64,000 bases of DNA from Bacillota bacterium (GTDB lineage: Bacteria; Bacillota; Sulfobacillia; Sulfobacillales; Sulfobacillaceae). This document shows, piece after piece, positions 1 to 64,000 of the stretch. Made by a program: the position numbers and the translations under genes. The DNA is taken from the NCBI GenBank assembly GCA_023511625.1, contig JAIMBD010000004.1, positions 1 through 64,000 of the forward strand, given 5' to 3'. The notes beneath the pieces were generated by a model. That model was not told where the DNA came from. It worked only from the letters and a program-made list of their open reading frames with translations, and searched no databases. Within the stretch, counting starts at the first letter, position 1. The number at the start of each line of letters is the position of its first letter.

Positions 1-87
1 GATGGATTTCGCAATCGGGACCGGTATCGGCGCAAGATGTTCCTGGGCTTCCTGCCACCGACCGCGATCCCACAGTTGTTGACCTAG
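1..87 (+). CDS. C-terminal end of a probable transposase (cut by window edge)
   Basis: Frame 1 is open from the first base to a TAG at 85-87, giving 28 residues. The stretch begins D-G-F-R-N-R-D-R-Y-R-R-K-M. A Gly-Phe-Arg-Asn followed by a basic Tyr-Arg-Arg segment resembles the extreme C-terminus of ISL3-type (IS204/IS1001/IS1165) DDE transposases. The rest of the gene lies outside the window. The assignment rests on a short motif and is tentative; the decayed sequence that follows is consistent with an insertion-sequence edge. Confidence 0.35.
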   Translation, partial: DGFRNRDRYRRKMFLGFLPPTAIPQLLT

Positions 88-1599
88 AGCCGCGCCTCAA
101 ACCAGGTGGGGCGTGTCAAGGTTGCGTAGGGAAACTCCTCGGATGGACGATCCTGGGATCTGCTGGCGGTTAATCCGGCCAGTTCGCGGAGCACCCAGCG
201 CACGCACGGACGGTCGGGGCGCCCCTACACTGGCCGGCAGAGGGGCCAACCGATGCCCCCGGCGTCGGCCGAACCCGCGCACAGGCTCCGCTGCGGCCGC
301 CAGCAGCCGGACCAGGGGGGCGCTGCCCGCCTCACTCCACTGCGCCCCATGCCGTATCCCCCGGTGGGCCACCCGGTGACAGACCTCCCCTTCAACCGCC
401 CCCGGATGGCGCCTTGGGACGCCATTCGGGGGCGAACCTTGCCTTCCATCGGCCAAAGCAAGGGGGCACCAGGCGTCGTGAGGCCGGCCCAGGGTCGCCC
501 CGGGGAGCGCCCCAACGTCCGGAGCACCCCGCGGGGCGCCGACCCAAAAAGCGAAGAGAGCTCCCACCACCCCACTCACCGCCAAGGCCACTGCGACCCG
601 GCCTCCTGCGTTCTTTACGGCGTTGAAGCACCGAATAGGCGGATGGTCCTTGAAGGCCAGCGCTGCGGATACCGTGCGCGTCTTCGCCGACTGTCCCCCC
701 GGCGCTCAAGATTGCAAGCCCCTGCCGCTTGGGTCGCACCTCAAACGCCGGGTCCGTGCGCGAAAGGCCGGAGACCAGGCTCCGCGTCGCCGTGTCAGCA
801 ATCGCTTGCTGGACGCGTTGCAGCAAGACCCATCCGATACCAGAGCGCTGGTAGGGATGAGCCCGGCCAGGTCCGATCAGTCGCCGCAATAGCACCAATC
901 CGGCAGCGCGCGATCCCCCCGATCAAGGGGTCGTCATCCCCGGCAGTCACCTCAAAACGGCCTGTTCAACCATTGGAGCGATGCGGGCCAAGTTGTCATA
1001 GGGTCGATGGATCCCTCCATCGCGAAAGAGTGTGGCCGCGGCCTTAGGATCGACCGGAACATTGACTGGGACGTGAGAACAGAGTGGCCAAATCGCCCTC
1101 CCCGGTTTCGGATACGGATGCTCGTATCGATTCTCCCGCGAGATCGACCTCGGGATCTGGCTCGAGCAGACGGCCACTTTCTTTCCAGAACGCGGAAGGG
1201 GCTTTTAACCCCGTCCCAAGCCGCCCGGTCAGTTACTGCGCCCGACGTGCCTCCACTCGTTGCACCACCGCGTGCCAACGATTCATAGTCAGACAGTCTT
1301 GAATCCGTTCCGGAAGATCCGAGCTCCCTATGGCGATTGGGGACCCCGGCGGGCAATCGTTCCGACAGCTCCAAGATAGCGCCGCGTCCCGGGAAAAATG
1401 CCGGCGTCCTTCGTCCGGGACCGTTCGACGATGCGCATCGTCTTGCCTCGTTTTGCAAAAGATCGCGTCATCCCGGGGGATTCCGGCCGCTCGCAGCAAT
1501 CAAGCCCCCAGAGAGTTCGCGGCAATCTCGACGATTCTCCGCGGAAAGGCTTTCCCTTTGGACGATTGGGCGATCCCTGACCTCGAGGAAGTTTTCGCG
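88..1599. other. Gene-poor, apparently decayed segment
   Basis: About 1.5 kb in which no reading frame looks like a complete protein on either strand. On the minus strand a GTG at 591 follows an AGGAGG and opens with a short hydrophobic run, but the rest of that 164-residue frame is low-complexity Arg/Pro/Gly typical of non-coding GC-rich DNA. A possible acetyltransferase remnant is listed separately. I see no RNA gene, terminator or repeat array here. With the transposase tail at the left edge, this reads as decaying accessory DNA. Confidence 0.4.
392..960 (-). pseudogene. Possible decayed GNAT acetyltransferase
   Basis: On the minus strand one frame near 900-960 encodes a strand-like E-V-T-A-G-D-D-D segment. 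A second frame from 898 continues with P-Y-Q-R-S-G-I-G followed by L-L-Q-R-V-Q-Q-A. The latter resembles the acetyl-CoA-binding motif A of GNAT acetyltransferases (Q/R-x-x-G-x-G/A followed by a helix). The two pieces lie in different frames, so any gene would be frameshifted, and the later part of the frame is low complexity. This is a weak resemblance only. Confidence 0.25.
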
Positions 1600-2106
1600 T
1601 TAAAACAGGGCGTGGAGTCCGACCCCGCTGCGCTGCCACCAGAGGACTGCTCCCGACCAGGCCGGCCATCCCACGGCGGCGGCCACCGTCAACGCGGCCA
1701 ATCCCAAAGCGAGCCACGCCGCCCACGCCCCGGACCTCTGGGGCACCGGCCCATCTTGGCCTTCCGCCCTAGGCGCCGGGTCGCGTCGTCTCAAGATCCG
1801 CCACACGACCAACGCCCCGAGGCCAAACCCTCCGGCGGCGGCTCCCCAGTTCACGCGCACCACCGTCAGGGGACGCTGGGCCTTGACGGCCGCGATCTCC
1901 TGGTTGAGTTGGTGCACTGCCGGGACGACCGCCGCAAGCCCTGCGAGCCATCCGATAAAGAACGCCACTCCCATGAGCCCAACCACCGCAAGGCCTGCCA
2001 AGGCCCACCACGGCCACCACCAGGAAGGCAATGACCCCAGCACGTCTTGCCAACGACGCACCGTCCGACGTTCGGGAGACGAGAAATCCGGCTGCACCCT
2101 CCCCAC
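1600..2106 (-). CDS. Hypothetical membrane protein
   Basis: A 168-residue protein with a short charged N-terminus, then a Trp-rich hydrophobic helix pair (about residues 28-60), a polar linker with a possible short coiled segment, a third hydrophobic helix near 90-102, an Arg-rich loop and a fourth hydrophobic stretch near 125-150. It is likely an integral membrane protein with three or four helices. The GTG start follows an AG-rich stretch, and a second GTG four codons in is also possible. It lies 87 bp downstream of the 52-residue single-helix gene and is probably co-transcribed with it. No family is recognised. Confidence 0.6.
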   Translation of the reverse strand: MGRVQPDFSSPERRTVRRWQDVLGSLPSWWWPWWALAGLAVVGLMGVAFFIGWLAGLAAVVPAVHQLNQEIAAVKAQRPLTVVRVNWGAAAGGFGLGALVVWRILRRRDPAPRAEGQDGPVPQRSGAWAAWLALGLAALTVAAAVGWPAWSGAVLWWQRSGVGLHALF

Positions 2107-2193
2107 CTCTAGGGAATTCCGCGTCGCTCGCTGCCCGGCTCCTCGGGTGCCGAAAGGCTTCGGAAGTCGGGTCCTGAAGAAGCCATGGGGGGG

Positions 2194-2352
2194 CTAATCG
2201 CGCGCCGTGGTATTCGAAGCGGCGTCACGGCCGTCAGCCGGGTCGATCTGCCGCACCTTGCGCTCCATCGCCCACCCCTTGGGGATGATGGCCAAAAACG
2301 CCACCAGCCCGATTGCCCCGAGGCCCCCAATGACCCATAGAAACGCGCTCAC
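2194..2352 (-). CDS. Small single-pass membrane protein (52 aa)
   Basis: GTG start preceded by GGAAGGAGG with 6-nt spacing, a near-ideal ribosome-binding site. The 52-residue product begins V-S-A-F-L-W-V-I-G-G and has one hydrophobic helix (about residues 3-24) ending in I-I-P-K-G-W, then a charged cytoplasmic tail. It sits between yigZ and a larger membrane protein, and an extended -10 promoter starts just upstream. The strong RBS, GC-rich third codon positions and the clean helix-plus-tail layout support a real gene. Its function is unknown; it could be a small transporter-accessory or regulatory peptide. Confidence 0.7.
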   Translation of the reverse strand: MSAFLWVIGGLGAIGLVAFLAIIPKGWAMERKVRQIDPADGRDAASNTTARD

Positions 2353-2387
2353 GGCCCGCCTCCTTCCGCAATTTGCGGGCTTTCTCG

Positions 2388-2396
2388 ATTATAACA
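2388..2396 (-). promoter_or_regulatory. Extended -10 promoter for the small membrane protein genes
   Basis: The minus strand reads TGTTATAAT, a perfect extended -10 (TGnTATAAT), about 36 bp before the GTG at 2352. No good -35 hexamer is visible, as expected for extended -10 promoters. It overlaps the stop codon of yigZ, so the downstream pair can be transcribed on its own. Confidence 0.6.
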
Positions 2397-3009
2397 CAGG
2401 GCTGACCGGCATTCGGCGCCATCCGACCTCGGACACCGACCGCACGTCGGCCCCAATCGCCTCCAAGTGCCTTTGCAACGACTGCCAAGCCGCCTCCGGC
2501 ACCACCATCTCCGCGTGGACCGCCTGGGTAAACGCAGGGGTGTACGCGATTCCGGCCTGGTCCAGACAGTGGCGCAACCGCCCCCACTCGCCGTAGGCCA
2601 CCTCAGCGGCGACCGTTCGCGCCAGCACCACGGGCGCCCGCGCAGCCGCGCCGAGCGCCCCCTCCGCCGCCGCGCGATACGCGTCTTTGAGCCCCTCCAC
2701 TCCCAGCCGCACTCCGCCAAAATAGCGGACCACCACCACCAGCGTAAAACAGAGGTCGGCTCGGCGCAGCGCGTTCAAGATAGGCAGGCCAGCCGTTCCC
2801 CGAGGTTCCCCGTCGTCAGAGGCCCGCAGATCTGAAGCCGGCTCAAGCCTCCACGCATAGGGGTAGTGATCGGCTCCCGGCCACCGCCGGCGCGCGGCGG
2901 AAAGTGCCTCCTCCACGGCAGCGCCGTCCCCCACGCCCCTCGCCCAGGCGATAAACCGCGAACGGCGGATGACGGCCGAAAACACGGATTCTTGGGCCAA
3001 CGACTCCAT
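2389..3009 (-). CDS. yigZ: YigZ/IMPACT family protein
   Basis: A 206-residue protein of the UPF0029/IMPACT family. The N-terminal domain carries the family signature: H-Y-P-Y-A-W, then a D-D-G-E-P-R-G-T-A-G-L-P-I-L segment and V-V-V-R-Y-F-G-G-V-R-L-G (about residues 65-125). The C-terminal half matches the ferredoxin-like DUF1949 domain. Bacterial YigZ proteins bind nucleic acid or ribosomes, but their exact role is unsettled. I chose the ATG at 3009 (M-E-S-L-A) because a GGAGGGG lies upstream and because the longer frame adds non-conserved Gly/Arg residues. The gene diverges from tRNA-Ala. Confidence 0.85.
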   Translation of the reverse strand: MESLAQESVFSAVIRRSRFIAWARGVGDGAAVEEALSAARRRWPGADHYPYAWRLEPASDLRASDDGEPRGTAGLPILNALRRADLCFTLVVVVRYFGGVRLGVEGLKDAYRAAAEGALGAAARAPVVLARTVAAEVAYGEWGRLRHCLDQAGIAYTPAFTQAVHAEMVVPEAAWQSLQRHLEAIGADVRSVSEVGWRRMPVSPVL

Positions 3010-3070
3010 CACGCCACCCCTCCGTCTGCCCGGCACCGCGCACGGCCCCGCGTGGTTCTGCGGGCTGCCC

Positions 3071-3099
3071 TTGACGCCGAGCGCTCCCAAAGATACAAT
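3071..3099 (+). promoter_or_regulatory. Sigma-A promoter of tRNA-Ala
   Basis: TTGACG at 3071-3076, a 17-bp spacer and TACAAT at 3094-3099, one mismatch per hexamer from consensus. Initiation would fall near 3106, about 10 bp before the mature tRNA 5' end. Confidence 0.85.
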
Positions 3100-3115
3100 A
3101 AACCACGTCCGGCTT

Positions 3116-3191
3116 GGGGATGTAGCTCAGTTGGGAGAGCGCGTGAATGGCATTCACGAGGTCAGGGGTTCGATTCCCCTCATCTCCACCA
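3116..3191 (+). tRNA. tRNA-Ala (GGC)
   Basis: A 76-nt cloverleaf. The acceptor GGGGATG pairs with CATCTCC (one G-T pair), the D arm contains the usual GCTCAG...GAGAGC, and the TPsiC loop is GTTCGAT. The anticodon arm is CGTGA-ATGGCAT-TCACG, so the anticodon is GGC (Ala, GCC/GCU codons). The discriminator is A and CCA is encoded at 3189-3191. A consensus promoter precedes it and a terminator follows directly, so it is a single-gene transcript. Confidence 0.95.
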
Positions 3192-3201
3192 GCAATTTTG
3201 G

Positions 3202-3230
3202 GTCCCGCAGGGCGTTGCGGGACTTCTTTA
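3202..3230 (+). terminator. Rho-independent terminator of tRNA-Ala
   Basis: GTCCCGC (3202-3208) pairs with GCGGGAC (3217-3223) across an 8-nt loop, followed by TTCTTTA. It starts 10 nt after the encoded CCA. Confidence 0.85.
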
Positions 3231-3421
3231 ATTCCCGCAAAAAATCGGACCGTTGGCCAACATCCCCCCAAATTCCCGGACCGGCCCACCTCGGCTCGCC
3301 AATTGGAGCGGGGAACGACGGCGATAACGAGGGGATGGGAGGACCTGTCGACCGGCCGCAAAAGGGACGGCAGCTCCTCAATGGGTGCCTCCGACTGCAT
3401 GATTCCATTTCCGCATGTTAT

Positions 3422-3450
3422 TTGATAAATAAATTCCATATATGTATCAT
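3422..3450 (+). promoter_or_regulatory. Promoter of the glutaredoxin-like gene
   Basis: TTGATA (3422-3427), 17-bp spacer, TATCAT (3445-3450), in an unusually AT-rich patch of an otherwise GC-rich intergenic region. The predicted start, near 3457, leaves a leader of about 35 nt before the ATG at 3492. Confidence 0.75.
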
Positions 3451-3491
3451 GGAGGAGCCAACGGGAACCTGTCGGAAAGGATGGTGCAGCC

Positions 3492-3737
3492 ATGAAGCCG
3501 ATCGTCGTCTACACCCAAGTCGGATGCGGCCCCTGCCAGGCCGAAAAGGCGTGGCTTGCGCAGCAGGGGATCCCCTTCGAGGAGCGCGACATCCACCAAA
3601 ATCCCGAGTGGATCCAGGAGTTGGTACGGCTGGGGTCGACCGGAACTCCGACCACCGTCATCGGTGAGGGTGCCGACCGCACGGTGATCCTCGGTTTCCA
3701 TCCGCAGCGGCTGGCCCAGGCCTTAGAGCTGCTGTAG
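3492..3737 (+). CDS. Glutaredoxin/NrdH-like thioredoxin-fold protein
   Basis: An 81-residue thioredoxin-fold protein. After a first beta strand comes the redox motif C-G-P-C (residues 12-15), then a helix, and the cis-Pro signature G-T-P-T-T-V near residue 53 with a following G-F that fits the NrdH/glutaredoxin-3 group. It is expected to act as a cytoplasmic dithiol oxidoreductase, reduced by thioredoxin reductase or glutathione-like thiols. A clear promoter is upstream. It converges on the SelW-like selenoprotein gene with a shared terminator region, placing two small redox proteins side by side. Confidence 0.85.
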   Translation: MKPIVVYTQVGCGPCQAEKAWLAQQGIPFEERDIHQNPEWIQELVRLGSTGTPTTVIGEGADRTVILGFHPQRLAQALELL

Positions 3738-3749
3738 CCGCCGGGCACG

Positions 3750-3800
3750 CAAAAACCGAAGGCGGGCCCAAGCCCGGTCGGCCTTGTGGCCCGCCTCGGC
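3750..3800 (-). terminator. Terminator between glutaredoxin and selW-like genes
   Basis: On the minus strand GGCGGGCC (3795-3788) pairs with the GGCCCGCC near 3768-3761, extended by partly matching CGAG/TTCG ends, and is followed by GTTTTTGCG at 3756-3750. It lies just past the selW stop. The stem can also form on the plus strand but lacks a T-run there. Confidence 0.65.
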
Positions 3801-3804
3801 GCAA

Positions 3805-4047
3805 TCAGACGCGGGCCTTAAGTCGATCCACCACTTCTCCAGGGTTGGGAAAACGGCCCGTCTCGGCCTTTGAGAAGATCGGTTGGCCGTCGAGCCGAAC
3901 TTGGAACACCCCTCCGCTCGAAGGGATGAGCACCGCTTTGTCCACTTGGTTCTTGAAAGCCGCCAGGACTTCCCCCACCACCCGGGTGGCGTGGTCCAGG
4001 TAGCCTCAGCTGGTGCAGTACTCAATCTCCACCAAAGGCTTGGCCAT
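3805..4047 (-). CDS. SelT/SelW/SelH (Rdx) family selenoprotein, UGA-encoded Sec at residue 14
   Basis: Reading through one in-frame TGA (4008-4006) gives an 80-residue protein that matches the Rdx family from end to end. It starts M-A-K-P-L-V-E-I-E-Y-C-T-S-U-G-Y, so the redox motif is C11-x-x-U14 with Sec exactly where the family has Cys or Sec. It then has V-L-I-P-S-S-G-G-V-F-Q-V, D-G-Q-P-I-F-S-K and the family hallmark G-R-F-P near the C-terminus. There is no other stop or frameshift. Rdx proteins are thioredoxin-like selenoproteins thought to act in thiol redox reactions. An AAAGGAG lies 12 nt upstream of the ATG. A hairpin suited to a bacterial SECIS follows the UGA. Insertion requires selA, selB, selC and selD elsewhere in the genome. 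Confidence 0.88.
3966..4008 (-). promoter_or_regulatory. Candidate bacterial SECIS element
   Basis: Immediately after the in-frame UGA (4008-4006) the RNA can fold with GGAC (3997-3994) on GUCC (3969-3966) and an upper stem GCCAC (3990-3986) on GUGGU (3981-3977). The apical loop CCGG begins about 20 nt after the UGA. The position and the G-containing loop fit known bSECIS layout, where SelB binds. The fold was drawn by hand and the coding constraint overlaps it, so the exact pairing is an inference. Confidence 0.6.
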
Positions 4048-4165
4048 GGGTGGGTTCCACTCCTTTCCCCTCAATCCTGAGTTCACCGGTTCGCAAACTA
4101 GGTTATCGCATGGTCCCCCGCAGTGCAACCGTCGCGGGATCTGGGACCGGCGAGGCGCCCTGGGG

Positions 4166-4171
4166 TATACT
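4166..4171 (+). promoter_or_regulatory. Candidate -10 for the YgjP-like gene
   Basis: TATACT 28 bp before the ATG at 4199. No convincing -35 hexamer lies at the usual distance, so this is tentative. Confidence 0.35.
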
Positions 4172-4198
4172 GGAGTCATCGGGAAGAGGAGAGGGTTG

Positions 4199-4894
4199 AT
4201 GCCGACCGTCCAGTTGCCGGATGGATCCTGGATTCCCTACACGGTGGAGGTGCGGCCGCGCCGCAAATCGTTCGCCATGGTCGTCAACGCCCAAGGGCAG
4301 GTGGCGATATTGGTCCCGCCGGGAGGGGTAGATCCCGCACTCCTCGAAGGCTGGATTCGGCACAAGGCCTCCTGGCTTCTCGACCGCCTGGCTCAATCTC
4401 GCGCGTCTCGGCGCCGGTTTGAGACCGGCGAAGAGTTTTTTCACCTCGGGGTCCCGAAGCCGCTGACGGTGACCATCGCCCCCGAGTGTTCGCCCGGGGT
4501 GTGCACGACAGACGAAGGGCTCGCCGTCGTCGTTCCCCACCCCGATGCGGTACGCGAAGCCCTGGTGCAGTTCTACCAAGCGGAGGCCAAGCGTTGGATC
4601 CCGGAACGGGTGGCCGCCTTCAGCCCTAGCCTGGCCATGGCCGCGCCGCCGGTGCGCCTTCGCGATTATCGCAGCCGGTGGGGCGCCTGCCGATCCGGAC
4701 ATTGGGTGGCCTTTCACTGGCGCCTGATGCAGGCGCCGCCGGCAGTCGTGGATTACGTCGTAGTTCACGAACTTTGCCATTGGCGGTATCCGCATCACCG
4801 GCCGACGTTTTGGCGCGCCGTCGGCCGCCTCGTCCCTGATTACGCGCACCACCACCAGTGGCTGCGAAAGCATGCGGGGGACCTTTTCTGGTAA
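4199..4894 (+). CDS. YgjP-like metallopeptidase (DUF45)
   Basis: A 231-residue protein of the YgjP/DUF45 family. The N-terminal half contains the family arrangement R-P-R-R-K-S-F-A near residue 20 and a basic W-I-R-H-K segment. The second half has L-R-D-Y-R-S-R-W-G-A-C near residue 155 and the zincin motif V-V-H-E-L-C-H-W-R (about 185-193) with a downstream H-x-x-x-F-W. H-E-x-x-H is the zinc-binding, catalytic signature of gluzincins such as YgjP and Spartan. The natural substrate of this family is not established. I chose the ATG at 4199 for the AGAGGAGAGGG upstream; the longer open frame reaches back over selW. It converges on dnaE2. Confidence 0.85.
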   Translation: MPTVQLPDGSWIPYTVEVRPRRKSFAMVVNAQGQVAILVPPGGVDPALLEGWIRHKASWLLDRLAQSRASRRRFETGEEFFHLGVPKPLTVTIAPECSPGVCTTDEGLAVVVPHPDAVREALVQFYQAEAKRWIPERVAAFSPSLAMAAPPVRLRDYRSRWGACRSGHWVAFHWRLMQAPPAVVDYVVVHELCHWRYPHHRPTFWRAVGRLVPDYAHHHQWLRKHAGDLFW

Positions 4895-4928
4895 ATCCAT
4901 GCCCCAAGGAGGCCGTTTGAGAGCAGGG

Positions 4929-7900
4929 TCATTCCAGCATCCGAGGCGGCCGCCAGGGACGTAGCGCGTCGATCGCCAAGCCCTGCGGCCGGACGTGTCC
5001 GATCACTGTCACCCACGGCCATCGAGGCCCGAACAACCACTGGCCAAATCGCTGGTACCCCTGGGGTCCCAACCACGCCTCCAGCACGCCGGTCTCGTCG
5101 TACAGCGACAGGAAGACGACGAGCCGCCCGCTGCGCGTAGGTGGACGGTGCGGCCGATACACCGTCGCCACCATCCGCACCGGCTGCCCGAGCGGGCGTC
5201 GGCGCACCGCGGCCACGCTCAGAAACCCTTGGCGCTCGAGTTCCCGGCGCCAGGGTGCCAAAAACTGGGCGCGTTGGCCAAAGCCAAGATACCGGTAATC
5301 CCACCACACCCGTCGCTCCCACGGCCATGGCTCGATGCCGCGAGGGGGAAGCAGCCCCAGCCGGTCCCTCGCCCACAAGCTGGCCAGAAGCCCCGTGCGG
5401 TCTTGGGTGATGCCGTCAAAGGCGCCGATTCGAATCAGGGTCGCCACTTGGTCTTCGTCCAGCCCGGCCCGCTCCAGCACCTCCACCGGGTGTCGGTATC
5501 CCTCGGCCGGCCGATTTTGCACCACGGCCGCCGCGCCTGCACTCCCCAATCCGGGGACCATGCCCAATCCCAGCCGCAACCGCCCCGGTGCCGGCTGGGT
5601 CACCGCCACGGCACTGCGATTGATGTCAATGGGCTCGACCACCACCCCCCGCCGCCGGGCCTCCACCAGCAAGATGTCGACGGGATAGTAGCCCATGGGT
5701 TGGGCGTTGAGGAGCCCGAGAAAGTATTCAGCGGGGTAGTGCTCCAAGAGGTAGGCCGTGCGGTAAGCCGTTTCGGCAAAGGCCGCCGCATGCGCCTCGT
5801 TGAACCCGTAGCTGGCATATCCCGCCAGTTGTTGGAACACCGTTTCGGCCACTGCCGGCTCGACTCCCCGCGCGATGGCCTTGGCCTTGAATTGCTCGCC
5901 GATGCGCGCCATCTCGGCGTGGGAGCGGCCGTGGGTCATCACCCGCCGCAAGGCATCGGCTTCGCCAGGCGTAAACCCGGCCAGCGTGCTGGCGATGGCG
6001 ATGACCTGCTCCTGAAACAGCACCACTCCGTAGGTCTTGGCCAAGATCGGCTCGAGGTCGGGATGGGGGTACCGAACCGGTTCGCGGCCGCGGCGGCGGT
6101 TCACGAAAGGGTCGACCATGTTGCCCTTAATCGGCCCAGGGCGAATCAAGGCCAAGCTGGCCACCAGGTCCTCCCAGCACTCAGGCCGCAGGCGCAGGGC
6201 CAGCGCGCGCTGGGCCGGACTCTCCAGCTGAAAGACGCCGATGCTCTCCCCTTGTTGCAGGCGCCGATAGGTGGCAGGATCTTCGGCGGGAATGGCCTCG
6301 TAGGAAAACTCCGGCGCGCGCCGCCGCACGGCGCCTACTGCGGCTTCGACGGCAGTAAAGGCGCGCAGTGCCAGCAGATCCAATTTGAGTAGGCCTAGCC
6401 GCTCCACATCGCGCTTGTCGAAGGCTAAGACCACCTCGCCCTTGGCCGAACGCTCGCACGGGCCTACCGCGACCACCGGCTCCCCGCTGATCACCACGCC
6501 GCCCAGATGCGTCCCCAGGTGGCGCGGCAGCCCCTCGGCTTGTTCTGCCCAGCGCAAAAGCTCGCGCATGCGTGCGGCCTCGGCGCGGAACCGGCGCAAT
6601 TCCGGAATCGCCTCCCACCGTTCGCGGATCTGCCCAAGCGGCGCCTCCGGCAGCGATTTGGCCAAGCGGTCGAGTTCTTGGGACGGAAAGCCCAGCGCCT
6701 TGCCGATCTCCCGCACTGCTAAACGCCGGCGGTAAGTTTGGTAGGTCGCCACCCGCGCCACCCGGTCCGCCCCGTACCGCCTGCGGACGTACTCCACCAC
6801 CTCATCCCGACGCCTAGCGTCGAAATCGATGTCGATATCCGGCGTCTCGCGCCGCTCGCGGCTCATGAAGCGCTCAAACTGCAAGCCGCGCGCGTACGCG
6901 TCCACTGCCGTGATCCCCAGCGCGTACGCCACCACCGAGTCCGCTGCCGATCCGCGGCCTGCAAACCGGATCCCCTGCCGCCGGGCCCAGCGCGCCACGT
7001 CCCACACCACCAGGAAATAGTCGGCAAACCCGGTGTCGGCGATCACCGCCAGCTCTTGGCGGACACGCCCCATCACTGCCCGCCAACGCGCTCCATAACG
7101 GCGCCGCACGCCCGCTTCCACCAACCGGGTCAGATACCGCTGGGGATCGCCGCCGGCGGGCAGCGGGAAGCGCGGCGAGTGGCGTCGGCGCAGCAGGTTC
7201 GGCGGTTCCAAGCGTTCGGCCAATGCCAGCGCATTGCGCAGCGCCTGCGGCCAAGGCGCCAACACCGCCGCCATCTCCTCCCACCGCTTGAGGTAGTTCT
7301 CGGCGTTGAGCCGCCGTTCGGGATGCACCGCCTCGACCGGTTGCCCCAGGCGGATACAGGCAAAGAGGTCAAAGAGGCCAAAGTCGGCCTTGGTCGGATA
7401 GTGCACGGCGTTGGTGGCCACGAGCGGGATTCGCCGATGGGCTCCTAAGTCCGCCAACAGGCGATGAAACTGCCGATCCCCTGGCAGCTCGCTGGCCGTC
7501 ATCTCTAAGTACAGCCGGCCGGGGGGAAAGACGCGCTGCAGCATGTGCGCGCGCTCTTCCATCAGGCGTGGCCCCCCCTCCCACCACGCCCGTCCCATCA
7601 CTCCGCTGCGGTCACCGGTCAACGCCACCAGCTCGGGGCCCCAACGCTCAAGGTCTTCCCACTCTACGGCCGGAGCTCCTCGCGGGTGATGCAGGTGGGC
7701 CGCCTGCAACACCTCCGAGAGCGCGCGATAGCCGGCATCGCCCGCGGCCAGCAGCACCAGCCGCCCCCACCCGGCCACGGTCACCTCTGCGCCCACCACG
7801 CCTTTGACCCCGTAAGCCGCTGCCGCCTCTAAAAAGGGAACCACGCCGGACACCCGGTGCAGGTCGGTGAGGGCCACCACCTCGATCGCCTGCCGCGCCG

Positions 7901-7982
7901 CCTCTTCCAGCAAGCGCTGCGGCCACGCCGTGCCCTCCAAAAAGGAAAAGGCGGAATGGACGTGCAAATGCACTCCGGCCAT
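4929..7982 (-). CDS. dnaE2: Error-prone DNA polymerase III alpha subunit, DnaE2/ImuC
   Basis: A 1017-residue C-family polymerase. It opens with the PHP domain motif H-L-H-V-H-S-A-F-S-F-L-E-G. The palm carries G-R-G-S-A-A-D-S and P-D-I-D-I-D-F-D, which supply the catalytic aspartates, and V-V-L-F-Q-E-Q-V-I follows further on, then the HhH and OB-fold region. The length is slightly below typical DnaE2 (about 1050) and well below replicative DnaE1. The context settles the assignment: it is the last gene of an operon with imuB-like and DUF6504 genes behind a LexA box. DnaE2 performs translesion synthesis with ImuB, which links it to the beta clamp. The ATG at 7982 follows the upstream small gene by 10 nt. 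Confidence 0.9.
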   Translation of the reverse strand: MAGVHLHVHSAFSFLEGTAWPQRLLEEAARQAIEVVALTDLHRVSGVVPFLEAAAAYGVKGVVGAEVTVAGWGRLVLLAAGDAGYRALSEVLQAAHLHHPRGAPAVEWEDLERWGPELVALTGDRSGVMGRAWWEGGPRLMEERAHMLQRVFPPGRLYLEMTASELPGDRQFHRLLADLGAHRRIPLVATNAVHYPTKADFGLFDLFACIRLGQPVEAVHPERRLNAENYLKRWEEMAAVLAPWPQALRNALALAERLEPPNLLRRRHSPRFPLPAGGDPQRYLTRLVEAGVRRRYGARWRAVMGRVRQELAVIADTGFADYFLVVWDVARWARRQGIRFAGRGSAADSVVAYALGITAVDAYARGLQFERFMSRERRETPDIDIDFDARRRDEVVEYVRRRYGADRVARVATYQTYRRRLAVREIGKALGFPSQELDRLAKSLPEAPLGQIRERWEAIPELRRFRAEAARMRELLRWAEQAEGLPRHLGTHLGGVVISGEPVVAVGPCERSAKGEVVLAFDKRDVERLGLLKLDLLALRAFTAVEAAVGAVRRRAPEFSYEAIPAEDPATYRRLQQGESIGVFQLESPAQRALALRLRPECWEDLVASLALIRPGPIKGNMVDPFVNRRRGREPVRYPHPDLEPILAKTYGVVLFQEQVIAIASTLAGFTPGEADALRRVMTHGRSHAEMARIGEQFKAKAIARGVEPAVAETVFQQLAGYASYGFNEAHAAAFAETAYRTAYLLEHYPAEYFLGLLNAQPMGYYPVDILLVEARRRGVVVEPIDINRSAVAVTQPAPGRLRLGLGMVPGLGSAGAAAVVQNRPAEGYRHPVEVLERAGLDEDQVATLIRIGAFDGITQDRTGLLASLWARDRLGLLPPRGIEPWPWERRVWWDYRYLGFGQRAQFLAPWRRELERQGFLSVAAVRRRPLGQPVRMVATVYRPHRPPTRSGRLVVFLSLYDETGVLEAWLGPQGYQRFGQWLFGPRWPWVTVIGHVRPQGLAIDALRPWRPPRMLE

Positions 7983-7992
7983 CCGTGGCCCC

Positions 7993-8187
7993 TTATGCCC
8001 AGTGCCTGATCCGCATCTGCCATCGCCGCCAGCGAACCACCCAGCGCGCCGCCCAACTGCCCGGGCGGATGCGGTAGCGGCGTCGGCCCCACGACACCCA
8101 CGCCTCCCCCGGCTCCCACTGCGCGCCCGGAAACGGGATCACCCGGCCCAAGACATTCCGGCCTGCGTGGCCCGGCCTGTCAGTCAT
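7993..8187 (-). CDS. Unrecognised small basic protein in the mutasome operon
   Basis: A 64-residue, Trp- and Arg-rich protein starting M-T-D-R-P-G-H-A. Its ATG overlaps the stop of the DUF6504 gene (TATGACTGA arrangement), which implies translational coupling, and dnaE2 begins 10 nt after its stop. The middle reads W-E-P-G-E-A-W-V-S-W-G-R-R-R-Y-R-I, a pattern reminiscent of the SH3-like W-x-W-x-G-R-R-Y-R segment of DUF6504, so it could be a diverged partner or duplicate of that domain. The very basic C-terminus suggests nucleic acid contact. No family name is recognised. The tight coupling argues for a real gene and a role in SOS translesion synthesis. Confidence 0.65.
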   Translation of the reverse strand: MTDRPGHAGRNVLGRVIPFPGAQWEPGEAWVSWGRRRYRIRPGSWAARWVVRWRRWQMRIRHWA

Positions 8188-8410
8188 ACACCTTGAGCAT
8201 CCACCAGCCGTCGGCGGATTGCGCCAGCTCATAGATTCCCCCATCCTCTCCCTCGACCCGCCAGCATCGCAGTTCCGGCTCCCCGCGCCACCATGCCCTG
8301 ACCTCCCGCCAGCTTTCCAAGACGGTCGCCACCCGCACGTACCGCCGCCGCCAGCGAAACCCGCGCGGCCGGCCCTGCCGGTCGGGCCATACCGCTTCTA
8401 TCGCCCGCAC
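8180..8410 (-). CDS. DUF6504 family protein
   Basis: A 76-residue protein with the pattern R-P-R-G-F-x-W-R-R-R-Y-x-R-V-A-T-V-L-E-S-W-R followed by a C-terminal Y-E-L-x-x-x-x-D-G-W-W-M-L-K-V-Y-D. This is typical of the small DUF6504 proteins encoded beside imuB and dnaE2 in Actinobacteria and related groups. The GTG start lies directly after the imuB-like stop, so translation is coupled. Its biochemical role is unknown; conserved context suggests an accessory subunit of the translesion polymerase complex. Confidence 0.75.
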   Translation of the reverse strand: MRAIEAVWPDRQGRPRGFRWRRRYVRVATVLESWREVRAWWRGEPELRCWRVEGEDGGIYELAQSADGWWMLKVYD

Positions 8411-8411
8411 G

Positions 8412-9506
8412 CTACTCCCTGCCCTTGCCCCTTCGCACGGCGCGCCACGGATCCCAATACCCGCGCAGGACTTCCTGGCGATCCAGCGCCCCGTCCGTTC
8501 CCATCCCGGCCGCAGCAGGGCGCAGATCAGGCCCCCACCACCGCATCTGCCGCACTGCGATCGGCCCCACCTCAGCTTCTACGGCCACTGCTGCAGCCGG
8601 CCAGGGCGGGAGCAGCTGCAAAAGGTCGACCAGTCGCGCCTTGACCCGCCGCGGTTCTGCAGCGGCCTCCGGCCAACGGCGCTCCCGCCGCAGCCGTTGC
8701 CCCGCTTCCCCCTGCCATTCCACTGCCAACCGCAGTACCCCCCCACGCCGTTCCGCCAACAAACTAATCAGCCGTTGCCCGAAATATTCCAGCACCCCTT
8801 CCCACCGCTCCTCGCCTGCCACAAGCTCCCGATCCCAGCGGGCTCGCACCGGCGCCTCCCCCTTTTCCCCGGCCGGGGGCAGGCAGCGCAACTGCTCCAT
8901 GAGACCAGGGACATCGCCCACGCGCTTCCACCCGCGCCGCCGCCAAGCGGCGGGCGGGTCCTCGACGTAACGCAGGGGCAGCTTTGCCCACCACGCCGCC
9001 TCCTGCTGCCAAGGCACGGCGTAGATCACGCCCCCGGCTAAGGTCCAGTGCGGCAGGCGATGGGCTCCCCCTTCGTCTCGCGCCCACCGCGCCAACAGCG
9101 GATGGCTGGCCACGCCGCCTTGGATACGGCGCGCCCAGCGGGGAACGAGTGCCTCGAGTACGGATCCCCAGGCTGACGGCGTGTCTGCTTCCGGCCATTC
9201 CCCCCATCCCGCCATACCCGCCGTCGATTCCAGGGCAAATCGCCGCGCCTGATCTTCCAACCACACGCGCAAGGCCTCTTCAACCGCCTGATAGCAGGAG
9301 GCGCGCCACGCCAACAGCCGAGGCTCCCCTCCGTACCACTTGAGGGCGGCAAAGGCTTGGCCGGGACGTCCGCCGCGGTCCCACAGCGCCTCACCCACAT
9401 CCCACACCGTGTCGCCCCGAACCACGGCGTAATCGGTCGACCCTCCAGCGGCAGCCAAGACCGTCGGCTCTGCGATGGCCCCAAGCCTCCACGCCAGATA
9501 GGCCAT
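8412..9506 (-). CDS. imuB: Short ImuB-like Y-family pseudo-polymerase
   Basis: A 364-residue protein at the head of a LexA-regulated operon ending in dnaE2, the position of imuB. The sequence is strongly diverged. The N-terminal region lacks the D-x-D and S-x-D-E motifs of active Y-family polymerases, as in other ImuB proteins. A helix-hairpin-helix-like G-W-K-R-V-G-D-V-P-G-L-M-E-Q-L segment sits near residue 205, and a little-finger-like region with repeated R-R-E-R-R-W and L-L-x-L-L-P-P-W follows. Known ImuB proteins run about 480-530 residues, so this is a shortened form. The start at 9506 is favoured by GAGAGGAG and places the LexA box upstream. No imuA (RecA-like) gene is present here. 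Confidence 0.65.
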   Translation of the reverse strand: MAYLAWRLGAIAEPTVLAAAGGSTDYAVVRGDTVWDVGEALWDRGGRPGQAFAALKWYGGEPRLLAWRASCYQAVEEALRVWLEDQARRFALESTAGMAGWGEWPEADTPSAWGSVLEALVPRWARRIQGGVASHPLLARWARDEGGAHRLPHWTLAGGVIYAVPWQQEAAWWAKLPLRYVEDPPAAWRRRGWKRVGDVPGLMEQLRCLPPAGEKGEAPVRARWDRELVAGEERWEGVLEYFGQRLISLLAERRGGVLRLAVEWQGEAGQRLRRERRWPEAAAEPRRVKARLVDLLQLLPPWPAAAVAVEAEVGPIAVRQMRWWGPDLRPAAAGMGTDGALDRQEVLRGYWDPWRAVRRGKGRE

Positions 9507-9526
9507 GCTCCGGCTCCTCTCTATCG

Positions 9527-9540
9527 AGAACATTTGTTCG
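9527..9540 (-). promoter_or_regulatory. LexA (SOS) operator of the imuB-dnaE2 operon
   Basis: The minus strand reads CGAACAAATGTTCT, matching 13 of 14 fixed and free positions of the Gram-positive LexA/DinR box CGAAC-N4-GTTCG. It lies 8 bp downstream of the -10 hexamer, over the expected transcription start, where LexA would block RNA polymerase until DNA damage. Confidence 0.88.
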
Positions 9541-9547
9541 CAATAGC

Positions 9548-9575
9548 AGTATACCCTGCTCGGCGCCGACGTCAA
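9548..9575 (-). promoter_or_regulatory. Promoter of the imuB-dnaE2 operon
   Basis: On the minus strand TTGACG (9575-9570), a 16-bp spacer and TATACT (9553-9548). The LexA box follows directly and the ATG of imuB is at 9506. Confidence 0.85.
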
Positions 9576-9631
9576 CCCGCCTTCTACCGCCTGGAAACTG
9601 GAGGTTGGCCGGTTTTAGGAGCCGGATTGCG

Positions 9632-9673
9632 CAAAAAGGCGGTGGCCAGGGGCTTTTCTTGCCCCTGGCCACC
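9632..9673 (-). terminator. Terminator of the aconitase X/IlvD operon
   Basis: A perfect 13-bp stem, GGTGGCCAGGGGC with its complement, closes a 7-nt loop and is followed on the minus strand by GCCTTTTTG. It begins 16 bp after the ilvD-like stop codon and separates that operon from imuB. Confidence 0.92.
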
Positions 9674-9688
9674 GACCGGCGCCTTGGG

Positions 9689-11371
9689 TTAGTCGACCAA
9701 GACCGCGCCCTTGCCCAATGGCTTCGCCAGCTTGCGATAGATCGCCAGCCATCCCCGCTCGCCGCTCGGCCAGTGCGCCAGCATCCGCTCCCGCCGGCGC
9801 GCCAGTTCCTCCTCCGGCACCTCGAGGTTGACGACGCGCTGGTTGACATCGATAAAGATGGGGTCGCCGTCTTCGACCAACGCCAACGGCCCGCCGTCAT
9901 ACGCTTCGGGCGAAACCTCCTTGACCACCAGCCCCTTGTTGGAAAGGCCCGACTCTTGCCCGTCGGTGACCACCGCCACTTGGTCGATGAGCCCTGCCCC
10001 CTCCAAGGCAAACACCAAATTAGAGGCCATCCCCATTCCCGGCGTGCCCTTCGGTCCGAGGCCGCGCAGCACCACCACCTCTCCCGGCTTGATGGCGCCG
10101 GCATGCACCGCCGCGATGGCCTCATCGGTGGCGTTGAATACGTGCGCCGGCCCGCGGAAGCTCAGCGGGCGGTTGTCGAGGTGCACCGGCAACTTGACCA
10201 CGCCGGTTTCGGGAGCGAGGCTCCCCCGCACCAAGACGATGGCCGGGTGATGCGCGAAGGGCCGATCCAGGGGACGAATCACTTCGGGATCGGCCACCGT
10301 GACCTCCGGCAGGATCTGGCTCCACCGGCGACCGTCCACCGTGCGCGCCTCCTGGCGCACCAGCGGCCCCAGCTGCTTGAGGACGGCCAAGGCTCCCCCT
10401 GCCGCCTCGAAGTCTTCGATAAAGTACTCGCCGTTAGGCCGCACTGCCGCCAACAGCGGCACCTGATCGGCGTACTCCTCAAACAGGCGATAGATGTCGA
10501 CATCGACCTCGGCTTCGGTGGCGATGGCTTGCAGGTGCTTGATGGTGTTGAGAGAGCCGCCCACGGCCAGCATCGCCATCACCGCGTTGGCAAAGGCATC
10601 GGGGGTTAAGAGGTCGCGCGGGCGCAGGTCCTCCTCCACCATCGCGACGATGCGCCGACCGGCCCGCTGGACCGCATCCCACATCCTCGGGCTCATGGCC
10701 AGCACCGGCGTGGTGCCCGGAAGCGCCAAACCTAAGGCCTCGGCCACGATGTGCATCGAATTGGCGGTCCCCATCCCCGGGCACACACCTGGCCCTAAGA
10801 TGGCCTGCCGGCTCATCTCCGCCAATTCCTCGTCGGTCCACTGAGCCCCGCCGGCCGCCCGCTGCGCAGCCCGCAGCCACAGCTCCTCGATGTCGATGGC
10901 CTCGCCCCGGAAGCGCCCGCTCGGCTGATAGCCGCAGGCCACCACGATGGTCGGCACATTGAGTCGCCCCGCCGCCATCAGGTGACCGGGCACCGTCTTG
11001 TCGCAGGAGGCCAGGCACACCATCCCGTCGAGCAGCGCCCCCTCCACGGCCACCTCGATGTCGTTCACGATGAGGTCGCGGGCCGACAGGATGTAGCCGC
11101 CGCGATGTCCGGCGCTGGTCACGAAGTCAGACGGCGCGGCGGTGCGAATCTCGAAAGGCACGCCCCCCGCCTCGCGGATGGCCTCTTTCACCTTGGCCGC
11201 CACCACGTCTAGGTGAGCGAAACAGGCGGCCAAGCCCGACGACGAATTGACGACCGCGATCTTCGGCTTGTCCAAATCGGCTTCGGTCAGGCCGAGCACG
11301 CCCCATTCGGCGCGCCGGACGGCCCACTGCACGGTCCCAGGCTCCACTCGACTGCGCAATCGTCTGGCCAT
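9689..11371 (-). CDS. IlvD/Edd family dehydratase
   Basis: A 560-residue Fe-S dehydratase. The three cluster cysteines of the family are all present at the expected spacing: C50 (A-A-C-F-A-H), C123 (S-C-D-K) and C197 (G-V-C-P-G-M-G-T-A-N-S-M). The C-terminal swivel domain has the G-P-K-G-T-P-G-M and D-G-Q-E-S-G-L-S-N-K segments that bind the carboxylate substrate. The family dehydrates dihydroxyacids (IlvD), 6-phosphogluconate (Edd) or sugar acids. The N-terminal motif differs from classical IlvD, and the gene is last in an aconitase X operon with no ilv genes, so I infer a catabolic sugar-acid or hydroxy-acid dehydratase. The ATG at 11371 follows GGAGGAGGAG. Confidence 0.85.
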   Translation of the reverse strand: MARRLRSRVEPGTVQWAVRRAEWGVLGLTEADLDKPKIAVVNSSSGLAACFAHLDVVAAKVKEAIREAGGVPFEIRTAAPSDFVTSAGHRGGYILSARDLIVNDIEVAVEGALLDGMVCLASCDKTVPGHLMAAGRLNVPTIVVACGYQPSGRFRGEAIDIEELWLRAAQRAAGGAQWTDEELAEMSRQAILGPGVCPGMGTANSMHIVAEALGLALPGTTPVLAMSPRMWDAVQRAGRRIVAMVEEDLRPRDLLTPDAFANAVMAMLAVGGSLNTIKHLQAIATEAEVDVDIYRLFEEYADQVPLLAAVRPNGEYFIEDFEAAGGALAVLKQLGPLVRQEARTVDGRRWSQILPEVTVADPEVIRPLDRPFAHHPAIVLVRGSLAPETGVVKLPVHLDNRPLSFRGPAHVFNATDEAIAAVHAGAIKPGEVVVLRGLGPKGTPGMGMASNLVFALEGAGLIDQVAVVTDGQESGLSNKGLVVKEVSPEAYDGGPLALVEDGDPIFIDVNQRVVNLEVPEEELARRRERMLAHWPSGERGWLAIYRKLAKPLGKGAVLVD

Positions 11372-11408
11372 GACTCTCCTCCTCCATGCCCTCACAGGGC
11401 CCAAAACC

Positions 11409-12713
11409 TCAATCGCGTCGATCCAAGTTCTCGGCCAACCGGCGGTGCAAGGCGTCGAGGTCCAAGGCGTGCACGCTGCCCGTCCCGGCCAAGTCCAGAG
11501 CGTGAGCCGCAGCGGCGCCCATCGCGATTCCGGGCCCCATCACCCGCACGCTGGAAAGGGCCAACGCGTCGCCGTCGATGCACCGCCCACAGGCCACCAG
11601 GTTATCGACATCGGGCGGGGTCATACTCGCCAGGGGCACGTAGTGGACGTGGTCCGGCCCAAACGGCTCCCACACGTAGCCCTCCTCGCGGTCGTGCAGC
11701 TCGATCGGCCATGCCGTGCGCGCCACGGCATCCGGAAAGCGCACGCCCTGGCGCACCTCGTCGGCCGTCAGCTGATGCCGCCCCACGATCCACCGGGTTT
11801 GGCGGATGCCCGGCAACCCGTAGGCGCGTACCCGCGCGCGCCCAAAGGCCTGCGGAAACTCCTCGCGCAAAAAGCGTACCACTGCGTCGGCCTGGGCCTT
11901 GCCTTCCAGCGTCTGCCGGGACATGCCCACCGGATCTAAGGGAGTCGGGATGTGGGTCATGTTGACCAAGGCCATTCCCCGCCCGGGATAGGCGAAGGCA
12001 AACCCGTCCAACCTTCGAAATCCGTAAGCGTTCGCCTTTTCAGCCAGACGCTGACGCATGGTCTCGGCTCCCGGCAGTTCGGACTCCTCGACCTGTTCCA
12101 GCACCACCATCTGGGTCCCGTAGATGGGCGCATCTTTCGGTTCCCGGCAAGGCAGGCCCGCCATCCAGGTCAAGGCGGCGTCGCCGCTGGCATCCACGAA
12201 ACCAGTGGCCGCCACCTCCACCTCGCCGTAGCGCGTCGCCAACCGCAGCGCGCGGATGCGGCGGCCATCGCGCACGACCTCGCGCAGCACGGCGCCCAGC
12301 ACCACCGTGATGCCGGCCCGCCGCACCGACTCTTCCACCCAGCGGCCGAGCGCCACTTCGTCGTACATCACCACCGTCGTCAAGGGGCCGCGGCGGTAGT
12401 ACACGGCCCCCACCTGCTCGAGGTCGTACAACAGCTGGTCGGCCACGAGATGCGTCAACCGATAGGCATTGGGCCCGTTGGAGTACAGCCCGGCAAACGT
12501 ACCGATGATGGAGTGCACCGCCTGACCGCCCAAGGCCGGCAGACCGTCGATGATGGCCACCTGGCGCCCTAGGCGTGCAGCCTCCAGTGCCGCCGCTACG
12601 CCGGAAATGCCTGAACCCAACACCGCCACGTCGACTTGCAAGGAAACTGGAGCCGGAGCCGTGCGCCGCACCACCTGGGTGGCGATGGGCCGCATCGCCT
12701 GCTCTTGAGCCAT
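11409..12713 (-). CDS. FAD-dependent oxidoreductase
   Basis: A 434-residue flavoprotein. The N-terminal Rossmann motif V-A-V-L-G-S-G-I-S-G-V-A-A-A (about residues 29-42) is followed by G-L-P-A-L-G-G-Q-A, typical of the FAD-dependent oxidoreductase group PF12831 (FAD_oxidored). A second FAD-contact G-F-V-D-A-S-G-D-A lies near residue 188, and the C-terminal motif N-L-V-A-C-G-R-C-I-D-G-D-A near residue 375 is also characteristic. It lies 42 bp downstream of the aconitase X small subunit and 37 bp upstream of ilvD, so all four are one operon. It probably oxidises an intermediate of the same pathway. The substrate is unknown. Confidence 0.8.
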   Translation of the reverse strand: MAQEQAMRPIATQVVRRTAPAPVSLQVDVAVLGSGISGVAAALEAARLGRQVAIIDGLPALGGQAVHSIIGTFAGLYSNGPNAYRLTHLVADQLLYDLEQVGAVYYRRGPLTTVVMYDEVALGRWVEESVRRAGITVVLGAVLREVVRDGRRIRALRLATRYGEVEVAATGFVDASGDAALTWMAGLPCREPKDAPIYGTQMVVLEQVEESELPGAETMRQRLAEKANAYGFRRLDGFAFAYPGRGMALVNMTHIPTPLDPVGMSRQTLEGKAQADAVVRFLREEFPQAFGRARVRAYGLPGIRQTRWIVGRHQLTADEVRQGVRFPDAVARTAWPIELHDREEGYVWEPFGPDHVHYVPLASMTPPDVDNLVACGRCIDGDALALSSVRVMGPGIAMGAAAAHALDLAGTGSVHALDLDALHRRLAENLDRRD

Positions 12714-12755
12714 GCCACTTCTCCCTCCTCGCCGATTCTGCGCCGTTTGGAGCGC

Positions 12756-13199
12756 TCAGGCTCGGGGTGCGGCCTCGTCCGGATCGGCCTTGAAGACCTC
12801 GACGATCCCGCGGTCGCCGTCCACCCGCACCCAGTCGCCGGTCTCGATCACCTCCAGGGGATCCTGGTCCAAATCGGTCACTGCCGGCACCCCGGTCACC
12901 ACGGCCCCCAAGGCCACCTTGGTGTTGACCCGATTGAAGACCATGGCCTTCGGAGCCGTGCCAGCCAGGCGGGTGGTGTGAAAGATGGACGACCAGCCCG
13001 ACGAGCCCTTGGCCGTTGGAAACACCAAGACCTTGTCTTGAAACGACTGCCCCTTCAATTCGTGGCGAGACTCGATGATGGTGCCGGTGCGGGGATTGAC
13101 CCCGCCCCACCCGGAGATCGACTGGCGGGTGACCAAGGCCGGCCCTTCGGCCACGCCACCCACCACCTTGCGCCCGTGCAGCACGATATGACGCCCCAT
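12756..13199 (-). CDS. Aconitase X small subunit (swivel domain, DUF126)
   Basis: A 147-residue protein matching the swivelling-domain subunit of aconitase X. It starts G-R-x-I-V-x-G-x-x-V-V-G-G-V-A-E-G-P-A-L-V-T, then has S-I-S-G-W-G-G-V-N-P-x-T-G-x-I-I-E and the K-G-S-S-G-W-S-S-I-F loop that carries the catalytic serine in this family. Aconitase X enzymes are cis-3-hydroxy-L-proline dehydratases or mevalonate-5-phosphate dehydratases. Its ATG overlaps the large-subunit TGA (TGATG), so the two subunits are coupled. The C-terminus has a short Asp-rich extension. Confidence 0.88.
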   Translation of the reverse strand: MGRHIVLHGRKVVGGVAEGPALVTRQSISGWGGVNPRTGTIIESRHELKGQSFQDKVLVFPTAKGSSGWSSIFHTTRLAGTAPKAMVFNRVNTKVALGAVVTGVPAVTDLDQDPLEVIETGDWVRVDGDRGIVEVFKADPDEAAPRA

Positions 13200-14476
13200 C
13201 ACTCGAGCCCTCCTTGCCAGGTACCGCTGATGGCAGCCTCGACGCAATCTTTGGTGGAACCAAACCACCCTTGCACGCCCATGATGGCCGGAAGATAGTG
13301 CGCCTGCTTGGCGGAATCCAACGCCACCACCCGGGCGCCGGGAGGGAGGAACTGGCCGATGGCCGGGCAGGTGTCGCTCAAAAGGCGCGCCCCTGCGCGG
13401 GTCAAGATGTCGGTGTACCCGTTGCGGTCACACACCTGCCGCAGAGCCCGTGGCGTGAAGATCCAAAGCTCGGTCTCGGGGTGCACGTGCCGGCCCTCGA
13501 GGAGCTGGCACACCTCCCACACCTGCTCCAGGTTGGCGTGCGGGCAGCCGATCATCACCAGATCCACTTTGCGGTCGCGCGCCGTGGCATTTAGGTGCTC
13601 GTAAGCCGCGCGCCGCTCTGCCGGCCCGTAACGCAGGACCGCCTTCGGCGCGCGTCCCCCCAGCGCCTCTTCCACGGTCCGAGCTTCCGCCGTGATGCCG
13701 GGGATGTGGTAGAGCTCTACGCCACCGGAGGATGCGGCCGCCGCCCCAAAGTGCTTCAGGCGCACCAGGTTTGGCACCTGGGTAATGCCGTCCAACACCG
13801 GCACTTGGTCGTCGACCATCTCCCCCACCCAGTAGCCGAGGAGCCCCCAGTCCATCATGCTCTCCACCGGCACCTCGACCTGGATCAGGTGGGTGGCGAA
13901 GCGGTTCTCCGGCAGGTGATAGCCCCAGTACGGCACCCGGCCGGTCAACATGGCGGCGGCAGTGCTTTCGCGCCCTTCCACGTTGGAGCGCGCGCCCAGG
14001 ACCGAGTTGATGTAGACCACAGCCGACGATTCCATCCAGGCGCAGTGCTCCCCCTTGACCGGCACGTTGCCCACCTGGTAAGGCGTGCAGGTGTTCAAGA
14101 GGTGAATGCCGAGGCTGGCGCTGAAAGACTCGCTCTCCAAGATGGCCTGCTGGTCGGCTTCGCTCAAGCCTTGCACGGCCCACTGCTCGCGGTCCATGGG
14201 ACCGATCAGCTGGCAACTGGGCACGCGCACCGTGGGAATGGTCAACGGCTTGGCACTGTTCAGGCTCAACTCTGAAAACGCCGCCGCATGGTCTTGCGCC
14301 TTCGCCAGCGCCCGTTGGGCCGGCGTAAAGATATTGGCTCCCGCCACATTGCGCACCTCGACCATGCGTTCGGCCCCGAGCGCCTCACCGTAGCGGACCA
14401 AAAGGTCCATGGCCTGCTGCACAGCTTCCCCATACCGGCCGTCCAACATGGCCCGTTCCTCGTCCGTCAACTGCAT
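13199..14476 (-). CDS. Aconitase X catalytic large subunit (DUF521)
   Basis: A 425-residue aconitase X large subunit. Family landmarks include A-M-L-x-G-x-x-G near the N-terminus, V-E-V-x-N-V-A-G-A-N, L-L-N-T-C-T-P-Y, G-E-H-C-A-W-M-E-S-S-A-V-V-Y-x-N-S-V-L-G-A-R-S-N, I-G-C-P-H near residue 320 and S-D-T-C-P near the C-terminus. The cysteines of the last motifs bind the Fe-S cluster. The split into large and small genes is the bacterial/archaeal type IIa or AMPD arrangement. No mevalonate gene is nearby, so hydroxyproline-like or another hydroxy-acid dehydration is more likely. The ATG at 14476 has GAAGGGAGGGGG upstream. A LysR gene diverges 180 bp away. Confidence 0.88.
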   Translation of the reverse strand: MQLTDEERAMLDGRYGEAVQQAMDLLVRYGEALGAERMVEVRNVAGANIFTPAQRALAKAQDHAAAFSELSLNSAKPLTIPTVRVPSCQLIGPMDREQWAVQGLSEADQQAILESESFSASLGIHLLNTCTPYQVGNVPVKGEHCAWMESSAVVYINSVLGARSNVEGRESTAAAMLTGRVPYWGYHLPENRFATHLIQVEVPVESMMDWGLLGYWVGEMVDDQVPVLDGITQVPNLVRLKHFGAAAASSGGVELYHIPGITAEARTVEEALGGRAPKAVLRYGPAERRAAYEHLNATARDRKVDLVMIGCPHANLEQVWEVCQLLEGRHVHPETELWIFTPRALRQVCDRNGYTDILTRAGARLLSDTCPAIGQFLPPGARVVALDSAKQAHYLPAIMGVQGWFGSTKDCVEAAISGTWQGGLE

Positions 14477-14618
14477 GGCTTGCCCCCTCCCTTCTTCACT
14501 GTTGGCGGGCTTCCCAGGGCAACGCCCCTCTCCCAGCCAAGCCCCCCTTCTCACCGTACGAATGACTTCAGATTTCATCAAATACTTCTTTTCGGCTTTA
14601 TCCATAACCCAAGAGGTA

Positions 14619-14624
14619 TATAAT
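14619..14624 (+). promoter_or_regulatory. Candidate -10 in the acnX/lysR divergent region
   Basis: TATAAT on the plus strand 33 bp before the TTG start of the LysR gene. The overlapping minus strand also contains TATTAT, so the AT-rich patch could serve both directions. No consensus -35 is visible for either, as expected for LysR-activated or autoregulated promoters. Confidence 0.45.
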
Positions 14625-14656
14625 ACGCTTCGACAGACCTAGAAAGGACGTTTCCG

Positions 14657-15643
14657 TTGAAGATCGAGGCCCTGCAACACTTTGTGGCCATCGCCGAGGC
14701 GGGCTCGGTCACGCGTGCGGCGGAGGCGCTGATGGTGGCCCAGCCCTCCCTCTCGCGCCAGCTGCGCCAGCTGGAACGCGAATTCGGGGGCCCGCTCTTC
14801 CTCCGGGTCGGCCGCCAACTCAAGCTGACCCCCTTGGGACAGCGGGTATTGGTCCGCGCGCGCCAAGTGCTCAAAGCGATCGAGGAGCTCCAAAAAGTCG
14901 GAGACCGCGCCCCAGACCATCCGCTGTTGACCTTGGGAGCAAGCCTCACCACCCTCGGCGGGTTCTTGCCCCGGGCGGTCGCCCGCTTCCGCGCCGTGCG
15001 CCCGGAAGCCGAACTGGTGGTGCACACCGGCTTAAGCCAGGACATCTACGACCTCGTGGCATCGGGTGTGGTCGAGGTCGGCGTGGTCTCGGCCCCCCAA
15101 AACCGCCCCATCATCATCACCCATCCCTTGTTTGAAGACCGCCTGTGGCTCATCGCTCCGAGCCACCACCCCCTCGCACAGCGGTCGGAGGTGCATCCCC
15201 AGGACCTCGACGGCGTACCCATGGTGACGATGACGGCCCGCGCCGCCCTCCGCCAAGATCTCAACGCCCTCTTCTCGACGTTTGGCGTCCATCCCATCAT
15301 CTGCATGGAAATCGACAACGTCGGGGTGTTGCAGGCGATGGTGGCGGTGGGGCTCGGGGTGACCATCTTGCCAGGGTCGGCCCACATCCCCTACCTGCAC
15401 GATCAGCAGCTCGAGGCGATCCCCTTTGTCGCCCCTGCCCCCGAGGCCGACAAAGCCTCCGTTCGCCGTTTCTCCCTGGTTTACCTGCCGGCCCCCCTGT
15501 CTTCCATCGCCCAAGCCTGGGTAGACGTCTGCCAGGCCGTGGCCGCAGAATTCCTGGGCCGCCTGCCCAATCCGGCACCCCCCGACACCAGCCCCAAACC
15601 GTCCCGCCGCCGTCGGCGGCAGACCTCGCCGGCGCGTCGCTAA
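14657..15643 (+). CDS. LysR-type regulator of the aconitase X operon
   Basis: A 328-residue LysR-type regulator. The N-terminal winged helix-turn-helix covers L-Q-H-F-V-A-I-A-E-A-G-S-V-T-R-A-A-E (residues 6-23) and Q-P-S-L-S-R-Q-L, followed by the linker helix. A type 2 periplasmic-binding-like effector domain follows from about residue 90. The C-terminus adds a Pro/Arg-rich tail. It starts with TTG and has AAAGGA upstream; an ATG start is absent in this frame. Its divergent position makes it the likely activator of the acnX-FAD-ilvD operon, responding to a pathway intermediate. Confidence 0.88.
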   Translation: MKIEALQHFVAIAEAGSVTRAAEALMVAQPSLSRQLRQLEREFGGPLFLRVGRQLKLTPLGQRVLVRARQVLKAIEELQKVGDRAPDHPLLTLGASLTTLGGFLPRAVARFRAVRPEAELVVHTGLSQDIYDLVASGVVEVGVVSAPQNRPIIITHPLFEDRLWLIAPSHHPLAQRSEVHPQDLDGVPMVTMTARAALRQDLNALFSTFGVHPIICMEIDNVGVLQAMVAVGLGVTILPGSAHIPYLHDQQLEAIPFVAPAPEADKASVRRFSLVYLPAPLSSIAQAWVDVCQAVAAEFLGRLPNPAPPDTSPKPSRRRRRQTSPARR

Positions 15644-15792
15644 GCCGGCTTGAGACGCTGCTCTGCACCGCCGGCGAGGGACCTGGGCCGTTCCCCTTTT
15701 CGGGTTCGGTCATGCGTCTCCGACCGCCCGAGTCTTGGACGGTCGTTTTGCCGACGCCAAGCTCGTCAGCCCTTCTGTCCGAACCGAAGGTG

Positions 15793-15834
15793 ACCGCCCC
15801 ACGGCCCCGCTTCGCAGTGCGGGGGCGGTTTTTC
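15793..15834 (+). terminator. Probable terminator downstream of the LysR gene
   Basis: ACCGCCCC (15793-15800) pairs with GGGGGCGGT (15821-15829), with a further GCCCCGC/GCGGGG inner option, and TTTTT follows. It lies 150 bp after the LysR stop; no other plus-strand gene intervenes. Confidence 0.6.
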
Positions 15835-16111
15835 GCCGATGGATTGGCCAACACCGCCCTCGACTGGGTGGAGTTTTGGCCCTGCGTCCGTTGCTTGCGG
15901 AGGGATGCGGTCGTGGTCCGGGCGGTGTCCTACGCCGTCAACGTCAGCAGCAACGCCTGCTGAGTGTTCCCCAACTGCAGGCTCAGACACCGAGCCGAAT
16001 CCCTGCGGCCACCGACAGCCCCTGCGACGGGTGAGCACCGGCACCCTTGCGGGACGACGCCCGCACTTGTGCGGAGGTTGCCCGCCGCCCCCCGGCCGGG
16101 CGTTCGGGACC

Positions 16112-16142
16112 TTGACGGAAGGTAGGCGCCGTGTGGTACCAT
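16112..16142 (+). promoter_or_regulatory. Candidate promoter of tRNA-Val
   Basis: TTGACG (16112-16117) and TACCAT (16137-16142) with a 19-bp spacer, ending 13 bp before the tRNA. The spacer is long, so this is moderately supported. Confidence 0.4.
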
Positions 16143-16155
16143 AGCCTTTGGCAAC

Positions 16156-16230
16156 GGGCGCGTAGCTCAGTGGTAGAGCGCTTGACTCACATTCAAGAGG
16201 TCCATGGTTCGATCCCATGCGCGCCCACCA
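16156..16230 (+). tRNA. tRNA-Val (CAC)
   Basis: A 75-nt cloverleaf with acceptor GGGCGCG/CGCGCCC, standard D and TPsiC arms and anticodon arm CTTGA-CTCACAT-TCAAG. The anticodon is CAC (Val, GUG codons). The discriminator is A and CCA is encoded at 16228-16230. Confidence 0.95.
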
Positions 16231-16727
16231 TTTCTTTCGAGGTTTTCCCTCCTGCACGCGAAATCTGCCGTACCGCCTTCCCGAAGGTGCGACCCACTGC
16301 ACGTCTCCCCCGACGGAAACCGACCACAGTCATGGCAAAGCTCCTGTGGCCTGCACTCCCCTGCGCAAGGTCCCGGGCCAGGAGCACCTTTCCAAGCACC
16401 GGCCTTAAGACCTCTCCCGTCCGCGCCGTGCCACAGGGCGGACCGTTGGCCGACTGCGTCCCCCGCCACACGCCCGACGGCCCTAAGCCTGCAAAGAGGA
16501 AAAGGGGCTCGCCCCTTCGCCACCTCGGCCTTGAAGCCTCCGCGTCTTTTACGGCGGAACGCCCCCTTCCCAAGGATGTGCCCCGGAGCCGGACCGGGCT
16601 TAAGAACCCTCCGCCTTCCCGGCCGCCCCGTGGCCCAAAGCGGCGTTGTGGACCCATTCGGCCAAGAGAACGTCCCCAACCCGCGGCCAGGGTCCCCCAA
16701 GGCCATGCCGCTTGAGGCCTCCGCGCC
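16231..16727. other. Intergenic segment, no gene seen
   Basis: About 500 bp of GC-rich DNA between tRNA-Val and the GlcG-like gene. Long frames cross it on both strands, but they are Arg/Pro/Ala-rich and several owe their start to antisense tRNA sequence. I find no motif, terminator T-run or repeat. It may be decayed DNA. Confidence 0.4.
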
Positions 16728-17183
16728 TTACCCGGTTCCTGCCGACTCCACCGCCACCCCTAAGGCGCGCAAGGCCGCGATCCCAGCCTCGGCGCACTCG
16801 ACATCCTGCGCCGGAGTCCCTCCTGAGACACCGATGGCCCCGGCCACCTGCCCCTCGACCCGTACCGGCAACCCGCCGCCGAAGATGACCAGGCGCGGCG
16901 TGTGCACCAAACCGTGTAAACTGGCGGGGTCCTTGGCCAAAATCGGGTACCAACTGGCTGTCGGCCAACCAAAGGAGGCCGCCGTGTAGGCCTTGTTTTG
17001 GGCGATGCCCCCGCTCATGAGCGAAGCCCCGTCCATGCGCGAGTAGGCAATGAGCTCCCCGCTGGCATCTACCACTGCGACGTGCACCGCAATGCCCAAC
17101 GTTTGAGCCTGGGCGCGGGCGGCTCGAATCATCTCCCACGCCGCCTCTTCCGTCAGATGGATCGCGTGACGAATGGCTTGCAT
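16728..17183 (-). CDS. GlcG/HbpS family protein
   Basis: A 151-residue protein of the GlcG/HbpS-like family (PF03928). It shows the usual layout: an N-terminal helix, A-V-H-V-A-V-V-D-A-S-G-E-L-I-A-Y-S-R-M-D-G-A near residue 35, K-A-Y-T-A-A-S-F, then F-G-G-G-L-P-V-R and a closing G-A-I-G-V-S-G-G-T-P-A-Q-D. Family members bind heme, cobalamin or small acids, and are found with glycolate or aromatic catabolism genes. The start at 17183 is favoured by AAAGGA upstream and removes 25 poorly conserved residues. It has no obvious operon partner here. Confidence 0.85.
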   Translation of the reverse strand: MQAIRHAIHLTEEAAWEMIRAARAQAQTLGIAVHVAVVDASGELIAYSRMDGASLMSGGIAQNKAYTAASFGWPTASWYPILAKDPASLHGLVHTPRLVIFGGGLPVRVEGQVAGAIGVSGGTPAQDVECAEAGIAALRALGVAVESAGTG

Positions 17184-17517
17184 CTGTTTCCCGTTCCTTT
17201 CCTCATCGCATTCGGCGCCCACCCCGTACCCACGAAAGATCTGCTCCTCCCGCGACATCGCCCGATTATTTTAGATGGGGGAAGCCGAAAGCCGAGCACT
17301 GCTCCAAAAAGGCGGGAGGAGGGCGGGGCGACCACCAGTGTTGCAGTCCAACCCATCGGGTCGCTTGAACCAGCGTTTACCGGAACTCCGCCCGCCCCGT
17401 ATCCAGCATAGCCCGTACACGAGGTCGGTGGCAGAGCTCGGCACGCAAAAGACCAAGCCTTTGCAGGAGGTGCCCTTTGCAAAATCCTTGCGCAACAGGG
17501 TCCGGCCTGCTTTGTCC
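17184..17517. other. Intergenic segment, no gene seen
   Basis: 334 bp between the GlcG-like gene and the DUF429 gene, both on the minus strand. It contains an AT-rich patch (17264-17273) that could include a -10 for the GlcG-like gene, but no -35 at proper spacing. No open frame looks coding. Confidence 0.35.
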
Positions 17518-18210
17518 TCAAGGCTCGGACTGGGCGGGGATTTCGGGCCGCCGGCGGGGAGGATAGTGGGGTTTGAGATCCCCTGGTACCACGATCCACC
17601 CCTCTAGGGCATCGCCCAACGCCGTAAACCGTCCCGCCACGGCCCACCACCCGGTCAAGGCGCAGAGCAGGGCATCGATCCCATCGCGCGAGGCCCCCCT
17701 GGGCACTGCCACCCCTTGGGCGCGGAGCACCGCCGGCCGCTCCGCCTTGGCCGCCACCCGGCCCAACAGCACGGTGGCGGTGGCGTGCGGGAAAACCTCA
17801 AGGCTGGAGCCCCGGACTGTACGCCCTTGAAAGGGCCGGTAGCCGACAGCCGCCAGGGCCTGAAAAAGAGCCACCGCCTCTTCCATCCACCGGGTAAAGG
17901 CCGATCTCGCCCCTGCCGCCGGGGGCGTCAGAAAGAGCCGGATGCCCCGGCCCAACAGCGCCCGTTCCCCCGTGCGGCCGCCTGGCCCCCGAGCCCAAGA
18001 CGCGGGACCGTCGACGGCCACGGCAAGCGGGCTCAAGGCCGCTACCCACCGCACCGCGCAAGCCCGCTCCACCCGCCGCCGCAGCGGCGCCGCGAGCTGA
18101 AGCCGGTGGTCCAAGACGGCCACATCAAGCCCCCGGGACTGTGAGACGTCGATGCCCACCACCACCCCCTCGGGCAAGCCCCCGGGGTCCAGGCACCCGG
18201 TCAGTGGCAT
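17518..18210 (-). CDS. DUF429 family protein (RNase H-like fold)
   Basis: A 230-residue protein of the DUF429 family, predicted to have an RNase H-like fold. An N-terminal V-V-V-G-I-D-V-S strand ends in the first acidic residue; A-V-A-V-D-G-P-A (about residue 62) supplies another, and S-L-E-V-F-P-H-A-T near 138 plus S-R-D-G-I-D-A-L-L-C-A near 175 supply further family motifs. The acidic residues suggest a nuclease or phosphotransfer role, but no member has a settled function. ATG at 18210 after a GGGGAGGGG. Confidence 0.75.
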   Translation of the reverse strand: MPLTGCLDPGGLPEGVVVGIDVSQSRGLDVAVLDHRLQLAAPLRRRVERACAVRWVAALSPLAVAVDGPASWARGPGGRTGERALLGRGIRLFLTPPAAGARSAFTRWMEEAVALFQALAAVGYRPFQGRTVRGSSLEVFPHATATVLLGRVAAKAERPAVLRAQGVAVPRGASRDGIDALLCALTGWWAVAGRFTALGDALEGWIVVPGDLKPHYPPRRRPEIPAQSEP

Positions 18211-18226
18211 TCCCCTCCCCCCGCAC

Positions 18227-18400
18227 CTAGTCAGTGACCACTATGGCTTCAATAGGACAGGCGCGCGCCGCTTTGCACACCGTCTCTTCCCGCTCTATCC
18301 GAACCGGGTCGGCCGCCTCGGCCACCTACGCATTGCCGAAGGGGTCGCGCCGAAAGACCTCGGGGCAGGGGTTTGGCAATTGCCGCAAGCCTCCCCGCTT
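18227..18400 (-). pseudogene. Degraded ferredoxin gene
   Basis: Read on the minus strand, pieces of a small bacterial ferredoxin appear in two frames: A-C-G-N-C-Q-T, then after a one-base frame change C-P-E-V-F-R-R-D-P-F-G-N-A, a TAG stop, and V-A-E-A-A ... T-V-C-K-A-A-R-A-C-P-I-E-A-I-V-V-T-D. The order (C-x2-C, C-P-E-V-F, A-A-x-x-C-P-x-x-A-I) is that of single-cluster 3Fe-4S/4Fe-4S ferredoxins. The first cluster cysteine and the start are missing. It lies downstream of a NuoF-like remnant in the same direction, a pairing seen in intact operons elsewhere. Confidence 0.65.
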
Positions 18401-18597
18401 GAGGTGACCGGATAGGACCGCTCGTTCCTAAGTAAGATGGTGATGGCCCCATTGCCGAAGCGCCTGAGCCCCGCAATGGGGTCGACTTTCTTGTGAAGGG
18501 CCTAATCCAGGATCTTCCTGGCCAAGAACGCCTTGGTCGCGTTTCCTGAGGGCGTCACGCCAAATCCGGAAGGAGTGCAACCAGGGCTACCGGTAGT

Positions 18598-18770
18598 GTG
18601 AATCTGGAGGAGCTCGTGCGCAAGGGGTCCGCGGACCTTGAGTTTTTGCGTCAGACCTTGGAAGGGTGGTTGGAGCTATGGATGGAAGCAGAGGTCTGGG
18701 AGCGGAATGGCGCCGACCGTTGCAACGTCCCCACGTACCGCCCCCGGTGTCCGCCGTCGCCCTCAAGACC
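18598..18770 (+). pseudogene. N-terminal remnant of an IS256 (mutator) family transposase
   Basis: A GTG opens with N-L-E-E-L-V-R-K-G-S-A-D-L-E-F-L-R-Q-T-L-E-G and continues W-M-E-A-E-V-W-E-R-N-G-A-D-R. IS256-family transposases start with this L-L-R/L-R-Q-T-L-x and M-E-A-E-V-x-E-x-x-G-A-x-x-Y-E-R pattern. After about 45 residues the similarity ends and the frame runs into an unrelated molybdenum-hydroxylase fragment. No DDE region is present, so this is a short relic. Confidence 0.65.
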
Positions 18771-19070
18771 GGTCGAGGTGCAGACCGAGTGCTACGTGGT
18801 GGTAGAAGACTGCGGAGTGATGGTCAACCCTACCCTCGTGGTGGGACAAATCATCGGAAGATGGCAGAAGGGGTGGGGGCTACCTTCTTCGAAGAGTTGG
18901 CCTACGGAGAGGGCAGGCAGCCCTGGGCCACCACGTTGAGGGACTTTCGCCTGCCTTTGGTCACCGACTTGCCTCCGAGAGGGGGTCTACATGTGGATAC
19001 GCCGAGCGCCGTGCCTGGCGGCAGGAAGGGGATGAGCGAGTCGGCCATGGTCGCTGTCCTGCCGCCCTAG
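18771..19070 (+). pseudogene. C-terminal remnant of a xanthine dehydrogenase/CO dehydrogenase-type large subunit
   Basis: One frame gives Y-V-V-V-E-D-C-G-V-M-V-N-P-T-L-V-V-G-Q-I-I-G. The adjacent frame, entered by a frameshift near 18860, gives A-E-G-V-G-A-T-F-F-E-E-L-A-Y, T-T-L-R-D-F-R-L-P, then H-V-D-T-P-S-A-V-P-G-G-R-K-G-M-S-E-S. These are consecutive C-terminal motifs of molybdenum-hydroxylase large subunits (CoxL/XdhA): V-V-V-x-D-C-G-x-x-x-N-P, G-x-A-Q-G-x-G-A and G-x-K-G-x-G-E-S/G with the catalytic Glu position near S-E-S. The gene is frameshifted, truncated at its N-terminus and fused to transposase sequence. Confidence 0.75.
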
Positions 19071-19700
19071 TGTTGGCGAGCGAGGACGCGTCCAGCCCGC
19101 TTGGCATCCGGTTTGCCGGGCTGCCGCTCCAACCAAGCCGGCGGCCAGGGGAATGCCACGACGACATCGAGTACCTCCTCGCCACCCGGCCCGGCCACTC
19201 GGGCCATCTCTTGCAGGGCCAGCCGGGCATGGCAGAGGTGGAGAAAAAGCAAGGCTCCGGTGACCAGGTCGGCTCCATGGCAGGCCAAAGGCAGGCGTTC
19301 GCCTGCCGTCGGCACGCGATGCACCCAGGGATAGCGGTCTTGGGTGCGCTCGCGGACGTGGTGGAGCCGGCCTATCGGCGAGTCGGTGAAGACCACGCGG
19401 TCGGCCGCGCCCCCGACGGCCGCAAGGCGGCTTCCCTCGAGGAGGAGTTGAGGGCGTTGGCGCGTGAGCCAGCGGTCCTTCAGGCCCCCGGGCTCTGGCT
19501 CCTCCCCGTTGGCGATGACCACCCGCAGCGACGGGTCCCGGCCTAGCGCCTGCCATTTGCGCGCGCTGGGAAGGCCCGCCCCGCCCTGCCCCCGCAACCC
19601 CGCGGCCTCGACCACAGCGACGAGGGCCGAAGGCTCTCAGGACAGCACCCGCTCCAAGAGCTGGTACCCGCTTCGGATGCGACAGGCGGCGCCATCCTCC
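19067..19700 (-). pseudogene. Degraded NuoF-like (complex I 51-kDa type) gene
   Basis: On the minus strand S-G-Y-Q-L-L-E-R-V-L-S is followed by an in-frame TGA (19639-19637), then E-P-S-A-L-V-A-V-V-E-A-A-G-L-R-G-Q-G-G-A-G-L-P and R-K-W-Q ... V-V-I-A-N-G-E-E-P-E-P. G-L-R-G-R-G-G-A-G-F-P-T-x-x-K-W and N-x-D-E/E-E-x-E-P are the FMN/NADH-binding signatures of NuoF-type subunits. Later conserved regions (the 4Fe-4S cysteines) are not recognisable. With the ferredoxin remnant downstream it is likely the relic of one electron-transfer operon. Confidence 0.7.
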
Positions 19701-19911
19701 GGGTCTCGATCCCGGGCTTGAAGCCACACGCCATATCCCCTCCTCTCGCAGTACCGCCTGGCGCCACCGAACCGAAATGCGCAGGTTAGGGTACCGCAAG
19801 GGCAAGACCTTCGGCCCTCGCCACCGGCTGGCGGCAAGCGAAGGGCCGACGAGTTCTCCGATGGGGAAAATAGGGTAGGATAAAGCCCTTCTCCCTGTTC
19901 CCTCGGGCTTG

Positions 19912-20310
19912 TTAGGCGCCGAACAGCTCTTCCCACAACGCCAAAAACCGGTTCATGGAATCGCGCCGCAGGGCGATATCCTCTTTCCAGTCGGCCAACC
20001 GCATGCGTCCGAGCGGCGTCATGTAGTACACGCGGATGGGGGCCCCGCTGGCTTCCGCCACCCACTCCGAGGTCAGCGCGCCCTCGGCCTCGAGTTCGCG
20101 CAACAATCGGTACACGCGTCCGCTGTCGATGGTCCACTGTTCGGGCAACAGCGCCTCGAGCCGGCTCAACAAGGCGCCGCCGTGGTCTGGCCGCTGCTGC
20201 AAGAGCAGCAGCAGGAACGCCTCGAGGTGCTTGCCGGTCTGATAACGGCGCTGGCCGCCCTCGCGCGCCACCGCGCGGGCGGACCGGTCGTCGGTTTGTG
20301 CCACCTTCAC
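19912..20310 (-). CDS. PadR-family transcriptional regulator
   Basis: A 132-residue PadR-like regulator. The winged helix starts with L-E-A-F-L-L-L-L-L-Q-Q-R-P-D-H-G, followed by a sensor-like helix L-S-R-L-E-A-L, then the recognition helix I-D-S-G-R-V-Y-R-L-L-R-E-L-E-A-E-G and the wing S-G-A-P-I-R-V-Y-Y-M-T-P-L-G. PadR proteins are usually repressors induced by small hydrophobic compounds and often control transporters. It lies downstream of an MFS gene in the same direction, which it may regulate. The GTG at 20310 has GGGAAGGG upstream. Confidence 0.88.
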   Translation of the reverse strand: MKVAQTDDRSARAVAREGGQRRYQTGKHLEAFLLLLLQQRPDHGGALLSRLEALLPEQWTIDSGRVYRLLRELEAEGALTSEWVAEASGAPIRVYYMTPLGRMRLADWKEDIALRRDSMNRFLALWEELFGA

Positions 20311-20970
20311 TCGCCTGCCCTTCCCTGTCCTGGGTTGTCCGCTCTATCTAGCGCCCTGGACCCCTTCGCCCTGGGGCGGCCGCCGCCATGGCCACGGCAT
20401 TGGCCCGCCCGGGGCCGTTGCCAGGTCGGCGGGGGCGACTAGCCTCCACCCACTCCGCCACGAGCCCGGCGGCAAACACGGCGTAGCAGGCCGCCCAAAA
20501 CCCGTGCCCCGACAGCCCCGTGGGTCCTGGCGGCGTTGGGGGGCGTGGAGGGAAGGCCGCCGGCGGCGCCGACCCGTCCCAGGATTCCCCAAACCATCGG
20601 GCGCCGCGGCCGGGGCGGCATCCCCGCCCACAGCGTATCGGCCTCCGCAAATCCTCCGAGAACACTCCGATGCCAGCCATAAAGACCGGCCTTTGGCCCC
20701 CGAGGTCCGCCAGGTCAGCCGTGTCAGCAGCAATCTGGCCAGGGCCAAGAGATTCGCCGAGCTCGCCCCGCTTTGGGGTGGACCCGGCCAAGCCGAACTC
20801 GAGCCCCGCGGTAGGCAAGGCCACGGGGACGCCGGCGTCCGAGTTGACCGTGCAGGTGCCGCCGGTCGTCCACCACCGGGGGCAGCCCGCGACCGCGGAC
20901 GTCGGCAGACGGTCCTCGCCCTGCCCGGACCTCTTCCTCGGCCATCGTGCCCCCCTCCGCGCCTCCCTCC
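20311..20970. other. GC-rich segment between MFS and PadR genes
   Basis: About 660 bp without a confident gene. A minus-strand frame running out of the MFS region stays open to a TAG at 20348 and includes a hydrophobic segment (G-F-W-A-A-C-Y-A-V-F-A-A-G-L-V) near its end, but it has no credible start. A second frame has a good RBS at its start (listed separately). The coexistence of a good start in one frame and coding-like composition in another suggests a frameshifted, decaying gene. Confidence 0.35.
20724..20945 (-). CDS. Doubtful small ORF after the MFS gene
   Basis: A 73-residue frame starting M-A-E-E-E-V-R-A-G-R-G, with GGAGGGGGGCACG directly before the ATG and 25 bp after the MFS stop. 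The initial residues and RBS look genuine, but the rest is Arg/Gly-rich and resembles no family. It may be the start of a gene that shifts frame further on. Low confidence. Confidence 0.25.
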   Translation of the reverse strand: MAEEEVRAGRGPSADVRGRGLPPVVDDRRHLHGQLGRRRPRGLAYRGARVRLGRVHPKAGRARRISWPWPDCC

Positions 20971-22167
20971 CTACAACCGCGGAGCCGTGCCCGACGACGC
21001 CTCCGCCTCCACAAGGCGCGCCGCCAGCGCCTGCCGCAAGGTCCGCCCTTGCCGCCACAGCGCCAGCACCCCCACCGCGAGCACGCCGGCGGCCATGTAG
21101 AACGGCACCGTCAAGCCCCACCGCTGCCCCACCCATCCCGCCAGCACCGGGGCCACTGCTGCCCCCGCCCAGCGCAGGAAGTTGTAGGCGGCCGAGGAGA
21201 TGGAACGGGGATAGGGAGAGATCTCCATGGCCAAGGTGGTGAACAGCGCGTTGGCGATCCCGCAGAAAAAGCCGGTCACCACCACCCAGATCAAGAGGGT
21301 CCCTCCGGCCCCCGACCCCATGAGGCCGAGCACCACCAAGAGGACGAGGAGGTCGACCGTCAACACCGACAGCGGGTGGAAGCGGCGGAGCAAGCGATTG
21401 ACCACCACCACGGAGGAGACCGCCACCAACACGCCCCAGGCAAAATAGGTCACGCCGAGGTCGATGGCTGAGAGGTGGGGCAATGTCAAGGGCGAGTAGG
21501 CCAATACCACGAAGAAGCCGAAGCTGTAGCTGAGCCCGATGAGGGCGTTGGTCCGCACCGGCCCATGGCCCAACGCCTGCCACAGGTCGCGCGCTGTGCG
21601 CGGCGCCTCGCGGCGCGCCGGCTCCCGCACCAAGGTCAGCGTGAGGAGAAACCCGATGGCCATGAGGCTCGCCGTGCCAAAAAAGGGGTAGCGCCAGGAG
21701 AGGCTGCCCAAAAATCCGCCCAAGAGCGGGCCCGACGCGATCCCGAGCCCGAGTGCCGCCTCGTATAGGGTGATGGCTGCCCCCATCCCCGAGCTCGACA
21801 GCCCCACGATGATGGACAGCGCCGTAGAGGTAAAGAAGGCGTTGCCGAGCCCCCACCCGGCGCGAAACAGCGCCAGCACCGAGATCGAGGGCGAAAGGCC
21901 GGAGCAGGTGGCAAAAACCACCACCAACCCTAAGCCCAACATCAGCGTCCGTTTGCCCCCGAGCCGAGTGCCGACCACCCCCGACAAGAGCATCGCCACG
22001 GCCATGATGGCGATGTAACTCGTAAACAGCCACTCCACCTGAGCCGGAGAGGCCCCCATCGAGCGGCCGATGAGGGGAAGGATGGGATCTACAACCCCGA
22101 TGCCCATGAACGCCACCAGTGTGGCGAAGGCGGTCGCCCATACCGCCGGAGGAAAGCCCTTGAACAC
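20971..22167 (-). CDS. Major facilitator superfamily transporter
   Basis: A 398-residue membrane protein with about 12 hydrophobic helices. Helix 1 reads F-A-T-L-V-A-F-M-G-I-G-V-V-D-P-I-L-P-L-I, the drug-efflux (DHA) style start, and the loop 2-3 motif A appears as G-x-x-G-T-R-L-G-G-K-R-T. Motif C is seen in helix 5 as A-A-L-G-L-G-I-A-S-G-P-L-L-G-G. These features fit proton-coupled export of a small molecule. The GTG at 22167 has AAGGGGGC upstream. A TACAAT lies about 30 bp before the start as a possible -10. A PadR gene lies downstream. Confidence 0.88.
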   Translation of the reverse strand: MFKGFPPAVWATAFATLVAFMGIGVVDPILPLIGRSMGASPAQVEWLFTSYIAIMAVAMLLSGVVGTRLGGKRTLMLGLGLVVVFATCSGLSPSISVLALFRAGWGLGNAFFTSTALSIIVGLSSSGMGAAITLYEAALGLGIASGPLLGGFLGSLSWRYPFFGTASLMAIGFLLTLTLVREPARREAPRTARDLWQALGHGPVRTNALIGLSYSFGFFVVLAYSPLTLPHLSAIDLGVTYFAWGVLVAVSSVVVVNRLLRRFHPLSVLTVDLLVLLVVLGLMGSGAGGTLLIWVVVTGFFCGIANALFTTLAMEISPYPRSISSAAYNFLRWAGAAVAPVLAGWVGQRWGLTVPFYMAAGVLAVGVLALWRQGRTLRQALAARLVEAEASSGTAPRL

Positions 22168-22293
22168 GCCCCTGCCCCCTTCCAGTCCCGGCCCTTATTG
22201 TAGCGCAATGCCCCCCGCTATGCCCGGTGGCCGCGACTGCCCCTCATGCATAGGCTTTCCATAACCGTGCGGGCGGCGGACCGAAGGCCAAAA

Positions 22294-22327
22294 CCTAGGC
22301 CCCGGTCCAAGCCGCCCGGGGCCTAGG
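22294..22327 (+). promoter_or_regulatory. Perfect 12-bp hairpin covering the ribosome-binding site
   Basis: CCTAGGCCCCGG (22294-22305) is followed by a 10-nt loop and its exact complement (22316-22327). The right arm runs into the Shine-Dalgarno TAGGAGG (22324-22330) of the gene starting at 22339. In RNA the stem would hide part of the SD, so it may act as a translational switch or thermosensor, or protect the 5' end. No T-run follows, so it is not a terminator. Confidence 0.75.
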
Positions 22328-22338
22328 AGGTGGTCGTC

Positions 22339-22812
22339 ATGGCCGTCGCCCCAGAGAATCTCTTGCTGTACGCCGCCGACCCGGTGGACCTGGGCACTGC
22401 GCAAGGCATCGGGGCCTTGCTCGAACTTCCCCCCTCGGCCGTCACGGGCCGCTTCGTCACTGCCTGGCTGGCCGTCGCGGGCGGCGCCATCCTTGTCATC
22501 GCTGTGGGCGGCCCGGCCCATAGCGCCCTCTACTACAACCCGTGCGGGTGGGCCAACCCCGCCGGCACCCCGGCCGGCTCCACGCCCTTTCTGGCCGTTC
22601 CCGGCCCGCTCGCTACCTTGCCCGGACCCAACCGCTACCTCAACGGAGCCGGGGTCGACCGCACGGCCACCCTGCTGCGCAGCCTCTACCTCGCGCAATT
22701 CGCGCTGGCCGGGACCCCGCCGGCGGAACTGCCCACGCTGTGGCCGCCAGTCTCCCCTACCATGACCTGCCTGGCCGACATGGCGGACGCCGTGGCGTGT
22801 CCCTGCCGTTGA
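22339..22812 (+). CDS. Unrecognised protein, first of a tandem paralogous pair
   Basis: A 157-residue protein starting M-A-V-A-P-E-N-L-L-L-Y-A-A-D-P-V-D. It aligns along its whole length with the first 150 residues of the next gene: shared Y-A-A-D-P-V-D, a V-T-x-x-F-V-T-A motif, I-A-V-G, N-P-C-x-W, a P-G-P, N-G-A-G-x-D-R-x-A-T-L-L-R and a closing P-C-P-C. There is no signal peptide or membrane helix. The alternating alpha/beta pattern suggests a small Rossmann-like domain. The N-G-A-G-x-D-R-x-A-T segment vaguely recalls cell wall-binding repeat 2, but the resemblance is weak. Its SD lies in a perfect hairpin. Function unknown. Confidence 0.75.
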   Translation: MAVAPENLLLYAADPVDLGTAQGIGALLELPPSAVTGRFVTAWLAVAGGAILVIAVGGPAHSALYYNPCGWANPAGTPAGSTPFLAVPGPLATLPGPNRYLNGAGVDRTATLLRSLYLAQFALAGTPPAELPTLWPPVSPTMTCLADMADAVACPCR

Positions 22813-22834
22813 TTGCCCCCCAAGGAGGTCTGTC

Positions 22835-23992
22835 ATGGCTCTTAGTCCGGCACAAGTGTGGTTGTACGCGGCCGACCCCGTCGACTATGGCGCCGCCCTG
22901 GCCGTGGCGAGTCTCGTCAACCTTTCGCCAAGCCAAGTCACGACCGACTTTGTCACCGCCTGCCAAAAGGTGGCGCAAGGCGACGGCCTTCTCATCGCCG
23001 TCGGCGCCCCGGCTGCGGCGGCATTGACCTCAAACCCCTGCCAGTGGCCGCTACCCCGAGGCGTGGAGGCCGCGTTCCACGCCATCCCTGGCCCCAGCGA
23101 GGCCCTGCCGCCCCCGGCTGGCACCTTTTGGAATGGCGCCGGCATCGACCGCTTCGCGACCCTCTTGCGGACAGCCGGGCTCGCCGCAGCGGCCCTGGGG
23201 CGGGTCTTGCCCGAACTGCCGCCGCTCCCCTCCGCCGTCGCCCCGGCCGCCGCGTGTGCGCCTTCGGCGTTGTCCAAAATCCCCTGTCCCTGCGCCCTCC
23301 CAGTGCCTCCCAACGCCGAAGGGGTGGGGCTCTACGCCGCCTTTGGCTCTCCCGCCGCCGTCACCCAAGCCATCACCTTGGGCTGGCCGGGCGTGGCGGC
23401 GACGGCAGGGCTCGGCACGCCCCAAAGTCCCTACACGGCAGCGCTCGACCCGAACCCCGATGCCTACATCGCCCAAGCGTTGGCCCAAACTTCCGGACCC
23501 TTGCCGTTTTGGGTATCCTTCTGGACCGTCTCCGGTCCCGCCGGCGGGGACAGCTTCGAGGCGGCCGGGTATCGGGCGGGCCAAGTGGCGGCCGAGACCG
23601 TGCTCCAATACCCCGGCCCCTGGCGCCCCAACTACTTGGTGCTAGATCCCGAGGGGTTCAACGCGCTGCCCGCCACCCAAAGCCAGTGGAGCGCGTGGTT
23701 ATGGGGATGGGCCGAAGGCATCTGGTCCGTGGACACCCGCCTCCAGCCAGCCTTTTACGCCACCCAAAGCCAGTATCAAAGCGGAAACCTGGCCCAAGTG
23801 GCCTTGCCTGCCATCGTCGCCGTCAGCCCCATCCCCGGCAACACCCCGATCGTCTCGGGGCCAAACCTCCTCGGATTTCACGGTTTTTATGCCGGATGTC
23901 CTGCCGAGGGGGCCGTGTCCCAAGTGGCGGCGTGGGGCGGGCGGCTCAACCTGGTTCAATTTCCTGACAGCGGCGTCGATTGCGGGCCGTAG
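22835..23992 (+). CDS. Two-domain protein: paralogous N-domain plus glycoside hydrolase-like C-domain
   Basis: A 385-residue protein with AAGGAGG 7 nt before the ATG. Residues 1-155 duplicate the preceding gene. Residues about 170-385 look like a TIM-barrel of the DUF1906/GH25-like kind: A-F-G-S-P-A-A-V, W-P-G-V-A-A, F-W-V-S-F-W-T, a core N-Y-L-V-L-D-P-E-G (acidic pair at the barrel end, near residue 270), then P-A-F-Y-A-T-Q-S-Q-Y and a last L-N-L-V-Q-F strand. The D-P-E motif is where GH25-like enzymes place catalytic acids. No signal peptide is seen, which is unusual for a wall hydrolase. It converges on udgB with 37 bp of overlap. Function unknown. Confidence 0.75.
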   Translation: MALSPAQVWLYAADPVDYGAALAVASLVNLSPSQVTTDFVTACQKVAQGDGLLIAVGAPAAAALTSNPCQWPLPRGVEAAFHAIPGPSEALPPPAGTFWNGAGIDRFATLLRTAGLAAAALGRVLPELPPLPSAVAPAAACAPSALSKIPCPCALPVPPNAEGVGLYAAFGSPAAVTQAITLGWPGVAATAGLGTPQSPYTAALDPNPDAYIAQALAQTSGPLPFWVSFWTVSGPAGGDSFEAAGYRAGQVAAETVLQYPGPWRPNYLVLDPEGFNALPATQSQWSAWLWGWAEGIWSVDTRLQPAFYATQSQYQSGNLAQVALPAIVAVSPIPGNTPIVSGPNLLGFHGFYAGCPAEGAVSQVAAWGGRLNLVQFPDSGVDCGP

Positions 23993-24705
23993 TCGCCACC
24001 GGTCAGGAGCGCTTGGGCGCGGGCAAACACTCCGGCCCACGCGGCCGCGTCCAGCCGCCCGGTGGCGCGGTTTAGCGGAGACGGGTGGTAACTGGCCAAA
24101 AGCCAGTGGGGCGGGTCGGGAAACCGCACCGCTGCTCCGTGCCGGAAGGGCGGCGGCGCCGTGCCGGGGCGGCGGAGCGCCCAGTAGGCAAAGAACGCCT
24201 CCCGCCCCAAGGCCACCACCACCTGCGCCTTCGGCAACAGGGCGAGCTCTGCGGCCAAGTGCGCGCGGCACGCTGCTACCTCCTTAGCCCAAGGCCGGTT
24301 TTGAGGGGGCGCACAGCGTACGACATTGGTGACAAACGCGCCGACCAACACTCCGCGCACGGGATCGACCCACCCGTGCGCCGCCAGCGCCTCCCGCACC
24401 CAGCGCCCACTGGCGTCGCCCCAAAATGGACGTCCCGTGCGGTGTGCTCCCCGAAGGCCCGGAGCCAGCCCCAAGACCACGAGCTCCGCCTCGAAGTCGC
24501 CCTCCCCGACCACCGGCCGTCCCCACACCGCCGTCCCCGGTTGGCCCCGATGGGCTTCGCGCCACGCCCAAAGGCGCGGGCAACGTCGACAGGCCACCAC
24601 CGTCTTCGCCCAGACGGCCCAGGCCGCCGGCACTGCCCGTGAGGCGCCCAGGGACGGGGGGCACAGACCGGTGGTCCTGGCCTTTTCACTCCGGTTGGTC
24701 TTCAA
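23956..24705 (-). CDS. Uracil-DNA glycosylase, family 5 (UDGb)
   Basis: A 249-residue family 5 uracil-DNA glycosylase. Motif 1 reads L-G-L-A-P-G-L-R-G-A-H-R-T-G-R-P-F-W-G-D-A-S-G, the UDGb form lacking the Asp/Asn general base of other families, and motif 2 is H-P-S-P-L-N-R-A-T-G-R. Fe-S cysteines appear in C-R-R-C-P-R-L near residue 40 and R-C-A-P-P further on. It removes uracil and hypoxanthine from DNA, useful at high temperature. I prefer the TTG at 24705, which overlaps the upstream TGA as TTGA; a longer start at 24759 or a GTG further in cannot be excluded. Confidence 0.87.
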   Translation of the reverse strand: MKTNRSEKARTTGLCPPSLGASRAVPAAWAVWAKTVVACRRCPRLWAWREAHRGQPGTAVWGRPVVGEGDFEAELVVLGLAPGLRGAHRTGRPFWGDASGRWVREALAAHGWVDPVRGVLVGAFVTNVVRCAPPQNRPWAKEVAACRAHLAAELALLPKAQVVVALGREAFFAYWALRRPGTAPPPFRHGAAVRFPDPPHWLLASYHPSPLNRATGRLDAAAWAGVFARAQALLTGGDYGPQSTPLSGN

Positions 24706-25301
24706 CTTAGAGAATCGTTCTGACTGATCACGCCCACCGCGTTCCAGTTCCGCGGCCACAAAAAGGCGTCGTCGCGCGAGAGCTCAAAGCGGAACACGGC
24801 CAGGTGGGTCTTGGGGTTCATGTCCACGGCAAAGACGTGTTCGGTGCCGGAGACCTCCAGCCGACCGGTGGCCAAGTCCGAAGCCCCCGGCAGCCGCCCG
24901 GTGGTGATGGCCCCGATGCGGCGAAGATACGCCACGTTGACGGGAACGGTGACGGTCACGGTAAAGCGGCCGTCGGGGCCCGCCGCCACCTGGATCCGTC
25001 CGGGAAAGCGGCCGTCCGGCCCGAGGTGCTGGCCGGTGGCCGTGAGGATGGCCGCCTGCACCGTGTCGGTGTCGCTGGCAGGGCGAAAGGCCAACAGCGC
25101 CGCGGCGGCCGTCGCAGCCGTCACCGGTCGCCGGGGGGCCGAGTTGTACGCCGCCGTCGCCGGGACCTGGCTGGCGGGCGCGACGTGTTTGGACATCCAC
25201 CACAGCGAACCCAGCGAAATCCCCCCCACGAGAGCCATGGCTAGGACCAACCCCAACACCAGGCGCGAGGCTCGCGGTCGCTTGGCCTCTGATACCGCCA
25301 C
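24702..25301 (-). CDS. Membrane-anchored protein of unknown function
   Basis: A 199-residue protein. Positive residues at the N-terminus precede one transmembrane helix (about 14-36), followed by an Ala/Pro-rich linker and a soluble domain of about 140 residues on the outer face, with repeated beta-like strands ([27 protein letters not shown]). The GTG at 25301 has AAGGAGG 8 nt upstream. Its TGA overlaps the TTG of udgB. No family is recognised. TACAAT at 25349-25344 may be its -10, divergent from folE. Confidence 0.65.
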
Positions 25302-25382
25302 GCCACCCACCTCCTTGGGCACCGCCGATCGTCGTTTGCCCGTATTGTACCACCCCCGCCTTGGGCCTGCGTCCCCGCGCCC

Positions 25383-25411
25383 TTGCCGGAATCTCCCGAA
25401 GAGGATAAGAT
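25383..25411 (+). promoter_or_regulatory. Candidate promoter of folE
   Basis: TTGCCG (25383-25388), 17-bp spacer, TAAGAT (25406-25411), about 75 bp before the folE start. Confidence 0.55.
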
Positions 25412-25485
25412 ACGACCAGACTGGCCTCGGCGGGAGCCGCAACGCCGGACCCTCTCGCGATCCTGCGGCAGAGAGAAGGAGAGCC

Positions 25486-26118
25486 ATGCCCGATGCGATG
25501 CAGCCGACCTGGTCGGCCAACCACAAAAGTCTTCCCGCCCGCGTCGAGACCGGAGTTCGGCACGTCGATCACGAGAAGATCGAGCGCGCGGTGCGCATGA
25601 TCCTAGAGGCCATCGGGGAGGACCCCGACCGCGAGGGATTGCGGGACACCCCGGCCCGCGTGGCCAACATGTACGAGGAGATCTTCGCCGGGCTGCACCA
25701 AGATCCGGCCGAGGTGCTTTCCGCGCGGTTTCACGTCGAACACGAGGAGATCGTACTGGTCAAGGACATCACCTTTTACTCAGCCTGCGAACACCATCTG
25801 TTACCCTTTTACGGCATGGCCCACGTGGCCTACCTGCCGGCCCACAAAACCGTCACCGGCCTGTCCAAGCTCGCGCGCCTGGTCGACGTGGTGGCAAGAC
25901 AGCCGCAGATTCAGGAGCGCATGACCAATACCATCGCCGACATCTTGGAGACTGAGCTCCAGGCGTACGGGGTGATGGTGGTGGTGGAAGCGGAGCACCT
26001 GTGCATGACCATGCGCGGGATTAAAAAGCCGGGCAGCAAAACCGTCACCATCGCCACCCGGGGACAATTTTCGGACCCGCACCGGGCCCAAGACGTCTTG
26101 AGGCTGCTCAAGGCATAA
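25486..26118 (+). CDS. folE: GTP cyclohydrolase I
   Basis: A 210-residue type IA GTP cyclohydrolase, which converts GTP to dihydroneopterin triphosphate, the first step of folate synthesis. R-E-G-L-R-D-T-P-x-R-V lies near residue 46; the zinc and active-site region [12 protein letters not shown] supplies Cys and two His, G-L-S-K-L-A-R-L-V follows, and E-H-L-C-M-T-M-R-G gives the last zinc cysteine. All catalytic residues are intact. The ATG at 25486 follows AGAGAAGGAGA. No other folate gene is adjacent. Confidence 0.95.
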
Positions 26119-26223
26119 CGGTGGCCTGGCCCGCCACCTTCCTGGTCTAGGAACGCCCGCCCCGGCATATCTCATCATGAGCGAGGTCGAGCGGCGGCGT
26201 TCGGGAACGGGAGGCCCAAGACC

Positions 26224-26463
26224 ATGGCGGCACACCTTGATCACCCTGCCGATCATCCCTTCTGGCGCGCCGTACGGGAATGGCAAGCGGCGTGGCAAGC
26301 GTTTTCCGAGAGCCCTCCGGAGTATCTCGACTATCACATCTGGCGCCTGAAGGCGGCCGAGGAACAGCTCTCGCTGGTCCTGCAGCGGCTCCGGGCCGAA
26401 GCGGGGCTTGCCCGGCCTAAATCCGCCGCGGAAGCGGAGTGGGCAAAGCCTCCCGAATCCTAA
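26224..26463 (+). CDS. DUF2508-like small protein
   Basis: A 79-residue helical protein. The central W-x-x-A-x-x-A-F-x-x-x-P-P-E-Y-L-D-Y-H-I-W-R-L-K-A-A-E-E-Q pattern matches DUF2508/YaaL-like proteins, small cytoplasmic proteins of Firmicutes of unknown function that often lie near recombination genes. A GGGAGG precedes the ATG. The last 47 bp overlap the convergent end of asnB. Confidence 0.65.
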   Translation: MAAHLDHPADHPFWRAVREWQAAWQAFSESPPEYLDYHIWRLKAAEEQLSLVLQRLRAEAGLARPKSAAEAEWAKPPES

Positions 26464-28306
26464 GGCGGTGCGCCGCCATCTCCTGCGCCCACAGTTCCAA
26501 CATCAACAGGGCGTAGATCTGCCGGGAGACTTGGGGGCCCTTTAAGTCGAGCTGCGCCAACCAGCGCTCGACCTCCTCGGGGTCCATCCATTGGCGGAGC
26601 AGAGCCCCGGAGGCCGTCAAGGTATCCCACGCCACCGTGCGCAACCGCCCGCTCAACAGCCGGGCCAACGGCGTGGGAAACCCCTGCTTTCGGCGGGCCG
26701 CCACTGCCGGCGGCAAGTGGCGGCGAGCGACCCGGCGCAGGAGGTACTTCCCGCCCCCGGCGCGCCAGCGCCAAGCAGGGGGGAGGGCCAGGGCCAACTC
26801 CACCACCCGGTGGTCACAGTAGGGGACGCGGACCTCGAGGTGATAGTGCATGCCGATGCGGTCGGCCTTGAGCAGCACGTCGTCGGCCAAAAACCAGCGC
26901 ACGTCGAAGCCCTGCATGGCCTGAAGCGGGTGGAGGGCCCGCGCCTGGTCCCAATAGGCGGCCACGGCTGCCGTGCGGTCGGGCCCACGCCACGGCGCCC
27001 GCAGCAGGCGGTCTTGCTGAGCCGGGTCGAAGGTGAAACCTACTCCCCGGTACCGCTCCTGGACGGCCTCCAAGGAACGGCGGGCGGCACCGGCCCCGGG
27101 CAGGGCCGACCGGCCCCACAAGGCCCTGAGTCCGGCAGGAAGCCAGGCCAGGCGTTCGAGACTTTCGATCTCGCCGTAGCCGGCGTAGCCGGCGAAGACC
27201 TCGTCGGCCCCTTCTCCCGACAGCACCACCTTGTGCGTTGCGGCCGCGCGCCGGGCCAAGCCGTCGAGGGGCAGCACGGTGGGGTCGGCCATGGGCTCGT
27301 CCAAGATGAAGGCGAGCTCGGCCAGTCGGTCGGGATGGATGTCCCACTCCACCTCTACCCGCTCGACGGTAAACCCGAAGGCCATGCCCACGCGCTCCGC
27401 CCAGGCCGACTCGTCGTAGCCGGGGTAGGCGCGGCCGAAGGCGGCCGACCACGCCACCCGCGGGCCCGGATAGTGCCGCGCCATCAGGGCCGCCAGGAGG
27501 CTGGAGTCAAGCCCTCCCGACAGGAAAAGACCCACCGGCAGGTCGGCCATCAGATGCTCGCGCACCGTCTCCTCCAACAGGGCGTCGAGCTCGGCCTCCC
27601 ACTGCTCCGGGAGCTCTGCCGCCACGCTGCGGAAAAGGTCCGGCTGCCAGTAGAACCAGCGCTGGCGACGCCCGTCCGGGTACAGACACAGGGCCTCACC
27701 CGGTTGGAGCTTGGTCACCCCTTTGACCATGGTCTGGGGAGCCGGCACAAAGCGGTGCGCCAAATAGCTCGGCAATTGACGCGGGTCGATCTCGGCCCGG
27801 AAGTCCTCCAAGGGAAAGAAGGCCTTCATCTCCGAGGCAAAGGCCAACGACTGCCCCCGTTCCCAGAGGTAGAGCGGCTTTTGTCCGGTCCGATCTCGGG
27901 CCAACAGCAAGCACTGGGTGGCGCCGTCCCAGAGCGCCAAGGCGTACATGCCGCGCAGGTGGACCAGGCACTCCCGGCCGTACTCTTCGTAGAGGTGGAC
28001 CAAGACCTCGCCATCTGCCCCGCTGGCCATGCGGTGGCCGCGGCGCTCGAGCTCGGCCCGCAGTTCCGGGGCGTTGTAGATTTCGCCGTTGTAGATGGCT
28101 ACCACCTGTCCGGATTCGGAGCGGTACGGCTGATGTCCGTGGGCCACGTCGACGATGGCCAACCGGCGCATCCCCATGCCCAGTTGGCGGTCAAAGAACC
28201 GGCCCTCTCCGTCCGGCCCGCGGTGGGCCAGAGCCGCCAGCATGCGCTCCACCTCTTCGCTCCGGACCCGGCCTTCGCGGCGCCAGACGCCGGCGATCCC
28301 GCAGAT
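26417..28306 (-). CDS. asnB: Asparagine synthetase (glutamine-hydrolysing), apparent AUC start
   Basis: A class II glutamine amidotransferase/asparagine synthetase that makes Asn from Asp, Gln and ATP. From the first ATG or GTG the protein lacks its nucleophile, but the frame upstream encodes [I]-C-G-I-A-G-V-W-R-R, the exact family N-terminus. The codon before TGC is ATC (28306-28304), 5 nt after a GGAGGGG, and no ATG, GTG, TTG or CTG lies between it and an upstream in-frame TAA. I therefore place the start at AUC, giving 629 residues with Cys2 as nucleophile. H-R-G-P-D-G, I-Y-N-G-E-I-Y-N and R-D-R-T-G-Q-K-P-L-Y complete the glutaminase domain, and the PP-loop S-G-G-L-D-S-S lies near residue 260. 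A strong terminator separates it from rpoD. Confidence 0.88.
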   Translation of the reverse strand: MCGIAGVWRREGRVRSEEVERMLAALAHRGPDGEGRFFDRQLGMGMRRLAIVDVAHGHQPYRSESGQVVAIYNGEIYNAPELRAELERRGHRMASGADGEVLVHLYEEYGRECLVHLRGMYALALWDGATQCLLLARDRTGQKPLYLWERGQSLAFASEMKAFFPLEDFRAEIDPRQLPSYLAHRFVPAPQTMVKGVTKLQPGEALCLYPDGRRQRWFYWQPDLFRSVAAELPEQWEAELDALLEETVREHLMADLPVGLFLSGGLDSSLLAALMARHYPGPRVAWSAAFGRAYPGYDESAWAERVGMAFGFTVERVEVEWDIHPDRLAELAFILDEPMADPTVLPLDGLARRAAATHKVVLSGEGADEVFAGYAGYGEIESLERLAWLPAGLRALWGRSALPGAGAARRSLEAVQERYRGVGFTFDPAQQDRLLRAPWRGPDRTAAVAAYWDQARALHPLQAMQGFDVRWFLADDVLLKADRIGMHYHLEVRVPYCDHRVVELALALPPAWRWRAGGGKYLLRRVARRHLPPAVAARRKQGFPTPLARLLSGRLRTVAWDTLTASGALLRQWMDPEEVERWLAQLDLKGPQVSRQIYALLMLELWAQEMAAHRLRIREALPTPLPRRI

Positions 28307-28405
28307 GGTAACCCCTCCCCCTTCGCCGGGTTCCCCCCGGCGGCTTTGGTTGCCCTTAGCTTACCCAGCGCGGCCGCATCCCGTCCACCGCCAATGATTG
28401 GACCA

Positions 28406-28436
28406 CAAAAAGGCGCCAACCGCCCGCGCGGTTGGC
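28406..28436 (-). terminator. Terminator of the dnaG-rpoD operon
   Basis: GCCAACCGC pairs with GCGGTTGGC across a 4-nt loop, followed on the minus strand by GCCTTTTTG. It lies 10 bp past the rpoD stop. Confidence 0.92.
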
Positions 28437-28445
28437 CCTTCGCCA

Positions 28446-29551
<1,106 letters not shown>

Positions 29552-29552
<1 letters not shown>

Positions 29553-31294
29553 CACAATCCCCCCCTCCGGACCTTGTGTCGTTGCAACCGCCCGGCCAAC
29601 TCTCGAATTTCGGTCAACACGTCCTCCGTCTCGTCTCCTCGCCGGATGCGTTCTTGCAAGCCCTGCCATCGCCGGAAGTCAGCCTCCGCCCGCAAAGCGC
29701 GGAGGTAATCGGCGACGGCTTGGGATCCGCCGTCCGGTCCGTCCCAGGCCAACGCCTCCGCAGCCCACGGCTGCGCCGCGGCCGGCAACGCGTCGAGCCA
29801 CCGCGCCGGGTCGGCCGCCTCGCCCGCAGCGATAGAGCTCAACAGCCGTCCCCACACGGGGTCCGCTTGCCATTCCGGCAACTCGGCCAGAACCCGCGGA
29901 ACCTCTTCGGGATGCCGAATGAGAGTCGCCACCAGTTGCGAAACCACCGAGGGCAGCACCGGCTTGGTTCTCACCATATTATGCCTATTTTTTCCGGATG
30001 TATGCTTTTCCCCTTGCGCTCCCTCGAAACCCTGTGTTAGGATACTGGGATCCATATGCAGGACCCTCGCGGCGGATTCCAGATAACCGACCCGCTCGAT
30101 GGGGTCTGGGACCGCCTCCACCAGTGGGCGGATGGCCTGAAACCGTTCCGCGCGCTCCCGGATCCCGCCCACTCCCTCCAACTCGGCCAGGGCTGCGGCC
30201 ACAAACGGCCGCCGGTTCGCCACTGCCTGCACCAGCGCCGCATCGCCCGCTACGCGCCGGCATTCGTCGGGGTCCTTGCCGGCGGGCAAGTCCACGCGAT
30301 TGACCCGCAGGCCGGCCGCGCTCAACACCAAAAACGCGCGTGCGGCAGCCGCCCGACCGGCGTCGTCGCGGTCATAGAGCAGATCCACCTCCGCCCCGAG
30401 TTTGGCTAAGAGCCGAGCCTGGTACTCGGTCAAACTGGTTCCCAGGGTGGCCACGGCCTGGCTTAAGCCCGCGGCGTGGCACGCCACCACGTCGAAATAC
30501 CCCTCCACCAAAAGCGGCGGGCGGCCCGGCCCGATGGCAGGCTTGGCCACCTCCAGCCCGAACAGCACCCGCCCTTTGTGGAACAAGGCCGTCTCGGGCG
30601 AGTTGAGGTACTTCGGCTCTTGGTCGGCCCGAAGCGCCCGGCCCCCAAACCCGACCAAGCGCCCGTGGGCGTCCCGAATCGGAAACATCAAGCGATGGCG
30701 CCAGCGGTCGTAGACGCCCTCCCCCGCCTGGCGGCGCACGACCACGCCCGCCGCCTCCGCCTCGGCGGCGCTCACTCCGCGGCGCTGCAACATCTGCCAC
30801 AGACCGTCCCAGCCGTCGGGGGCATAGCCCAACTGAAAGCGGTCGGCCCACGCTTCGCCGATGCCGCGCGCGGCCAAAGCTTCCGCGACCAGGTGGCGGT
30901 GCCGAGCGCGGTGTTCCACAAAGAACTCCTGGGCCCACTCCAACACCTGGCGCAGGCGGCGCGCCCCTTCGGCGCGGGCGCCGCCCCCCACCTGAGCCGG
31001 AACCGGCACCCCCGCCGCCTCCGCGAGCTCTTGGACTACGTCCCAAAACGACTTGCCCGTCATGCGGGAGAGGAAGGTGAACACGGTCCCCCCCGCATGG
31101 CAACCAAAGCAATAGAACAGTTGCCGATCCGGGTCGACGCTAAACGACGGCGTCTTTTCGCGGTGAAACGGGCACAGGCCCCACCAGTGTCGCCCTTTGC
31201 GGCGAAGCACCACCCACCGCCCTACCACCTCGACGATGTCGGTGGCCTCGCGCACTGCGTCGATCCACGCCTCGGCCTCCGGCCGGGAAGGCAT
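29552..31294 (-). CDS. dnaG: DNA primase
   Basis: A 580-residue primase that lays RNA primers for replication. The N-terminal CHC2 zinc motif is L-C-P-F-H ... Y-C-F-G-C-H (about residues 40-66). The catalytic core has the TOPRIM elements L-L-V-E-G-Y-F-D-V and L-L-Y-D-R-D-D-A-G. The C-terminal third is the helicase-binding domain, here Ala- and Trp-rich and diverged. It is followed by rpoD with a 1-base overlap and preceded by its own promoter. The ATG at 31294 has a GGGAG upstream. Confidence 0.95.
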
Positions 31295-31394
31295 GTCGGA
31301 TCACTCCCGTCTTCAAGGAGGAAACTTCGCCGCCGAACGAAATATTCCTGCCGAAAACGGGGCGACCCCTAAATCTTCCAAAACCCAGACTTTT

Positions 31395-31418
31395 CCGCCG
31401 GGGATGCTCCCCCGGCGG
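31395..31418 (-). promoter_or_regulatory. Leader hairpin of the dnaG-rpoD transcript
   Basis: CCGCCGGGG and CCCCGGCGG form a perfect 9-bp stem with a 6-nt loop, about 18 bp downstream of the -10. On the minus strand it is followed by AAAAG, not a T-run, so it is not a simple terminator for ppdK read-through. It may stabilise or regulate the 5' leader. Confidence 0.55.
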
Positions 31419-31435
31419 TTCGTCTCGCTAGAACT

Positions 31436-31464
31436 AGTATAATTCGCCGCAATCGTCTTGTCAG
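31436..31464 (-). promoter_or_regulatory. Promoter of the dnaG-rpoD operon
   Basis: On the minus strand CTGACA (31464-31459), 17-bp spacer, TATACT (31441-31436). The -35 overlaps the stop codon of ppdK, so dnaG-rpoD can be expressed independently of the long upstream operon. Confidence 0.8.
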
Positions 31465-34103
31465 GCCCCGATTTCGGCCCGCAAGGCGGCTTGTGCCGCC
31501 GCAAGGCGGGCAATCGGCACCCGATACGGCGAGCAGCTGACGTAGTCCAGTCCCGCTTGGTGACAGAACTCGATGGAACGGGGATTGCCGCCGTGTTCGC
31601 CGCAAATTCCGACCTTCAAATCGGGGCGCGCCCTGCGGCCGTCCTCCACCGCGATGCGGATGAGCCGCCCCACCCCCTCGCGGTCGAGTTCGATGAAGGG
31701 GTTCTCCGGCAATACCTTCTGCGCCAGGTATGCCGGCAGGAACTTGCCCTCGGCGTCGTCGCGGCTGAACCCGAACGTCGTCTGCGTCAGGTCGTTGGTG
31801 CCGAACGAGAAAAACCGCGCCGTGCGGGCCAGCCGGTCGGCGATCAAGGCTGCGCGCGGGATTTCGATCATGGTCCCGAGGCGGTACGGCAACGCCCGCC
31901 CGGCGGCCTCGGCCTCCTCGGCGCAAGTCCGCTCCACCAACTCGGCCATCCGCTCGAGCTCGGCTTCGGTGCCCACCAGCGGGATCATCACCTCCACCAC
32001 CGGATGGAACCCTTCCGCCAAAAGGCGCGCCTGGGCGCGGAAGATGGCGCGGGCCTGCATCTCGTAAATCTCGGGGTAGACCATGCCCAGCCGCACGCCG
32101 CGGAAGCCCAACATCGGGTTGAACTCGGCCAGAGCCCGGGCCCGCCGCAACACCCGCTGGCACTCGCGCTCGGCCTCGGCATCCCCTTCCGCCCGCGCCC
32201 GCGCCAAGGCCGCCTCGGTCTCGGCGATGTCGGGCAGGAACTCGTGCAGCGGCGGGTCCAACAACCGAATGGTCACGGGGTATCCGTCCATGGCCTTCAA
32301 AATCCCGTAGAAGTCGCCCTCCTGCATCGGTAAGAGCCGGTCCAGGTGGCGCTTGCGCTCTTCCACCGTCTCGGCCAGGATCATCTCCTGCATCACCGGC
32401 AGGCGGTCTTGGGCCATGAACATGTGCTCCGTGCGGCACAGCCCCACCCCGCGGGCCCCAAACTCGCGCGCGCGGGCGGCGTCTTCGGGCGTGTCGGCGT
32501 TGGCCTCCACGCCGAGGCGCTTGAACTCGTCGGCCCAACTCAAGAGCCGTTCGAACTCCGCGGACAGTTCAGGCTCCACCGTCGGCACCTCGCCGCGCAT
32601 CACCCGCCCGGTGGCCCCATCGATGGTGATGACGTCGTCCCGCCGCACCACCGTCTCGCCGACGGTGAACTGCTCCGCGTCCAAGTCAATGTGAATGGAT
32701 TCACACCCTGTCACGGCCGGCTTCCCCATGCCCCGCGCCACGATGGCCGCGTGTGAGGTCATCCCCCCCCGACTGGTGAGGACGCCCTGCGCGACCACAA
32801 TTCCGTGGATGTCGTCGGGCGTAGTCTCCGGGCGCACCAGGATCACCTTTTCCCCGGCTTGGCCGCGCCGCTCGGCCTCATCGGCGTCGAACACCACCCG
32901 CCCGGAGGCCGCCCCAGGCGAAGCCGGCAACCCCTGCGCCAACACCTCCACCGTCGCCGCCGGATCCACCTGCCGGTACAACAGGCGCGCCACCTGCTCC
33001 GGGTCTTGGCGCAAAAGGGCCGTCTTGCGGTCGATGATGCCTTCGTCCACCATGTCCACCGCGATCTTGACTGCAGCCCGGGCCGTGCGCTTGCCAGACC
33101 GGGTCTGCAAAAGGTAGAGCTTGCCGCGTTCCACCGTGAACTCGATGTCCTGCATATCCCGGTAGTGACGCTCGAGCTGCGCCGCCACCTCCACCAAGCG
33201 CTGGTGGGTAGCCGGCATCTCCCGCGCCATCTCCTCGATGGAGCGAGGGGTGCGGATGCCCGCCACCACGTCCTCGCCCTGGGCGTTGGTCAGGTATTCG
33301 CCGTAAATCCCTGGCTCTCCGGTGTTGGGGTTGCGGGTGAACAGCACGCCGGTGGCCGAGTCGTCCCCCATGTTGCCAAACACCATCGACTGTACGTTGA
33401 CGGCCGTGCCCAAATCCTCGGGAATCTTGTTGATGCGCCGGTAGACCACTGCCCGCGGGTTGTTCCAGGAGTCGAACACGGCGCGGATGGCCATCTCCAG
33501 CTGCTGGCGGGGGTCGTCGGGAAACGGCTGCCCGGTGGCGTCCCGCACGAGCTCCCGATAGCGCGCGATGACGCGGCTCAAGGCCGCCGGCGAGAGCGCC
33601 GGGTCGTCGCGCACCCCCTCTTCGGCCTTGACCTCGGCCAAGATCTCCTCAAAGCGCCGGTGCTCGAGGTGCATGACCACGTTGCCGAACATCTGGATGA
33701 AGCGGCGGTAGCTGTCGAGCGCAAATCGCCGGTCGGCCGTCAAGCGCGCAAGACCCTCCGCTGTCTCGGGGTTCAAGCCCAGGTTGAGGACCGTGTCCAT
33801 CATCCCCGGCATGGAAATGGGGGCGCCTGACCGCACCGAAACCAACAAGGGGTTCTCGGCGTCCCCCAGTCGCTTGCCCAGCTTTTCCTCCAACCGCCCA
33901 AGGTGTTGCCACACCTCGTCCATCATGCCGTCGGGGAAGCGGCCCAGTTGCTGATAGGCGTTGCAGGCCTCGGTGGTGATGGTGAACCCCGGGGGAACCG
34001 GCAGCCCGATGCGGCTCATCTCCGCCAGCCCGGCGCCTTTCCCTCCGAGGCGCGCTCGATCCGCGGCGCTGCCCTCTTCGAAGTCAAAAACGAACCGTTT
34101 CAT
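31461..34103 (-). CDS. ppdK: Pyruvate, phosphate dikinase
   Basis: An 880-residue enzyme that interconverts pyruvate, ATP and phosphate with phosphoenolpyruvate, AMP and pyrophosphate. The N-terminal nucleotide-binding domain has L-G-G-K-G-A-G-L-A-E-M and S-V-R-S-G-A-P-I-S-M-P-G-M-M-D-T. The swivelling phosphohistidine domain has T-S-R-G-G-M-T-S-H-A-A-I-V-A-R-G-M-G, with the catalytic His and the Thr two residues before it that the regulator PpsR phosphorylates. The C-terminal PEP-binding barrel ends in F-G-T-N-D-L-T-Q and G-I-C-G-E-H-G-G. ppsR lies immediately upstream with a 4-bp overlap. Confidence 0.96.
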   Translation of the reverse strand: MKRFVFDFEEGSAADRARLGGKGAGLAEMSRIGLPVPPGFTITTEACNAYQQLGRFPDGMMDEVWQHLGRLEEKLGKRLGDAENPLLVSVRSGAPISMPGMMDTVLNLGLNPETAEGLARLTADRRFALDSYRRFIQMFGNVVMHLEHRRFEEILAEVKAEEGVRDDPALSPAALSRVIARYRELVRDATGQPFPDDPRQQLEMAIRAVFDSWNNPRAVVYRRINKIPEDLGTAVNVQSMVFGNMGDDSATGVLFTRNPNTGEPGIYGEYLTNAQGEDVVAGIRTPRSIEEMAREMPATHQRLVEVAAQLERHYRDMQDIEFTVERGKLYLLQTRSGKRTARAAVKIAVDMVDEGIIDRKTALLRQDPEQVARLLYRQVDPAATVEVLAQGLPASPGAASGRVVFDADEAERRGQAGEKVILVRPETTPDDIHGIVVAQGVLTSRGGMTSHAAIVARGMGKPAVTGCESIHIDLDAEQFTVGETVVRRDDVITIDGATGRVMRGEVPTVEPELSAEFERLLSWADEFKRLGVEANADTPEDAARAREFGARGVGLCRTEHMFMAQDRLPVMQEMILAETVEERKRHLDRLLPMQEGDFYGILKAMDGYPVTIRLLDPPLHEFLPDIAETEAALARARAEGDAEAERECQRVLRRARALAEFNPMLGFRGVRLGMVYPEIYEMQARAIFRAQARLLAEGFHPVVEVMIPLVGTEAELERMAELVERTCAEEAEAAGRALPYRLGTMIEIPRAALIADRLARTARFFSFGTNDLTQTTFGFSRDDAEGKFLPAYLAQKVLPENPFIELDREGVGRLIRIAVEDGRRARPDLKVGICGEHGGNPRSIEFCHQAGLDYVSCSPYRVPIARLAAAQAALRAEIGA

Positions 34104-34939
34104 ACCCGTTTTCCTCCTTGGCGCATGATCTCCAGCACCCGATTGGCGGTTTCCTCGACGGCGTGATTGCTGACGTCGACCACGGGGCATTTGAGTTGGG
34201 CGTAGATATCCCAAGCATAATCTAATTCTACCAGGATTCGTTCCAGCGTGGCATACTGCGCGTTGGCCTCCAGCCCGAGGCTCTTCAGCCGCTGACGGCG
34301 GATTTCGACCAACAGCTCGGGTTCGATGGTCAACCCCACCGTCTTGTCCCGCCCGAGCACAAACAGCTCGGGCGGCACCGGCACCTCCGGGACCAGCGGG
34401 ATGTTGGCCACTTTGAGACGATGATTGGCGAGGTAGAGGCTGACCGGCGTCTTGGAGGTGCGCGACACCCCCAAGAGAATGAGGTCGGCCTGGCGAATGG
34501 CGCGGGGGTCGCGCCCGTCGTCGTACTTCACGGCGAACTCGATGGCCTCCACGCGGGCAAAGTACTCGCGGTCCAGGCGGTGGGTGAGGCCCGGCACCAA
34601 CCGTGGCGCCACCCCGAGCGCGGCCTCCAGGCTGTCCAACATCGGCCCCAAGATGTCGACGGCGGCGATCTTTTGCCGCGCCGCCGCCTCTTGGAGGTAG
34701 CGGCGCCACTCGGGGCGCACCAACGTAAAGACGATGACGGCTGGCCGGTGGCGAGCGGCCCGCTCCACCACCTGGTCCAGCCCCTCGGCGCTGGACACGT
34801 GGGTGACCCGCTCAAGCCGGATCTCGGCGCGGTCCTCAAACTGCACCAGGGCCCCCGCCGCCACCCGCTCAGCGGTTTCCCCTAAGGAATCCGAGACCAC
34901 GAATACCGTCGCGTGGCCGCGGGGCTCACTTGGGGTCAT
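34100..34939 (-). CDS. ppsR: Pyruvate, phosphate dikinase regulatory protein (kinase/pyrophosphorylase)
   Basis: A 279-residue DUF299/PF03618 protein that phosphorylates PPDK with ADP and reactivates it by phosphate-dependent dephosphorylation. The family start V-F-V-V-S-D-S-L-G-E-T-A is seen at residues 12-23, and the P-loop-like nucleotide site L-L-G-V-S-R-T-S-K-T-P lies near residue 155. The C-terminal half contains Y-A-T-L-E-R-I-L-V-E-L-D-Y-A. The ATGA overlap with ppdK couples regulator and target. It follows glyS by 19 bp. Confidence 0.94.
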   Translation of the reverse strand: MTPSEPRGHATVFVVSDSLGETAERVAAGALVQFEDRAEIRLERVTHVSSAEGLDQVVERAARHRPAVIVFTLVRPEWRRYLQEAAARQKIAAVDILGPMLDSLEAALGVAPRLVPGLTHRLDREYFARVEAIEFAVKYDDGRDPRAIRQADLILLGVSRTSKTPVSLYLANHRLKVANIPLVPEVPVPPELFVLGRDKTVGLTIEPELLVEIRRQRLKSLGLEANAQYATLERILVELDYAWDIYAQLKCPVVDVSNHAVEETANRVLEIMRQGGKRV

Positions 34940-34958
34940 CGACCTTCCCCCTTCGCCT

Positions 34959-36998
34959 CTACAACCGTTCGGGGTCGGCGGGCAGGATCAGCGCGGCCCG
35001 CGCGTGCCGCAAGAGCCCAAGGCGCCGCGCCCGGACGGCCGGATCGGGGTCGAGCACCAACACCGCCTCGAACAACCGGTCCACGGCTTGGGCCAAGCGG
35101 GGGATCGCCTCCCACCATCGGCCCCACTCCTCGGGGCGGTCCGACCACGCCGCAGTGGCCGCCGCAGTGGCCGCCCATAGTTCCGCCTCCACCGGAAGCA
35201 CCGGTTCCGGCGCCGCTTCGGCCGCCGCCTGGGACAGCACCCGGGCCGCGCGCTTGGCGGCGGTGACCCAGCCCTCGAAGCCCGGATCGCGCCGGAAGGC
35301 GGCCAAGCGCTCGAGGCGCGCCGGCAAGCTGCCGAGCCGGTCGTCGGCAGCAACTGCCGCCATCACCCACTCGCTCGGCCATCGGTCCTGCCAGTGGTAC
35401 GCCAGCCGCCCTACGATGAGGTCGTGCGCCTCGTCCGCCACGGTCGCCGGGACCTCGGCGACTGCAGCCGCCTCGGCCAAAAGTGCGCGCAAGGAAAGCC
35501 GCGGCCCCAAAGCCCCCTCGGCCAAAATCCGCCCGATGCCGAGGGCGGCCCGGCGCAGCCCGTAGGGGTCTTCGGAACCGGTGGGGCGGATGTCGCGCCC
35601 CAAAAGTGCCACCAACGTGTCGACCCGGTCCAACAGCCCCAAAAGCTGCGCCCATCGGCTCGAGGGCACCGGATCGTCGGCCCCGCGCGGCAGGTAGTGG
35701 CCGGCGATGGCCTCTGCCACCTCCTCGGCTTCGCCGGCGGCGCGGGCGTAGATCCCGCCCATCACCCCTTCCAGTTCGGGAAACTCCTGGACCACATGGG
35801 ACAGGAGGTCGGCCTTGCACAAGGCCACGGCCCGCACCACCCAGGCCTCGGCGGCGGGCTCAAGGCCGAGCTCTGGCAAGACACGGCGGGCGAGCGCCGT
35901 CATCCGCTCCACCTTGTCGCGATAGCTTCCCACCCCTTCCCAAAACAGCACCCGGTGAAGCCCCTCGGCGCGCTCGGCGAGGGGCTGGCGGAGGTCTTCG
36001 CGGTAAAAATAGGCGGCGTCGTTCAGGCGCGCGCGCAGCACCTTCTCGTTGCCCCGCCGCACCGCCTCGAGGTCTTCCCCGACGCCGTTTCGCACCGCCA
36101 CGAAATAAGGCAGGAGCCGCCCGTCTTCGCCGTACACCGGAAAGTAGCGCTGGTGCACGCGCATCGAGGTGGTCAAGACCACATCGGGCACGGCCAAAAA
36201 TTCGGGGTCAAACTCGCCCCGAAAGGGGGTAGGCCACTCCACCAGATTGGCCACCTCCTGCAAGAGATCCTCGGACTCCCCGAGCACGCCCCCGACCTCC
36301 GCCGCCAGCCGCCGCGCCTCGGCCAGGATATGACGGCGGCGCTCCTCGCCCGACACCATCACCCGGATCGTCGGCAATAGCGCCCAGTAGTGGTCGATGC
36401 CCGCCACCGGCACGGCCTCGGGCGCATCGGTGCGGTTGCCGTACGTCTTGGGCTGGCTTTCCACCCCCATCACCGTCCACGGCACCAAGCGGTCCTCCAG
36501 CCACAGCTGCGTCCAGCGCACGGGCCGAAGAAAACGGTACGCGCCCTCGCCCCAACGCATGCTCCGCGGCAGGGGGACGGCCGCCAAGGCCTCGGCCAGC
36601 GCTTGAGGGAGGACGGCCTCGGCCGAAGCTACTGGCTTTCGCACCTCCACCACGGCGTACGTGCGTCCGCCCACCACCGCCTCGCGTACCTCGGAGCGAT
36701 CGGCCCCCACCCGAGCCAAAAACCCCGCCAAAGCCGGCGTGGGCTCCCCTTCGGCGGTGAAGGCTTGGCGCCACTGGGGCCCGCGCACCGCTTCGCGGGC
36801 CTCGGCCTGCTGCGCCCGCACCGGCCCCCACAGCACCAGCCGGCGCGGGGTGGCCGCGGCCTTTACCGCTCCCGCCTCCAAGCGGTGGACCTGCAGCCGC
36901 TCGGTCACCTGGGCCATAAGGTCGCTGGTCAAGGCGTCCAGGTACCGGCTCGGGATCTCCTCGACGCCGAGCTCCCACAAAAAGCGCACGCTATCCAC
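34959..36998 (-). CDS. glyS: Glycyl-tRNA synthetase, beta subunit
   Basis: A 679-residue beta subunit of the heterotetrameric bacterial glycyl-tRNA synthetase. It begins [14 protein letters not shown] (family hallmark) and has R-S-M-R-W-G near residue 145, an HD-like domain with [21 protein letters not shown] near residue 400, and a C-terminal helical anticodon-binding region. The GTG at 36998 overlaps the glyQ stop by 8 bp. No T-box leader is visible, unlike many Firmicutes glyQS operons, because the genes are buried in a long operon. Confidence 0.95.
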
Positions 36999-37860
36999 GG
37001 TCTTCTTGGCCCTCCTCTTCCGCCTCTCGCTCCAACCACAACCGCGCGGCGGTCCGGGCCAAGGCCCGAATGCGCCCGAGGTAGGCCTGGCGTTCGGTCA
37101 CCGAAATGGCCCCGCGCGCGTCGAGGGTGTTGAAGAGGTGCGACGCCTTGAGCACCTGTTCGTAGCCGGGGCGCACCAGCCCGGCTGCGTACAGCCGTCG
37201 CGCCTCGGCCTCCGCCGTGCGAAAGAGGGTGAACAACACCTCGGGATCGGCGGCCTTAAAGCTGTAGGTGGCCTGCTCGAATTCCACGCGCTGAAACAAT
37301 TCTGCGTACCGCACGCCTGGGGCCCACTCGATGGACCACACGTCGTCGGTGCCAGCCAGGTAGCTGGTCAGGCGCTCCAGGCCGTAGGTCAGTTCGGCCG
37401 AAACCGGACGGCACTCGAAGCCCCCAACCTGCTGAAAATAGGTGAACTGCGTCACCTCCATCCCATCGAGCCAGACCTCCCAGCCGAGCCCAAAGGCTCC
37501 GAGACTGGGCGACTCCCAGTTGTCCTCCACGAGGCGGATGTCGTGGCGCCGACGGTCGATGCCGAGGCGCTCGAGACTCTGGAGGTACAGCTCCACCACG
37601 TCATCGGGGCTGGGTTTGAGCAGCACCTGAAACTGGTGATGCTGGTAGAGTCGATTGGGATTCTCTCCGTAGCGCCCGTCTACCGGGCGGCGCGAAGGCT
37701 GGACATAGGCCACCCGCCAGGGGCGACGCCCGAGAGCCATGAAGAAGGTCCAGGGGTGCATGGTGCCTGCCCCCATCTCGATGTCGTACGGCTCGGCCAG
37801 CACTGCGCCGTTCTCGGCCCAAAACGCCTTGAGCCGCATTACCACTTCTTGCAACGTCAT
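36991..37860 (-). CDS. glyQ: Glycyl-tRNA synthetase, alpha subunit
   Basis: A 289-residue alpha subunit that forms the adenylation site for glycine. It starts M-T-L-Q-E-V and shows class II motifs [11 protein letters not shown] near residue 33, Y-V-Q-P-S-R-R-P[11 protein letters not shown], and [26 protein letters not shown]. The ATG at 37860 overlaps the recO stop by 4 bp; the much longer open frame upstream is antisense-like and was not used. Confidence 0.96.
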
Positions 37861-38660
37861 GCGCCGGATTCGTCCCTTCTTGTGTGGTGTCCCGACCGGG
37901 GCCGCTCCCCCGCGCCGACCACTTGGTCCAAAAACCCAAACGCCCGCGGCAGGCGCCCGCTGTGCACCAACAGGCTCTGGCGCAAGACGGCCAACGCCTC
38001 CCGCCGCACCCGGCCCTCGGCCCCCACGCTGCCCATCCGCTCCGGTCCCAAGGCCTCCCACCGGCTCAAGGTGGCCAACAGGCCGGGCGAGACCGGATCC
38101 TGCCGGTCCCAGAGCCCTTGGTGGCACCGCGCGCACAGGAAGACCCCCTCCCAGCGGTCGAAGCCGGCAGGCGGTGCAAGCGGCCCCTGACACTGGCCGC
38201 AGCGGTGGAGGTCAGGCCCAAACCCCGCCGCTGCCAGGAGGCGGAAGCCGGCGTGCAACCCCACGGCGGCCGCCTCCCCGCCCGCGTCTAAGGCCCGAAG
38301 CGCCCCCACCAGGACGGCGAAGGCGTCCGGAGCGGGATCGTGGAGGGAGAAGAGATCCTCCACCATCCCAGCCAAGGCGTAGCCCCAGGCCATGCGCTCG
38401 AGGTCGTGCGCCAAGCGGGGATGCCCGCTCTCCAGTTCTGCGAGCTCCACCGTGTCGAGGCCGCTGCGCCCCCGGTAGAGGTGGAAATACGCGTAGGCCA
38501 ACGGCTGCACGGCCGCCAACAGCCGGCTTTTCGGCCGGCGGGCCCCCCGGGCCACGGCGTCTACCAGTCCCTCGCGCAGGCAGAAGATGCGCACCAAACT
38601 GTCGGCCTCGCGATAGGGGCGCACGCGCAGCACCACCCCGTGGTCCTGCAGTTTGGGCAT
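37857..38660 (-). CDS. recO: DNA repair protein RecO
   Basis: A 267-residue recombination mediator that loads RecA with RecF and RecR. The N-terminal OB fold has [18 protein letters not shown] near residue 10 and [11 protein letters not shown] near 38. The central zinc motif is H-R-C-G-Q-C with a second C-A-R-C about 25 residues later. The C-terminal helices end in a polar tail. It lies 2 bp downstream of era, the usual Firmicutes neighbour. Confidence 0.93.
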
Positions 38661-38662
38661 CG

Positions 38663-39604
38663 CTACTCCCGCTTGGGCTCGGAAAATCCGAACCGCCGCA
38701 GCCACTCCTCCTGGTCGCGCCACCGCTTGCGAACCTTGACCCAAAGGTCGAGGTAGACGGCGTGCCCGTAGTACGCCTCGAGCTCCAGCCGCGCGGCCTC
38801 GCCGATGCGCCGCAGCATACGCCCACCCTCCCCGATCACGATGCCCTTTTGGCTGTCCCGCTCCACCACGATGGCGGCGCGGATGTACACCAGCCGCTCC
38901 GAGCGGCGGGTGCGCTCCTCCACCACCACCGCCACCGAGTGCGGGATCTCCTGGGCCAAAAACAGCAGCACCTTCTCCCGTACCACCTCGGCCACGTAAA
39001 AGTCCTCGGGCTGGTCGGTGACCACGTCCTCGGGAAAGTAGGGATACCCCTCGGGTAGCGCCGCCAAGGTCTCGGCCACGAGCGCGTCGAGCCCAAGCCC
39101 ACTCTGGGCGGAAATCAGGAAGTGCCGGGGATACGAACCCAGGGCGAGATACGGTGCGGCGGCTCCGGGACCGTCGCGCACCAGGTCCACCTTGTTGCCC
39201 ACCAGCCACGCCGGCACCGGCACAGCCCGGCAGAGCGCGGCCACCCGCTCGTCCTCCGGGCGGGGCGGGCGGCTTAAGTCGACCACGTGCCACAAGAGGT
39301 CGGCGTCTTTCATCTCCGACTCCGCCGACCGTACCATCCGCTCCCCGAGCTTGGTCCGGGGCCGGTGGATCCCCGGCGTGTCGACCAGGATGATCTGCCC
39401 CTCGGGCAGGTGGTAAATGCCCCGGATGAGGTTGCGCGTGGTCTGCGGCTTCGGGGTGGTGATGGCCACCTTCCGCCCCAAGATGGCGTTCAACAGCGTC
39501 GACTTGCCGACGTTGGGCCGGCCCACCAGGGCCACAAAACCAGCCCGGTAGGGGCGCGGCGCCGGCGCGGGACCCGCAGCCGAGGCTTGGACTTCGTCGG
39601 TCAT
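38663..39604 (-). CDS. era: GTPase Era
   Basis: A 313-residue GTPase that binds 16S rRNA and assists 30S assembly. G1 is G-R-P-N-V-G-K-S-T (about residues 29-37), G2 includes P-Q-T-T-R, G3 is D-T-P-G, G4 is N-K-V-D and G5 contains S-A-Q-S-G. The C-terminal KH domain carries V-I-G-E-G-G-R-M-L-R-R-I-G. The N-terminal 20 residues are an Ala/Pro-rich extension. The ATG overlaps the CNNM-family stop by 4 bp. Confidence 0.96.
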   Translation of the reverse strand: MTDEVQASAAGPAPAPRPYRAGFVALVGRPNVGKSTLLNAILGRKVAITTPKPQTTRNLIRGIYHLPEGQIILVDTPGIHRPRTKLGERMVRSAESEMKDADLLWHVVDLSRPPRPEDERVAALCRAVPVPAWLVGNKVDLVRDGPGAAAPYLALGSYPRHFLISAQSGLGLDALVAETLAALPEGYPYFPEDVVTDQPEDFYVAEVVREKVLLFLAQEIPHSVAVVVEERTRRSERLVYIRAAIVVERDSQKGIVIGEGGRMLRRIGEAARLELEAYYGHAVYLDLWVKVRKRWRDQEEWLRRFGFSEPKRE

Positions 39605-40896
39605 CGGCTTCCCTCCGCCTCGCCCTCAGCGGCCGGATCCACGGGGGCCGCGCGCTGGCGCACCACCACCCGTTTGACCCGGCGCCCCACCACCTTGGCC
39701 ACGGTAAACTCCCACCCTTCGTACTCCACCACTTCGCCCTCTACCGGGGCCCGTCCCAGCAGGTGCAAGATGAGCCCGCCGACCGTGTCGAAGTCCTCGT
39801 GCGGGAAGCGCGTGCGCAAAAGTTCGTTGACTTCGTCGATGGGCATCAGCCCGTCCATCTCGTACACGCCGGGCTCGACCTCGCGCACCGTCATCTCATC
39901 GGTGTCGTACTCATCGTGAATCTCGCCCACGATCTCCTCGAGGAGGTCCTCGATGGTGACGATCCCGGCCGTCCCCCCGTATTCGTCCAGCACCACCGCG
40001 ATCTGGGTGCGGCGATGGCGAAAGTCGGCCAAAAGTTCGCTGATGGGTTTGGTCTCGGGCACGTAGTGGACCGGGCGCACGAGGTCCGCCACGGGTGTCT
40101 TCGGGTCGCGTTCCTTCAAGTAGGCCAAGAGGTCCCGCGCGTAGATCATCCCGATCACGTCGTCGATGGTCTCGCGGTAGACCGGCAGTCGCGAATGTCC
40201 CCAGTGGATGAAGGCATCCCAGGCGTCGCTCAAGGTGGCGTCGGCGCGCAGGGCTTTGACGTCGATACGCGGCACCATCACCTCGCGCACCACCGTATCC
40301 CCGAAGTCGAACACGCCTTGGATGAGCTCGCGCTCGTTGGCCTCAATCAGCCCCTCCTCTTCCCCCACCTCGACCAGCGTCCGAATCTCCTCCTCGGTGA
40401 TCAGTCTGCCCCCTTCGGCGCGTCCCCCGAAGAGCCGGATCACCCCTTCTCCGATGAAGGTCAACAGGCGCACCACTGGATAAAAAAAACGCTCGGAAAG
40501 CGAGAGGAACGGCGCCAGCCGCAGCGCCACCGCCTCCGGGTTGTGGGCGGCAAAGGTTTTCGGCGTGATCTCGGCCAACAACAACACCACCACGGCCATG
40601 ACCACGCTGGCCCACGCCACCCCCACCGGCCCAAAGTAGGAGATAAAGGCGGCCGTGGCGATGGTCGAGGCCACCACGTTGGTGACATTGTTGCCAAACA
40701 ACACCGTCCCCAAGAGGCGGTTGGGATCGCGAATCAACCGCTCCACCTCGCGGCTGCGCTTGACCCCCTCGCTCACCAGGCTACGCACCCGCCCGCGCGA
40801 CAGCGCCAACATCGCGGTCTCGGCCATCGAGTATAACGCCGATAAGAGCAGCAACACCACCAGCACCGCGACGGGGATCCAGCGAGTATCGTTCAC
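39601..40896 (-). CDS. CNNM/CorC-type membrane transporter (HlyC/CorC family)
   Basis: A 431-residue protein with an N-terminal DUF21/CNNM membrane domain (hydrophobic helices near 5-28, 60-90 and 95-125, with A-E-T-A-M-L-A-L-S and E-I-T-P-K motifs), a pair of CBS domains (M-V-P-R-I-D ... R-L-P-V-Y and F-R-H-R-R-T-Q-I-A-V-V-L-D-E-Y-G-G-T-A-G-I-V-T) and a C-terminal CorC/HlyC domain. The family exports magnesium or other divalent ions and binds ATP-Mg at the CBS pair. The GTG at 40896 is chosen because AAGG lies 8 nt upstream and the helix starts soon after. Confidence 0.9.
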   Translation of the reverse strand: MNDTRWIPVAVLVVLLLLSALYSMAETAMLALSRGRVRSLVSEGVKRSREVERLIRDPNRLLGTVLFGNNVTNVVASTIATAAFISYFGPVGVAWASVVMAVVVLLLAEITPKTFAAHNPEAVALRLAPFLSLSERFFYPVVRLLTFIGEGVIRLFGGRAEGGRLITEEEIRTLVEVGEEEGLIEANERELIQGVFDFGDTVVREVMVPRIDVKALRADATLSDAWDAFIHWGHSRLPVYRETIDDVIGMIYARDLLAYLKERDPKTPVADLVRPVHYVPETKPISELLADFRHRRTQIAVVLDEYGGTAGIVTIEDLLEEIVGEIHDEYDTDEMTVREVEPGVYEMDGLMPIDEVNELLRTRFPHEDFDTVGGLILHLLGRAPVEGEVVEYEGWEFTVAKVVGRRVKRVVVRQRAAPVDPAAEGEAEGSR

Positions 40897-40906
40897 CGGC
40901 GCTACC

Positions 40907-41395
40907 TTACCCTCCTTCGCGCTTAAGCCCCCTGGCCCCGCTCCAGCACAGGAAGCCCCCGAGCCCTCCCCAGGCCAAGGCCAAAGCCACCACCGGCACG
41001 GGGTGCCGACTAAACTGTAACATAACCGCGATCGGAATCCGGACCCACTGCGGCAGGAATACCCCCACCCCCACTCCGGCGGCACCAAACGCCGCCAGCA
41101 ACACCCCGCCGGCCGCCACGTCCTTCGCCACCCGCGCCAAGGGGTGAAACTCGGGGCTGGCCAAGTCGACCACTGCCTCCACGGCGGTGTTGATCATCTC
41201 CGCCACCAGCACCACCGTGATGGCCAAGACCAAGTCCAAAAACTGCGAGGCGGGCAGGCCCACGAGCCAGCCCAGCCCCAGCACGAAGGATGCGGCCCAG
41301 AGGTGGATGCGCATGTTGCGCTGCGAGGCCACGGCGTACCCGAGCCCGCGGAAGGCAAAGGCAAAGGATTGCCCGAGATGCTCAGCGCGCTTCAC
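40907..41395 (-). CDS. dgkA: Diacylglycerol/undecaprenol kinase
   Basis: A 162-residue member of the DgkA family, which phosphorylates undecaprenol in Gram-positive bacteria to recycle the wall-lipid carrier. The family core is intact: A-F-R-G-L-G-Y-A-x-x-S-Q-R-N-M-R-I-H near residue 14, A-E-M-I-N-T-A-V-E-A-V-V-D-L near 65 and A-K-D-V-A-A-G-G-V-L near 90. The third family helix follows, and an additional hydrophobic segment at the C-terminus makes it longer than Bacillus DgkA (about 125). GTG start, overlapping ybeY by 14 bp. Confidence 0.9.
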   Translation of the reverse strand: MKRAEHLGQSFAFAFRGLGYAVASQRNMRIHLWAASFVLGLGWLVGLPASQFLDLVLAITVVLVAEMINTAVEAVVDLASPEFHPLARVAKDVAAGGVLLAAFGAAGVGVGVFLPQWVRIPIAVMLQFSRHPVPVVALALAWGGLGGFLCWSGARGLKREGG

Positions 41396-41837
41396 GGGTC
41401 AATCCCAACCCTGCCAACACCGCTTCCGCCTGCGCCATCATCTCCCGCTCTGCCTGTGGAGTGGCGTGGTCGTAGCCCAAGAGGTGCAGCGCGCCGTGCA
41501 CGGCCAAAAAGGCCACCTCCCGGGCCAGGGAATGGCCGAATTCCTCTGCTTGGGCCCGGGCACGGTCCATGGAAATGACCACGTCGCCCAATAACGGCCC
41601 CGGGTCGAATCCGTCCTCGCCCTCCCGCTGCGAGAAGGAGAGCACGTCGGTGGGGGCATCGATCCCCCGGTACTCCCGGTTCAGCCGCCGCACCTCGTGG
41701 TCGTCGGTCAAGACCACGCACACCTCGATGTCATCCATTCCGCCGTGGTTAACCAGCACTTGGCGGACCGCCTGCCGAACCGTGTCCTCCCATTCGCCGT
41801 AGCGGTGCTCGGGGTGACTTTCCACCCACACCTCCAC
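41382..41837 (-). CDS. ybeY: Endoribonuclease YbeY
   Basis: A 151-residue zinc-dependent endoribonuclease in 16S rRNA 3'-end maturation and ribosome quality control. The central N-x-x-Y-R-G-I-D-A-P-T-D-V-L-S-F and L-G-D-V-V-I-S segments are present, and the zinc site is H-G-A-L-H-L-L-G-Y-D-H near residue 110. The GTG at 41837 has AGGAG 8 nt upstream. The first 89 bp overlap the 3' end of pgpH. Confidence 0.93.
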   Translation of the reverse strand: MEVWVESHPEHRYGEWEDTVRQAVRQVLVNHGGMDDIEVCVVLTDDHEVRRLNREYRGIDAPTDVLSFSQREGEDGFDPGPLLGDVVISMDRARAQAEEFGHSLAREVAFLAVHGALHLLGYDHATPQAEREMMAQAEAVLAGLGLTREAR

Positions 41838-43980
41838 GTCCCTTACTCCTCTCCATCTCCTTGAGCACCCGCTCGGGGTACTCGATGCGCTGGTGAAAGA
41901 TCCCCGTCAGAACCCGGGTGAAGGTCCGCGCGATCACGTCGAGCTCCTTCAGCGTCAGGTTGGAGTCGTCCAACTGCCCGTCCTGCAGCCGATCCTGGAT
42001 GATCTTGCGCACAGTGGCCTCGATCTGCTGCGGCGTGGGGTGCTGCAGAGTACGACAGATGGCTTCGCTGGCGTCGGCCAGCATCACGATCGCCGTCTCC
42101 TTCGATTGAGGTTTCGGCCCGTCGTAGCGAAAATCCTCCTCCACCACCCCTTCGCCGGTGTCGCTCTCGACCGCCTTGCGGTAGAAGTAGCCGATGAGGG
42201 TGGTGCCGTGGTGTTCGCGGATGAACTGGACGATGGCCTCGGGCAGATGCGCCTTGCGGGCCATCTCCAGCCCATCGCGCACGTGCGAGGAGATGATCAA
42301 CGCCGACAGCGCCGGCGATAATTTGTCGTGGGGGTTTTCGCCCCCGAACTGGTTGTCCACGAAGAAATAGGGACGTTTGGCCTTGCCCACGTCGTGGTAG
42401 TACGCCCCCACCCGCGCCAACAGCGAGTTGCCGCCCACGGCTTCGGCCGCGGCCTCGGCCAGGTTGCCCACCATGATGCTGTGGTGATAGGTGCCCGGCG
42501 CCTCCACCAACAGCTTGCGCAGCAAAGGCTGGTTGGGGTTGGAGAGTTCGATCAACTTCATCGGCGTCACGATGCCGAACGGCCCCTCCAACAAGGGGAT
42601 GGTGGCCCGGGCCACCCATGTGGCCAAGGCCCCGTCGACAAACCCCCACACCAATCCCTGCCACTGGTGGTACTGCAGCAACGAGGCTCCCTGCATGACG
42701 TCTAGCCCCGCCAGCCCCAGGACGTTGACCCCGCCCACCAACAGGCTGGTCCAGACGAGGTCGTGGCGCCGCGACAGCACCGAGACCGCAAACACCGCCG
42801 CCACGCCGCCAAAGAAGGAAACCAGGGCCACGTCGACGTCGCTGCCGGTCAGCACCGCCAACGCCAGTGCCAAAACCCCCGCCATCAAGAGCCCAAGCCC
42901 GCTGTCGACCATCGCCGCCACCAGCATGGCCACAGTGGGTACCACGAGATAGTCCAGCACGGAAAGCCCGCTTAAGGCGTCGGCGGCGATGAGCCCGGCC
43001 ACCAACAACAGGCCCGCCATCAAGGCCAAGCCCTCCCGCTCCAAGAGCGCACGCCGAAACAGCCACAGGTAGACCGCCAGCACGCCCACCATCAAGGCGC
43101 CAAAGAGCAGCGATCCGGCGATAGGGCCGGGGTCGAACCCCTGGTCCAGGAGGTCGAGTTCCTTGAGCACCTGGATGTCGGCCGCCGTCACCCGCTGGCC
43201 TTCCACCAACACCTGCTCACCCCGCAGGATCTTGACCAAGGGCACTTGGCTCGCGGCCTCGGCCTTGCGGGCCAAGGTGTCCGGCAGGTTGACAAAGGTG
43301 TTGGGGCGCACGTTGGCCTGGCCGAAGGCGGTGAGAAAGGCGCGCAGGCCCGGATCGCTCTCCTGCTGGGCCGCAAGCTGCGCCACGAACCCGCGCGCCT
43401 CGGCCAGCCCGGTGGCGGTGTCGCGCACGCCGTTGCCGTTGCCCATCACCGAAGCCAAGATGACCAGCGAATCCTGCTCCAACTGGGCCAACTCGGGCGG
43501 CGCCAGCGACAACACCTCCTGCCAGACGGCCGGAGAAAGGTCGAGGCCGGTGCCCTTCGCGGCGGCTGCCACCCGCTCTGCCATCGGCACGCCGGGGGCT
43601 TCGCTTAAGGCGAACAACAGGCGAAACGCCGCCGTCTCGGCTGCCCGCGCCTGTCCTAAGACCGCCGGATTGGTGGTGTACACGTCGGGGACGTTGGCCG
43701 CGGCCGCCTCACGCGCCTTGGCCGTCGCGCCCCAGTCGATCACCCCATACGGAGCGACCACGTTGCGCGGGGCCAAGTCGCCCACGGCCACATGTACCCG
43801 CTGCGAAAACAGCGTGACGCTGAAGACGGCGCTGACTGCCAGCCAAACCGCCACCGCCACCGCTAAAAGCCGGCTGGACCGGGTCTCAAGCCCCGCCGGC
43901 GGCCACCGCCACTTCGGCCCCGGCTTCACCGGCCGACCGAGGGAGGCCGCAGGCCACCACGACGAAAACGGGAGGTTCAT
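41749..43980 (-). CDS. pgpH: 7TM-HD (PgpH-type) c-di-AMP phosphodiesterase
   Basis: A 743-residue protein. After one N-terminal helix (about 38-58) comes an extracytoplasmic 7TMR-HDED domain, then a block of seven hydrophobic helices (about 280-470), and a cytoplasmic HD domain with T-Y-H-H-S-I-M-V-G-N-L-A-E-A and A-Y-Y-H-D-V-G-K. The HD residues bind metals and hydrolyse cyclic di-AMP to pApA. Its position between phoH and ybeY is conserved in Firmicutes. The C-terminus has a Gly/Arg-rich tail that overlaps ybeY by 89 bp, unusually long for this operon. Confidence 0.93.
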   Translation of the reverse strand: MNLPFSSWWPAASLGRPVKPGPKWRWPPAGLETRSSRLLAVAVAVWLAVSAVFSVTLFSQRVHVAVGDLAPRNVVAPYGVIDWGATAKAREAAAANVPDVYTTNPAVLGQARAAETAAFRLLFALSEAPGVPMAERVAAAAKGTGLDLSPAVWQEVLSLAPPELAQLEQDSLVILASVMGNGNGVRDTATGLAEARGFVAQLAAQQESDPGLRAFLTAFGQANVRPNTFVNLPDTLARKAEAASQVPLVKILRGEQVLVEGQRVTAADIQVLKELDLLDQGFDPGPIAGSLLFGALMVGVLAVYLWLFRRALLEREGLALMAGLLLVAGLIAADALSGLSVLDYLVVPTVAMLVAAMVDSGLGLLMAGVLALALAVLTGSDVDVALVSFFGGVAAVFAVSVLSRRHDLVWTSLLVGGVNVLGLAGLDVMQGASLLQYHQWQGLVWGFVDGALATWVARATIPLLEGPFGIVTPMKLIELSNPNQPLLRKLLVEAPGTYHHSIMVGNLAEAAAEAVGGNSLLARVGAYYHDVGKAKRPYFFVDNQFGGENPHDKLSPALSALIISSHVRDGLEMARKAHLPEAIVQFIREHHGTTLIGYFYRKAVESDTGEGVVEEDFRYDGPKPQSKETAIVMLADASEAICRTLQHPTPQQIEATVRKIIQDRLQDGQLDDSNLTLKELDVIARTFTRVLTGIFHQRIEYPERVLKEMERSKGRGGVGGKSPRAPLRRMGGHGSAGGPPSAG

Positions 43981-44951
43981 CGCCGCACGTCTCCTGCCTC
44001 GCCGGCCTCCGCCCGCTCGTAGGCGGCAATGATGCGCGCCACCAACGGGTGGCGGACAACGTCGCGCTCGGTCAACTGCACGACCTCCACATCCTCCAGC
44101 CCGGCCAAGATGCGAGCGGCGGCAGCCAGACCGGAGATATGGCCAGCGGGCAGGTCGACCTGGGTCTGGTCGCCGGTCACCACCATGCGCGACCCTTGGC
44201 CCAACCGGGTGAGGAACATCTTCATCTGTTCGTAGCTGGTGTTCTGGGCTTCATCCAAGATGACAAAGCTTTGGTTCAAGGTGCGCCCCCGCATGTAGGC
44301 CAACGGCGCGATCTCGATGTGGCCGCGCTCCCGGTACTTCTCGGTGGCCTCGGGTCCTAAGAGTTCGTACAAGGCGTCGTACAGGGGTCTAAGGTAGGGG
44401 TCGACCTTGTCCTCCAAGTCTCCCGGCAAAAATCCCAACTTCTCGCCCGCTTCCACCGCCGGCCGGGTCAGCACGATCCGCTCCACCGCGTGCGCGCGCA
44501 AGGCTTGCACGGCCATGGCCATGGCCAGGAAGGTCTTGCCGGTCCCGGCTGGCCCCATCCCGAAGACCAAGGTCCGCTTGCGGATGGCCTCGACATACCG
44601 CTGCTGACCCAGCGTCTTCGGCCGCACCACCTTGCCCTGCGTAGTGGTGAGGATGCTTTCGGTCAGAAGGTGCAGGAACTGCACCTGCGCCCCCTCCCGC
44701 ACCGCCCGGATGGCGGTCTCCACGGTGTGGCGGGAGACCAGCTCTCCTGCCGCCACCCACTCTGCCAACAAATCCAAGACTTCGCGCGCCTGATTCTGCC
44801 CATCGAGGGACCCTGCAATGGCGATGGTGTTGCCTCGGGCCGTCAACTTGACTGCCAACCGCTCCTCAATCAACCGCAGGTGTTCATCGCCGTGGCCAAA
44901 CAAGGTGGTTGCCGCCCGGTTGTCTGCAATCGCCCACTGGGTCAGTGGCAA
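43977..44951 (-). CDS. phoH: PhoH family ATPase
   Basis: A 324-residue PhoH-like protein. An N-terminal KH-like segment (L-F-G-H-G-D-E-H-L-R-L-I-E) is followed by the PhoH ATPase core: G-M-G-P-A-G-T-G-K-T (Walker A, near residue 130), L-T-R-P-A-V-E-A-G-E-K-L-G-F-L-P-G and F-V-I-L-D-E-A-Q-N-T (Walker B). PhoH proteins are ATP-dependent RNA-associated enzymes linked to YbeY. I chose the TTG at 44951 for the AAAGGGGGA 7 nt upstream; a TTG at 44993, overlapping the yqfD stop, is the alternative. A 4-bp overlap joins it to pgpH. Confidence 0.92.
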   Translation of the reverse strand: MPLTQWAIADNRAATTLFGHGDEHLRLIEERLAVKLTARGNTIAIAGSLDGQNQAREVLDLLAEWVAAGELVSRHTVETAIRAVREGAQVQFLHLLTESILTTTQGKVVRPKTLGQQRYVEAIRKRTLVFGMGPAGTGKTFLAMAMAVQALRAHAVERIVLTRPAVEAGEKLGFLPGDLEDKVDPYLRPLYDALYELLGPEATEKYRERGHIEIAPLAYMRGRTLNQSFVILDEAQNTSYEQMKMFLTRLGQGSRMVVTGDQTQVDLPAGHISGLAAAARILAGLEDVEVVQLTERDVVRHPLVARIIAAYERAEAGEAGDVRR

Positions 44952-44989
44952 TCCGCGTCCCCCTTTGCCTTTGCCAATCCCTGCCCCCC

Positions 44990-46222
44990 TCAACGGGTGG
45001 GCGCTGGGGATCCCGACGCTCCAGACCCCGAATTCGCCGCCGGAGGACCGGCAATGTTCTGCCGGACCGTAAAGACCAGGCTCACCTCCACCCCCTCGGG
45101 CACCCGCCGCACCGTCTCCGCCTGGCGCACCACCGTGGCCCCCTGCGGCAGCCGGGCGCGGAGCTCGGCCTCTGCCTTGGCCCGGGCCAGGGCCGCCGCA
45201 CCCTGGACATCCAACCGACGAACCCGGCTTATCATCTCATTATATACGATTTCCTCGCGCTCGAAAGGGAGCAGGACATCGCGGTAGTAGAGCGGCTGCC
45301 GTACCACCGTCACCCGCCAGTGGGCGAAGGGGGGGCGGTCGGGCCCCACCTGCCACCACACCCGGCCGCTCCCGTCAAGCCACCGCACCACCCGTATCGT
45401 GCGCCCCACCACGGCCTCTTCGAGCCGAAGCGGCTGGCGCACCGTTTCGCGGTAGGTCACATCGGCCCACACCTCGCCGGCCGCCGGCGTGGCTACCTCG
45501 CGCGCCGGCTGGCCCGGCCCCTCGGGGCCCTCGGCCACCACTGCGCCGGCGATCAAGGGCTGGCCAGGGCGCACCGACTGGCCCACATGCACCAAGCTCC
45601 GGCCGATGAAGACCACCACCTGGCGCACGGTGCCGCCCGCCGTGGCCACGAGATACGGAGCCGTGGCCGGCGGCGGGCGCCGGAGCAAGGGCACGGCGGC
45701 GATGCGCACCACCACGCCTTGTCGCTCGAGACCGATCCAGGCAAATTGCGGCAAGGCCGCCTGCAAGCGGCGGCGCACGACCTGAAGATAGGCGGGATCG
45801 TTGGGCTGACCGGCTGAAAGCCCGACGGCCGCGGCGGCCGCGATGACCGCCCGGCGCTGGGCGAGGTCCAGCCCGGCCGCGGGAATATCGACCAACCACA
45901 CCCGCCCGCCAAAAAACTGCAACCACAGCCCCAGCCCCAAAACGCCGAGGAGCAGCACCGGGCGGCGGACCAAGGCCCGGCGCCAGCGCGGCCAGCCCCC
46001 CCGGGCTCCGAAGCGCACCGTCAGGCGGTAGCGGCGGGCCATCTGGCGCAAGGTGGGCACGGCCTCCCAGCCCACCACCAGGTCCAAGGCGCCCGGGCGG
46101 GTCCGCACCCCCCAGATGTGATGGCCATGCGCCAATAGTTCGGTCAGGATCGGCCCGCGGCGACCGCCCCGCACCGTGACAGCCACCCAGCCTGCCAGCC
46201 ACTGCTCCCATCGCCGCCTCAT
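44990..46222 (-). CDS. yqfD: Sporulation protein YqfD
   Basis: A 410-residue protein. Family traits are an N-terminal domain with V-x-G, a single hydrophobic helix (about residues 87-107, V-L-L-L-G-V-L-G-L-G-L-W-L), and a large external domain with V-R-R-R-L, a C-terminal region rich in R-E-x-V-x-x-x-L-R-L-E-E and a Y-Y-R-D-V-L-L-P-F-E-R-E-E-I family segment. YqfD is made in the mother cell under sigma-E and is needed for efficient sporulation; its biochemical role is unknown. The ATG overlaps yqfC by 4 bp. Confidence 0.88.
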   Translation of the reverse strand: MRRRWEQWLAGWVAVTVRGGRRGPILTELLAHGHHIWGVRTRPGALDLVVGWEAVPTLRQMARRYRLTVRFGARGGWPRWRRALVRRPVLLLGVLGLGLWLQFFGGRVWLVDIPAAGLDLAQRRAVIAAAAAVGLSAGQPNDPAYLQVVRRRLQAALPQFAWIGLERQGVVVRIAAVPLLRRPPPATAPYLVATAGGTVRQVVVFIGRSLVHVGQSVRPGQPLIAGAVVAEGPEGPGQPAREVATPAAGEVWADVTYRETVRQPLRLEEAVVGRTIRVVRWLDGSGRVWWQVGPDRPPFAHWRVTVVRQPLYYRDVLLPFEREEIVYNEMISRVRRLDVQGAAALARAKAEAELRARLPQGATVVRQAETVRRVPEGVEVSLVFTVRQNIAGPPAANSGSGASGSPAPTR

Positions 46223-46503
46223 CGCCGCCGGGCCTCCACCCAGTGCACGGCGGTAACCCGGCCCGTGACGACGATCTCTTGCGGGTCGAGCCAGCCGATC
46301 ACCATGTCGCGCCCCTCGACCAAAAGACGCCCGTCGGGCAGGTTGACGAGGACCCGCGACGAATCGAAGGCGACCACCCCGCGATGGTTCTCCACGCGAA
46401 ACTGCAGGGCACCCACCACTTCCACCCGCGGGACGCCCCCCAGCACCTCTGGGGGGATTTCCAGCGTCTCGGCCACCCGGTACCACCAGCGTCGGTTGCG
46501 CAT
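46219..46503 (-). CDS. yqfC: Sporulation protein YqfC
   Basis: A 94-residue YabP/YqfC-type protein. The core reads L-E-I-P-P-E-V-L-G-G-V-P-R-V-E-V-V-G, then V-E-N-H-R-G-V-V-A-F-D and a closing V-T-G-R-V. It is paired with yqfD in nearly all endospore formers. The ATG at 46503 is selected for the GGGAG 9 nt upstream; 18 extra N-terminal residues in the open frame are not family-like. It is the first gene of a long minus-strand series. A divergent LysR gene lies about 170 bp away. Confidence 0.88.
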   Translation of the reverse strand: MRNRRWWYRVAETLEIPPEVLGGVPRVEVVGALQFRVENHRGVVAFDSSRVLVNLPDGRLLVEGRDMVIGWLDPQEIVVTGRVTAVHWVEARRR

Positions 46504-46619
46504 CTTCGGGGCTCCCTTCGGAGGTGGCACGCTGTCGCCACCTCCCCCTTTCGCCAATGACTATGCCCGGGCCCAGACGCCGATGATGGCCCCTGTGCGC
46601 ACCCGCCATGCGGCGGTGT

Positions 46620-46625
46620 TATAGT
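46620..46625 (+). promoter_or_regulatory. Candidate -10 of the second LysR gene
   Basis: TATAGT about 50 bp before the GTG at 46677, in the divergent region with yqfC. No clear -35 is present. Confidence 0.4.
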
Positions 46626-46676
46626 ATCCCCGAGAGGCCCTGATGCCCCGCCCGACCTGGAGGGGGAACGGAACGC

Positions 46677-47591
46677 GTGGAACTTCGGCAACTGGAGTAC
46701 TTCTTGGCCGTGGCCGACCACGGCAGCGTCACCAAAGGCGCCGAGGCGCTGCACGTCAGTCAGCCCGCCGTCAGCCAGACCCTGCGGGCCCTGGAGGCCG
46801 AAATCGGACAGCCGCTGTTGCGGCGCGAGGCCACCGGCGTCACCCTGACTCCCGCGGGCCAGGTCTTCAAGCGCCATGCCCTGCGCATCCTGCATGCCGT
46901 CCACGACCTGGAAGAGGAACTGGGAGCAAAGAAGCCCCAGCTGCACGACTTGAAGGTGGGCGTGCTGCCCACCTTGGCCCGCGACTACATCCCCCCCATC
47001 CTGCGCGAATTCCTCACCACCCGCGACGACGTCTCGGTCCAGTTGATCGAGCTGCCCACCCAAGGGCTCTTGCGCCAGGTGTTGAGCGGCGATTTGCACC
47101 TGGCGGTGCTAGACCTGCCCCTCACCGAACCCTTGATCGAGGTCCACCGCCTGTGGCAAGAGCGCCTGGTCCTCATCGCGCCGCCGGAGATGGCCCTGGA
47201 TCCAGGGCCGATCGCCCTTGAGACCTTGGCCCAGGTCCCCTTCATCACCATGGAGCCCGGCTATGGGCTTCGCGACGCCTTGTACCGGGCCGCCCAAGCG
47301 GCCGGGTTTCAACCGCGGGTGCTGTTCGCCTTGACCAGTCTCAACGGTGTCATCGGCTATGTGGCGGCCGGCTTCGGCGTGTCTATCGCCCCCGAGCGCT
47401 CGGTGATCCACGACGCCCGGGCCGGAGTCCTCCAAATCCGCGCCTTCGAGCCGGACCTGCGGCGCAGCATCGGCGTGATCTGGCGCGCCGGCCGTATCCT
47501 CCCGCGCCTCGCGGAAGCCTTTCGCGACTATTTGGTGGCTGCAGCCACGCGAATGAAACTGGGGCTGCCTTCTGCGCAAGACGTCCGCTAA
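46677..47591 (+). CDS. LysR-type transcriptional regulator
   Basis: A 304-residue LysR-type regulator. The helix-turn-helix covers L-E-Y-F-L-A-V-A-D-H-G-S-V-T-K-G-A-E-A-L and Q-P-A-V-S-Q-T-L; the effector domain runs from about residue 90 and includes L-A-V-L-D-L-P-L and a late G-F-G-V-S-I-A-P-E. Its length and C-terminus resemble CynR/CysL-like members. GTG start with a GGAGGGG 11 nt upstream. The target is not evident: it diverges from the yqfC operon, and no metabolic gene is adjacent. Confidence 0.88.
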   Translation: MELRQLEYFLAVADHGSVTKGAEALHVSQPAVSQTLRALEAEIGQPLLRREATGVTLTPAGQVFKRHALRILHAVHDLEEELGAKKPQLHDLKVGVLPTLARDYIPPILREFLTTRDDVSVQLIELPTQGLLRQVLSGDLHLAVLDLPLTEPLIEVHRLWQERLVLIAPPEMALDPGPIALETLAQVPFITMEPGYGLRDALYRAAQAAGFQPRVLFALTSLNGVIGYVAAGFGVSIAPERSVIHDARAGVLQIRAFEPDLRRSIGVIWRAGRILPRLAEAFRDYLVAAATRMKLGLPSAQDVR

Positions 47592-47592
47592 C

Positions 47593-47626
47593 GAAAAAAC
47601 CGCGCGGCCCCATGACGGGACCGCGC
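47593..47626 (-). terminator. Terminator of rpsU-yqeY
   Basis: On the minus strand GCGCGGTCCC pairs with GGGGCCGCGC (one bulge), followed by GGTTTTTTCG. It lies 26 bp past the yqeY stop and may serve the convergent LysR gene from the other side. Confidence 0.85.
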
Positions 47627-47651
47627 ACCCTCTTCTGGAGCCCTTTTCGCG

Positions 47652-48101
47652 TCAGTGGCTCAGCTGTTCGCGCACGCGCTCGGCCACTTGGCGCCCGTCG
47701 GCGCGTCCGCGAATCTTCGGCGCGAGCCACCCCATGACTTTGCCGTGATCCTTGGGCCCCGCCGCCCCCGTGGCAGCGATGGCCTCGGCGATGAGTGCCG
47801 ACAACTCTGCCGGGCTGAAGGGCTCCGGCAGGTAGGATTCCAACACCGCGATCTCCGCCTTGGCCTTTTCCACCAAGTCTTGGCGCCCCGCAGCCTCGAA
47901 CTGGGGCAACACCTCGCGCCGTTCCTTGACTTCCCGCACAATGACCGCAATGATGCCGTCGTCGTCGAGCACCGTCCGCCGGGACTGGGTTTCTTGGGCC
48001 AGGACGGCTGCCTTGATCCCGCGAATGACCCCGAGTCGGGTGGCATCCTTGGCCCGCAACGCCGCCTTGAGGTCTTCGTCTAACCGCTCGCGCAAGGACA
48101 A
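47652..48101 (-). CDS. yqeY: GatB/YqeY domain protein
   Basis: A 149-residue YqeY protein with the tRNA-binding domain of GatB. It begins L-R-E-R-L-D-E-D-L-K-A-A-L-R-A-K-D, has L-G-V-I-R-G-I-K-A-A near residue 23, L-E-S-Y-L-P-E-P near 87 and D-H-G-K-V-M-G-W-L-A-P near 117, all family landmarks. Its role is unknown; it lies directly after rpsU in most Firmicutes. TTG start with GGAGGAG upstream. It shares the rpsU promoter. Confidence 0.92.
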   Translation of the reverse strand: MSLRERLDEDLKAALRAKDATRLGVIRGIKAAVLAQETQSRRTVLDDDGIIAVIVREVKERREVLPQFEAAGRQDLVEKAKAEIAVLESYLPEPFSPAELSALIAEAIAATGAAGPKDHGKVMGWLAPKIRGRADGRQVAERVREQLSH

Positions 48102-48122
48102 GGGAGCGTCTCCTCCCCACTG

Positions 48123-48299
48123 TTATCGCTTGGCCTTCTTCCGTGCCGCTTCCGACTTCTTCTTGCGCCGCACGCTCGGCTTCTCGTAATGCTCGTGCCG
48201 CCGCGCCTCCGCCAACACGCCGGCCTTTTGGATCTGGCGCTTAAACCGCCGAAGCGCGCTCTCCAGACTCTCGTTCTTGCCGACCTTGACCTCAGACAC
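48123..48299 (-). CDS. rpsU: 30S ribosomal protein S21
   Basis: A 58-residue basic protein. It reads [22 protein letters not shown], then [22 protein letters not shown], the full S21 signature. S21 binds the 16S rRNA near the anti-SD site. GTG start with GAGGGAG 4-5 nt upstream. A strong consensus promoter precedes it and yqeY follows 21 bp later. Confidence 0.97.
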
Positions 48300-48346
48300 C
48301 GTTCTCCCTCCCCTCGTCCCGAACGGGTCGGGGTAAACTTCTGTAC

Positions 48347-48376
48347 ATTATACGAGTTCGTGGAAAGCGGTGTCAA
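48347..48376 (-). promoter_or_regulatory. Sigma-A promoter of rpsU-yqeY
   Basis: On the minus strand TTGACA (48376-48371), 18-bp spacer, TATAAT (48352-48347): both hexamers match consensus exactly. The start near 48340 gives a leader of about 40 nt. Confidence 0.93.
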
Positions 48377-48424
48377 ACGGCGGTCGCCCCACGGCTTTCC
48401 CGACCGTCCCCGCGCCGCTGTGTG

Positions 48425-48574
48425 CTACCACGGCCGGTAGAGGTGGCCGTACTTGGTCAGGCATTCGCGGCAAAGTGTGCTGTCGAGAAAGCTTGCAGGA
48501 GTCGGCAGCGGCTCGCGCCGGACCACCGGCTTATGACAGATGTCGCAAAACTTGAGTTCGATGACTTTGCCCAT
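48425..48574 (-). CDS. Small zinc-ribbon protein
   Basis: A 49-residue protein starting M-G-K-V-I-E-L-K-F-C-D-I-C-H-K and ending T-L-C-R-E-C-L-T-K-Y-G-H-L-Y. Two C-x-x-C knuckles separated by about 22 residues form a zinc ribbon. GGAGGG lies 8 nt before the ATG. It sits between rsmE and rpsU. No specific family is recognised; similar tiny ribbons are often involved in translation or nucleic acid binding. Confidence 0.8.
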   Translation of the reverse strand: MGKVIELKFCDICHKPVVRREPLPTPASFLDSTLCRECLTKYGHLYRPW

Positions 48575-48678
48575 CGCGGCGACCCTCCTCGCGGTATTAG
48601 CATGGCCGCCGACTCTGGGCTCATTCCCGCCCGACCGCGCGAATTCTCCCCAGCCTTGGCACCGTCCGCCGTTCGGCC

Positions 48679-49397
48679 TCATCCCTCCCCGCGCGCAAGC
48701 CACGCCCCGCGCAGCATGGCCACCGCCCAAAGCCCGGCATTCTCCGCGCGCCACACCAGGGGACCGAGCGAGACCGCCTCCAGCCCGAGCTTGGTCAAGG
48801 CCGCCACCTCTTCGGGAGCAAACCCGCCCTCCGGGCCGACCCACAGGCTCCAGTGCAGGTCGGGAAGCCATTCGCGAATCGCCACGGCGAACGGGATCCC
48901 GCTCGGGTCCAGCACCCACCCCGGCTCCGGGTTCCCCCGAGCCACGAGCGCCTCCAACCGCTCCACGCCCCCGATCTCGGGCAGGGCCGGCCGTCCGCAC
49001 TGTTCGGCCGCTTCGCGCCCCACCGTCTCCCACCGCCGCCGGCGGGCCGGGGAGACTTCGCGCACTACCGTGCGCCGGGTGATGAGCGGAACAAACCGCC
49101 ACACGCCGAGCTCGGTGCCCTTCTCCACCACTTCCGTGAAGCGGTCCCCTTTCAGCACGGCTTGGTACAGCGTGAAGGCCGGGCCGGGCGGTGCCGTAGG
49201 CGCCGCCCGTGGGCCGACTAAGGCCAAGGCCCGCCCGTCCTCCGACAGGCGCGCCAAATACACGGTTTGGTCAGGTCCCAGCACCTCCACCAGGTCTCCG
49301 CTGCGCCGGCGCATCACCCGCCTCAAGTAGTGGATCTCCGCCGCCGTCAGCCAAATCCGCGTCCCACCCCATCGCGCCGGCTCCACCGCCAGCCGGA

Positions 49398-49401
<4 letters not shown>
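48679..49401 (-). CDS. rsmE: 16S rRNA m3U1498 methyltransferase RsmE
   Basis: A 240-residue SPOUT methyltransferase that methylates U1498 of 16S rRNA. It has an N-terminal PUA-like domain with H-Y-L-R-R-V-M-R and then the knot domain: K-G-D-R-F-T-E-V-V-E-K-G-T-E-L-G-V near residue 95, R-W-E-T-V-G-R-E-A-A-E-Q-C-G-R, W-V-G-P-E-G-G-F-A-P-E-E and a closing L-G-P-L-V-W-R-A-E-N-A. The GTG at 49401 overlaps the prmA TGA as GTGA, so the two are coupled. Confidence 0.94.
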
Positions 49402-51468
<2,067 letters not shown>

Positions 51469-52050
51469 TTACGCCTCGTCGGAGGGCTTTGCGGCTGGCC
51501 GTCCCGCCGACACCTTGACCAGGGCCGCCCGAATCACCCGGTCGCGCCAGGTGAACCCCCGCGCCAATTCCTCTAGGATCTGGCCTTCGGGGGCGTCGCC
51601 TTCTTCGCGCTGGACTGCCTCATGATACCGGGGGTCGAACATCTGGCCCACGCTGGGGATGGGCGTCACCCCAAGTCGGGCCAGTACCTCCTCGAACCCT
51701 TTGAACGTCATCTCCACGCCGGTGCGCCAGGCCTTGGCCTCCCCCTCATTGGGCATGAGCTTCAGCGCCCGGTCCAGGTTGTCGTAAACCGGCAGCAGGG
51801 CCAACACCACCATCCCCGTGATCTGGCCCTGCAGTTCCTCTCGATCACGTTCCACCCGCCGCCGGAAGTTTTCAAAGTCGGCCTGCAGGCGAACCAGTTG
51901 GTCGTATCGCTCCTTGGCCACCTGCTCCCAGTCTGGCGCCGGCTCGGCAGGCGCCGTCTCCATCGGCCCCTCCGGGACCCCGTCGGCCTCTGCCGCCAAC
52001 CCGTCGGCGCCCGGCGCGCCGGGTTCCGCCTGCCGCTCTTCTTCTGCCAT
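51469..52050 (-). CDS. grpE: Nucleotide exchange factor GrpE
   Basis: A 193-residue co-chaperone of DnaK. An acidic, Ala/Pro-rich N-terminus is followed by the long dimer helix (R-Y-D-Q-L-V-R-L-Q-A-D-F-E-N-F-R-R-R-V) and the beta wing with L-L-P-V-Y-D-N-L-D-R-A-L and F-D-P-R-Y-H-E-A-V. It lies 39 bp after hrcA and is presumably under the same CIRCE control. Confidence 0.95.
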   Translation of the reverse strand: MAEEERQAEPGAPGADGLAAEADGVPEGPMETAPAEPAPDWEQVAKERYDQLVRLQADFENFRRRVERDREELQGQITGMVVLALLPVYDNLDRALKLMPNEGEAKAWRTGVEMTFKGFEEVLARLGVTPIPSVGQMFDPRYHEAVQREEGDAPEGQILEELARGFTWRDRVIRAALVKVSAGRPAAKPSDEA

Positions 52051-52089
52051 ACCTGCCTCAAGCCCCTCCCTCCGCGGGCCCCGACCCGT

Positions 52090-53103
52090 TCAGGCCCAGT
52101 TCAACACCCGCGACAGCTCTTCCGACACCGTCTCCAAAATGGCGTAGACCCGCCGGTATTCCATCCGCTTCGGGCCCACCACCATCAGTGTGCCCACCAC
52201 CTTGTGGCCGAGCTCGTAACTGGCCATCACCACGCTGCAGTCCTGGATGTCCTCCCGGTCGATCTCGGAACCGATCAAAGCCAGGACGCCGTGTTCCGGA
52301 CGTCGGGTCAACAGGCTATCGATGGCGGCCTCGGTCTCCAGAAAGCTCAAGACCCGACGCACCTTGGAAACATCGCGAAATTCGGGGTAATTCAAGATGT
52401 TGAGCGCGCCGCCCAGCGTAACCCGTTCGGCCTCATCCGGCGCCTCCGCCAACCAGCCCAAGAGCTCCTCCCACAGCCGCCAGGAGTGGCCCAATTGGTG
52501 CGACAGCCCATCCAATACCCGCTCTTGCAGCTCGGCCAGGAGCGTGCCGCGAAAGCGGGTGGTAAAATCGGCCGCCATGGCCGCGACATCCTTGGCATCC
52601 AGCCCTTCGGGCAGGGCCAAGGTGCGGTTTTGGATGATGCCGGTGTCGGTGCGCAGCACCAGCACCACCGTCTCCGGCTCGATCGCCACCACTCGAAGGT
52701 CCCACAGCCGCGCCTCGTGCAGGGGGGGAGCCAGCACCACCGTAGGGTACGCCGTCATTTCCGCCACCAGGCGGGCAGTCTGATGGATGAACCACTGCAG
52801 CTCCCGCACCCGGACGCGGTAGGTAGCGCGAATCTGCTCGATGACGTCGGGATCCAAGGCCGAAGGGCGCATCAAGCGGTCCACATAATAGCGGTACCCC
52901 TTGTCCGAAGGGATCCGTCCTGCCGACGTGTGCGGGTGCTCCAAGTACCCCAGCTCCTCGAGGTCGGCCATCTCGTTGCGGATCGTGGCCGGGCTCACAC
53001 CGAACGCGTACTTGCGGGCCAACGTCCGGGAGCCGACCGGTTCGGCGGTGGCGATGTAGTCGTCGATCAGGGTGGCCAAAACTTTTTGTTTACGCCCGTC
53101 CAC
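52090..53103 (-). CDS. hrcA: Heat-shock repressor HrcA
   Basis: A 337-residue repressor that binds CIRCE and, with GroEL's help, holds class I heat-shock genes off. The winged helix has T-A-E-P-V-G-S-R-T-L near residue 17 and S-P-A-T-I-R-N-E-M-A-D-L-E-E-L-G-Y-L, followed by H-T-S-A-G-R-I-P-S-D-K-G-Y-R-Y-Y-V-D; the GAF-like domain follows. I chose the GTG at 53103 (V/M-D-G-R-K-Q) because a GGAGG lies 8 nt upstream. An ATG inside CIRCE would add residues not typical of the family. Confidence 0.93.
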   Translation of the reverse strand: MDGRKQKVLATLIDDYIATAEPVGSRTLARKYAFGVSPATIRNEMADLEELGYLEHPHTSAGRIPSDKGYRYYVDRLMRPSALDPDVIEQIRATYRVRVRELQWFIHQTARLVAEMTAYPTVVLAPPLHEARLWDLRVVAIEPETVVLVLRTDTGIIQNRTLALPEGLDAKDVAAMAADFTTRFRGTLLAELQERVLDGLSHQLGHSWRLWEELLGWLAEAPDEAERVTLGGALNILNYPEFRDVSKVRRVLSFLETEAAIDSLLTRRPEHGVLALIGSEIDREDIQDCSVVMASYELGHKVVGTLMVVGPKRMEYRRVYAILETVSEELSRVLNWA

Positions 53104-53120
53104 GACGCTCACCTCCGGAC

Positions 53121-53147
53121 TTAGCACTCGGGGCATGGGAGTGCTAA
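53121..53147 (-). promoter_or_regulatory. CIRCE operator
   Basis: TTAGCACTC, nine bases, GAGTGCTAA: a perfect match to the CIRCE consensus bound by HrcA. It lies between the promoter and the hrcA start, so hrcA-grpE-dnaJ is autoregulated and heat-inducible. Confidence 0.98.
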
Positions 53148-53160
53148 TTCTCTCCTCCTG

Positions 53161-53190
53161 ACCATAGCAAGCGGGCGAATCCCCTGTCAA
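53161..53190 (-). promoter_or_regulatory. Promoter of hrcA-grpE-dnaJ
   Basis: On the minus strand TTGACA (53190-53185), 18-bp spacer, TATGGT (53166-53161). The -35 overlaps the end of hemW; CIRCE follows 13 bp downstream of the -10. Confidence 0.87.
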
Positions 53191-54374
53191 GGGAATGCCA
53201 CCGGCGCCGCCGTTGCGGCCTCGGCCCCTTCCCAGGGCGCGTCGACCAAGGCCCGCGCCACGACGTTGGCCACCTCCCGTCCGCGCCGGGTCAGGCACAG
53301 CCGGTCCCCGGTGTCGACCACCAGTCCGAGAGCCTGCAGCCGGGCCACGGTACGCCCGAAGGCCTGGTTCCAGTCGAGCCCGAACTGGGCGAAAAACGCC
53401 GTCCGCTCTACCCCTTCGCGCTCTCTGAGCCCCAACCACAGCCGTTCCCGCATCAACTCCACCGGGTCGAGCGCCTCCCCGCCCGCCTCGACCCCGGCGC
53501 CGGCCTCCAGGGCCGCCACATAGCGGCGTACGCTGGCGAGGTTCCACCATCGTCGCCCGGCCCAAAAGCTGTGGGCTCCTACCCCGAGCCCGAGGTAGGG
53601 TCGAAGCCGCCAATACCCTTGATTGTGGGCACAGGCAAATCCCGGCCGGGCAAAATTGGACAGTTCGTAGCGCCGGTAACCGGCAGCCTCCAACCACTGC
53701 TCGGCCAAGTCGCCCATCGCCGCCCGAAGCGCCTCCTCGGCCTCATCCCCCGGCCCTGGCAGCTGGCTGTGCGCAAGGGGCGTATGGGGTTCCACCTGCA
53801 GTTGGTAGCATGAAATGTGGGCCGGGCGCCAGCGGATGACCTCAGCCAAGGTGGCCGCCCACGTTCCCAAAGACTGCCCCGGCCAGCCGTAGATCAGGTC
53901 GCAATTCAGGTTCTCAAACCCGGCCGCCTTGGCTGCCGCCACGGCCGCCCGGGCCTCGGCGGCCCGGTGGGGACGGCGCATGGCGGCCAGCAGCCGGTCG
54001 TCCAAGCTCTGAACGCCGATCGACAGCCGGTTGATACCGGCTTGGCGCCAACGGGCCGGCCGGTTGCCGTCGACGGTTTCGGGATTGGCTTCCAGGGTCA
54101 CCTCGCGGCCAAGCCCGCCGAAGATCCGCCCGAGGCCTTCCAAGAGCCGCTCCACCTCGCCAGGGTCCACCAGTGAAGGGGTACCCCCGCCCAGGTAGAC
54201 CGTCGTCGGCGGATCGGCGATGGCCCACCGCTCGCGCTGCTGTGCCCCCTCCCGCAACACCGCCCCCACGTAGGCCGCCATCTCCGCCGACCCCGCCCCC
54301 ACGCGGATGGGGAAGTCGCAGTAACTACAGCGCCGCCGGCAAAACGGCAGGTGTACGTACAGTCCCCACTCCAT
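53187..54374 (-). CDS. hemW: Heme chaperone HemW (radical SAM)
   Basis: A 395-residue radical-SAM protein of the HemN-like group. The 4Fe-4S motif is C-R-R-R-C-S-Y-C (about residues 12-19), the form C-x3-C-x2-C followed by D-F. Later landmarks are Y-L-G-G-G-T-P-S, E-A-N-P-E-T, R-L-S-I-G-V-Q-S and G-Y-W-R-L-R-P-Y-L-G-L-G-V-G-A-H-S-F. HemW inserts heme into target proteins rather than acting as a coproporphyrinogen oxidase. It lies between lepA and hrcA, the standard Firmicutes order. Confidence 0.93.
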   Translation of the reverse strand: MEWGLYVHLPFCRRRCSYCDFPIRVGAGSAEMAAYVGAVLREGAQQRERWAIADPPTTVYLGGGTPSLVDPGEVERLLEGLGRIFGGLGREVTLEANPETVDGNRPARWRQAGINRLSIGVQSLDDRLLAAMRRPHRAAEARAAVAAAKAAGFENLNCDLIYGWPGQSLGTWAATLAEVIRWRPAHISCYQLQVEPHTPLAHSQLPGPGDEAEEALRAAMGDLAEQWLEAAGYRRYELSNFARPGFACAHNQGYWRLRPYLGLGVGAHSFWAGRRWWNLASVRRYVAALEAGAGVEAGGEALDPVELMRERLWLGLREREGVERTAFFAQFGLDWNQAFGRTVARLQALGLVVDTGDRLCLTRRGREVANVVARALVDAPWEGAEAATAAPVAFP

Positions 54375-54375
54375 C

Positions 54376-56175
54376 TTAGCGCCCCTCGTCGACCTTGAGC
54401 ACTGCCATGAACGCCTCTTGGGGGATTTCGACGCTGCCCACGGCCTTCATCCGCCGCTTGCCCTCTTTTTGTTTCTCCAAGAGCTTGCGCTTGCGGGTGA
54501 TGTCACCGCCGTAGCACTTCGCCAGCACATCCTTGCGCAAGGCCTTTACGGTCTCGCGGGCGATGACCCGCCCCCCCACTGCCGCCTGGATGGGCACTTC
54601 AAACAGTTGCCGGGGAATGACCTCTTTCAGCTTCTCCACCAATGCCCGCCCCTTGGCATAGGCTCGGTCGCGGTGCACGATGACCGACAAGGCGTCGACC
54701 GGCTCTCCATTGAGCAGGATGTCCATGCGCACGAGGTCCGCCGGCTCCATGGCGTAAAACTGGTAGTCCAAGGAGGCGTAGCCGTGGGTCCGACTCTTGA
54801 GCTGGTCGAAGAAGTCGTACATGATCTCCCCCAAGGGCAGGCGATAGGTCAGCATCGCCCGACGGGGGTCGAGGTAGGTCAGCGACTGGTAGGTGCCCCG
54901 ACGCTCCTGGGCCAGTTCCATCACGGGGCCGATGTAGTCGCTGGGCACGATGATGGTGGCCTCCACCACCGGCTCCCGGATCTCGCGAATCTCCCCCGCC
55001 GGAGGCAGCGCGGCCGGGTTGTCGATGCGCCGCACGGCGCCGTTTTGCAGCACCACTTCGTAGACCACGTTGGGTGCCGTGGTGATGAGGGCGATGTGGT
55101 ATTCGCGCTCGATCCGCTCTTGCACCACCTCGAGGTGCAACAGGCCGAGAAAGCCCGCGCGAAACCCGAATCCGAGCGCGGCCGAGGTTTCGGGTTCGAA
55201 GGTCAAGGCCGCGTCGTTCAACTTCAACTTCTCCAGGGCGTCGCGCAGCCGGGGGTACTCGGCCGAATCGATGGGGTACAAACCGGCGAAGACCATCGGT
55301 CGGGCCGGACGGTAACCCGGGAGCGCCACAGCGGCAGGGCGATCGGCCAGCGTCACGGTGTCGCCCACCTGAGTGTCGGCCACTGCCTTGATGGCCGCCG
55401 TCAGGTAGCCCACCTCACCGGCGCCGAGCTCCTCCACCGGCGTGGGATGGGGGCGAAACACCCCGAGTTCGTCCACCGTAAAGTCTTTTCCCGTGGACAT
55501 GAGCCGGATGCGGTCGCCCAGGCGCACGCGCCCGTCCACCACCCGCAGGTAGACGACCACCCCTTTGTAGCTATCGAAGCGCGAGTCGAAAATCAAGGCC
55601 TTGAGCGGCGCCTCGGGCGACCCCGAAGGGGGTGGGATGCGCTGGACTACGGCGTCCAAGACCTGGTCGATGCCGATGCCTTGCTTGGCCGACACCAACA
55701 GGGCCTCGGTCCCGTCGAGCCCGATCTCGATCAACTCCTCCCGCACGCGTTCGGGGTCTGCGTTGGGCAGGTCGATCTTGTTGATCACCGGCACGATGGC
55801 CAGATCGTGCTCCAGCGCCAGATACAAATTGGCCAGGGTCTGCGCCTCCACCCCTTGGGCAGCGTCTACCACCAACAACGCCCCCTCGCAGGCCGCCAGG
55901 GCCCGCGACACCTCGTAGGTGAAATCCACGTGACCGGGCGTGTCGATCAGGTTCAAGGCGTAGGTCTCGCCCCCCAGCGCGTATTCGAGCCGCACGGCCT
56001 GCGCCTTGATGGTAATGCCGCGCTCCCGTTCCAGGTCCATCGAGTCCAGCACCTGGGGAGTCATCTGGCGGGGGTCGAGCGCACCCGTGCGCTCGATGAG
56101 CCGGTCGGCCAAGGTGGACTTGCCGTGGTCGATGTGGGCAATGATGGAGAAATTGCGAATCCGTCTCGGGTCCAC
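54376..56175 (-). CDS. lepA: Elongation factor 4 (LepA)
   Basis: A 599-residue translational GTPase. G1 is [10 protein letters not shown], the switch II region is D-T-P-G-H-V-D-F, and G4 is N-K-I-D. EF-G-like domains III and V follow and the LepA-specific C-terminal domain ends the protein ([16 protein letters not shown] and a final V-P/I-P-Q-E-A-F). It back-translocates or remodels stalled ribosomes. GTG start after GGGAGGGAG. It is 1 bp upstream of hemW. Confidence 0.97.
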
Positions 56176-56318
56176 CGCGCTCCCTCCCTCTCCCCCATGC
56201 TATCACGACTGGCCGCCACCAAAACAAAACCCCCGGTCTTGGCCGAGGGAAAGGCGTCCGGAAGGCGGAAGGAACCTGACCCATCCGAAGGCGGCATCTT
56301 CGTTCCGGCGGGGAGAGG

Positions 56319-56675
56319 CTACCGCCGCCGGGGGGAGAGGACCGACGGGACGCCTGGCGCCTTGGAGCTTTTTTCGGGCCGGATCACGCGCAGGTAAGGC
56401 GGACGCGCCGCCGGGCGGCGGGCCAGCTGCACCCCTAAAAGAAACCCCAGCGTGGCCACCGGTGCCAGGGTAAACGCCAAAAGCCCCACGAAGGGCCCCC
56501 ATCCCTGGCTTAGGCCCACCCGCACCAGCGCAGCGATCCAGGGCACGTCAAAGGCCACCAACACCAAGGCCAACACCCCCATCCACAGAGGCGACAGGGG
56601 CTGGCGGGCCGGGCGGTGACGGCGCGGGCGACGCCGAAGACCTTGCGCAGTCGGGCCGGGCGCGGGTTTGGACAT
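56319..56675 (-). CDS. Small membrane protein of unknown function
   Basis: A 118-residue protein. The N-terminal 40 residues are strongly basic, and two hydrophobic helices follow (about 43-65 and 75-97), with a basic tail. This fits a two-pass membrane protein with both ends inside. The ATG at 56675 has AAGGAG upstream. It lies upstream of lepA with a 143-bp gap and has its own candidate promoter. Confidence 0.6.
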
Positions 56676-56746
56676 CGACGATCTCCTTTCTCCCCCCATG
56701 GCCCGCATGGGGGCGCGTCAATTCAGACTATCGCTCTTATTGAGGC

Positions 56747-56775
56747 ATCCTAGCAAATCCCCGACCGCAATGCAA
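56747..56775 (-). promoter_or_regulatory. Candidate promoter of the small membrane protein/lepA region
   Basis: On the minus strand TTGCAT (56775-56770), 17-bp spacer, TAGGAT (56752-56747), about 70 bp before the ATG at 56675. Confidence 0.55.
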
Positions 56776-56813
56776 TCCCTTTCGACTAGTCGCACCGGCC
56801 CGGGAGAGCTACC

Positions 56814-56835
56814 CCTTTTGGGCTAGGCCAAAAGG
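56814..56835. repeat. Perfect 8-bp inverted repeat
   Basis: CCTTTTGG and CCAAAAGG separated by GCTAGG in the divergent region between the small membrane protein and the aminotransferase. No T-run follows in either direction. It may be an operator; a TATAGT lies about 45 bp downstream on the plus strand. Confidence 0.5.
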
Positions 56836-56971
56836 ACACGGGGCCCGCCTTCGGCCGAGCCCGAGCAGTCGTGGTGTATAGTGAGAAGACCAGGGTCTGC
56901 CCCCTGTGATCTGGAAAAACCGCTCAAATCAAAGAAGATGCAACGGGACACGCTGTAAAGGAGGCGCTGCC

Positions 56972-58198
56972 ATGGTCGACTTATCTTGGTGCCGCGCCCT
57001 GTTCCCGGCGCTCCAGCGCCGGCAGGGCGACGCGCCGCTGGTCTTTTTAGACGGACCGGGAGGCACGCAGGTACCCTATCCGGTGATGGAGGCCGTGACG
57101 GCCTACTGGCGTCAATCCAACGCCAACACCCACGGCCCATTCGTCACCAGTCAAGAGACCGACCGCCTCGTGGCCCAAACCCGCGAGCGCGCGGCGGCGT
57201 TTTTAGGAGTGCCGGATCCCCGGGCCATCGCCTTTGGCCCCAACATGACCACGCTGGCCTTTCAGATCAGCCATGCCTTAGCGGCCCACATCCAACCTCA
57301 CGACACGGTGGTGGTCACGGCCCTGGACCACGACGCCAACGTGGCCCCCTGGCTCCGCTACCAGGCGAAGGGCGCTCGGGTAAAAACGGTGCCGGTGTTG
57401 CCCGACGGACGGCTGGACCTTGAGGTCCTCTTTCGCTGGATCGAGGAGGGGCCGCGCCTGGTCGCGCTAGGCTGGGCCTCCAACGCCGTCGGCACCGTCC
57501 AGGACCTCGCCCCTATCGTAGCCGCCGCGCATCGCCACGGCACCTGGGTGGTGGTCGATGCAGTACATTGGGCGCCGCACGGTCCCATCGACGTGGCCGC
57601 GCTCGACCCCGACTTCCTGTTGTGTTCCGCCTACAAGTTTTTCGGCCCTCACGTGGGTATCGCCTACGTAGCCCGCAGGCACTGGGCTCACCTGCAGCCC
57701 GACCAGGTGCGCCCCAAAGTGGCAGATGGCGCCGCCGTGCTGGAAACCGGCACCCTCAATCACGCCGCGCTCGCCGGCCTTTGTGCAGCGATCGGCTTCC
57801 TCGCTCGCCTGGGAGGGTCCGAGACCGTCACCCGCAAGGCCTTGGTGGCGGCCATGGAAGCCATCTACGCCTACGAACACGCCCTTTTCGTCGCGTTGTA
57901 CGAAGGGTTGGCGGCGATTCCGGACCTGCGCCTGTGGGGCCCCCCGCCCGATGCCGCGCCGCGCCGCGCCCCCACCGTGGCCTTCACCCATCCGCGGCTG
58001 GGCGCAGGCGAGATCGCGCGGCGACTGGGAGCCGAGGGGATTTTAGCCTGGGCCGGGGACTTTTACGCTTACGGCCTCCGCCAGGCCTGGCACCTCGACC
58101 AGATCGGAGGCCTGGTGCGGTTGGGCCTGGCTCCGTACAACACCGCGGACGAGATCGACCGCACGGTGGCGACCGTGCGCCGGATCCTTACGGCTTAG
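56972..58198 (+). CDS. Class V aminotransferase/cysteine desulfurase-like protein
   Basis: A 408-residue PLP enzyme of aminotransferase class V. It has F-L-D-G-P-G-G-T-Q-V-P near residue 24, A-N-T-H-G near 48, the PLP phosphate region, V-V-V-D-A-V-H-W-A-P-H (Asp and His contacting PLP) and the Schiff-base Lys in S-A-Y-K-F-F-G-P-H-V-G near residue 223. Members release sulfur from cysteine or act on kynurenine and related substrates; those starting with this form are the unassigned cysteine-desulfurase-like group. No cysteine-rich catalytic loop is evident. The ATG at 56972 has AAAGGAGG upstream. It converges on spoIIP with an 11-bp overlap. Confidence 0.88.
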   Translation: MVDLSWCRALFPALQRRQGDAPLVFLDGPGGTQVPYPVMEAVTAYWRQSNANTHGPFVTSQETDRLVAQTRERAAAFLGVPDPRAIAFGPNMTTLAFQISHALAAHIQPHDTVVVTALDHDANVAPWLRYQAKGARVKTVPVLPDGRLDLEVLFRWIEEGPRLVALGWASNAVGTVQDLAPIVAAAHRHGTWVVVDAVHWAPHGPIDVAALDPDFLLCSAYKFFGPHVGIAYVARRHWAHLQPDQVRPKVADGAAVLETGTLNHAALAGLCAAIGFLARLGGSETVTRKALVAAMEAIYAYEHALFVALYEGLAAIPDLRLWGPPPDAAPRRAPTVAFTHPRLGAGEIARRLGAEGILAWAGDFYAYGLRQAWHLDQIGGLVRLGLAPYNTADEIDRTVATVRRILTA

Positions 58199-59393
58199 CG
58201 GGGGACACCGTCGCGTGGACCACATCGGCGATGGCCTCGGCCAAATCGTCGACGGCATAGCGCTCCTCGGCCAAGGTGTTGTCGGGGCCGCCCACCTCAA
58301 TCAGGAGGTCGTTGGCCATCAACTGCTGGTTGTAGCGGTACGGCACCGTCTCGATGCCGTTGCCGCGCACCACCCCCGGTGCGACCTGATTTAAGGCCCG
58401 GGCCAGCCGCAACGCGAACTGGTAGTTTTCGTGCCAGTACGGATTGGGCAACAGCTGGTTGGTCCCCACCACCAACAGGATCCGCGCCACCCGTTGCCCG
58501 TGCACCACCACCGTCGTCTCCGAACCCGGGTCCTGACTGCGGTGCAGGTCGATCAGGATGCGCACCGACGGGTACCACCGCAAGAGGCGTTTGGCGGTGT
58601 AATACGAGAGGTTGTAGCTGGCCAGAATGCCGTCGGCCATGTTGTCGACCCGCGACTGCACGACCCCCACCCCGTTCCGGTAGAGGTCTTGGGCCAGCCA
58701 CCAGCCCACCTGCACGATGGTCTTGTCCCACTGGGTAGTATACGGCGTGGGGGTGCCCGGCGGTAACGCCGGCCAGAAGGACTCCCGACTGTGGGTCTGA
58801 TAGATCCCCACCACGGGCCGAGCCCCGAGGACGGCCCACACCCGGCCCCCCTGGCCCGGCAGGCCGGCCATCATCTGGTCGCGACCGCCGGGCGAAGCCG
58901 GCACAGGGGTCTTGGGGGAGGGCTCGGCCGGCAACATCGGCAGCTCGGTGCGCAAGAGACTGGCCAGGTCGTCAAAACGCACCCCAGTGAGGCTCTCCGC
59001 CAGTTGCACCACCGCCGCCCGCCAATCGACCCGGGCCGCGTGAAGCCCTCCTAGCCCGCTTAAGCCTTGCCGGAGCCAATCCGCCGGCGAATGGGGAGAG
59101 CGGGCGGCGTCGCGAAGCCATCGGCTGAGCCACGACGGGCGGGAGGGAGAACCGGCAATGGGCGCCGTCACCGGGATCGTCACCGGGCTCGGGTGGCGGG
59201 TCGCCGCCAGGACCCCTACCGCGAGGCCCAGCGTGCCGAGATACGCCCAGAGCAACGAAGGCGGGCGCGGCGCCGCCCCAGACGGCGGGCGGCGAGCCGG
59301 CACTCGAGGCGGCGCCGGCCGCGGCGCCCGGGGCCGAGGAGGCAGACGCCGCACCCGAAAGACCACCCAAGGCGCCCGCCAGCGTCTTGCCAT
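58188..59393 (-). CDS. spoIIP: Stage II sporulation protein P
   Basis: A 401-residue SpoIIP. A strongly basic, Pro-rich N-terminus precedes one transmembrane helix (about 48-64). The catalytic amidase/endopeptidase domain has V-G-I-Y-Q-T-H-S-R-E-S-F near residue 196 (zinc His), I-L-I-D-L-H-R-S-Q-D near 270 and a closing L-L-I-E-V-G-G-P-D-N-T-L-A-E-E (Glu). SpoIIP degrades septal peptidoglycan in engulfment with SpoIID and SpoIIM. The usual partner gpr is not next to it. The ATG has GAGGAGGAGG upstream. Confidence 0.92.
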   Translation of the reverse strand: MARRWRAPWVVFRVRRLPPRPRAPRPAPPRVPARRPPSGAAPRPPSLLWAYLGTLGLAVGVLAATRHPSPVTIPVTAPIAGSPSRPSWLSRWLRDAARSPHSPADWLRQGLSGLGGLHAARVDWRAAVVQLAESLTGVRFDDLASLLRTELPMLPAEPSPKTPVPASPGGRDQMMAGLPGQGGRVWAVLGARPVVGIYQTHSRESFWPALPPGTPTPYTTQWDKTIVQVGWWLAQDLYRNGVGVVQSRVDNMADGILASYNLSYYTAKRLLRWYPSVRILIDLHRSQDPGSETTVVVHGQRVARILLVVGTNQLLPNPYWHENYQFALRLARALNQVAPGVVRGNGIETVPYRYNQQLMANDLLIEVGGPDNTLAEERYAVDDLAEAIADVVHATVSPAKP

Positions 59394-59624
59394 CCCGCCT
59401 CCTCCTCTCCCGCGTCCTTGATACCGAACACTATGGACAAGGTCGCCGACCTAGAACTGCCGGCCGAGGAACGCCGCAAATCCGCTCTCCCGGGGACACC
59501 TTCGAAACGGCCGTGCCCCAAGGGAGCCGCCCCGGGAAGCATTTCGGCCAGCCCCCCAAGTTACGCGCTACGACCTCCACCGACGTGGCCGTCGCGTGGG
59601 CCAGGTCCCACAGACCCCTTCCTT

Positions 59625-59662
59625 TTAGACAAATTAGACAACTTAGACAACACGTTAGGCAA
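59625..59662 (+). repeat. Short direct repeats TTAGACAA
   Basis: TTAGACAA occurs at 59625, 59634 and 59643, each 9 bp apart, and a variant TTAGGCAA at 59655. The unit is AT-rich against a GC-rich background. Spacing of less than one DNA turn argues for a simple tandem repeat or a protein-binding array on offset faces. Confidence 0.8.
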
Positions 59663-59870
59663 CACGCAGGGCTCCGCTTCCCGGTCCCGGCCGCAAGCCT
59701 TGAACCCCGTATAACCCCGCCGTTCCCGGGAAGCCCCTAATCGACCGGAGCCCAGGCATAACGGGGTCAACGCCTCCACCAGGGAGCACCCGAACGCCCC
59801 AGCAGTGGGTGATGGTGGCCCCACGGGCCGCGGCATTAACTAAACGACGGCGACCGCCCCCGAGCGCCCA

Positions 59871-60025
59871 TTACGCGACCAGAACCCAATCCCCGGTGGC
59901 TTCCCGAAGTTCAGCCACGGCGGCTCGGGCGTTGCGCCGAGCCTTGGTCGCTGTTACATTGGTGCCAGCATCCTGACTGCCCACACGGAGGAGTCGGGTG
60001 GGCGGGATGCCCTCCCGGTCGGTTC
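59871..60025 (-). other. Unidentified open stretch, possible gene remnant
   Basis: The minus strand is open from after a TGA near 60030 to a TAA at 59871 and encodes about 45 residues with coding-like codon use: R-L-L-R-V-G-S-Q-D-A-G-T-N, then T-K-A-R-R-N-A-R-A-A-V-A-E-L-R-E-A-T-G-D-W. It has no start codon or RBS. It resembles the end of a truncated helical protein. I cannot name the family. Confidence 0.3.
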
Positions 60026-60107
60026 AAAACCTTTTTCGGTTGCAACGCGTGAACGACCCAGCTACGGAGTTCCCCGAGACCCCCCTCAGGGAAGAAGGAG
60101 GTACGCC

Positions 60108-61289
60108 GTGTCCGAGCCATCTGTGGTCATCCTCGATGGGGTCCGCACGGCCATCGGTGCTTTTGGCGGGAGCCTGGCCCAGGTGCCCGCGCGCACTTTG
60201 GGTGCCATCGTCCTGCGCGAGGCTATGGTCCGAAGCCGCGTGGCGGCCGAAGAGGTCGACGAAGTGGTTTTAGGTTGCGTCGGTCAAGTCGGCGAGGACG
60301 CCTACGTCAGCCGCGCCGCTGCCATCGACGCCGGCTTGCCGGTGCGCTCCACCGCGTACACCGTCAACCGCCTGTGCGGATCGGGCCTGCAGGCCCTGTT
60401 GACGGCCGCCTTGTCGCTGCGCGCCGGAGAAACGTCGGTCGTCGCTGCAGGGGGCGTGGAGAACATGAGCCGGCTGCCTTATTACGTGCGCAACCGATGG
60501 GGACGCCGCTTGGGGGATTGGACTCTGGAAGACGGGGTGCAGCGCATGCTGGCAGACCCCTTCGCTGGCTACCCGATGGGAGAAACGGCCGAGATCGTGG
60601 CCGAACGCTTCGGCATTTCTCGCCAAGCCCAGGACGCCATCGCCTGGGAATCGCACCGCCGGGCCCGGGAGGCCATCGCCCAAGGCCGCTTCGAAAGCCA
60701 GATCGTCCCGGTTCCGGTGTCCAAGGGCAAGGCCACCCAAACCTTCTGCCGCGACGAGCACCCGCGCGAGACCTCGTTAGAGCAGCTGGCCGCCCTGCCT
60801 CCCGTCTTTCGCCCCGGCGGCACGGTCACGGCCGGCAACGCCTCGGGAATCAACGACGGAGCGGCCGCGCTGATCTTGACCACGGAAGTGCACGCCGCCC
60901 GACGGGGCTGGGAGCCCCGAGCCCGCTTGGTGTCGAGCGCCGTCGTCGGCCTGGACCCCGCCATCATGGGCTACGGCCCCACGGAGGCCATCGCCCTGGC
61001 GCTCCAGCGGGCCGGTTTGAGCCCCGAGGCGCTCGACCGGGTGGAGCTCAACGAGGCCTTTGCGGCCCAGGTGGCTGCAGTGATGCGCGACACCCGCCTC
61101 GACTGGGCGCGCACCAACGTCAACGGCGGCGCCATCGCCCTCGGCCACCCGGTGGGCGCCACCGGCGCCATCCTCACGGTCAAGCTCCTGTACGAACTTG
61201 AGCGCGTCCGCGGCCGCTTTGGGCTGGTGGCCTTGTGCATTGGCGGCGGGCAGGGCATCGCGGCGGTCTTTGAGAACCTCCGCCGCTGA
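60108..61289 (+). CDS. Acetyl-CoA C-acetyltransferase (thiolase)
   Basis: A 393-residue thiolase, which condenses two acetyl-CoA or cleaves acetoacetyl-CoA. The acyl-accepting Cys is in V-N-R-L-C-G-S-G-L-Q-A near residue 88, N-V-N-G-G-A-I-A-L-G-H-P-V-G-A-T-G-A near 345 contributes the His, and the second Cys lies in L-C-I-G-G-G-Q-G near 380. GTG start with GAAGGAGG upstream. It converges on acetoacetyl-CoA synthetase, suggesting acetoacetate utilisation or ketone-body/PHB metabolism. Confidence 0.94.
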   Translation: MSEPSVVILDGVRTAIGAFGGSLAQVPARTLGAIVLREAMVRSRVAAEEVDEVVLGCVGQVGEDAYVSRAAAIDAGLPVRSTAYTVNRLCGSGLQALLTAALSLRAGETSVVAAGGVENMSRLPYYVRNRWGRRLGDWTLEDGVQRMLADPFAGYPMGETAEIVAERFGISRQAQDAIAWESHRRAREAIAQGRFESQIVPVPVSKGKATQTFCRDEHPRETSLEQLAALPPVFRPGGTVTAGNASGINDGAAALILTTEVHAARRGWEPRARLVSSAVVGLDPAIMGYGPTEAIALALQRAGLSPEALDRVELNEAFAAQVAAVMRDTRLDWARTNVNGGAIALGHPVGATGAILTVKLLYELERVRGRFGLVALCIGGGQGIAAVFENLRR

Positions 61290-61300
61290 AGGTTCTGGGC

Positions 61301-63277
61301 TCAGGCGGGACCGAGCGTGGCCTTGGCCCAGTCCACGAAAAATGCCAGCGCCTCGGGATTGGCCACTGCCCCGAGGTTGACGACCTGATCCACCGGTTCT
61401 CCGGCCAGGATCCGGCGCACCGGCACCTCGAGCTTTTTGCCCGTCAAGGTCTTGGGGATGGCCGGCGCCCCCACCACCCAGTCGGGGACGTGGCGCGGAG
61501 AGAGCTGCTCGGCCAACCGGCGGCGGATGGCGGCCGCCGTGTCGGCCTCCCAACGATGTCCTGGAGCTAGGACCACAAATAAGGCCACGCCTTGCACCGC
61601 CCGGCGCGACACCTCCACGGCCAGGCTCTCCTGAACCATGGGCAGGGCCTCTACCACTTGGTAGATCTCGGCCGTGCCGATGCGGACCCCGCGCCGGTTG
61701 AGGGTGGCGTCGGAGCGTCCGTAGATGACCAAGCTCCCCTCGGGAGTAAAACGCACCCAGTCGCCGTGGCACCACACGCCGGGATACCGCCCGAAGTAGG
61801 TGGCCAAAAGCCGCGCGCCGTGGGGGTCATTGAGAAATGCCACCGGCATCGAAGGCAGGGGCTGAGTGACCACGAGTTCCCCCACCGTGTCCACCACGGC
61901 TCGCCCCATCTCGTCAAAGGCGGCAGCCGCCACCCCGAGCCATGGGCCTGACAATTCTCCGGCCCGAACCGGAAACCACGGAATCCCTCCCACCAGCACG
62001 CTACAGACGTCGGTGCCGCCACTGATCGACGTCAGCCACACCGCGTCGCTCACAGCCTGATACACCCACCCAAAGTCCTGCGGTCCCAAGGGCGAACCGG
62101 TCGACCCCACCGTTTTGAGAGAGGAGAGGGGAAAGGTTTTCCCCGGCTCCAATCCCGCTTGGCGGCAGGCCGCAAGGTAGGCCGCACTGGTGCCAAAGCA
62201 GGTCCATTGGCCGGCTGCCGCCAGCTCCCACAGGCGCCCGGAGTGGGGAAAAAAGGGATGGCCGTCGTAGAAGACGGGCTCGGACCCCACCAACATGGCG
62301 CCGACCAAAAAGTTCCACATCATCCACCCGGTGGTGGTGTACCAGAAGACGCGGTCGCCCGGGCCGAGGTCCAAATGCAGGCCCAAAGCCTTCAAATGCT
62401 CCAGCAACATCCCACCGTGGCCGTGGACGATGGCCTTGGGCGGGCCAGTAGTCCCAGAGGAAAACAGCACCCACAGGGGGTGGTCAAAAGGCACCTTCGT
62501 CCACTCGAAGGGCCCGGGATGCGCCACCAAGTCCTCCCAAGTCCCTGCCCCCCATTCCGGAACCGTCCCCAACACCGGCAACCACACCCAGCGCGTGTCC
62601 GGCGACAGCTGGTCCCGCACCGCGCCGAGGACCGTCCGGCGGTCGTAGGCCACGCCCCCGTAGCGATAGCCATCGGCGGCCAACACCACCTTGGGCTGAA
62701 TTTGCACCAAGCGCTCGACCAAGGCGGTCGGCCCGAATTCGGGCGCACACGACACCCACACGGCACCCAGCGAGGCCGTAGCCAAAAAGGCCACCACCGT
62801 CTCCCAGCGGTTCGGCAAAATGCCGGCCACCCCATCGCCGGCTGCTACCCCGAGCGCCTTGAGCCCCTGCCGAGCCCGGGCTACAGCCGACACCAGCGCC
62901 GGCCCCGAGACTGGCATCGGCGGCGTCACCTCGTCCCCCCACCAGAGCGCCACCGGGGCCTGTGCCACCGCCTCGACCAGGTACGCCGCATAGTTCACCG
63001 AGGCCTCGGGAAACCAGCGCACGCCGGGCATTCGCCCGGTGGGGGGCCACTGGATGGCCGGCCCCGGCGGTTCCGGGCCGACCCTGAAATACCGCCACAC
63101 CGACCGCCAAAACCCTTCGAGGTCGCTCACCGACCACTGCCAGAGGGACGCATAGGTGTCGGGATCCGGGCCCGTCCCGGTCCGTCCGAGCCATTTCGCG
63201 TACGCCCACAGCCGGCTGGCCGCGGCCCGCTCTGGACTCGGGGTCCACAACAGCGCTCCTTCGCGCGCCCCATTCAT
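61301..63277 (-). CDS. Acetoacetate-CoA ligase
   Basis: A 658-residue adenylate-forming enzyme of the acetoacetyl-CoA synthetase type. The N-terminus has the AACS-like L-W-x-P-S-P-E and F-W-x-x-V-W-x-Y-F region; the ATP loop is L-F-S-S-G-T-T-G-P-P-K-A-I-V-H near residue 268; A5 contains the T-S-I-S-G-G-T-D motif, typical of AACS; the A8 hinge is Y-G-R-S-D-A-T-L-N-R-R-G-V-R-I-G; and the catalytic Lys is in K-T-L-T-G-K-K-L-E-V-P. It activates acetoacetate to acetoacetyl-CoA, feeding the neighbouring thiolase. A flavin reductase gene lies 30 bp upstream. Confidence 0.92.
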   Translation of the reverse strand: MNGAREGALLWTPSPERAAASRLWAYAKWLGRTGTGPDPDTYASLWQWSVSDLEGFWRSVWRYFRVGPEPPGPAIQWPPTGRMPGVRWFPEASVNYAAYLVEAVAQAPVALWWGDEVTPPMPVSGPALVSAVARARQGLKALGVAAGDGVAGILPNRWETVVAFLATASLGAVWVSCAPEFGPTALVERLVQIQPKVVLAADGYRYGGVAYDRRTVLGAVRDQLSPDTRWVWLPVLGTVPEWGAGTWEDLVAHPGPFEWTKVPFDHPLWVLFSSGTTGPPKAIVHGHGGMLLEHLKALGLHLDLGPGDRVFWYTTTGWMMWNFLVGAMLVGSEPVFYDGHPFFPHSGRLWELAAAGQWTCFGTSAAYLAACRQAGLEPGKTFPLSSLKTVGSTGSPLGPQDFGWVYQAVSDAVWLTSISGGTDVCSVLVGGIPWFPVRAGELSGPWLGVAAAAFDEMGRAVVDTVGELVVTQPLPSMPVAFLNDPHGARLLATYFGRYPGVWCHGDWVRFTPEGSLVIYGRSDATLNRRGVRIGTAEIYQVVEALPMVQESLAVEVSRRAVQGVALFVVLAPGHRWEADTAAAIRRRLAEQLSPRHVPDWVVGAPAIPKTLTGKKLEVPVRRILAGEPVDQVVNLGAVANPEALAFFVDWAKATLGPA

Positions 63278-63307
63278 GGTCCGACGCCTCAGCCTCCTTT
63301 GTGCAAT

Positions 63308-63928
63308 CTACCGCTCCCACCGCGGGCGCTCCGCGCGCCGGATCTCCTGGGTCGCGGTCCACGCCGGGCCGCCCATGCGCCCCATGGCGCGAAGCCGCCT
63401 CGGGTCCACGCCGGCCTCGTCGACCACGTCGTCCGCCATCCACATCCAGACCACCCGCCCCACCAGGAAGGTCGCGGGATGCGACCGGCCGTCGGCTTGC
63501 CCAAACTCCAGCGCCGCCTCGAGCACGCACTCGAGGCGCACCGGTGCCTCCGCCAAGCCGGGCACGGACACCTTGTGGCTTTGGACCGGAGTCAACCCCA
63601 CCGCTGCGACCTCGTCGTAGTCCGGCGGCGCCTCGATGCTGGTGGCGTTGGCCATCAGCCAATTCGCCTCCGTCACGGTGTTGATGACAAACTCGCCGGT
63701 GGCCAAGGCGTTGCTTGCCGTGTCCTTCAGGACGCCCCGCCGCCGCATCACCGTCACTCCCAAAAGCGGCGGATGCGCCGCAAGACAGGTGAAAAAGCTG
63801 AACGGGGCCGCGTTGAGCTTGCCTTGGGGAGATCGGGTGGTGACCCACGCCACCGGCCGCGGCACCACCACTGTCGTCAGCCAGCGGTAGAGGGCATCGC
63901 CGCCCTCGGCTTCCGGATCCAGTTCCAT
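63308..63928 (-). CDS. Flavin reductase-like FMN-binding protein
   Basis: A 206-residue split-barrel FMN-binding protein of the flavin reductase/DIM6-NTAB type. It has V-V-V-P-R-P-V-A-W-V-T-T, N-A-A-P-F-S-F-F-T near residue 40, then P-P-L-L-G-V-T-V and L-A-T-G-E-F-V-I-N. The family reduces flavins or holds FMN for partner oxygenases. The ATG has GGAGGCAGGGGC upstream. It is 30 bp upstream of acetoacetate-CoA ligase and probably in one operon. Confidence 0.88.
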   Translation of the reverse strand: MELDPEAEGGDALYRWLTTVVVPRPVAWVTTRSPQGKLNAAPFSFFTCLAAHPPLLGVTVMRRRGVLKDTASNALATGEFVINTVTEANWLMANATSIEAPPDYDEVAAVGLTPVQSHKVSVPGLAEAPVRLECVLEAALEFGQADGRSHPATFLVGRVVWMWMADDVVDEAGVDPRRLRAMGRMGGPAWTATQEIRRAERPRWER

Positions 63929-64000
63929 GCCCCTGCCTCCTCGTCCTGACTGCCCATGGGCCTTAGCCGACGGGCCTTGTGCCTGCCTTTACCCCGTCCG

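Follow-up and report, generated by a model that had tools for sequence, protein, structure and literature searches.

We analyzed a window of 64,000 nucleotides, the whole stretch of the Sulfobacillaceae contig shown above, and identified a selW-like gene (hereafter selW) on its minus strand (Table 1). The coordinates proposed for this gene in the first-pass annotation, which gave no strand, were correct. The product reads MAKPLVEIEYCTSUGYLDHATRVVGEVLAAFKNQVDKAVLIPSSGGVFQVRLDGQPIFSKAETGRFPNPGEVVDRLKARV, followed by a TGA stop codon, and the sole interruption of the frame is a TGA at residue 14, the second redox position of a C-T-S-U motif. The TGA therefore lies exactly at the selenocysteine (Sec) position of C-x-x-U, as the annotation had claimed, and an intact Rdx domain with its G-R-F-P motif continues downstream. 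Its further claim of an intact Rdx frame of 80 residues was borne out by the translation and by two family models, the matches to both of which span the TGA: Pfam Rdx (PF10262; E-value 2.6e-22, 79.2 bits, cut-off 22.6) and TIGR02174 CXXU_selWTH (67.9 bits, curated cut-off 34.2). The product thus belongs to the Rdx/TIGR02174 family, with full-domain scores that exceed the curated cut-offs, and it carries the N-terminal CxxC/CxxU motif of the family as C11-T-S-U14, in which C11 and residue 14 are invariant in an alignment of 19 sequences. With the NF041051 SelTWH_Campy equivalog model, the score was 82.4 bits, below the curated value of 88, and selW was not assigned to NF041051. The best match among solved structures was PDB 2fa8 (Atu0228; E-value 4.8e-14), in which the second Cys of the CxxC motif is aligned to the TGA codon. 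A plus-strand reading of the same interval was rejected because it gave no recognizable product. The expectation that ordinary gene callers would miss the gene was only partly confirmed: the frame is absent as one open reading frame from a mechanical six-frame list, but NCBI models exist (TIGR02174 and NF041051).

Table 1. Features at the selW locus (window positions).
Feature	Position	Strand	Basis
selW-like CDS of the Rdx family, 80 aa + TGA stop, with UGA-14 taken as Sec	3805–4047	-	Reading frame, Pfam Rdx, TIGR02174, homologues
In-frame TGA, inferred Sec codon (U14)	4006–4008	-	Same codon TGA in all class homologues
Cys codon C11 of the C-T-S-U redox motif	4015–4017	-	Invariant in 19-sequence alignment
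Putative bSECIS apical hairpin: stem 3989–3985/3979–3975, loop 3984–3980 (CGGGU)	3975–3989	-	Covariation, 37 sequences; loop G invariant
Possible ribosome-binding site (AAGGAG), 12 nt upstream of the ATG	4060–4065	-	Read from sequence
G+C-rich inverted repeat between selW and the glutaredoxin-like gene, possible shared terminator	3761–3798	.	Read from sequence

A glutaredoxin-like gene with a CGPC motif (window positions 3492–3737, plus strand) is convergent to selW. It resembles the UXX-star (seleno)protein models and scores below their cut-offs. None of the relatives examined had this gene next to selW, and ygjP and dnaE adjoin selW only in the same-genus genome; we therefore did not use gene neighborhood as evidence. 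When the whole window was searched with Rfam, only tRNAs reached the gathering score, and near selW a search at E-values of up to 10 gave sub-threshold matches only.

The genome that contains selW (2.59 Mb, 40 contigs, 97% complete) has a complete Sec-decoding trait. The tRNA-Sec gene (selC) is located at C26:16237–16328 with 72.9 bits against an Rfam gathering score of 47, and ARAGORN also calls it, as tRNA-SeC(tca). Matches above the curated cut-offs were obtained for selA (C16:59283, 566 bits), selB (C14:7054, 342 bits), and selD (C9:5570, 367 bits). The proposal that this organism decodes UGA as Sec, which the absence of sel genes would have contradicted, is thus supported. Two further genes of this genome carry an in-frame TGA at a known Sec position. 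One is selD itself, whose product reads SKSG-U-GCKLGPEDL at the usual site. A UGA-encoded SelD with S-[KN]-[SA]-G-U-GCK occurs at L046:1101 (contig C9 of this genome) and in 12 relatives, and in most of these selD genes the UGA is followed by a hairpin of another type, with a small loop (such as GGUCC..GGACC). The other is the catalytic gene of a formate dehydrogenase (FDH), about 7 kb from selC, with the TGA at the classical position (NNIDSCNRT-U-HAPSVVG) and after it a hairpin of 16 bp whose loop region contains GGUCUG. This Sec-type FDH (L015:11610–17343, minus strand, contig C26) seems to be split: its catalytic gene starts after the Fe4S4 domain (MDTRMSHRGRLTQPLVR...). The catalytic gene is followed by a NuoE/F-like fusion, then by a separate Fe-S-domain gene, which ends in the FDH Fe4S4 start (TICPYCGVGC...CVKGRFGFEF), and then by an FdhD-like gene.

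We next searched with the selW protein in a class-level set of 61 genomes, comprising this genome and relatives out to the level of class. A SelW homologue was found in 20 of the 61 genomes, and every one of the 20 genes contains exactly one in-frame TGA. In 19 of them the TGA occurs in C-[TN]-[SAE]-U-G, and the twentieth (L026) reads YCTR-U-G. In every TGA-bearing homologue that was read out, the TGA is the last codon of C-x-x-U. The gene selB was detected above its curated cut-off in all 20 SelW-bearing genomes, and no SelW was found in the 14 relatives of this set that lacked selB above the cut-off. Two SelW-bearing genomes, G001 and G036, yielded no selA, probably because their assemblies are fragmented. 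A second search, for Rdx in a phylum-wide sample of 249 genomes, gave 23 matches, 21 of which had one TGA. Of the two others, the match in G207 has Arg at this position and that in G235 is partial and does not cover the motif. When both searches were pooled, the TGA form was present in 39 distinct genomes (two, the selW genome itself, G000, and G047, were common to both). The phylum sample also contained a family (L078 and L080–L083) with a divergent Rdx/SelW domain and a C-V-E-U motif, fused to a longer C-terminal region; its open frames are 271–301 aa long and share a second conserved segment, LDIEFMYLD.... The Arg-bearing sequence of G207 (L079) is a long fusion of the same kind, with CVER where its relatives have the TGA, and may represent a loss of Sec.

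Purifying selection on the codons beyond the TGA is strong. In seven pairs of homologues, dN/dS was 0.02–0.21 over the 59–62 codons after the TGA, with dS near saturation in some pairs. This indicates that the region downstream of the UGA is constrained at the protein level, as expected if it is translated.

A hairpin suitable as a bSECIS element had been suspected between 3940 and 4010, and one was found at 3989–3975. It has the form CCACC-CGGGU-GGUGG, with a 5-bp stem and a 5-nt loop, and lies 21 nt after the UGA. The published bSECIS model comprises a loop of N1-G-[G/U]-N-N2 together with rules for spacing and stem length (PMC13188914), and the selW hairpin fits it in its spacing, in its 5-nt loop with G at position 2, and in its stem length. 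RNAalifold predicted precisely this stem with 20 sequences, and did so again with 37. In the 37 sequences, 95.1% of the stem cells pair, changes on both sides occur at four of the five pairs, and the stem has 32 compensatory cells, against a mean of 8.5 in shuffled alignments (0 of 500 shuffles were as high). Because related sequences can exceed such shuffles without any structure, the weight is carried by the compensatory changes themselves and by the comparison with registers slid by 1–3 columns, which contained nine compensatory cells or fewer. The loop G is invariant in 37 of 37 sequences, and the alignment columns G26 and T29, both in the loop, do not vary. Compensatory changes that alter amino acids include CCACC/GGTGG to CCGCC/GGCGG and to CCGTC/GACGG, and several change amino acids on both sides of the stem (e.g., L035 and L036). 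Since pairing is retained through such changes, coding constraint alone does not explain the stem. The stability of the hairpin in the window sequence is unremarkable (z = -1.15 for 51 nt). Against a bSECIS threshold of ≤ -7.5 kcal/mol, the minimum free energy (MFE) was -23.8 for 51 nt with the stem. A 19-nt fragment gave -8.5, but one of 37 nt adopted another fold. Across 19 homologues, the folding energy was hardly better than that of synonymous recodings (mean z = -0.38), and overall folding energy was therefore rejected as evidence for a SECIS. The case for the element consequently rests on covariation.

Several other readings of the locus were weighed. A Cys-type Rdx gene might have acquired the TGA by degradation or through a sequencing error; a single-base change from TGC or TGT would suffice, and Cys-type Rdx proteins are common elsewhere. 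The TGA is, however, retained at the corresponding codon in each of the 19 SelW homologues from the other genomes of the class, where TGC or TGT would have pointed to such an error, and matches from 39 genomes have a single in-frame TGA, which occupies one and the same codon in all that were read out. Its conservation thus refutes this explanation, to which the intact length, the dN/dS far below 1, and the complete Sec machinery are also opposed; we assign it virtually no probability. It is also very improbable that the UGA is read through in some other way, by near-cognate readthrough or by a recoding tRNA that reads UGA as Trp or Cys. Such decoding would preserve the frame and the downstream selection equally well, but the genome has a tRNA-Sec and the whole Sec pathway, and the TGA occupies the catalytic Sec/Cys site in CxxU. 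The terminal stop codon of selW is also a UGA. We count this against the Sec reading, but termination at that codon likewise indicates that UGA has not been globally reassigned.

The hairpin could instead be a by-product of encoding A-T-R-V-V, with SelB recognizing something else nearby. The mean MFE, hardly below that of synonymous recodings, would agree with this, whereas the stem preserved through compensatory substitutions that change amino acids, the loss of the signal in slid registers, and the invariant loop G do not; we regard a by-product as unlikely. The reading frame, the family, the conserved TGA, the selection downstream of it, the covariation of the hairpin, and the full set of Sec-decoding genes are all observed, and we consider it nearly certain that selW functions as a SelW-like selenoprotein gene of the Rdx family, with UGA-14 decoded as Sec.

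In bacteria, the insertion of Sec requires SelB, Sec-tRNA, and a hairpin adjacent to the UGA, and this scheme, combined with the present data, implies co-translational insertion of Sec at residue 14. SelB with Sec-tRNA(Sec) would be brought to the ribosome by the hairpin that closely follows UGA-14, this codon would be decoded as Sec, and translation would run on to the terminal UGA. The resulting thioredoxin-like protein of 80 residues would carry a C-x-x-U redox center that cycles between the selenenylsulfide and selenol-thiol forms, and may act as a small thiol/selenol oxidoreductase. The function of the family is unclear, and its CXXU motif suggests a redox function (PMC1088965).

The predicted product is a conventional SelW-like selenoprotein, of a family reported since 2005–2006 in Clostridia, Symbiobacterium, Geobacter, and Campylobacter. 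The Sargasso Sea data set includes SelW-like selenoproteins of bacteria (PMC1088965), and a 2006 survey lists SelW in Symbiobacterium thermophilum, Desulfotomaculum reducens, Alkaliphilus, and Geobacter sulfurreducens (PMC1794560). SelW selenoproteins are also known in Campylobacter (PMC4607533; PMC1242214), and SelW genes missed by annotation have already been noted in Epsilonproteobacteria (PMC4607533). The present gene shares with them the Rdx family, a UGA-encoded Sec in CxxU, a bSECIS just downstream, and a host with selABCD, as well as the dominance of the Sec form where Sec is decoded; it differs from them in its lineage. A limited literature search gave no description of SelW for the genomes nearest to that studied here. 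The Cys-type Rdx protein Atu0228 of Agrobacterium has the same domain, with its YCTQC aligned to YCTSU here, but its second redox residue is a Cys that is not UGA-encoded. In Sulfobacillus, Sec-containing cytoplasmic FDHs and an FDH beside NuoEFG-like genes have been reported (PMC4378227); the decoding trait is the same, and the genome studied here has a similar TGA-bearing FDH gene beside NuoE/F/G-like genes, although that enzyme belongs to a protein family other than that of the selW product. Within this genome, the loops also differ: the SelW elements of the class have CGKGU, in contrast to the GGUCUG-type loop after the Sec codon of FDH and the small loop of selD. Whether CGKGU is a lineage-specific SelW loop, so that one SelB in the lineage would read several loop classes, is a tentative and rather doubtful suggestion.

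These results add to this lineage a selenoprotein gene that is well supported and easily overlooked, together with its putative bSECIS. The addition is not surprising, but it helps annotation. In organisms that contain Sec, Cys homologues of SelW have been noted to be few or absent, and the suggestion has been made that SelW in bacteria originally had Sec (PMC1794560). The Sec form in all 20 SelW genes of the 61 related genomes fits this suggestion.

Follow-up and report, generated by a model that had tools for sequence, protein, structure and literature searches.

DnaE2-containing mutasomes have been described with and without ImuA. The ImuA-ImuB-DnaE2 system of Mycobacterium and Caulobacter combines a catalytically dead Y-family scaffold carrying a clamp motif, an ImuB-C domain and DnaE2 under LexA control. 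The D. deserti operon has no ImuA and encodes ImuY, an inactive Y-family protein, together with a standalone ImuB-C (annotated as DUF6504) and DnaE2, and is also LexA-controlled. The DnaE2X-iPolY-ImuB-C-RecA module (PMC12926913) and the Kyrpidia tusciae operon (PMC6511836) likewise have no ImuA. A RecA-NT motif was reported to link such PolYs to RecA, and the latest survey attributes a RecA-binding ability to all DnaE2-linked PolYs that lack ImuA (PMC12926913).

We analyzed a window of 64,000 nucleotides from a Bacillota bacterium (Sulfobacillales; Sulfobacillaceae). Four minus-strand genes encode, in order, an ImuB-like protein (iPolY), DUF6504, a 64-residue protein and DnaE2. The operon is an iPolY-ImuB-C-DnaE2 cassette, a type known from Deinococcus, some Bacillota and elsewhere. 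It resembles the D. deserti operon, the RecA-containing module and the K. tusciae operon in gene content and in having no ImuA, and like the latter two it occurs in a PolC + DnaE bacterium. Unlike the D. deserti operon, it contains no lexA, and its imuB-C and dnaE2 are separated by an extra small gene; the RecA-NT-like segment of D. deserti ImuY (VTRNVLDRFPDALVRV) has no equivalent in the window iPolY. The window operon differs from the module and the K. tusciae operon in two respects: the RecA-NT motif that their iPolYs reportedly share is absent here, and the small protein is additional. Relative to ImuA-ImuB-DnaE2, for which a similar function is expected, ImuA is missing, ImuB is split into two genes and DnaE2 falls in another clade. 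What appears new against the published systems is the absence of the RecA-NT motif across the order and the extra small protein in one family. A literature search found no paper naming DnaE2 together with Sulfobacillus. We consider it probable that the locus specifies a translesion mutasome under LexA repression, with ImuB divided between two genes, an order-wide loss of the RecA-NT motif and a family-specific small accessory protein.

Operon structure and the LexA box

An earlier note on this DNA had placed a promoter and a LexA box before the four genes, and we located all of these elements on the minus strand. The sigma-70-type promoter (9548..9575) consists of TTGACG (-35, 9575-9570), a 16-nt spacer and TATACT (-10, 9553-9548), matches the consensus at 10 of 12 positions and is the sole such promoter in 4700-9800. 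The upstream gene has a stem-loop resembling an intrinsic terminator (9640..9674, minus strand; 14-bp stem and T run), which sets the operon apart from that gene. The same note described the genes as all coupled by overlaps, but only DUF6504 and the 64-residue ORF overlap (8 nt), and the iPolY/DUF6504 and 64-residue ORF/dnaE2 junctions are gaps of 1 nt and 10 nt.

The LexA box CGAACAAATGTTCT (9527..9540, minus strand, read 9540-9527) lies 7 nt downstream of the -10 hexamer and agrees at 13 of 14 positions with the gram-positive-type CGAAC-N4-GTTCG-like box. The 13-mer CGAACAAATGTTC has a single exact occurrence in the 2.59-Mb genome, at the operon promoter. Of 39 homologous loci, 34 have a LexA-like box in the 160 bp preceding the gene, where shuffled sequences would give 0.3, so the box is not a chance occurrence. 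The genome has a LexA gene, and no E. coli-type LexA box (CTGT-N8-ACAG) was found in the window. The unique 13-mer and the recurrence of the box uphold the proposal of a LexA-controlled mutasome operon. As part of the reading favored above, the operon is probably DNA-damage-inducible and would serve an error-prone DNA-copying machine: damage would stimulate LexA self-cleavage through RecA and thereby free the promoter.

The split ImuB, DnaE2 and the missing ImuA

Searched as a single sequence, the ImuB-like protein (364 aa, 8412..9506, minus strand) gave nothing useful in Pfam or NCBIfam, and its link to the Y-family became visible only via profiles built from relatives. All 50 matches of such a profile in the PDB were Y-family proteins (best E 2.7e-5). 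The AF2 model (pLDDT 85) superimposed on Dpo4 with Z 13.5 over residues 1-315, and both active-site Asp positions are replaced in iPolY and in 35 of 35 homologues. Profiles, model and alignment thus identify the protein as a full-length Y-family polymerase core, predicted to be catalytically dead (iPolY/ImuY), which counts against its being unrelated to this family. The note had called it a "minimal ImuB" of 364 residues; the length stands, but its shortness is no novelty, because ImuB-C is encoded next door as DUF6504.

DUF6504 (76 aa, GTG start, 8180..8410, minus strand) matched Pfam PF20114 with E 4e-11. This profile also picked up ImuB-C of D. deserti and, in Paracoccus, the C-terminal end of a canonical ImuB (residues 425-499, E 2e-4), and by these matches DUF6504 is the ImuB C-terminal domain in the form of a separate gene.

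A putative beta-clamp-binding motif, Q320-M-R-W-W (8535..8549, minus strand), follows the little finger domain of iPolY. Q320 is invariant in the 35 homologues, and the place of the motif matches that of the M. smegmatis ImuB clamp motif 352-QLPLW-356 (PMC11791113). The conserved C-terminal tail DRQEVLRGYWDPWR (8442..8483, minus strand), with W351, D352 and R355 invariant, is a candidate docking peptide. In the proposed mechanism iPolY would act as the scaffold, bound to the beta clamp via Q320-MRWW and holding the separate ImuB-C, probably by the WDPWR tail.

DnaE2 (1017 aa, 4929..7982, minus strand) matched NCBIfam PRK05672 with E 4e-241 and 803 bits, under the 939-bit cut-off of that model, and retains the motifs PDIDIDFD and LLKLDLL. 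This error-prone C-family polymerase is sister in the tree to Bacillota DnaE2s from iPolY-DUF6504-DnaE2 cassettes (support 100). The D. deserti DnaE2 was placed outside that Bacillota clade with weak support (73). No C-terminal clamp motif was found in the window DnaE2, which would be recruited by iPolY and ImuB-C for error-prone synthesis.

Polymerase type, SOS control and, apart from imuA, gene order all match the canonical system, so the locus might belong to an ImuA-ImuB-DnaE2 mutasome whose ImuB was truncated or has decayed and whose ImuA is encoded elsewhere in the genome. The ImuA profile gave nothing above its curated cut-off in the genome, its sole match being RecA (47 bits against a cut-off of 150), and only sub-cut-off matches in 60 relatives. 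No other Y-family gene was found with PF00817, a profile that also misses the very divergent iPolY of the window itself. The assembled genome thus yielded neither ImuA nor DinB nor a full ImuB; the note's statement that imuA is missing extends to this assembly, where no full-length imuB was found either. iPolY spans the whole Y-family core at a length kept in the 35 homologues, and in the tree the window DnaE2 stands apart from ImuA/ImuB-linked DnaE2. The ImuA search, the intact iPolY core and the DnaE2 grouping contradict a truncated canonical system, which we regard as highly implausible.

The RecA-NT motif in the iPolYs of the order

Between the clamp motif and the C-terminal tail, the RecA-NT motif was unrecognisable in 35 aligned iPolYs of the order. 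The clamp motif and WDPWR lie a median of 34 residues apart in the order, compared with 44-55 in six cassettes from elsewhere in which a RecA-NT-like helix-strand segment persists; the linker is thus 10-20 residues shorter and too short for the motif. The WDPWR tail is also kept in distant iPolYs, where it follows the RecA-NT motif. These alignments suggest that the iPolYs of the order have lost the motif, a departure from the published descriptions, and RecA or ImuA docking by the published route would not be expected. One outgroup cassette (L101) is likewise without a clear RecA-NT motif.

The locus could also be an ordinary iPolY-ImuB-C-DnaE2-RecA mutasome in which iPolY still contacts RecA by a motif that has degenerated or moved, for instance into the RRExLLQxWDPWR helix, with the small gene as its sole novelty. 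The genome carries a normal RecA, the iPolY model has a helix in the tail, and the capacity for RecA binding is ascribed to all published DnaE2-linked PolYs (PMC12926913). However, the linker is disordered in the same model, and the outgroup cassettes have the RecA-NT-like segment and the tail as separate elements where the proteins of the order, with their shorter linker, have the tail only. In a comparison of short segments with few outgroups, none of the 35 tails of the order was significantly similar to the RecA N-terminus, and one outgroup tail alone significantly matched its own RecA. We judge the relocated motif to be improbable and prefer its loss in the order.

A whole order with motif-less iPolYs is a natural test of the claim that DnaE2-linked PolYs bind RecA (PMC12926913). 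At stake is whether DnaE2 mutasomes need a RecA-family partner, either ImuA or RecA. The absence of the motif from the ImuB-like protein had not been noticed in the earlier note.

A small protein family between ImuB-C and DnaE2

The 64-residue protein (7993..8187, minus strand) is encoded from an ATG that overlaps the DUF6504 stop by 8 nt. Every one of the 27 complete cassettes in this bacterial family carries the gene, syntenic between imuB-C and dnaE2, and the position is kept even in operons split by mobile elements. The gene is under purifying selection: dN is well below dS, most pairs give pN/pS of about 0.3-0.5, and the closest pair that is informative differs by 4 synonymous and 0 replacement changes. 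Searches of Pfam, NCBIfam, PHROGs and PDB sequences gave nothing above chance, and neither YolD nor another Pfam family matched any of 24 members, YolD/UmuD-type arms being too short for profiles. The model is of low confidence (pLDDT 71, pTM 0.36), and Foldseek found no matches with it. Conservation and selection indicate that the protein is real and is a new family, of about 50 residues, in agreement with the novelty claimed for it.

The earlier note saw a W-x-W-G-R-R-Y-R pattern common to this protein and DUF6504. The two sequences read WVSWGRRRYR and FRWRRRYVRV, so the pattern is not shared as described, and the tryptophans are unconserved in the small family. The local likeness of WGRRRYR and WRRRYVR in the window pair would fit a truncated duplicate of DUF6504, but the pattern is conserved in neither family, profile-profile comparison was null (probability 0.1%) and none of 22 within-genome pairs tested beat shuffled sequences (p 0.10-0.93), making such an origin extremely doubtful. 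Other candidate roles were tried and rejected: no similarity to the lost RecA-NT motif was found (median p 0.68), net charge varies from -1 to +11 across the family and is too little conserved for DNA binding by charge, and no fusion to a neighbor was matched in the sister families without the gene.

In the mechanism that we propose, one family of the order acquired the gene for this protein, placed between imuB-C and dnaE2. The protein is most likely an accessory, fourth subunit, with an N-terminal I-x-F-P arm and an R-x-R hairpin plus helix as the elements that may dock it onto a partner in the mutasome. The YqjW-YqjX/YolD accessory subunits of gram-positive Y-family mutasomes, small proteins that accompany a Y-family protein and have an N-terminal arm, offer at most an analogy (PMC6511836, PMC12926913). 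A further-reaching and rather unlikely version is a DnaE2 mutasome without a stably docked RecA-family subunit, in which the RecA-binding motif was lost in the ancestor of the order and the new subunit took over, in one family, part of the lost regulation or of clamp/DnaE2 bridging.

SOS operons elsewhere house unrelated checkpoint proteins. The 64-residue ORF might similarly have another SOS function (e.g., on the replicative polymerase, cell division or the clamp) and merely share the regulated operon; position alone does not prove contact, and two other families of the order have no counterpart of the gene, which is thus not needed for every such mutasome. We give this possibility a minor share of the probability, since the gene was not found outside the cassette and its place is fixed in 27 of 27 cassettes. 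As a candidate new mutasome component, the protein is short enough to be used as a defined probe of complex assembly.

An SOS-controlled split ImuB operon

The operon is encoded on the minus strand and is preceded by the terminator-like stem-loop (9674-9640) of the gene upstream. The promoter TTGACG-16-TATACT (9575-9548) and a LexA box, CGAACAAATGTTCT (9540-9527), precede the genes of the ImuB-like protein (9506-8412, 364 aa), DUF6504 (8410-8180, 76 aa), a small protein (8187-7993, 64 aa) and dnaE2 (7982-4929, 1017 aa), joined in this order by a 1-nt gap, an 8-nt overlap and a 10-nt gap. The operon, its LexA control and the absence of imuA were proposed in an earlier note and were confirmed here. 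Of 39 loci, the window among them, 34 have a LexA-like box in the 160 bp upstream of the gene, against 0.3 expected, so SOS control is an old and selected property of the operon. The LexA-box 13-mer CGAACAAATGTTC has a single exact copy genome-wide, that of the window operon. The same genome encodes LexA (score above the Pfam cut-off), a normal RecA and three C-family polymerases: DnaE, the operon DnaE2 and a PolC-like protein, whose matches are split by an insert within a 1415-residue frame. The sole one-mismatch copy of the box in this genome (L223, C17:67189-67201), near genes for ATP synthase epsilon subunit-like and cytochrome oxidase subunit II-like proteins, is probably due to chance.

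The profile of 35 homologues of the ImuB-like protein matched only Y-family polymerases among PDB sequences (best E 2.7e-5), and 21 of the 35 members singly matched Pfam IMS at E up to 1. The structure modelled by AlphaFold2 (mean pLDDT 85) resembles Dpo4, Dbh, DinB, Pol kappa and Rev1 (Foldseek E to 1e-12), and its comparison with 3fds gave Z 13.5 over residues 1-315, with a large inter-domain rmsd of 7.7 A. All 35 proteins have other residues in place of the aspartates of both catalytic motifs. The ImuB-like protein is therefore an inactive Y-family polymerase (iPolY) and not a shortened one; it holds the entire polymerase core and ends where ImuB-C, the C-terminal domain, starts in ImuB. 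The DUF6504 Pfam profile matched the D. deserti protein named ImuB-C (PMC8072749; annotated DUF6504) and residues 425-499 of a canonical Paracoccus ImuB (E 2e-4, slightly below the Pfam cut-off). DUF6504 is therefore the ImuB-C domain, and the window has a split ImuB. The "minimal ImuB" of the earlier note is replaced by this arrangement, which is already known and was described as ImuY-ImuB-C-DnaE2 (PMC8072749) and iPolY-ImuB-C-DnaE2X-RecA (PMC12926913, PMC6511836).

The window's genome encodes a second standalone ImuB-C/DUF6504 protein (L138:3618-3884, C19:26617-26883; 88 aa, E 9e-6). Its neighbours include a PRC-barrel-like gene and one resembling a sporulation sigma factor, and no polymerase gene lies close by.

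Distribution and relatives of the cassette

The ImuB-like protein is encoded by 37 of the 61 genomes searched, representing all three families of the window's order, Sulfobacillales; 38 loci were retrieved for comparison (39 with the window). The DUF6504 gene follows next in every locus not cut by a contig end, and dnaE2 comes next in most; it lies 1.7 kb downstream in one further locus, besides three with extra DNA. In these three, L056 (oriented coordinates 3005-4291), L068 and L069 (2411-3706), the extra DNA inside the operon includes IscB-like genes, recognised by a PLMP/PLIP motif at the N-terminus and by HNH residues; the small gene and dnaE2 are still open there. Two genomes with two iPolY copies each, G020 (C106:26243-27304, C116:24436-25500) and G010 (C49, C91), probably carry two mutasome cassettes, like some Deinococcus.

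We detected seven further iPolY-DUF6504-DnaE2 cassettes in other families of the phylum. In the DnaE2 tree the order forms one clade (support 100) with these cassettes as its sister (100), and the ImuA/ImuB-linked DnaE2s stand apart. The nearest named relative (76% DnaE2 identity) is a Bacillota metagenome genome, JAIMAE010000116.1. On a Thermomicrobium roseum plasmid (L224:1694-7159), a 'recombinase A' gene overlaps a Y-family-like gene (416 aa, IMS_C match only) and DnaE2 comes next; this may be a RecA-iPolY-DnaE2 cassette.

The RecA-NT motif

In published iPolYs of this kind the clamp motif is followed by RecA-NT; M. smegmatis ImuB has QLPLW at 352-356 and RecA-NT at 360-387 (PMC11791113). 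Six outgroup cassettes showed the clamp motif, followed by a helix-strand segment (for example LNRLLARLRKDYPAGFLDRAG, similar to ALAQIEKQFGKGSIMRLG of its own RecA) and then the tail SRREQMLAFYDPWRF. One outgroup segment matched the RecA N-terminus (p 0.002), and outgroup tails matched one another's segments in 5/6 cases (p below 0.04). In iPolYs of the window's order, unlike the published ones, no RecA-NT is recognisable: they retain the clamp glutamine (Q320) and the tail, the clamp-to-tail distance is 30-43 (median 34) versus 44-55 outside, and no likeness to the RecA N-terminus was found in their tails (median p 0.72). This stretch is disordered in the window iPolY model. With moderate confidence, the sequence comparison suggests RecA-NT loss in the ancestor of the order; such a loss across a whole order is new. 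The seventh outgroup cassette (L101, same class) is also without a clear RecA-NT motif.

The small protein and a proposed mutasome

Every cassette of the window's family that is complete in this region (27 of 27) has an ORF of 43-64 residues between the DUF6504 gene and dnaE2. Its product carries the signature [KR]-[IV]-I-x-F-P ... G-x-x-[YF]-R-[IV]-R-x-x-S. The sister families lack this ORF; their loci with adjacent dnaE2 have a gap of about 20-80 nt at this place, and the DnaE2 tree dates the gain of the ORF after the split from them. In comparisons of related genomes, per-site replacement changes amount to about 1/3 to 1/2 of synonymous ones (4 synonymous and 0 replacement changes in the closest informative pair), so the ORF encodes a real protein. 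Its invariant residues are P20 and R41; I17, F19, R39 and S44 are almost invariant. In the low-confidence model (pLDDT 71) the N-terminal arm is extended, residues 29-40 form a beta hairpin and residues 45-63 a helix. The novelty of the protein, suggested previously, holds against Pfam, NCBIfam, PHROGs and PDB, where no family match was found; the suggested link to DUF6504 was dropped, as no relation was detected.

LexA cleavage is predicted to switch the operon on. The operon DnaE2 itself lacks a clamp motif, so iPolY would tether the complex to the clamp, and ImuB-C would link DnaE2 to iPolY; ImuB-C contacts the DnaE2 PHP domain in AlphaFold models of ImuB (PMC12926913). By analogy with UmuC and YqjW, whose tails are known or expected to bind UmuD' and YolD (PMC6511836), the WDPWR tail of iPolY is a candidate dock for ImuB-C. 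The small protein, a new candidate mutasome subunit, would most simply be a further accessory subunit, produced in step with imuB-C and dnaE2.

The usual ATG of the small gene overlaps the Tyr-Asp-stop end of DUF6504. Three loci (L044, L055, L067) have ACG in its place because the Tyr codon is TAC. Their frame is already conserved before any standard start, so a non-standard start may be used.
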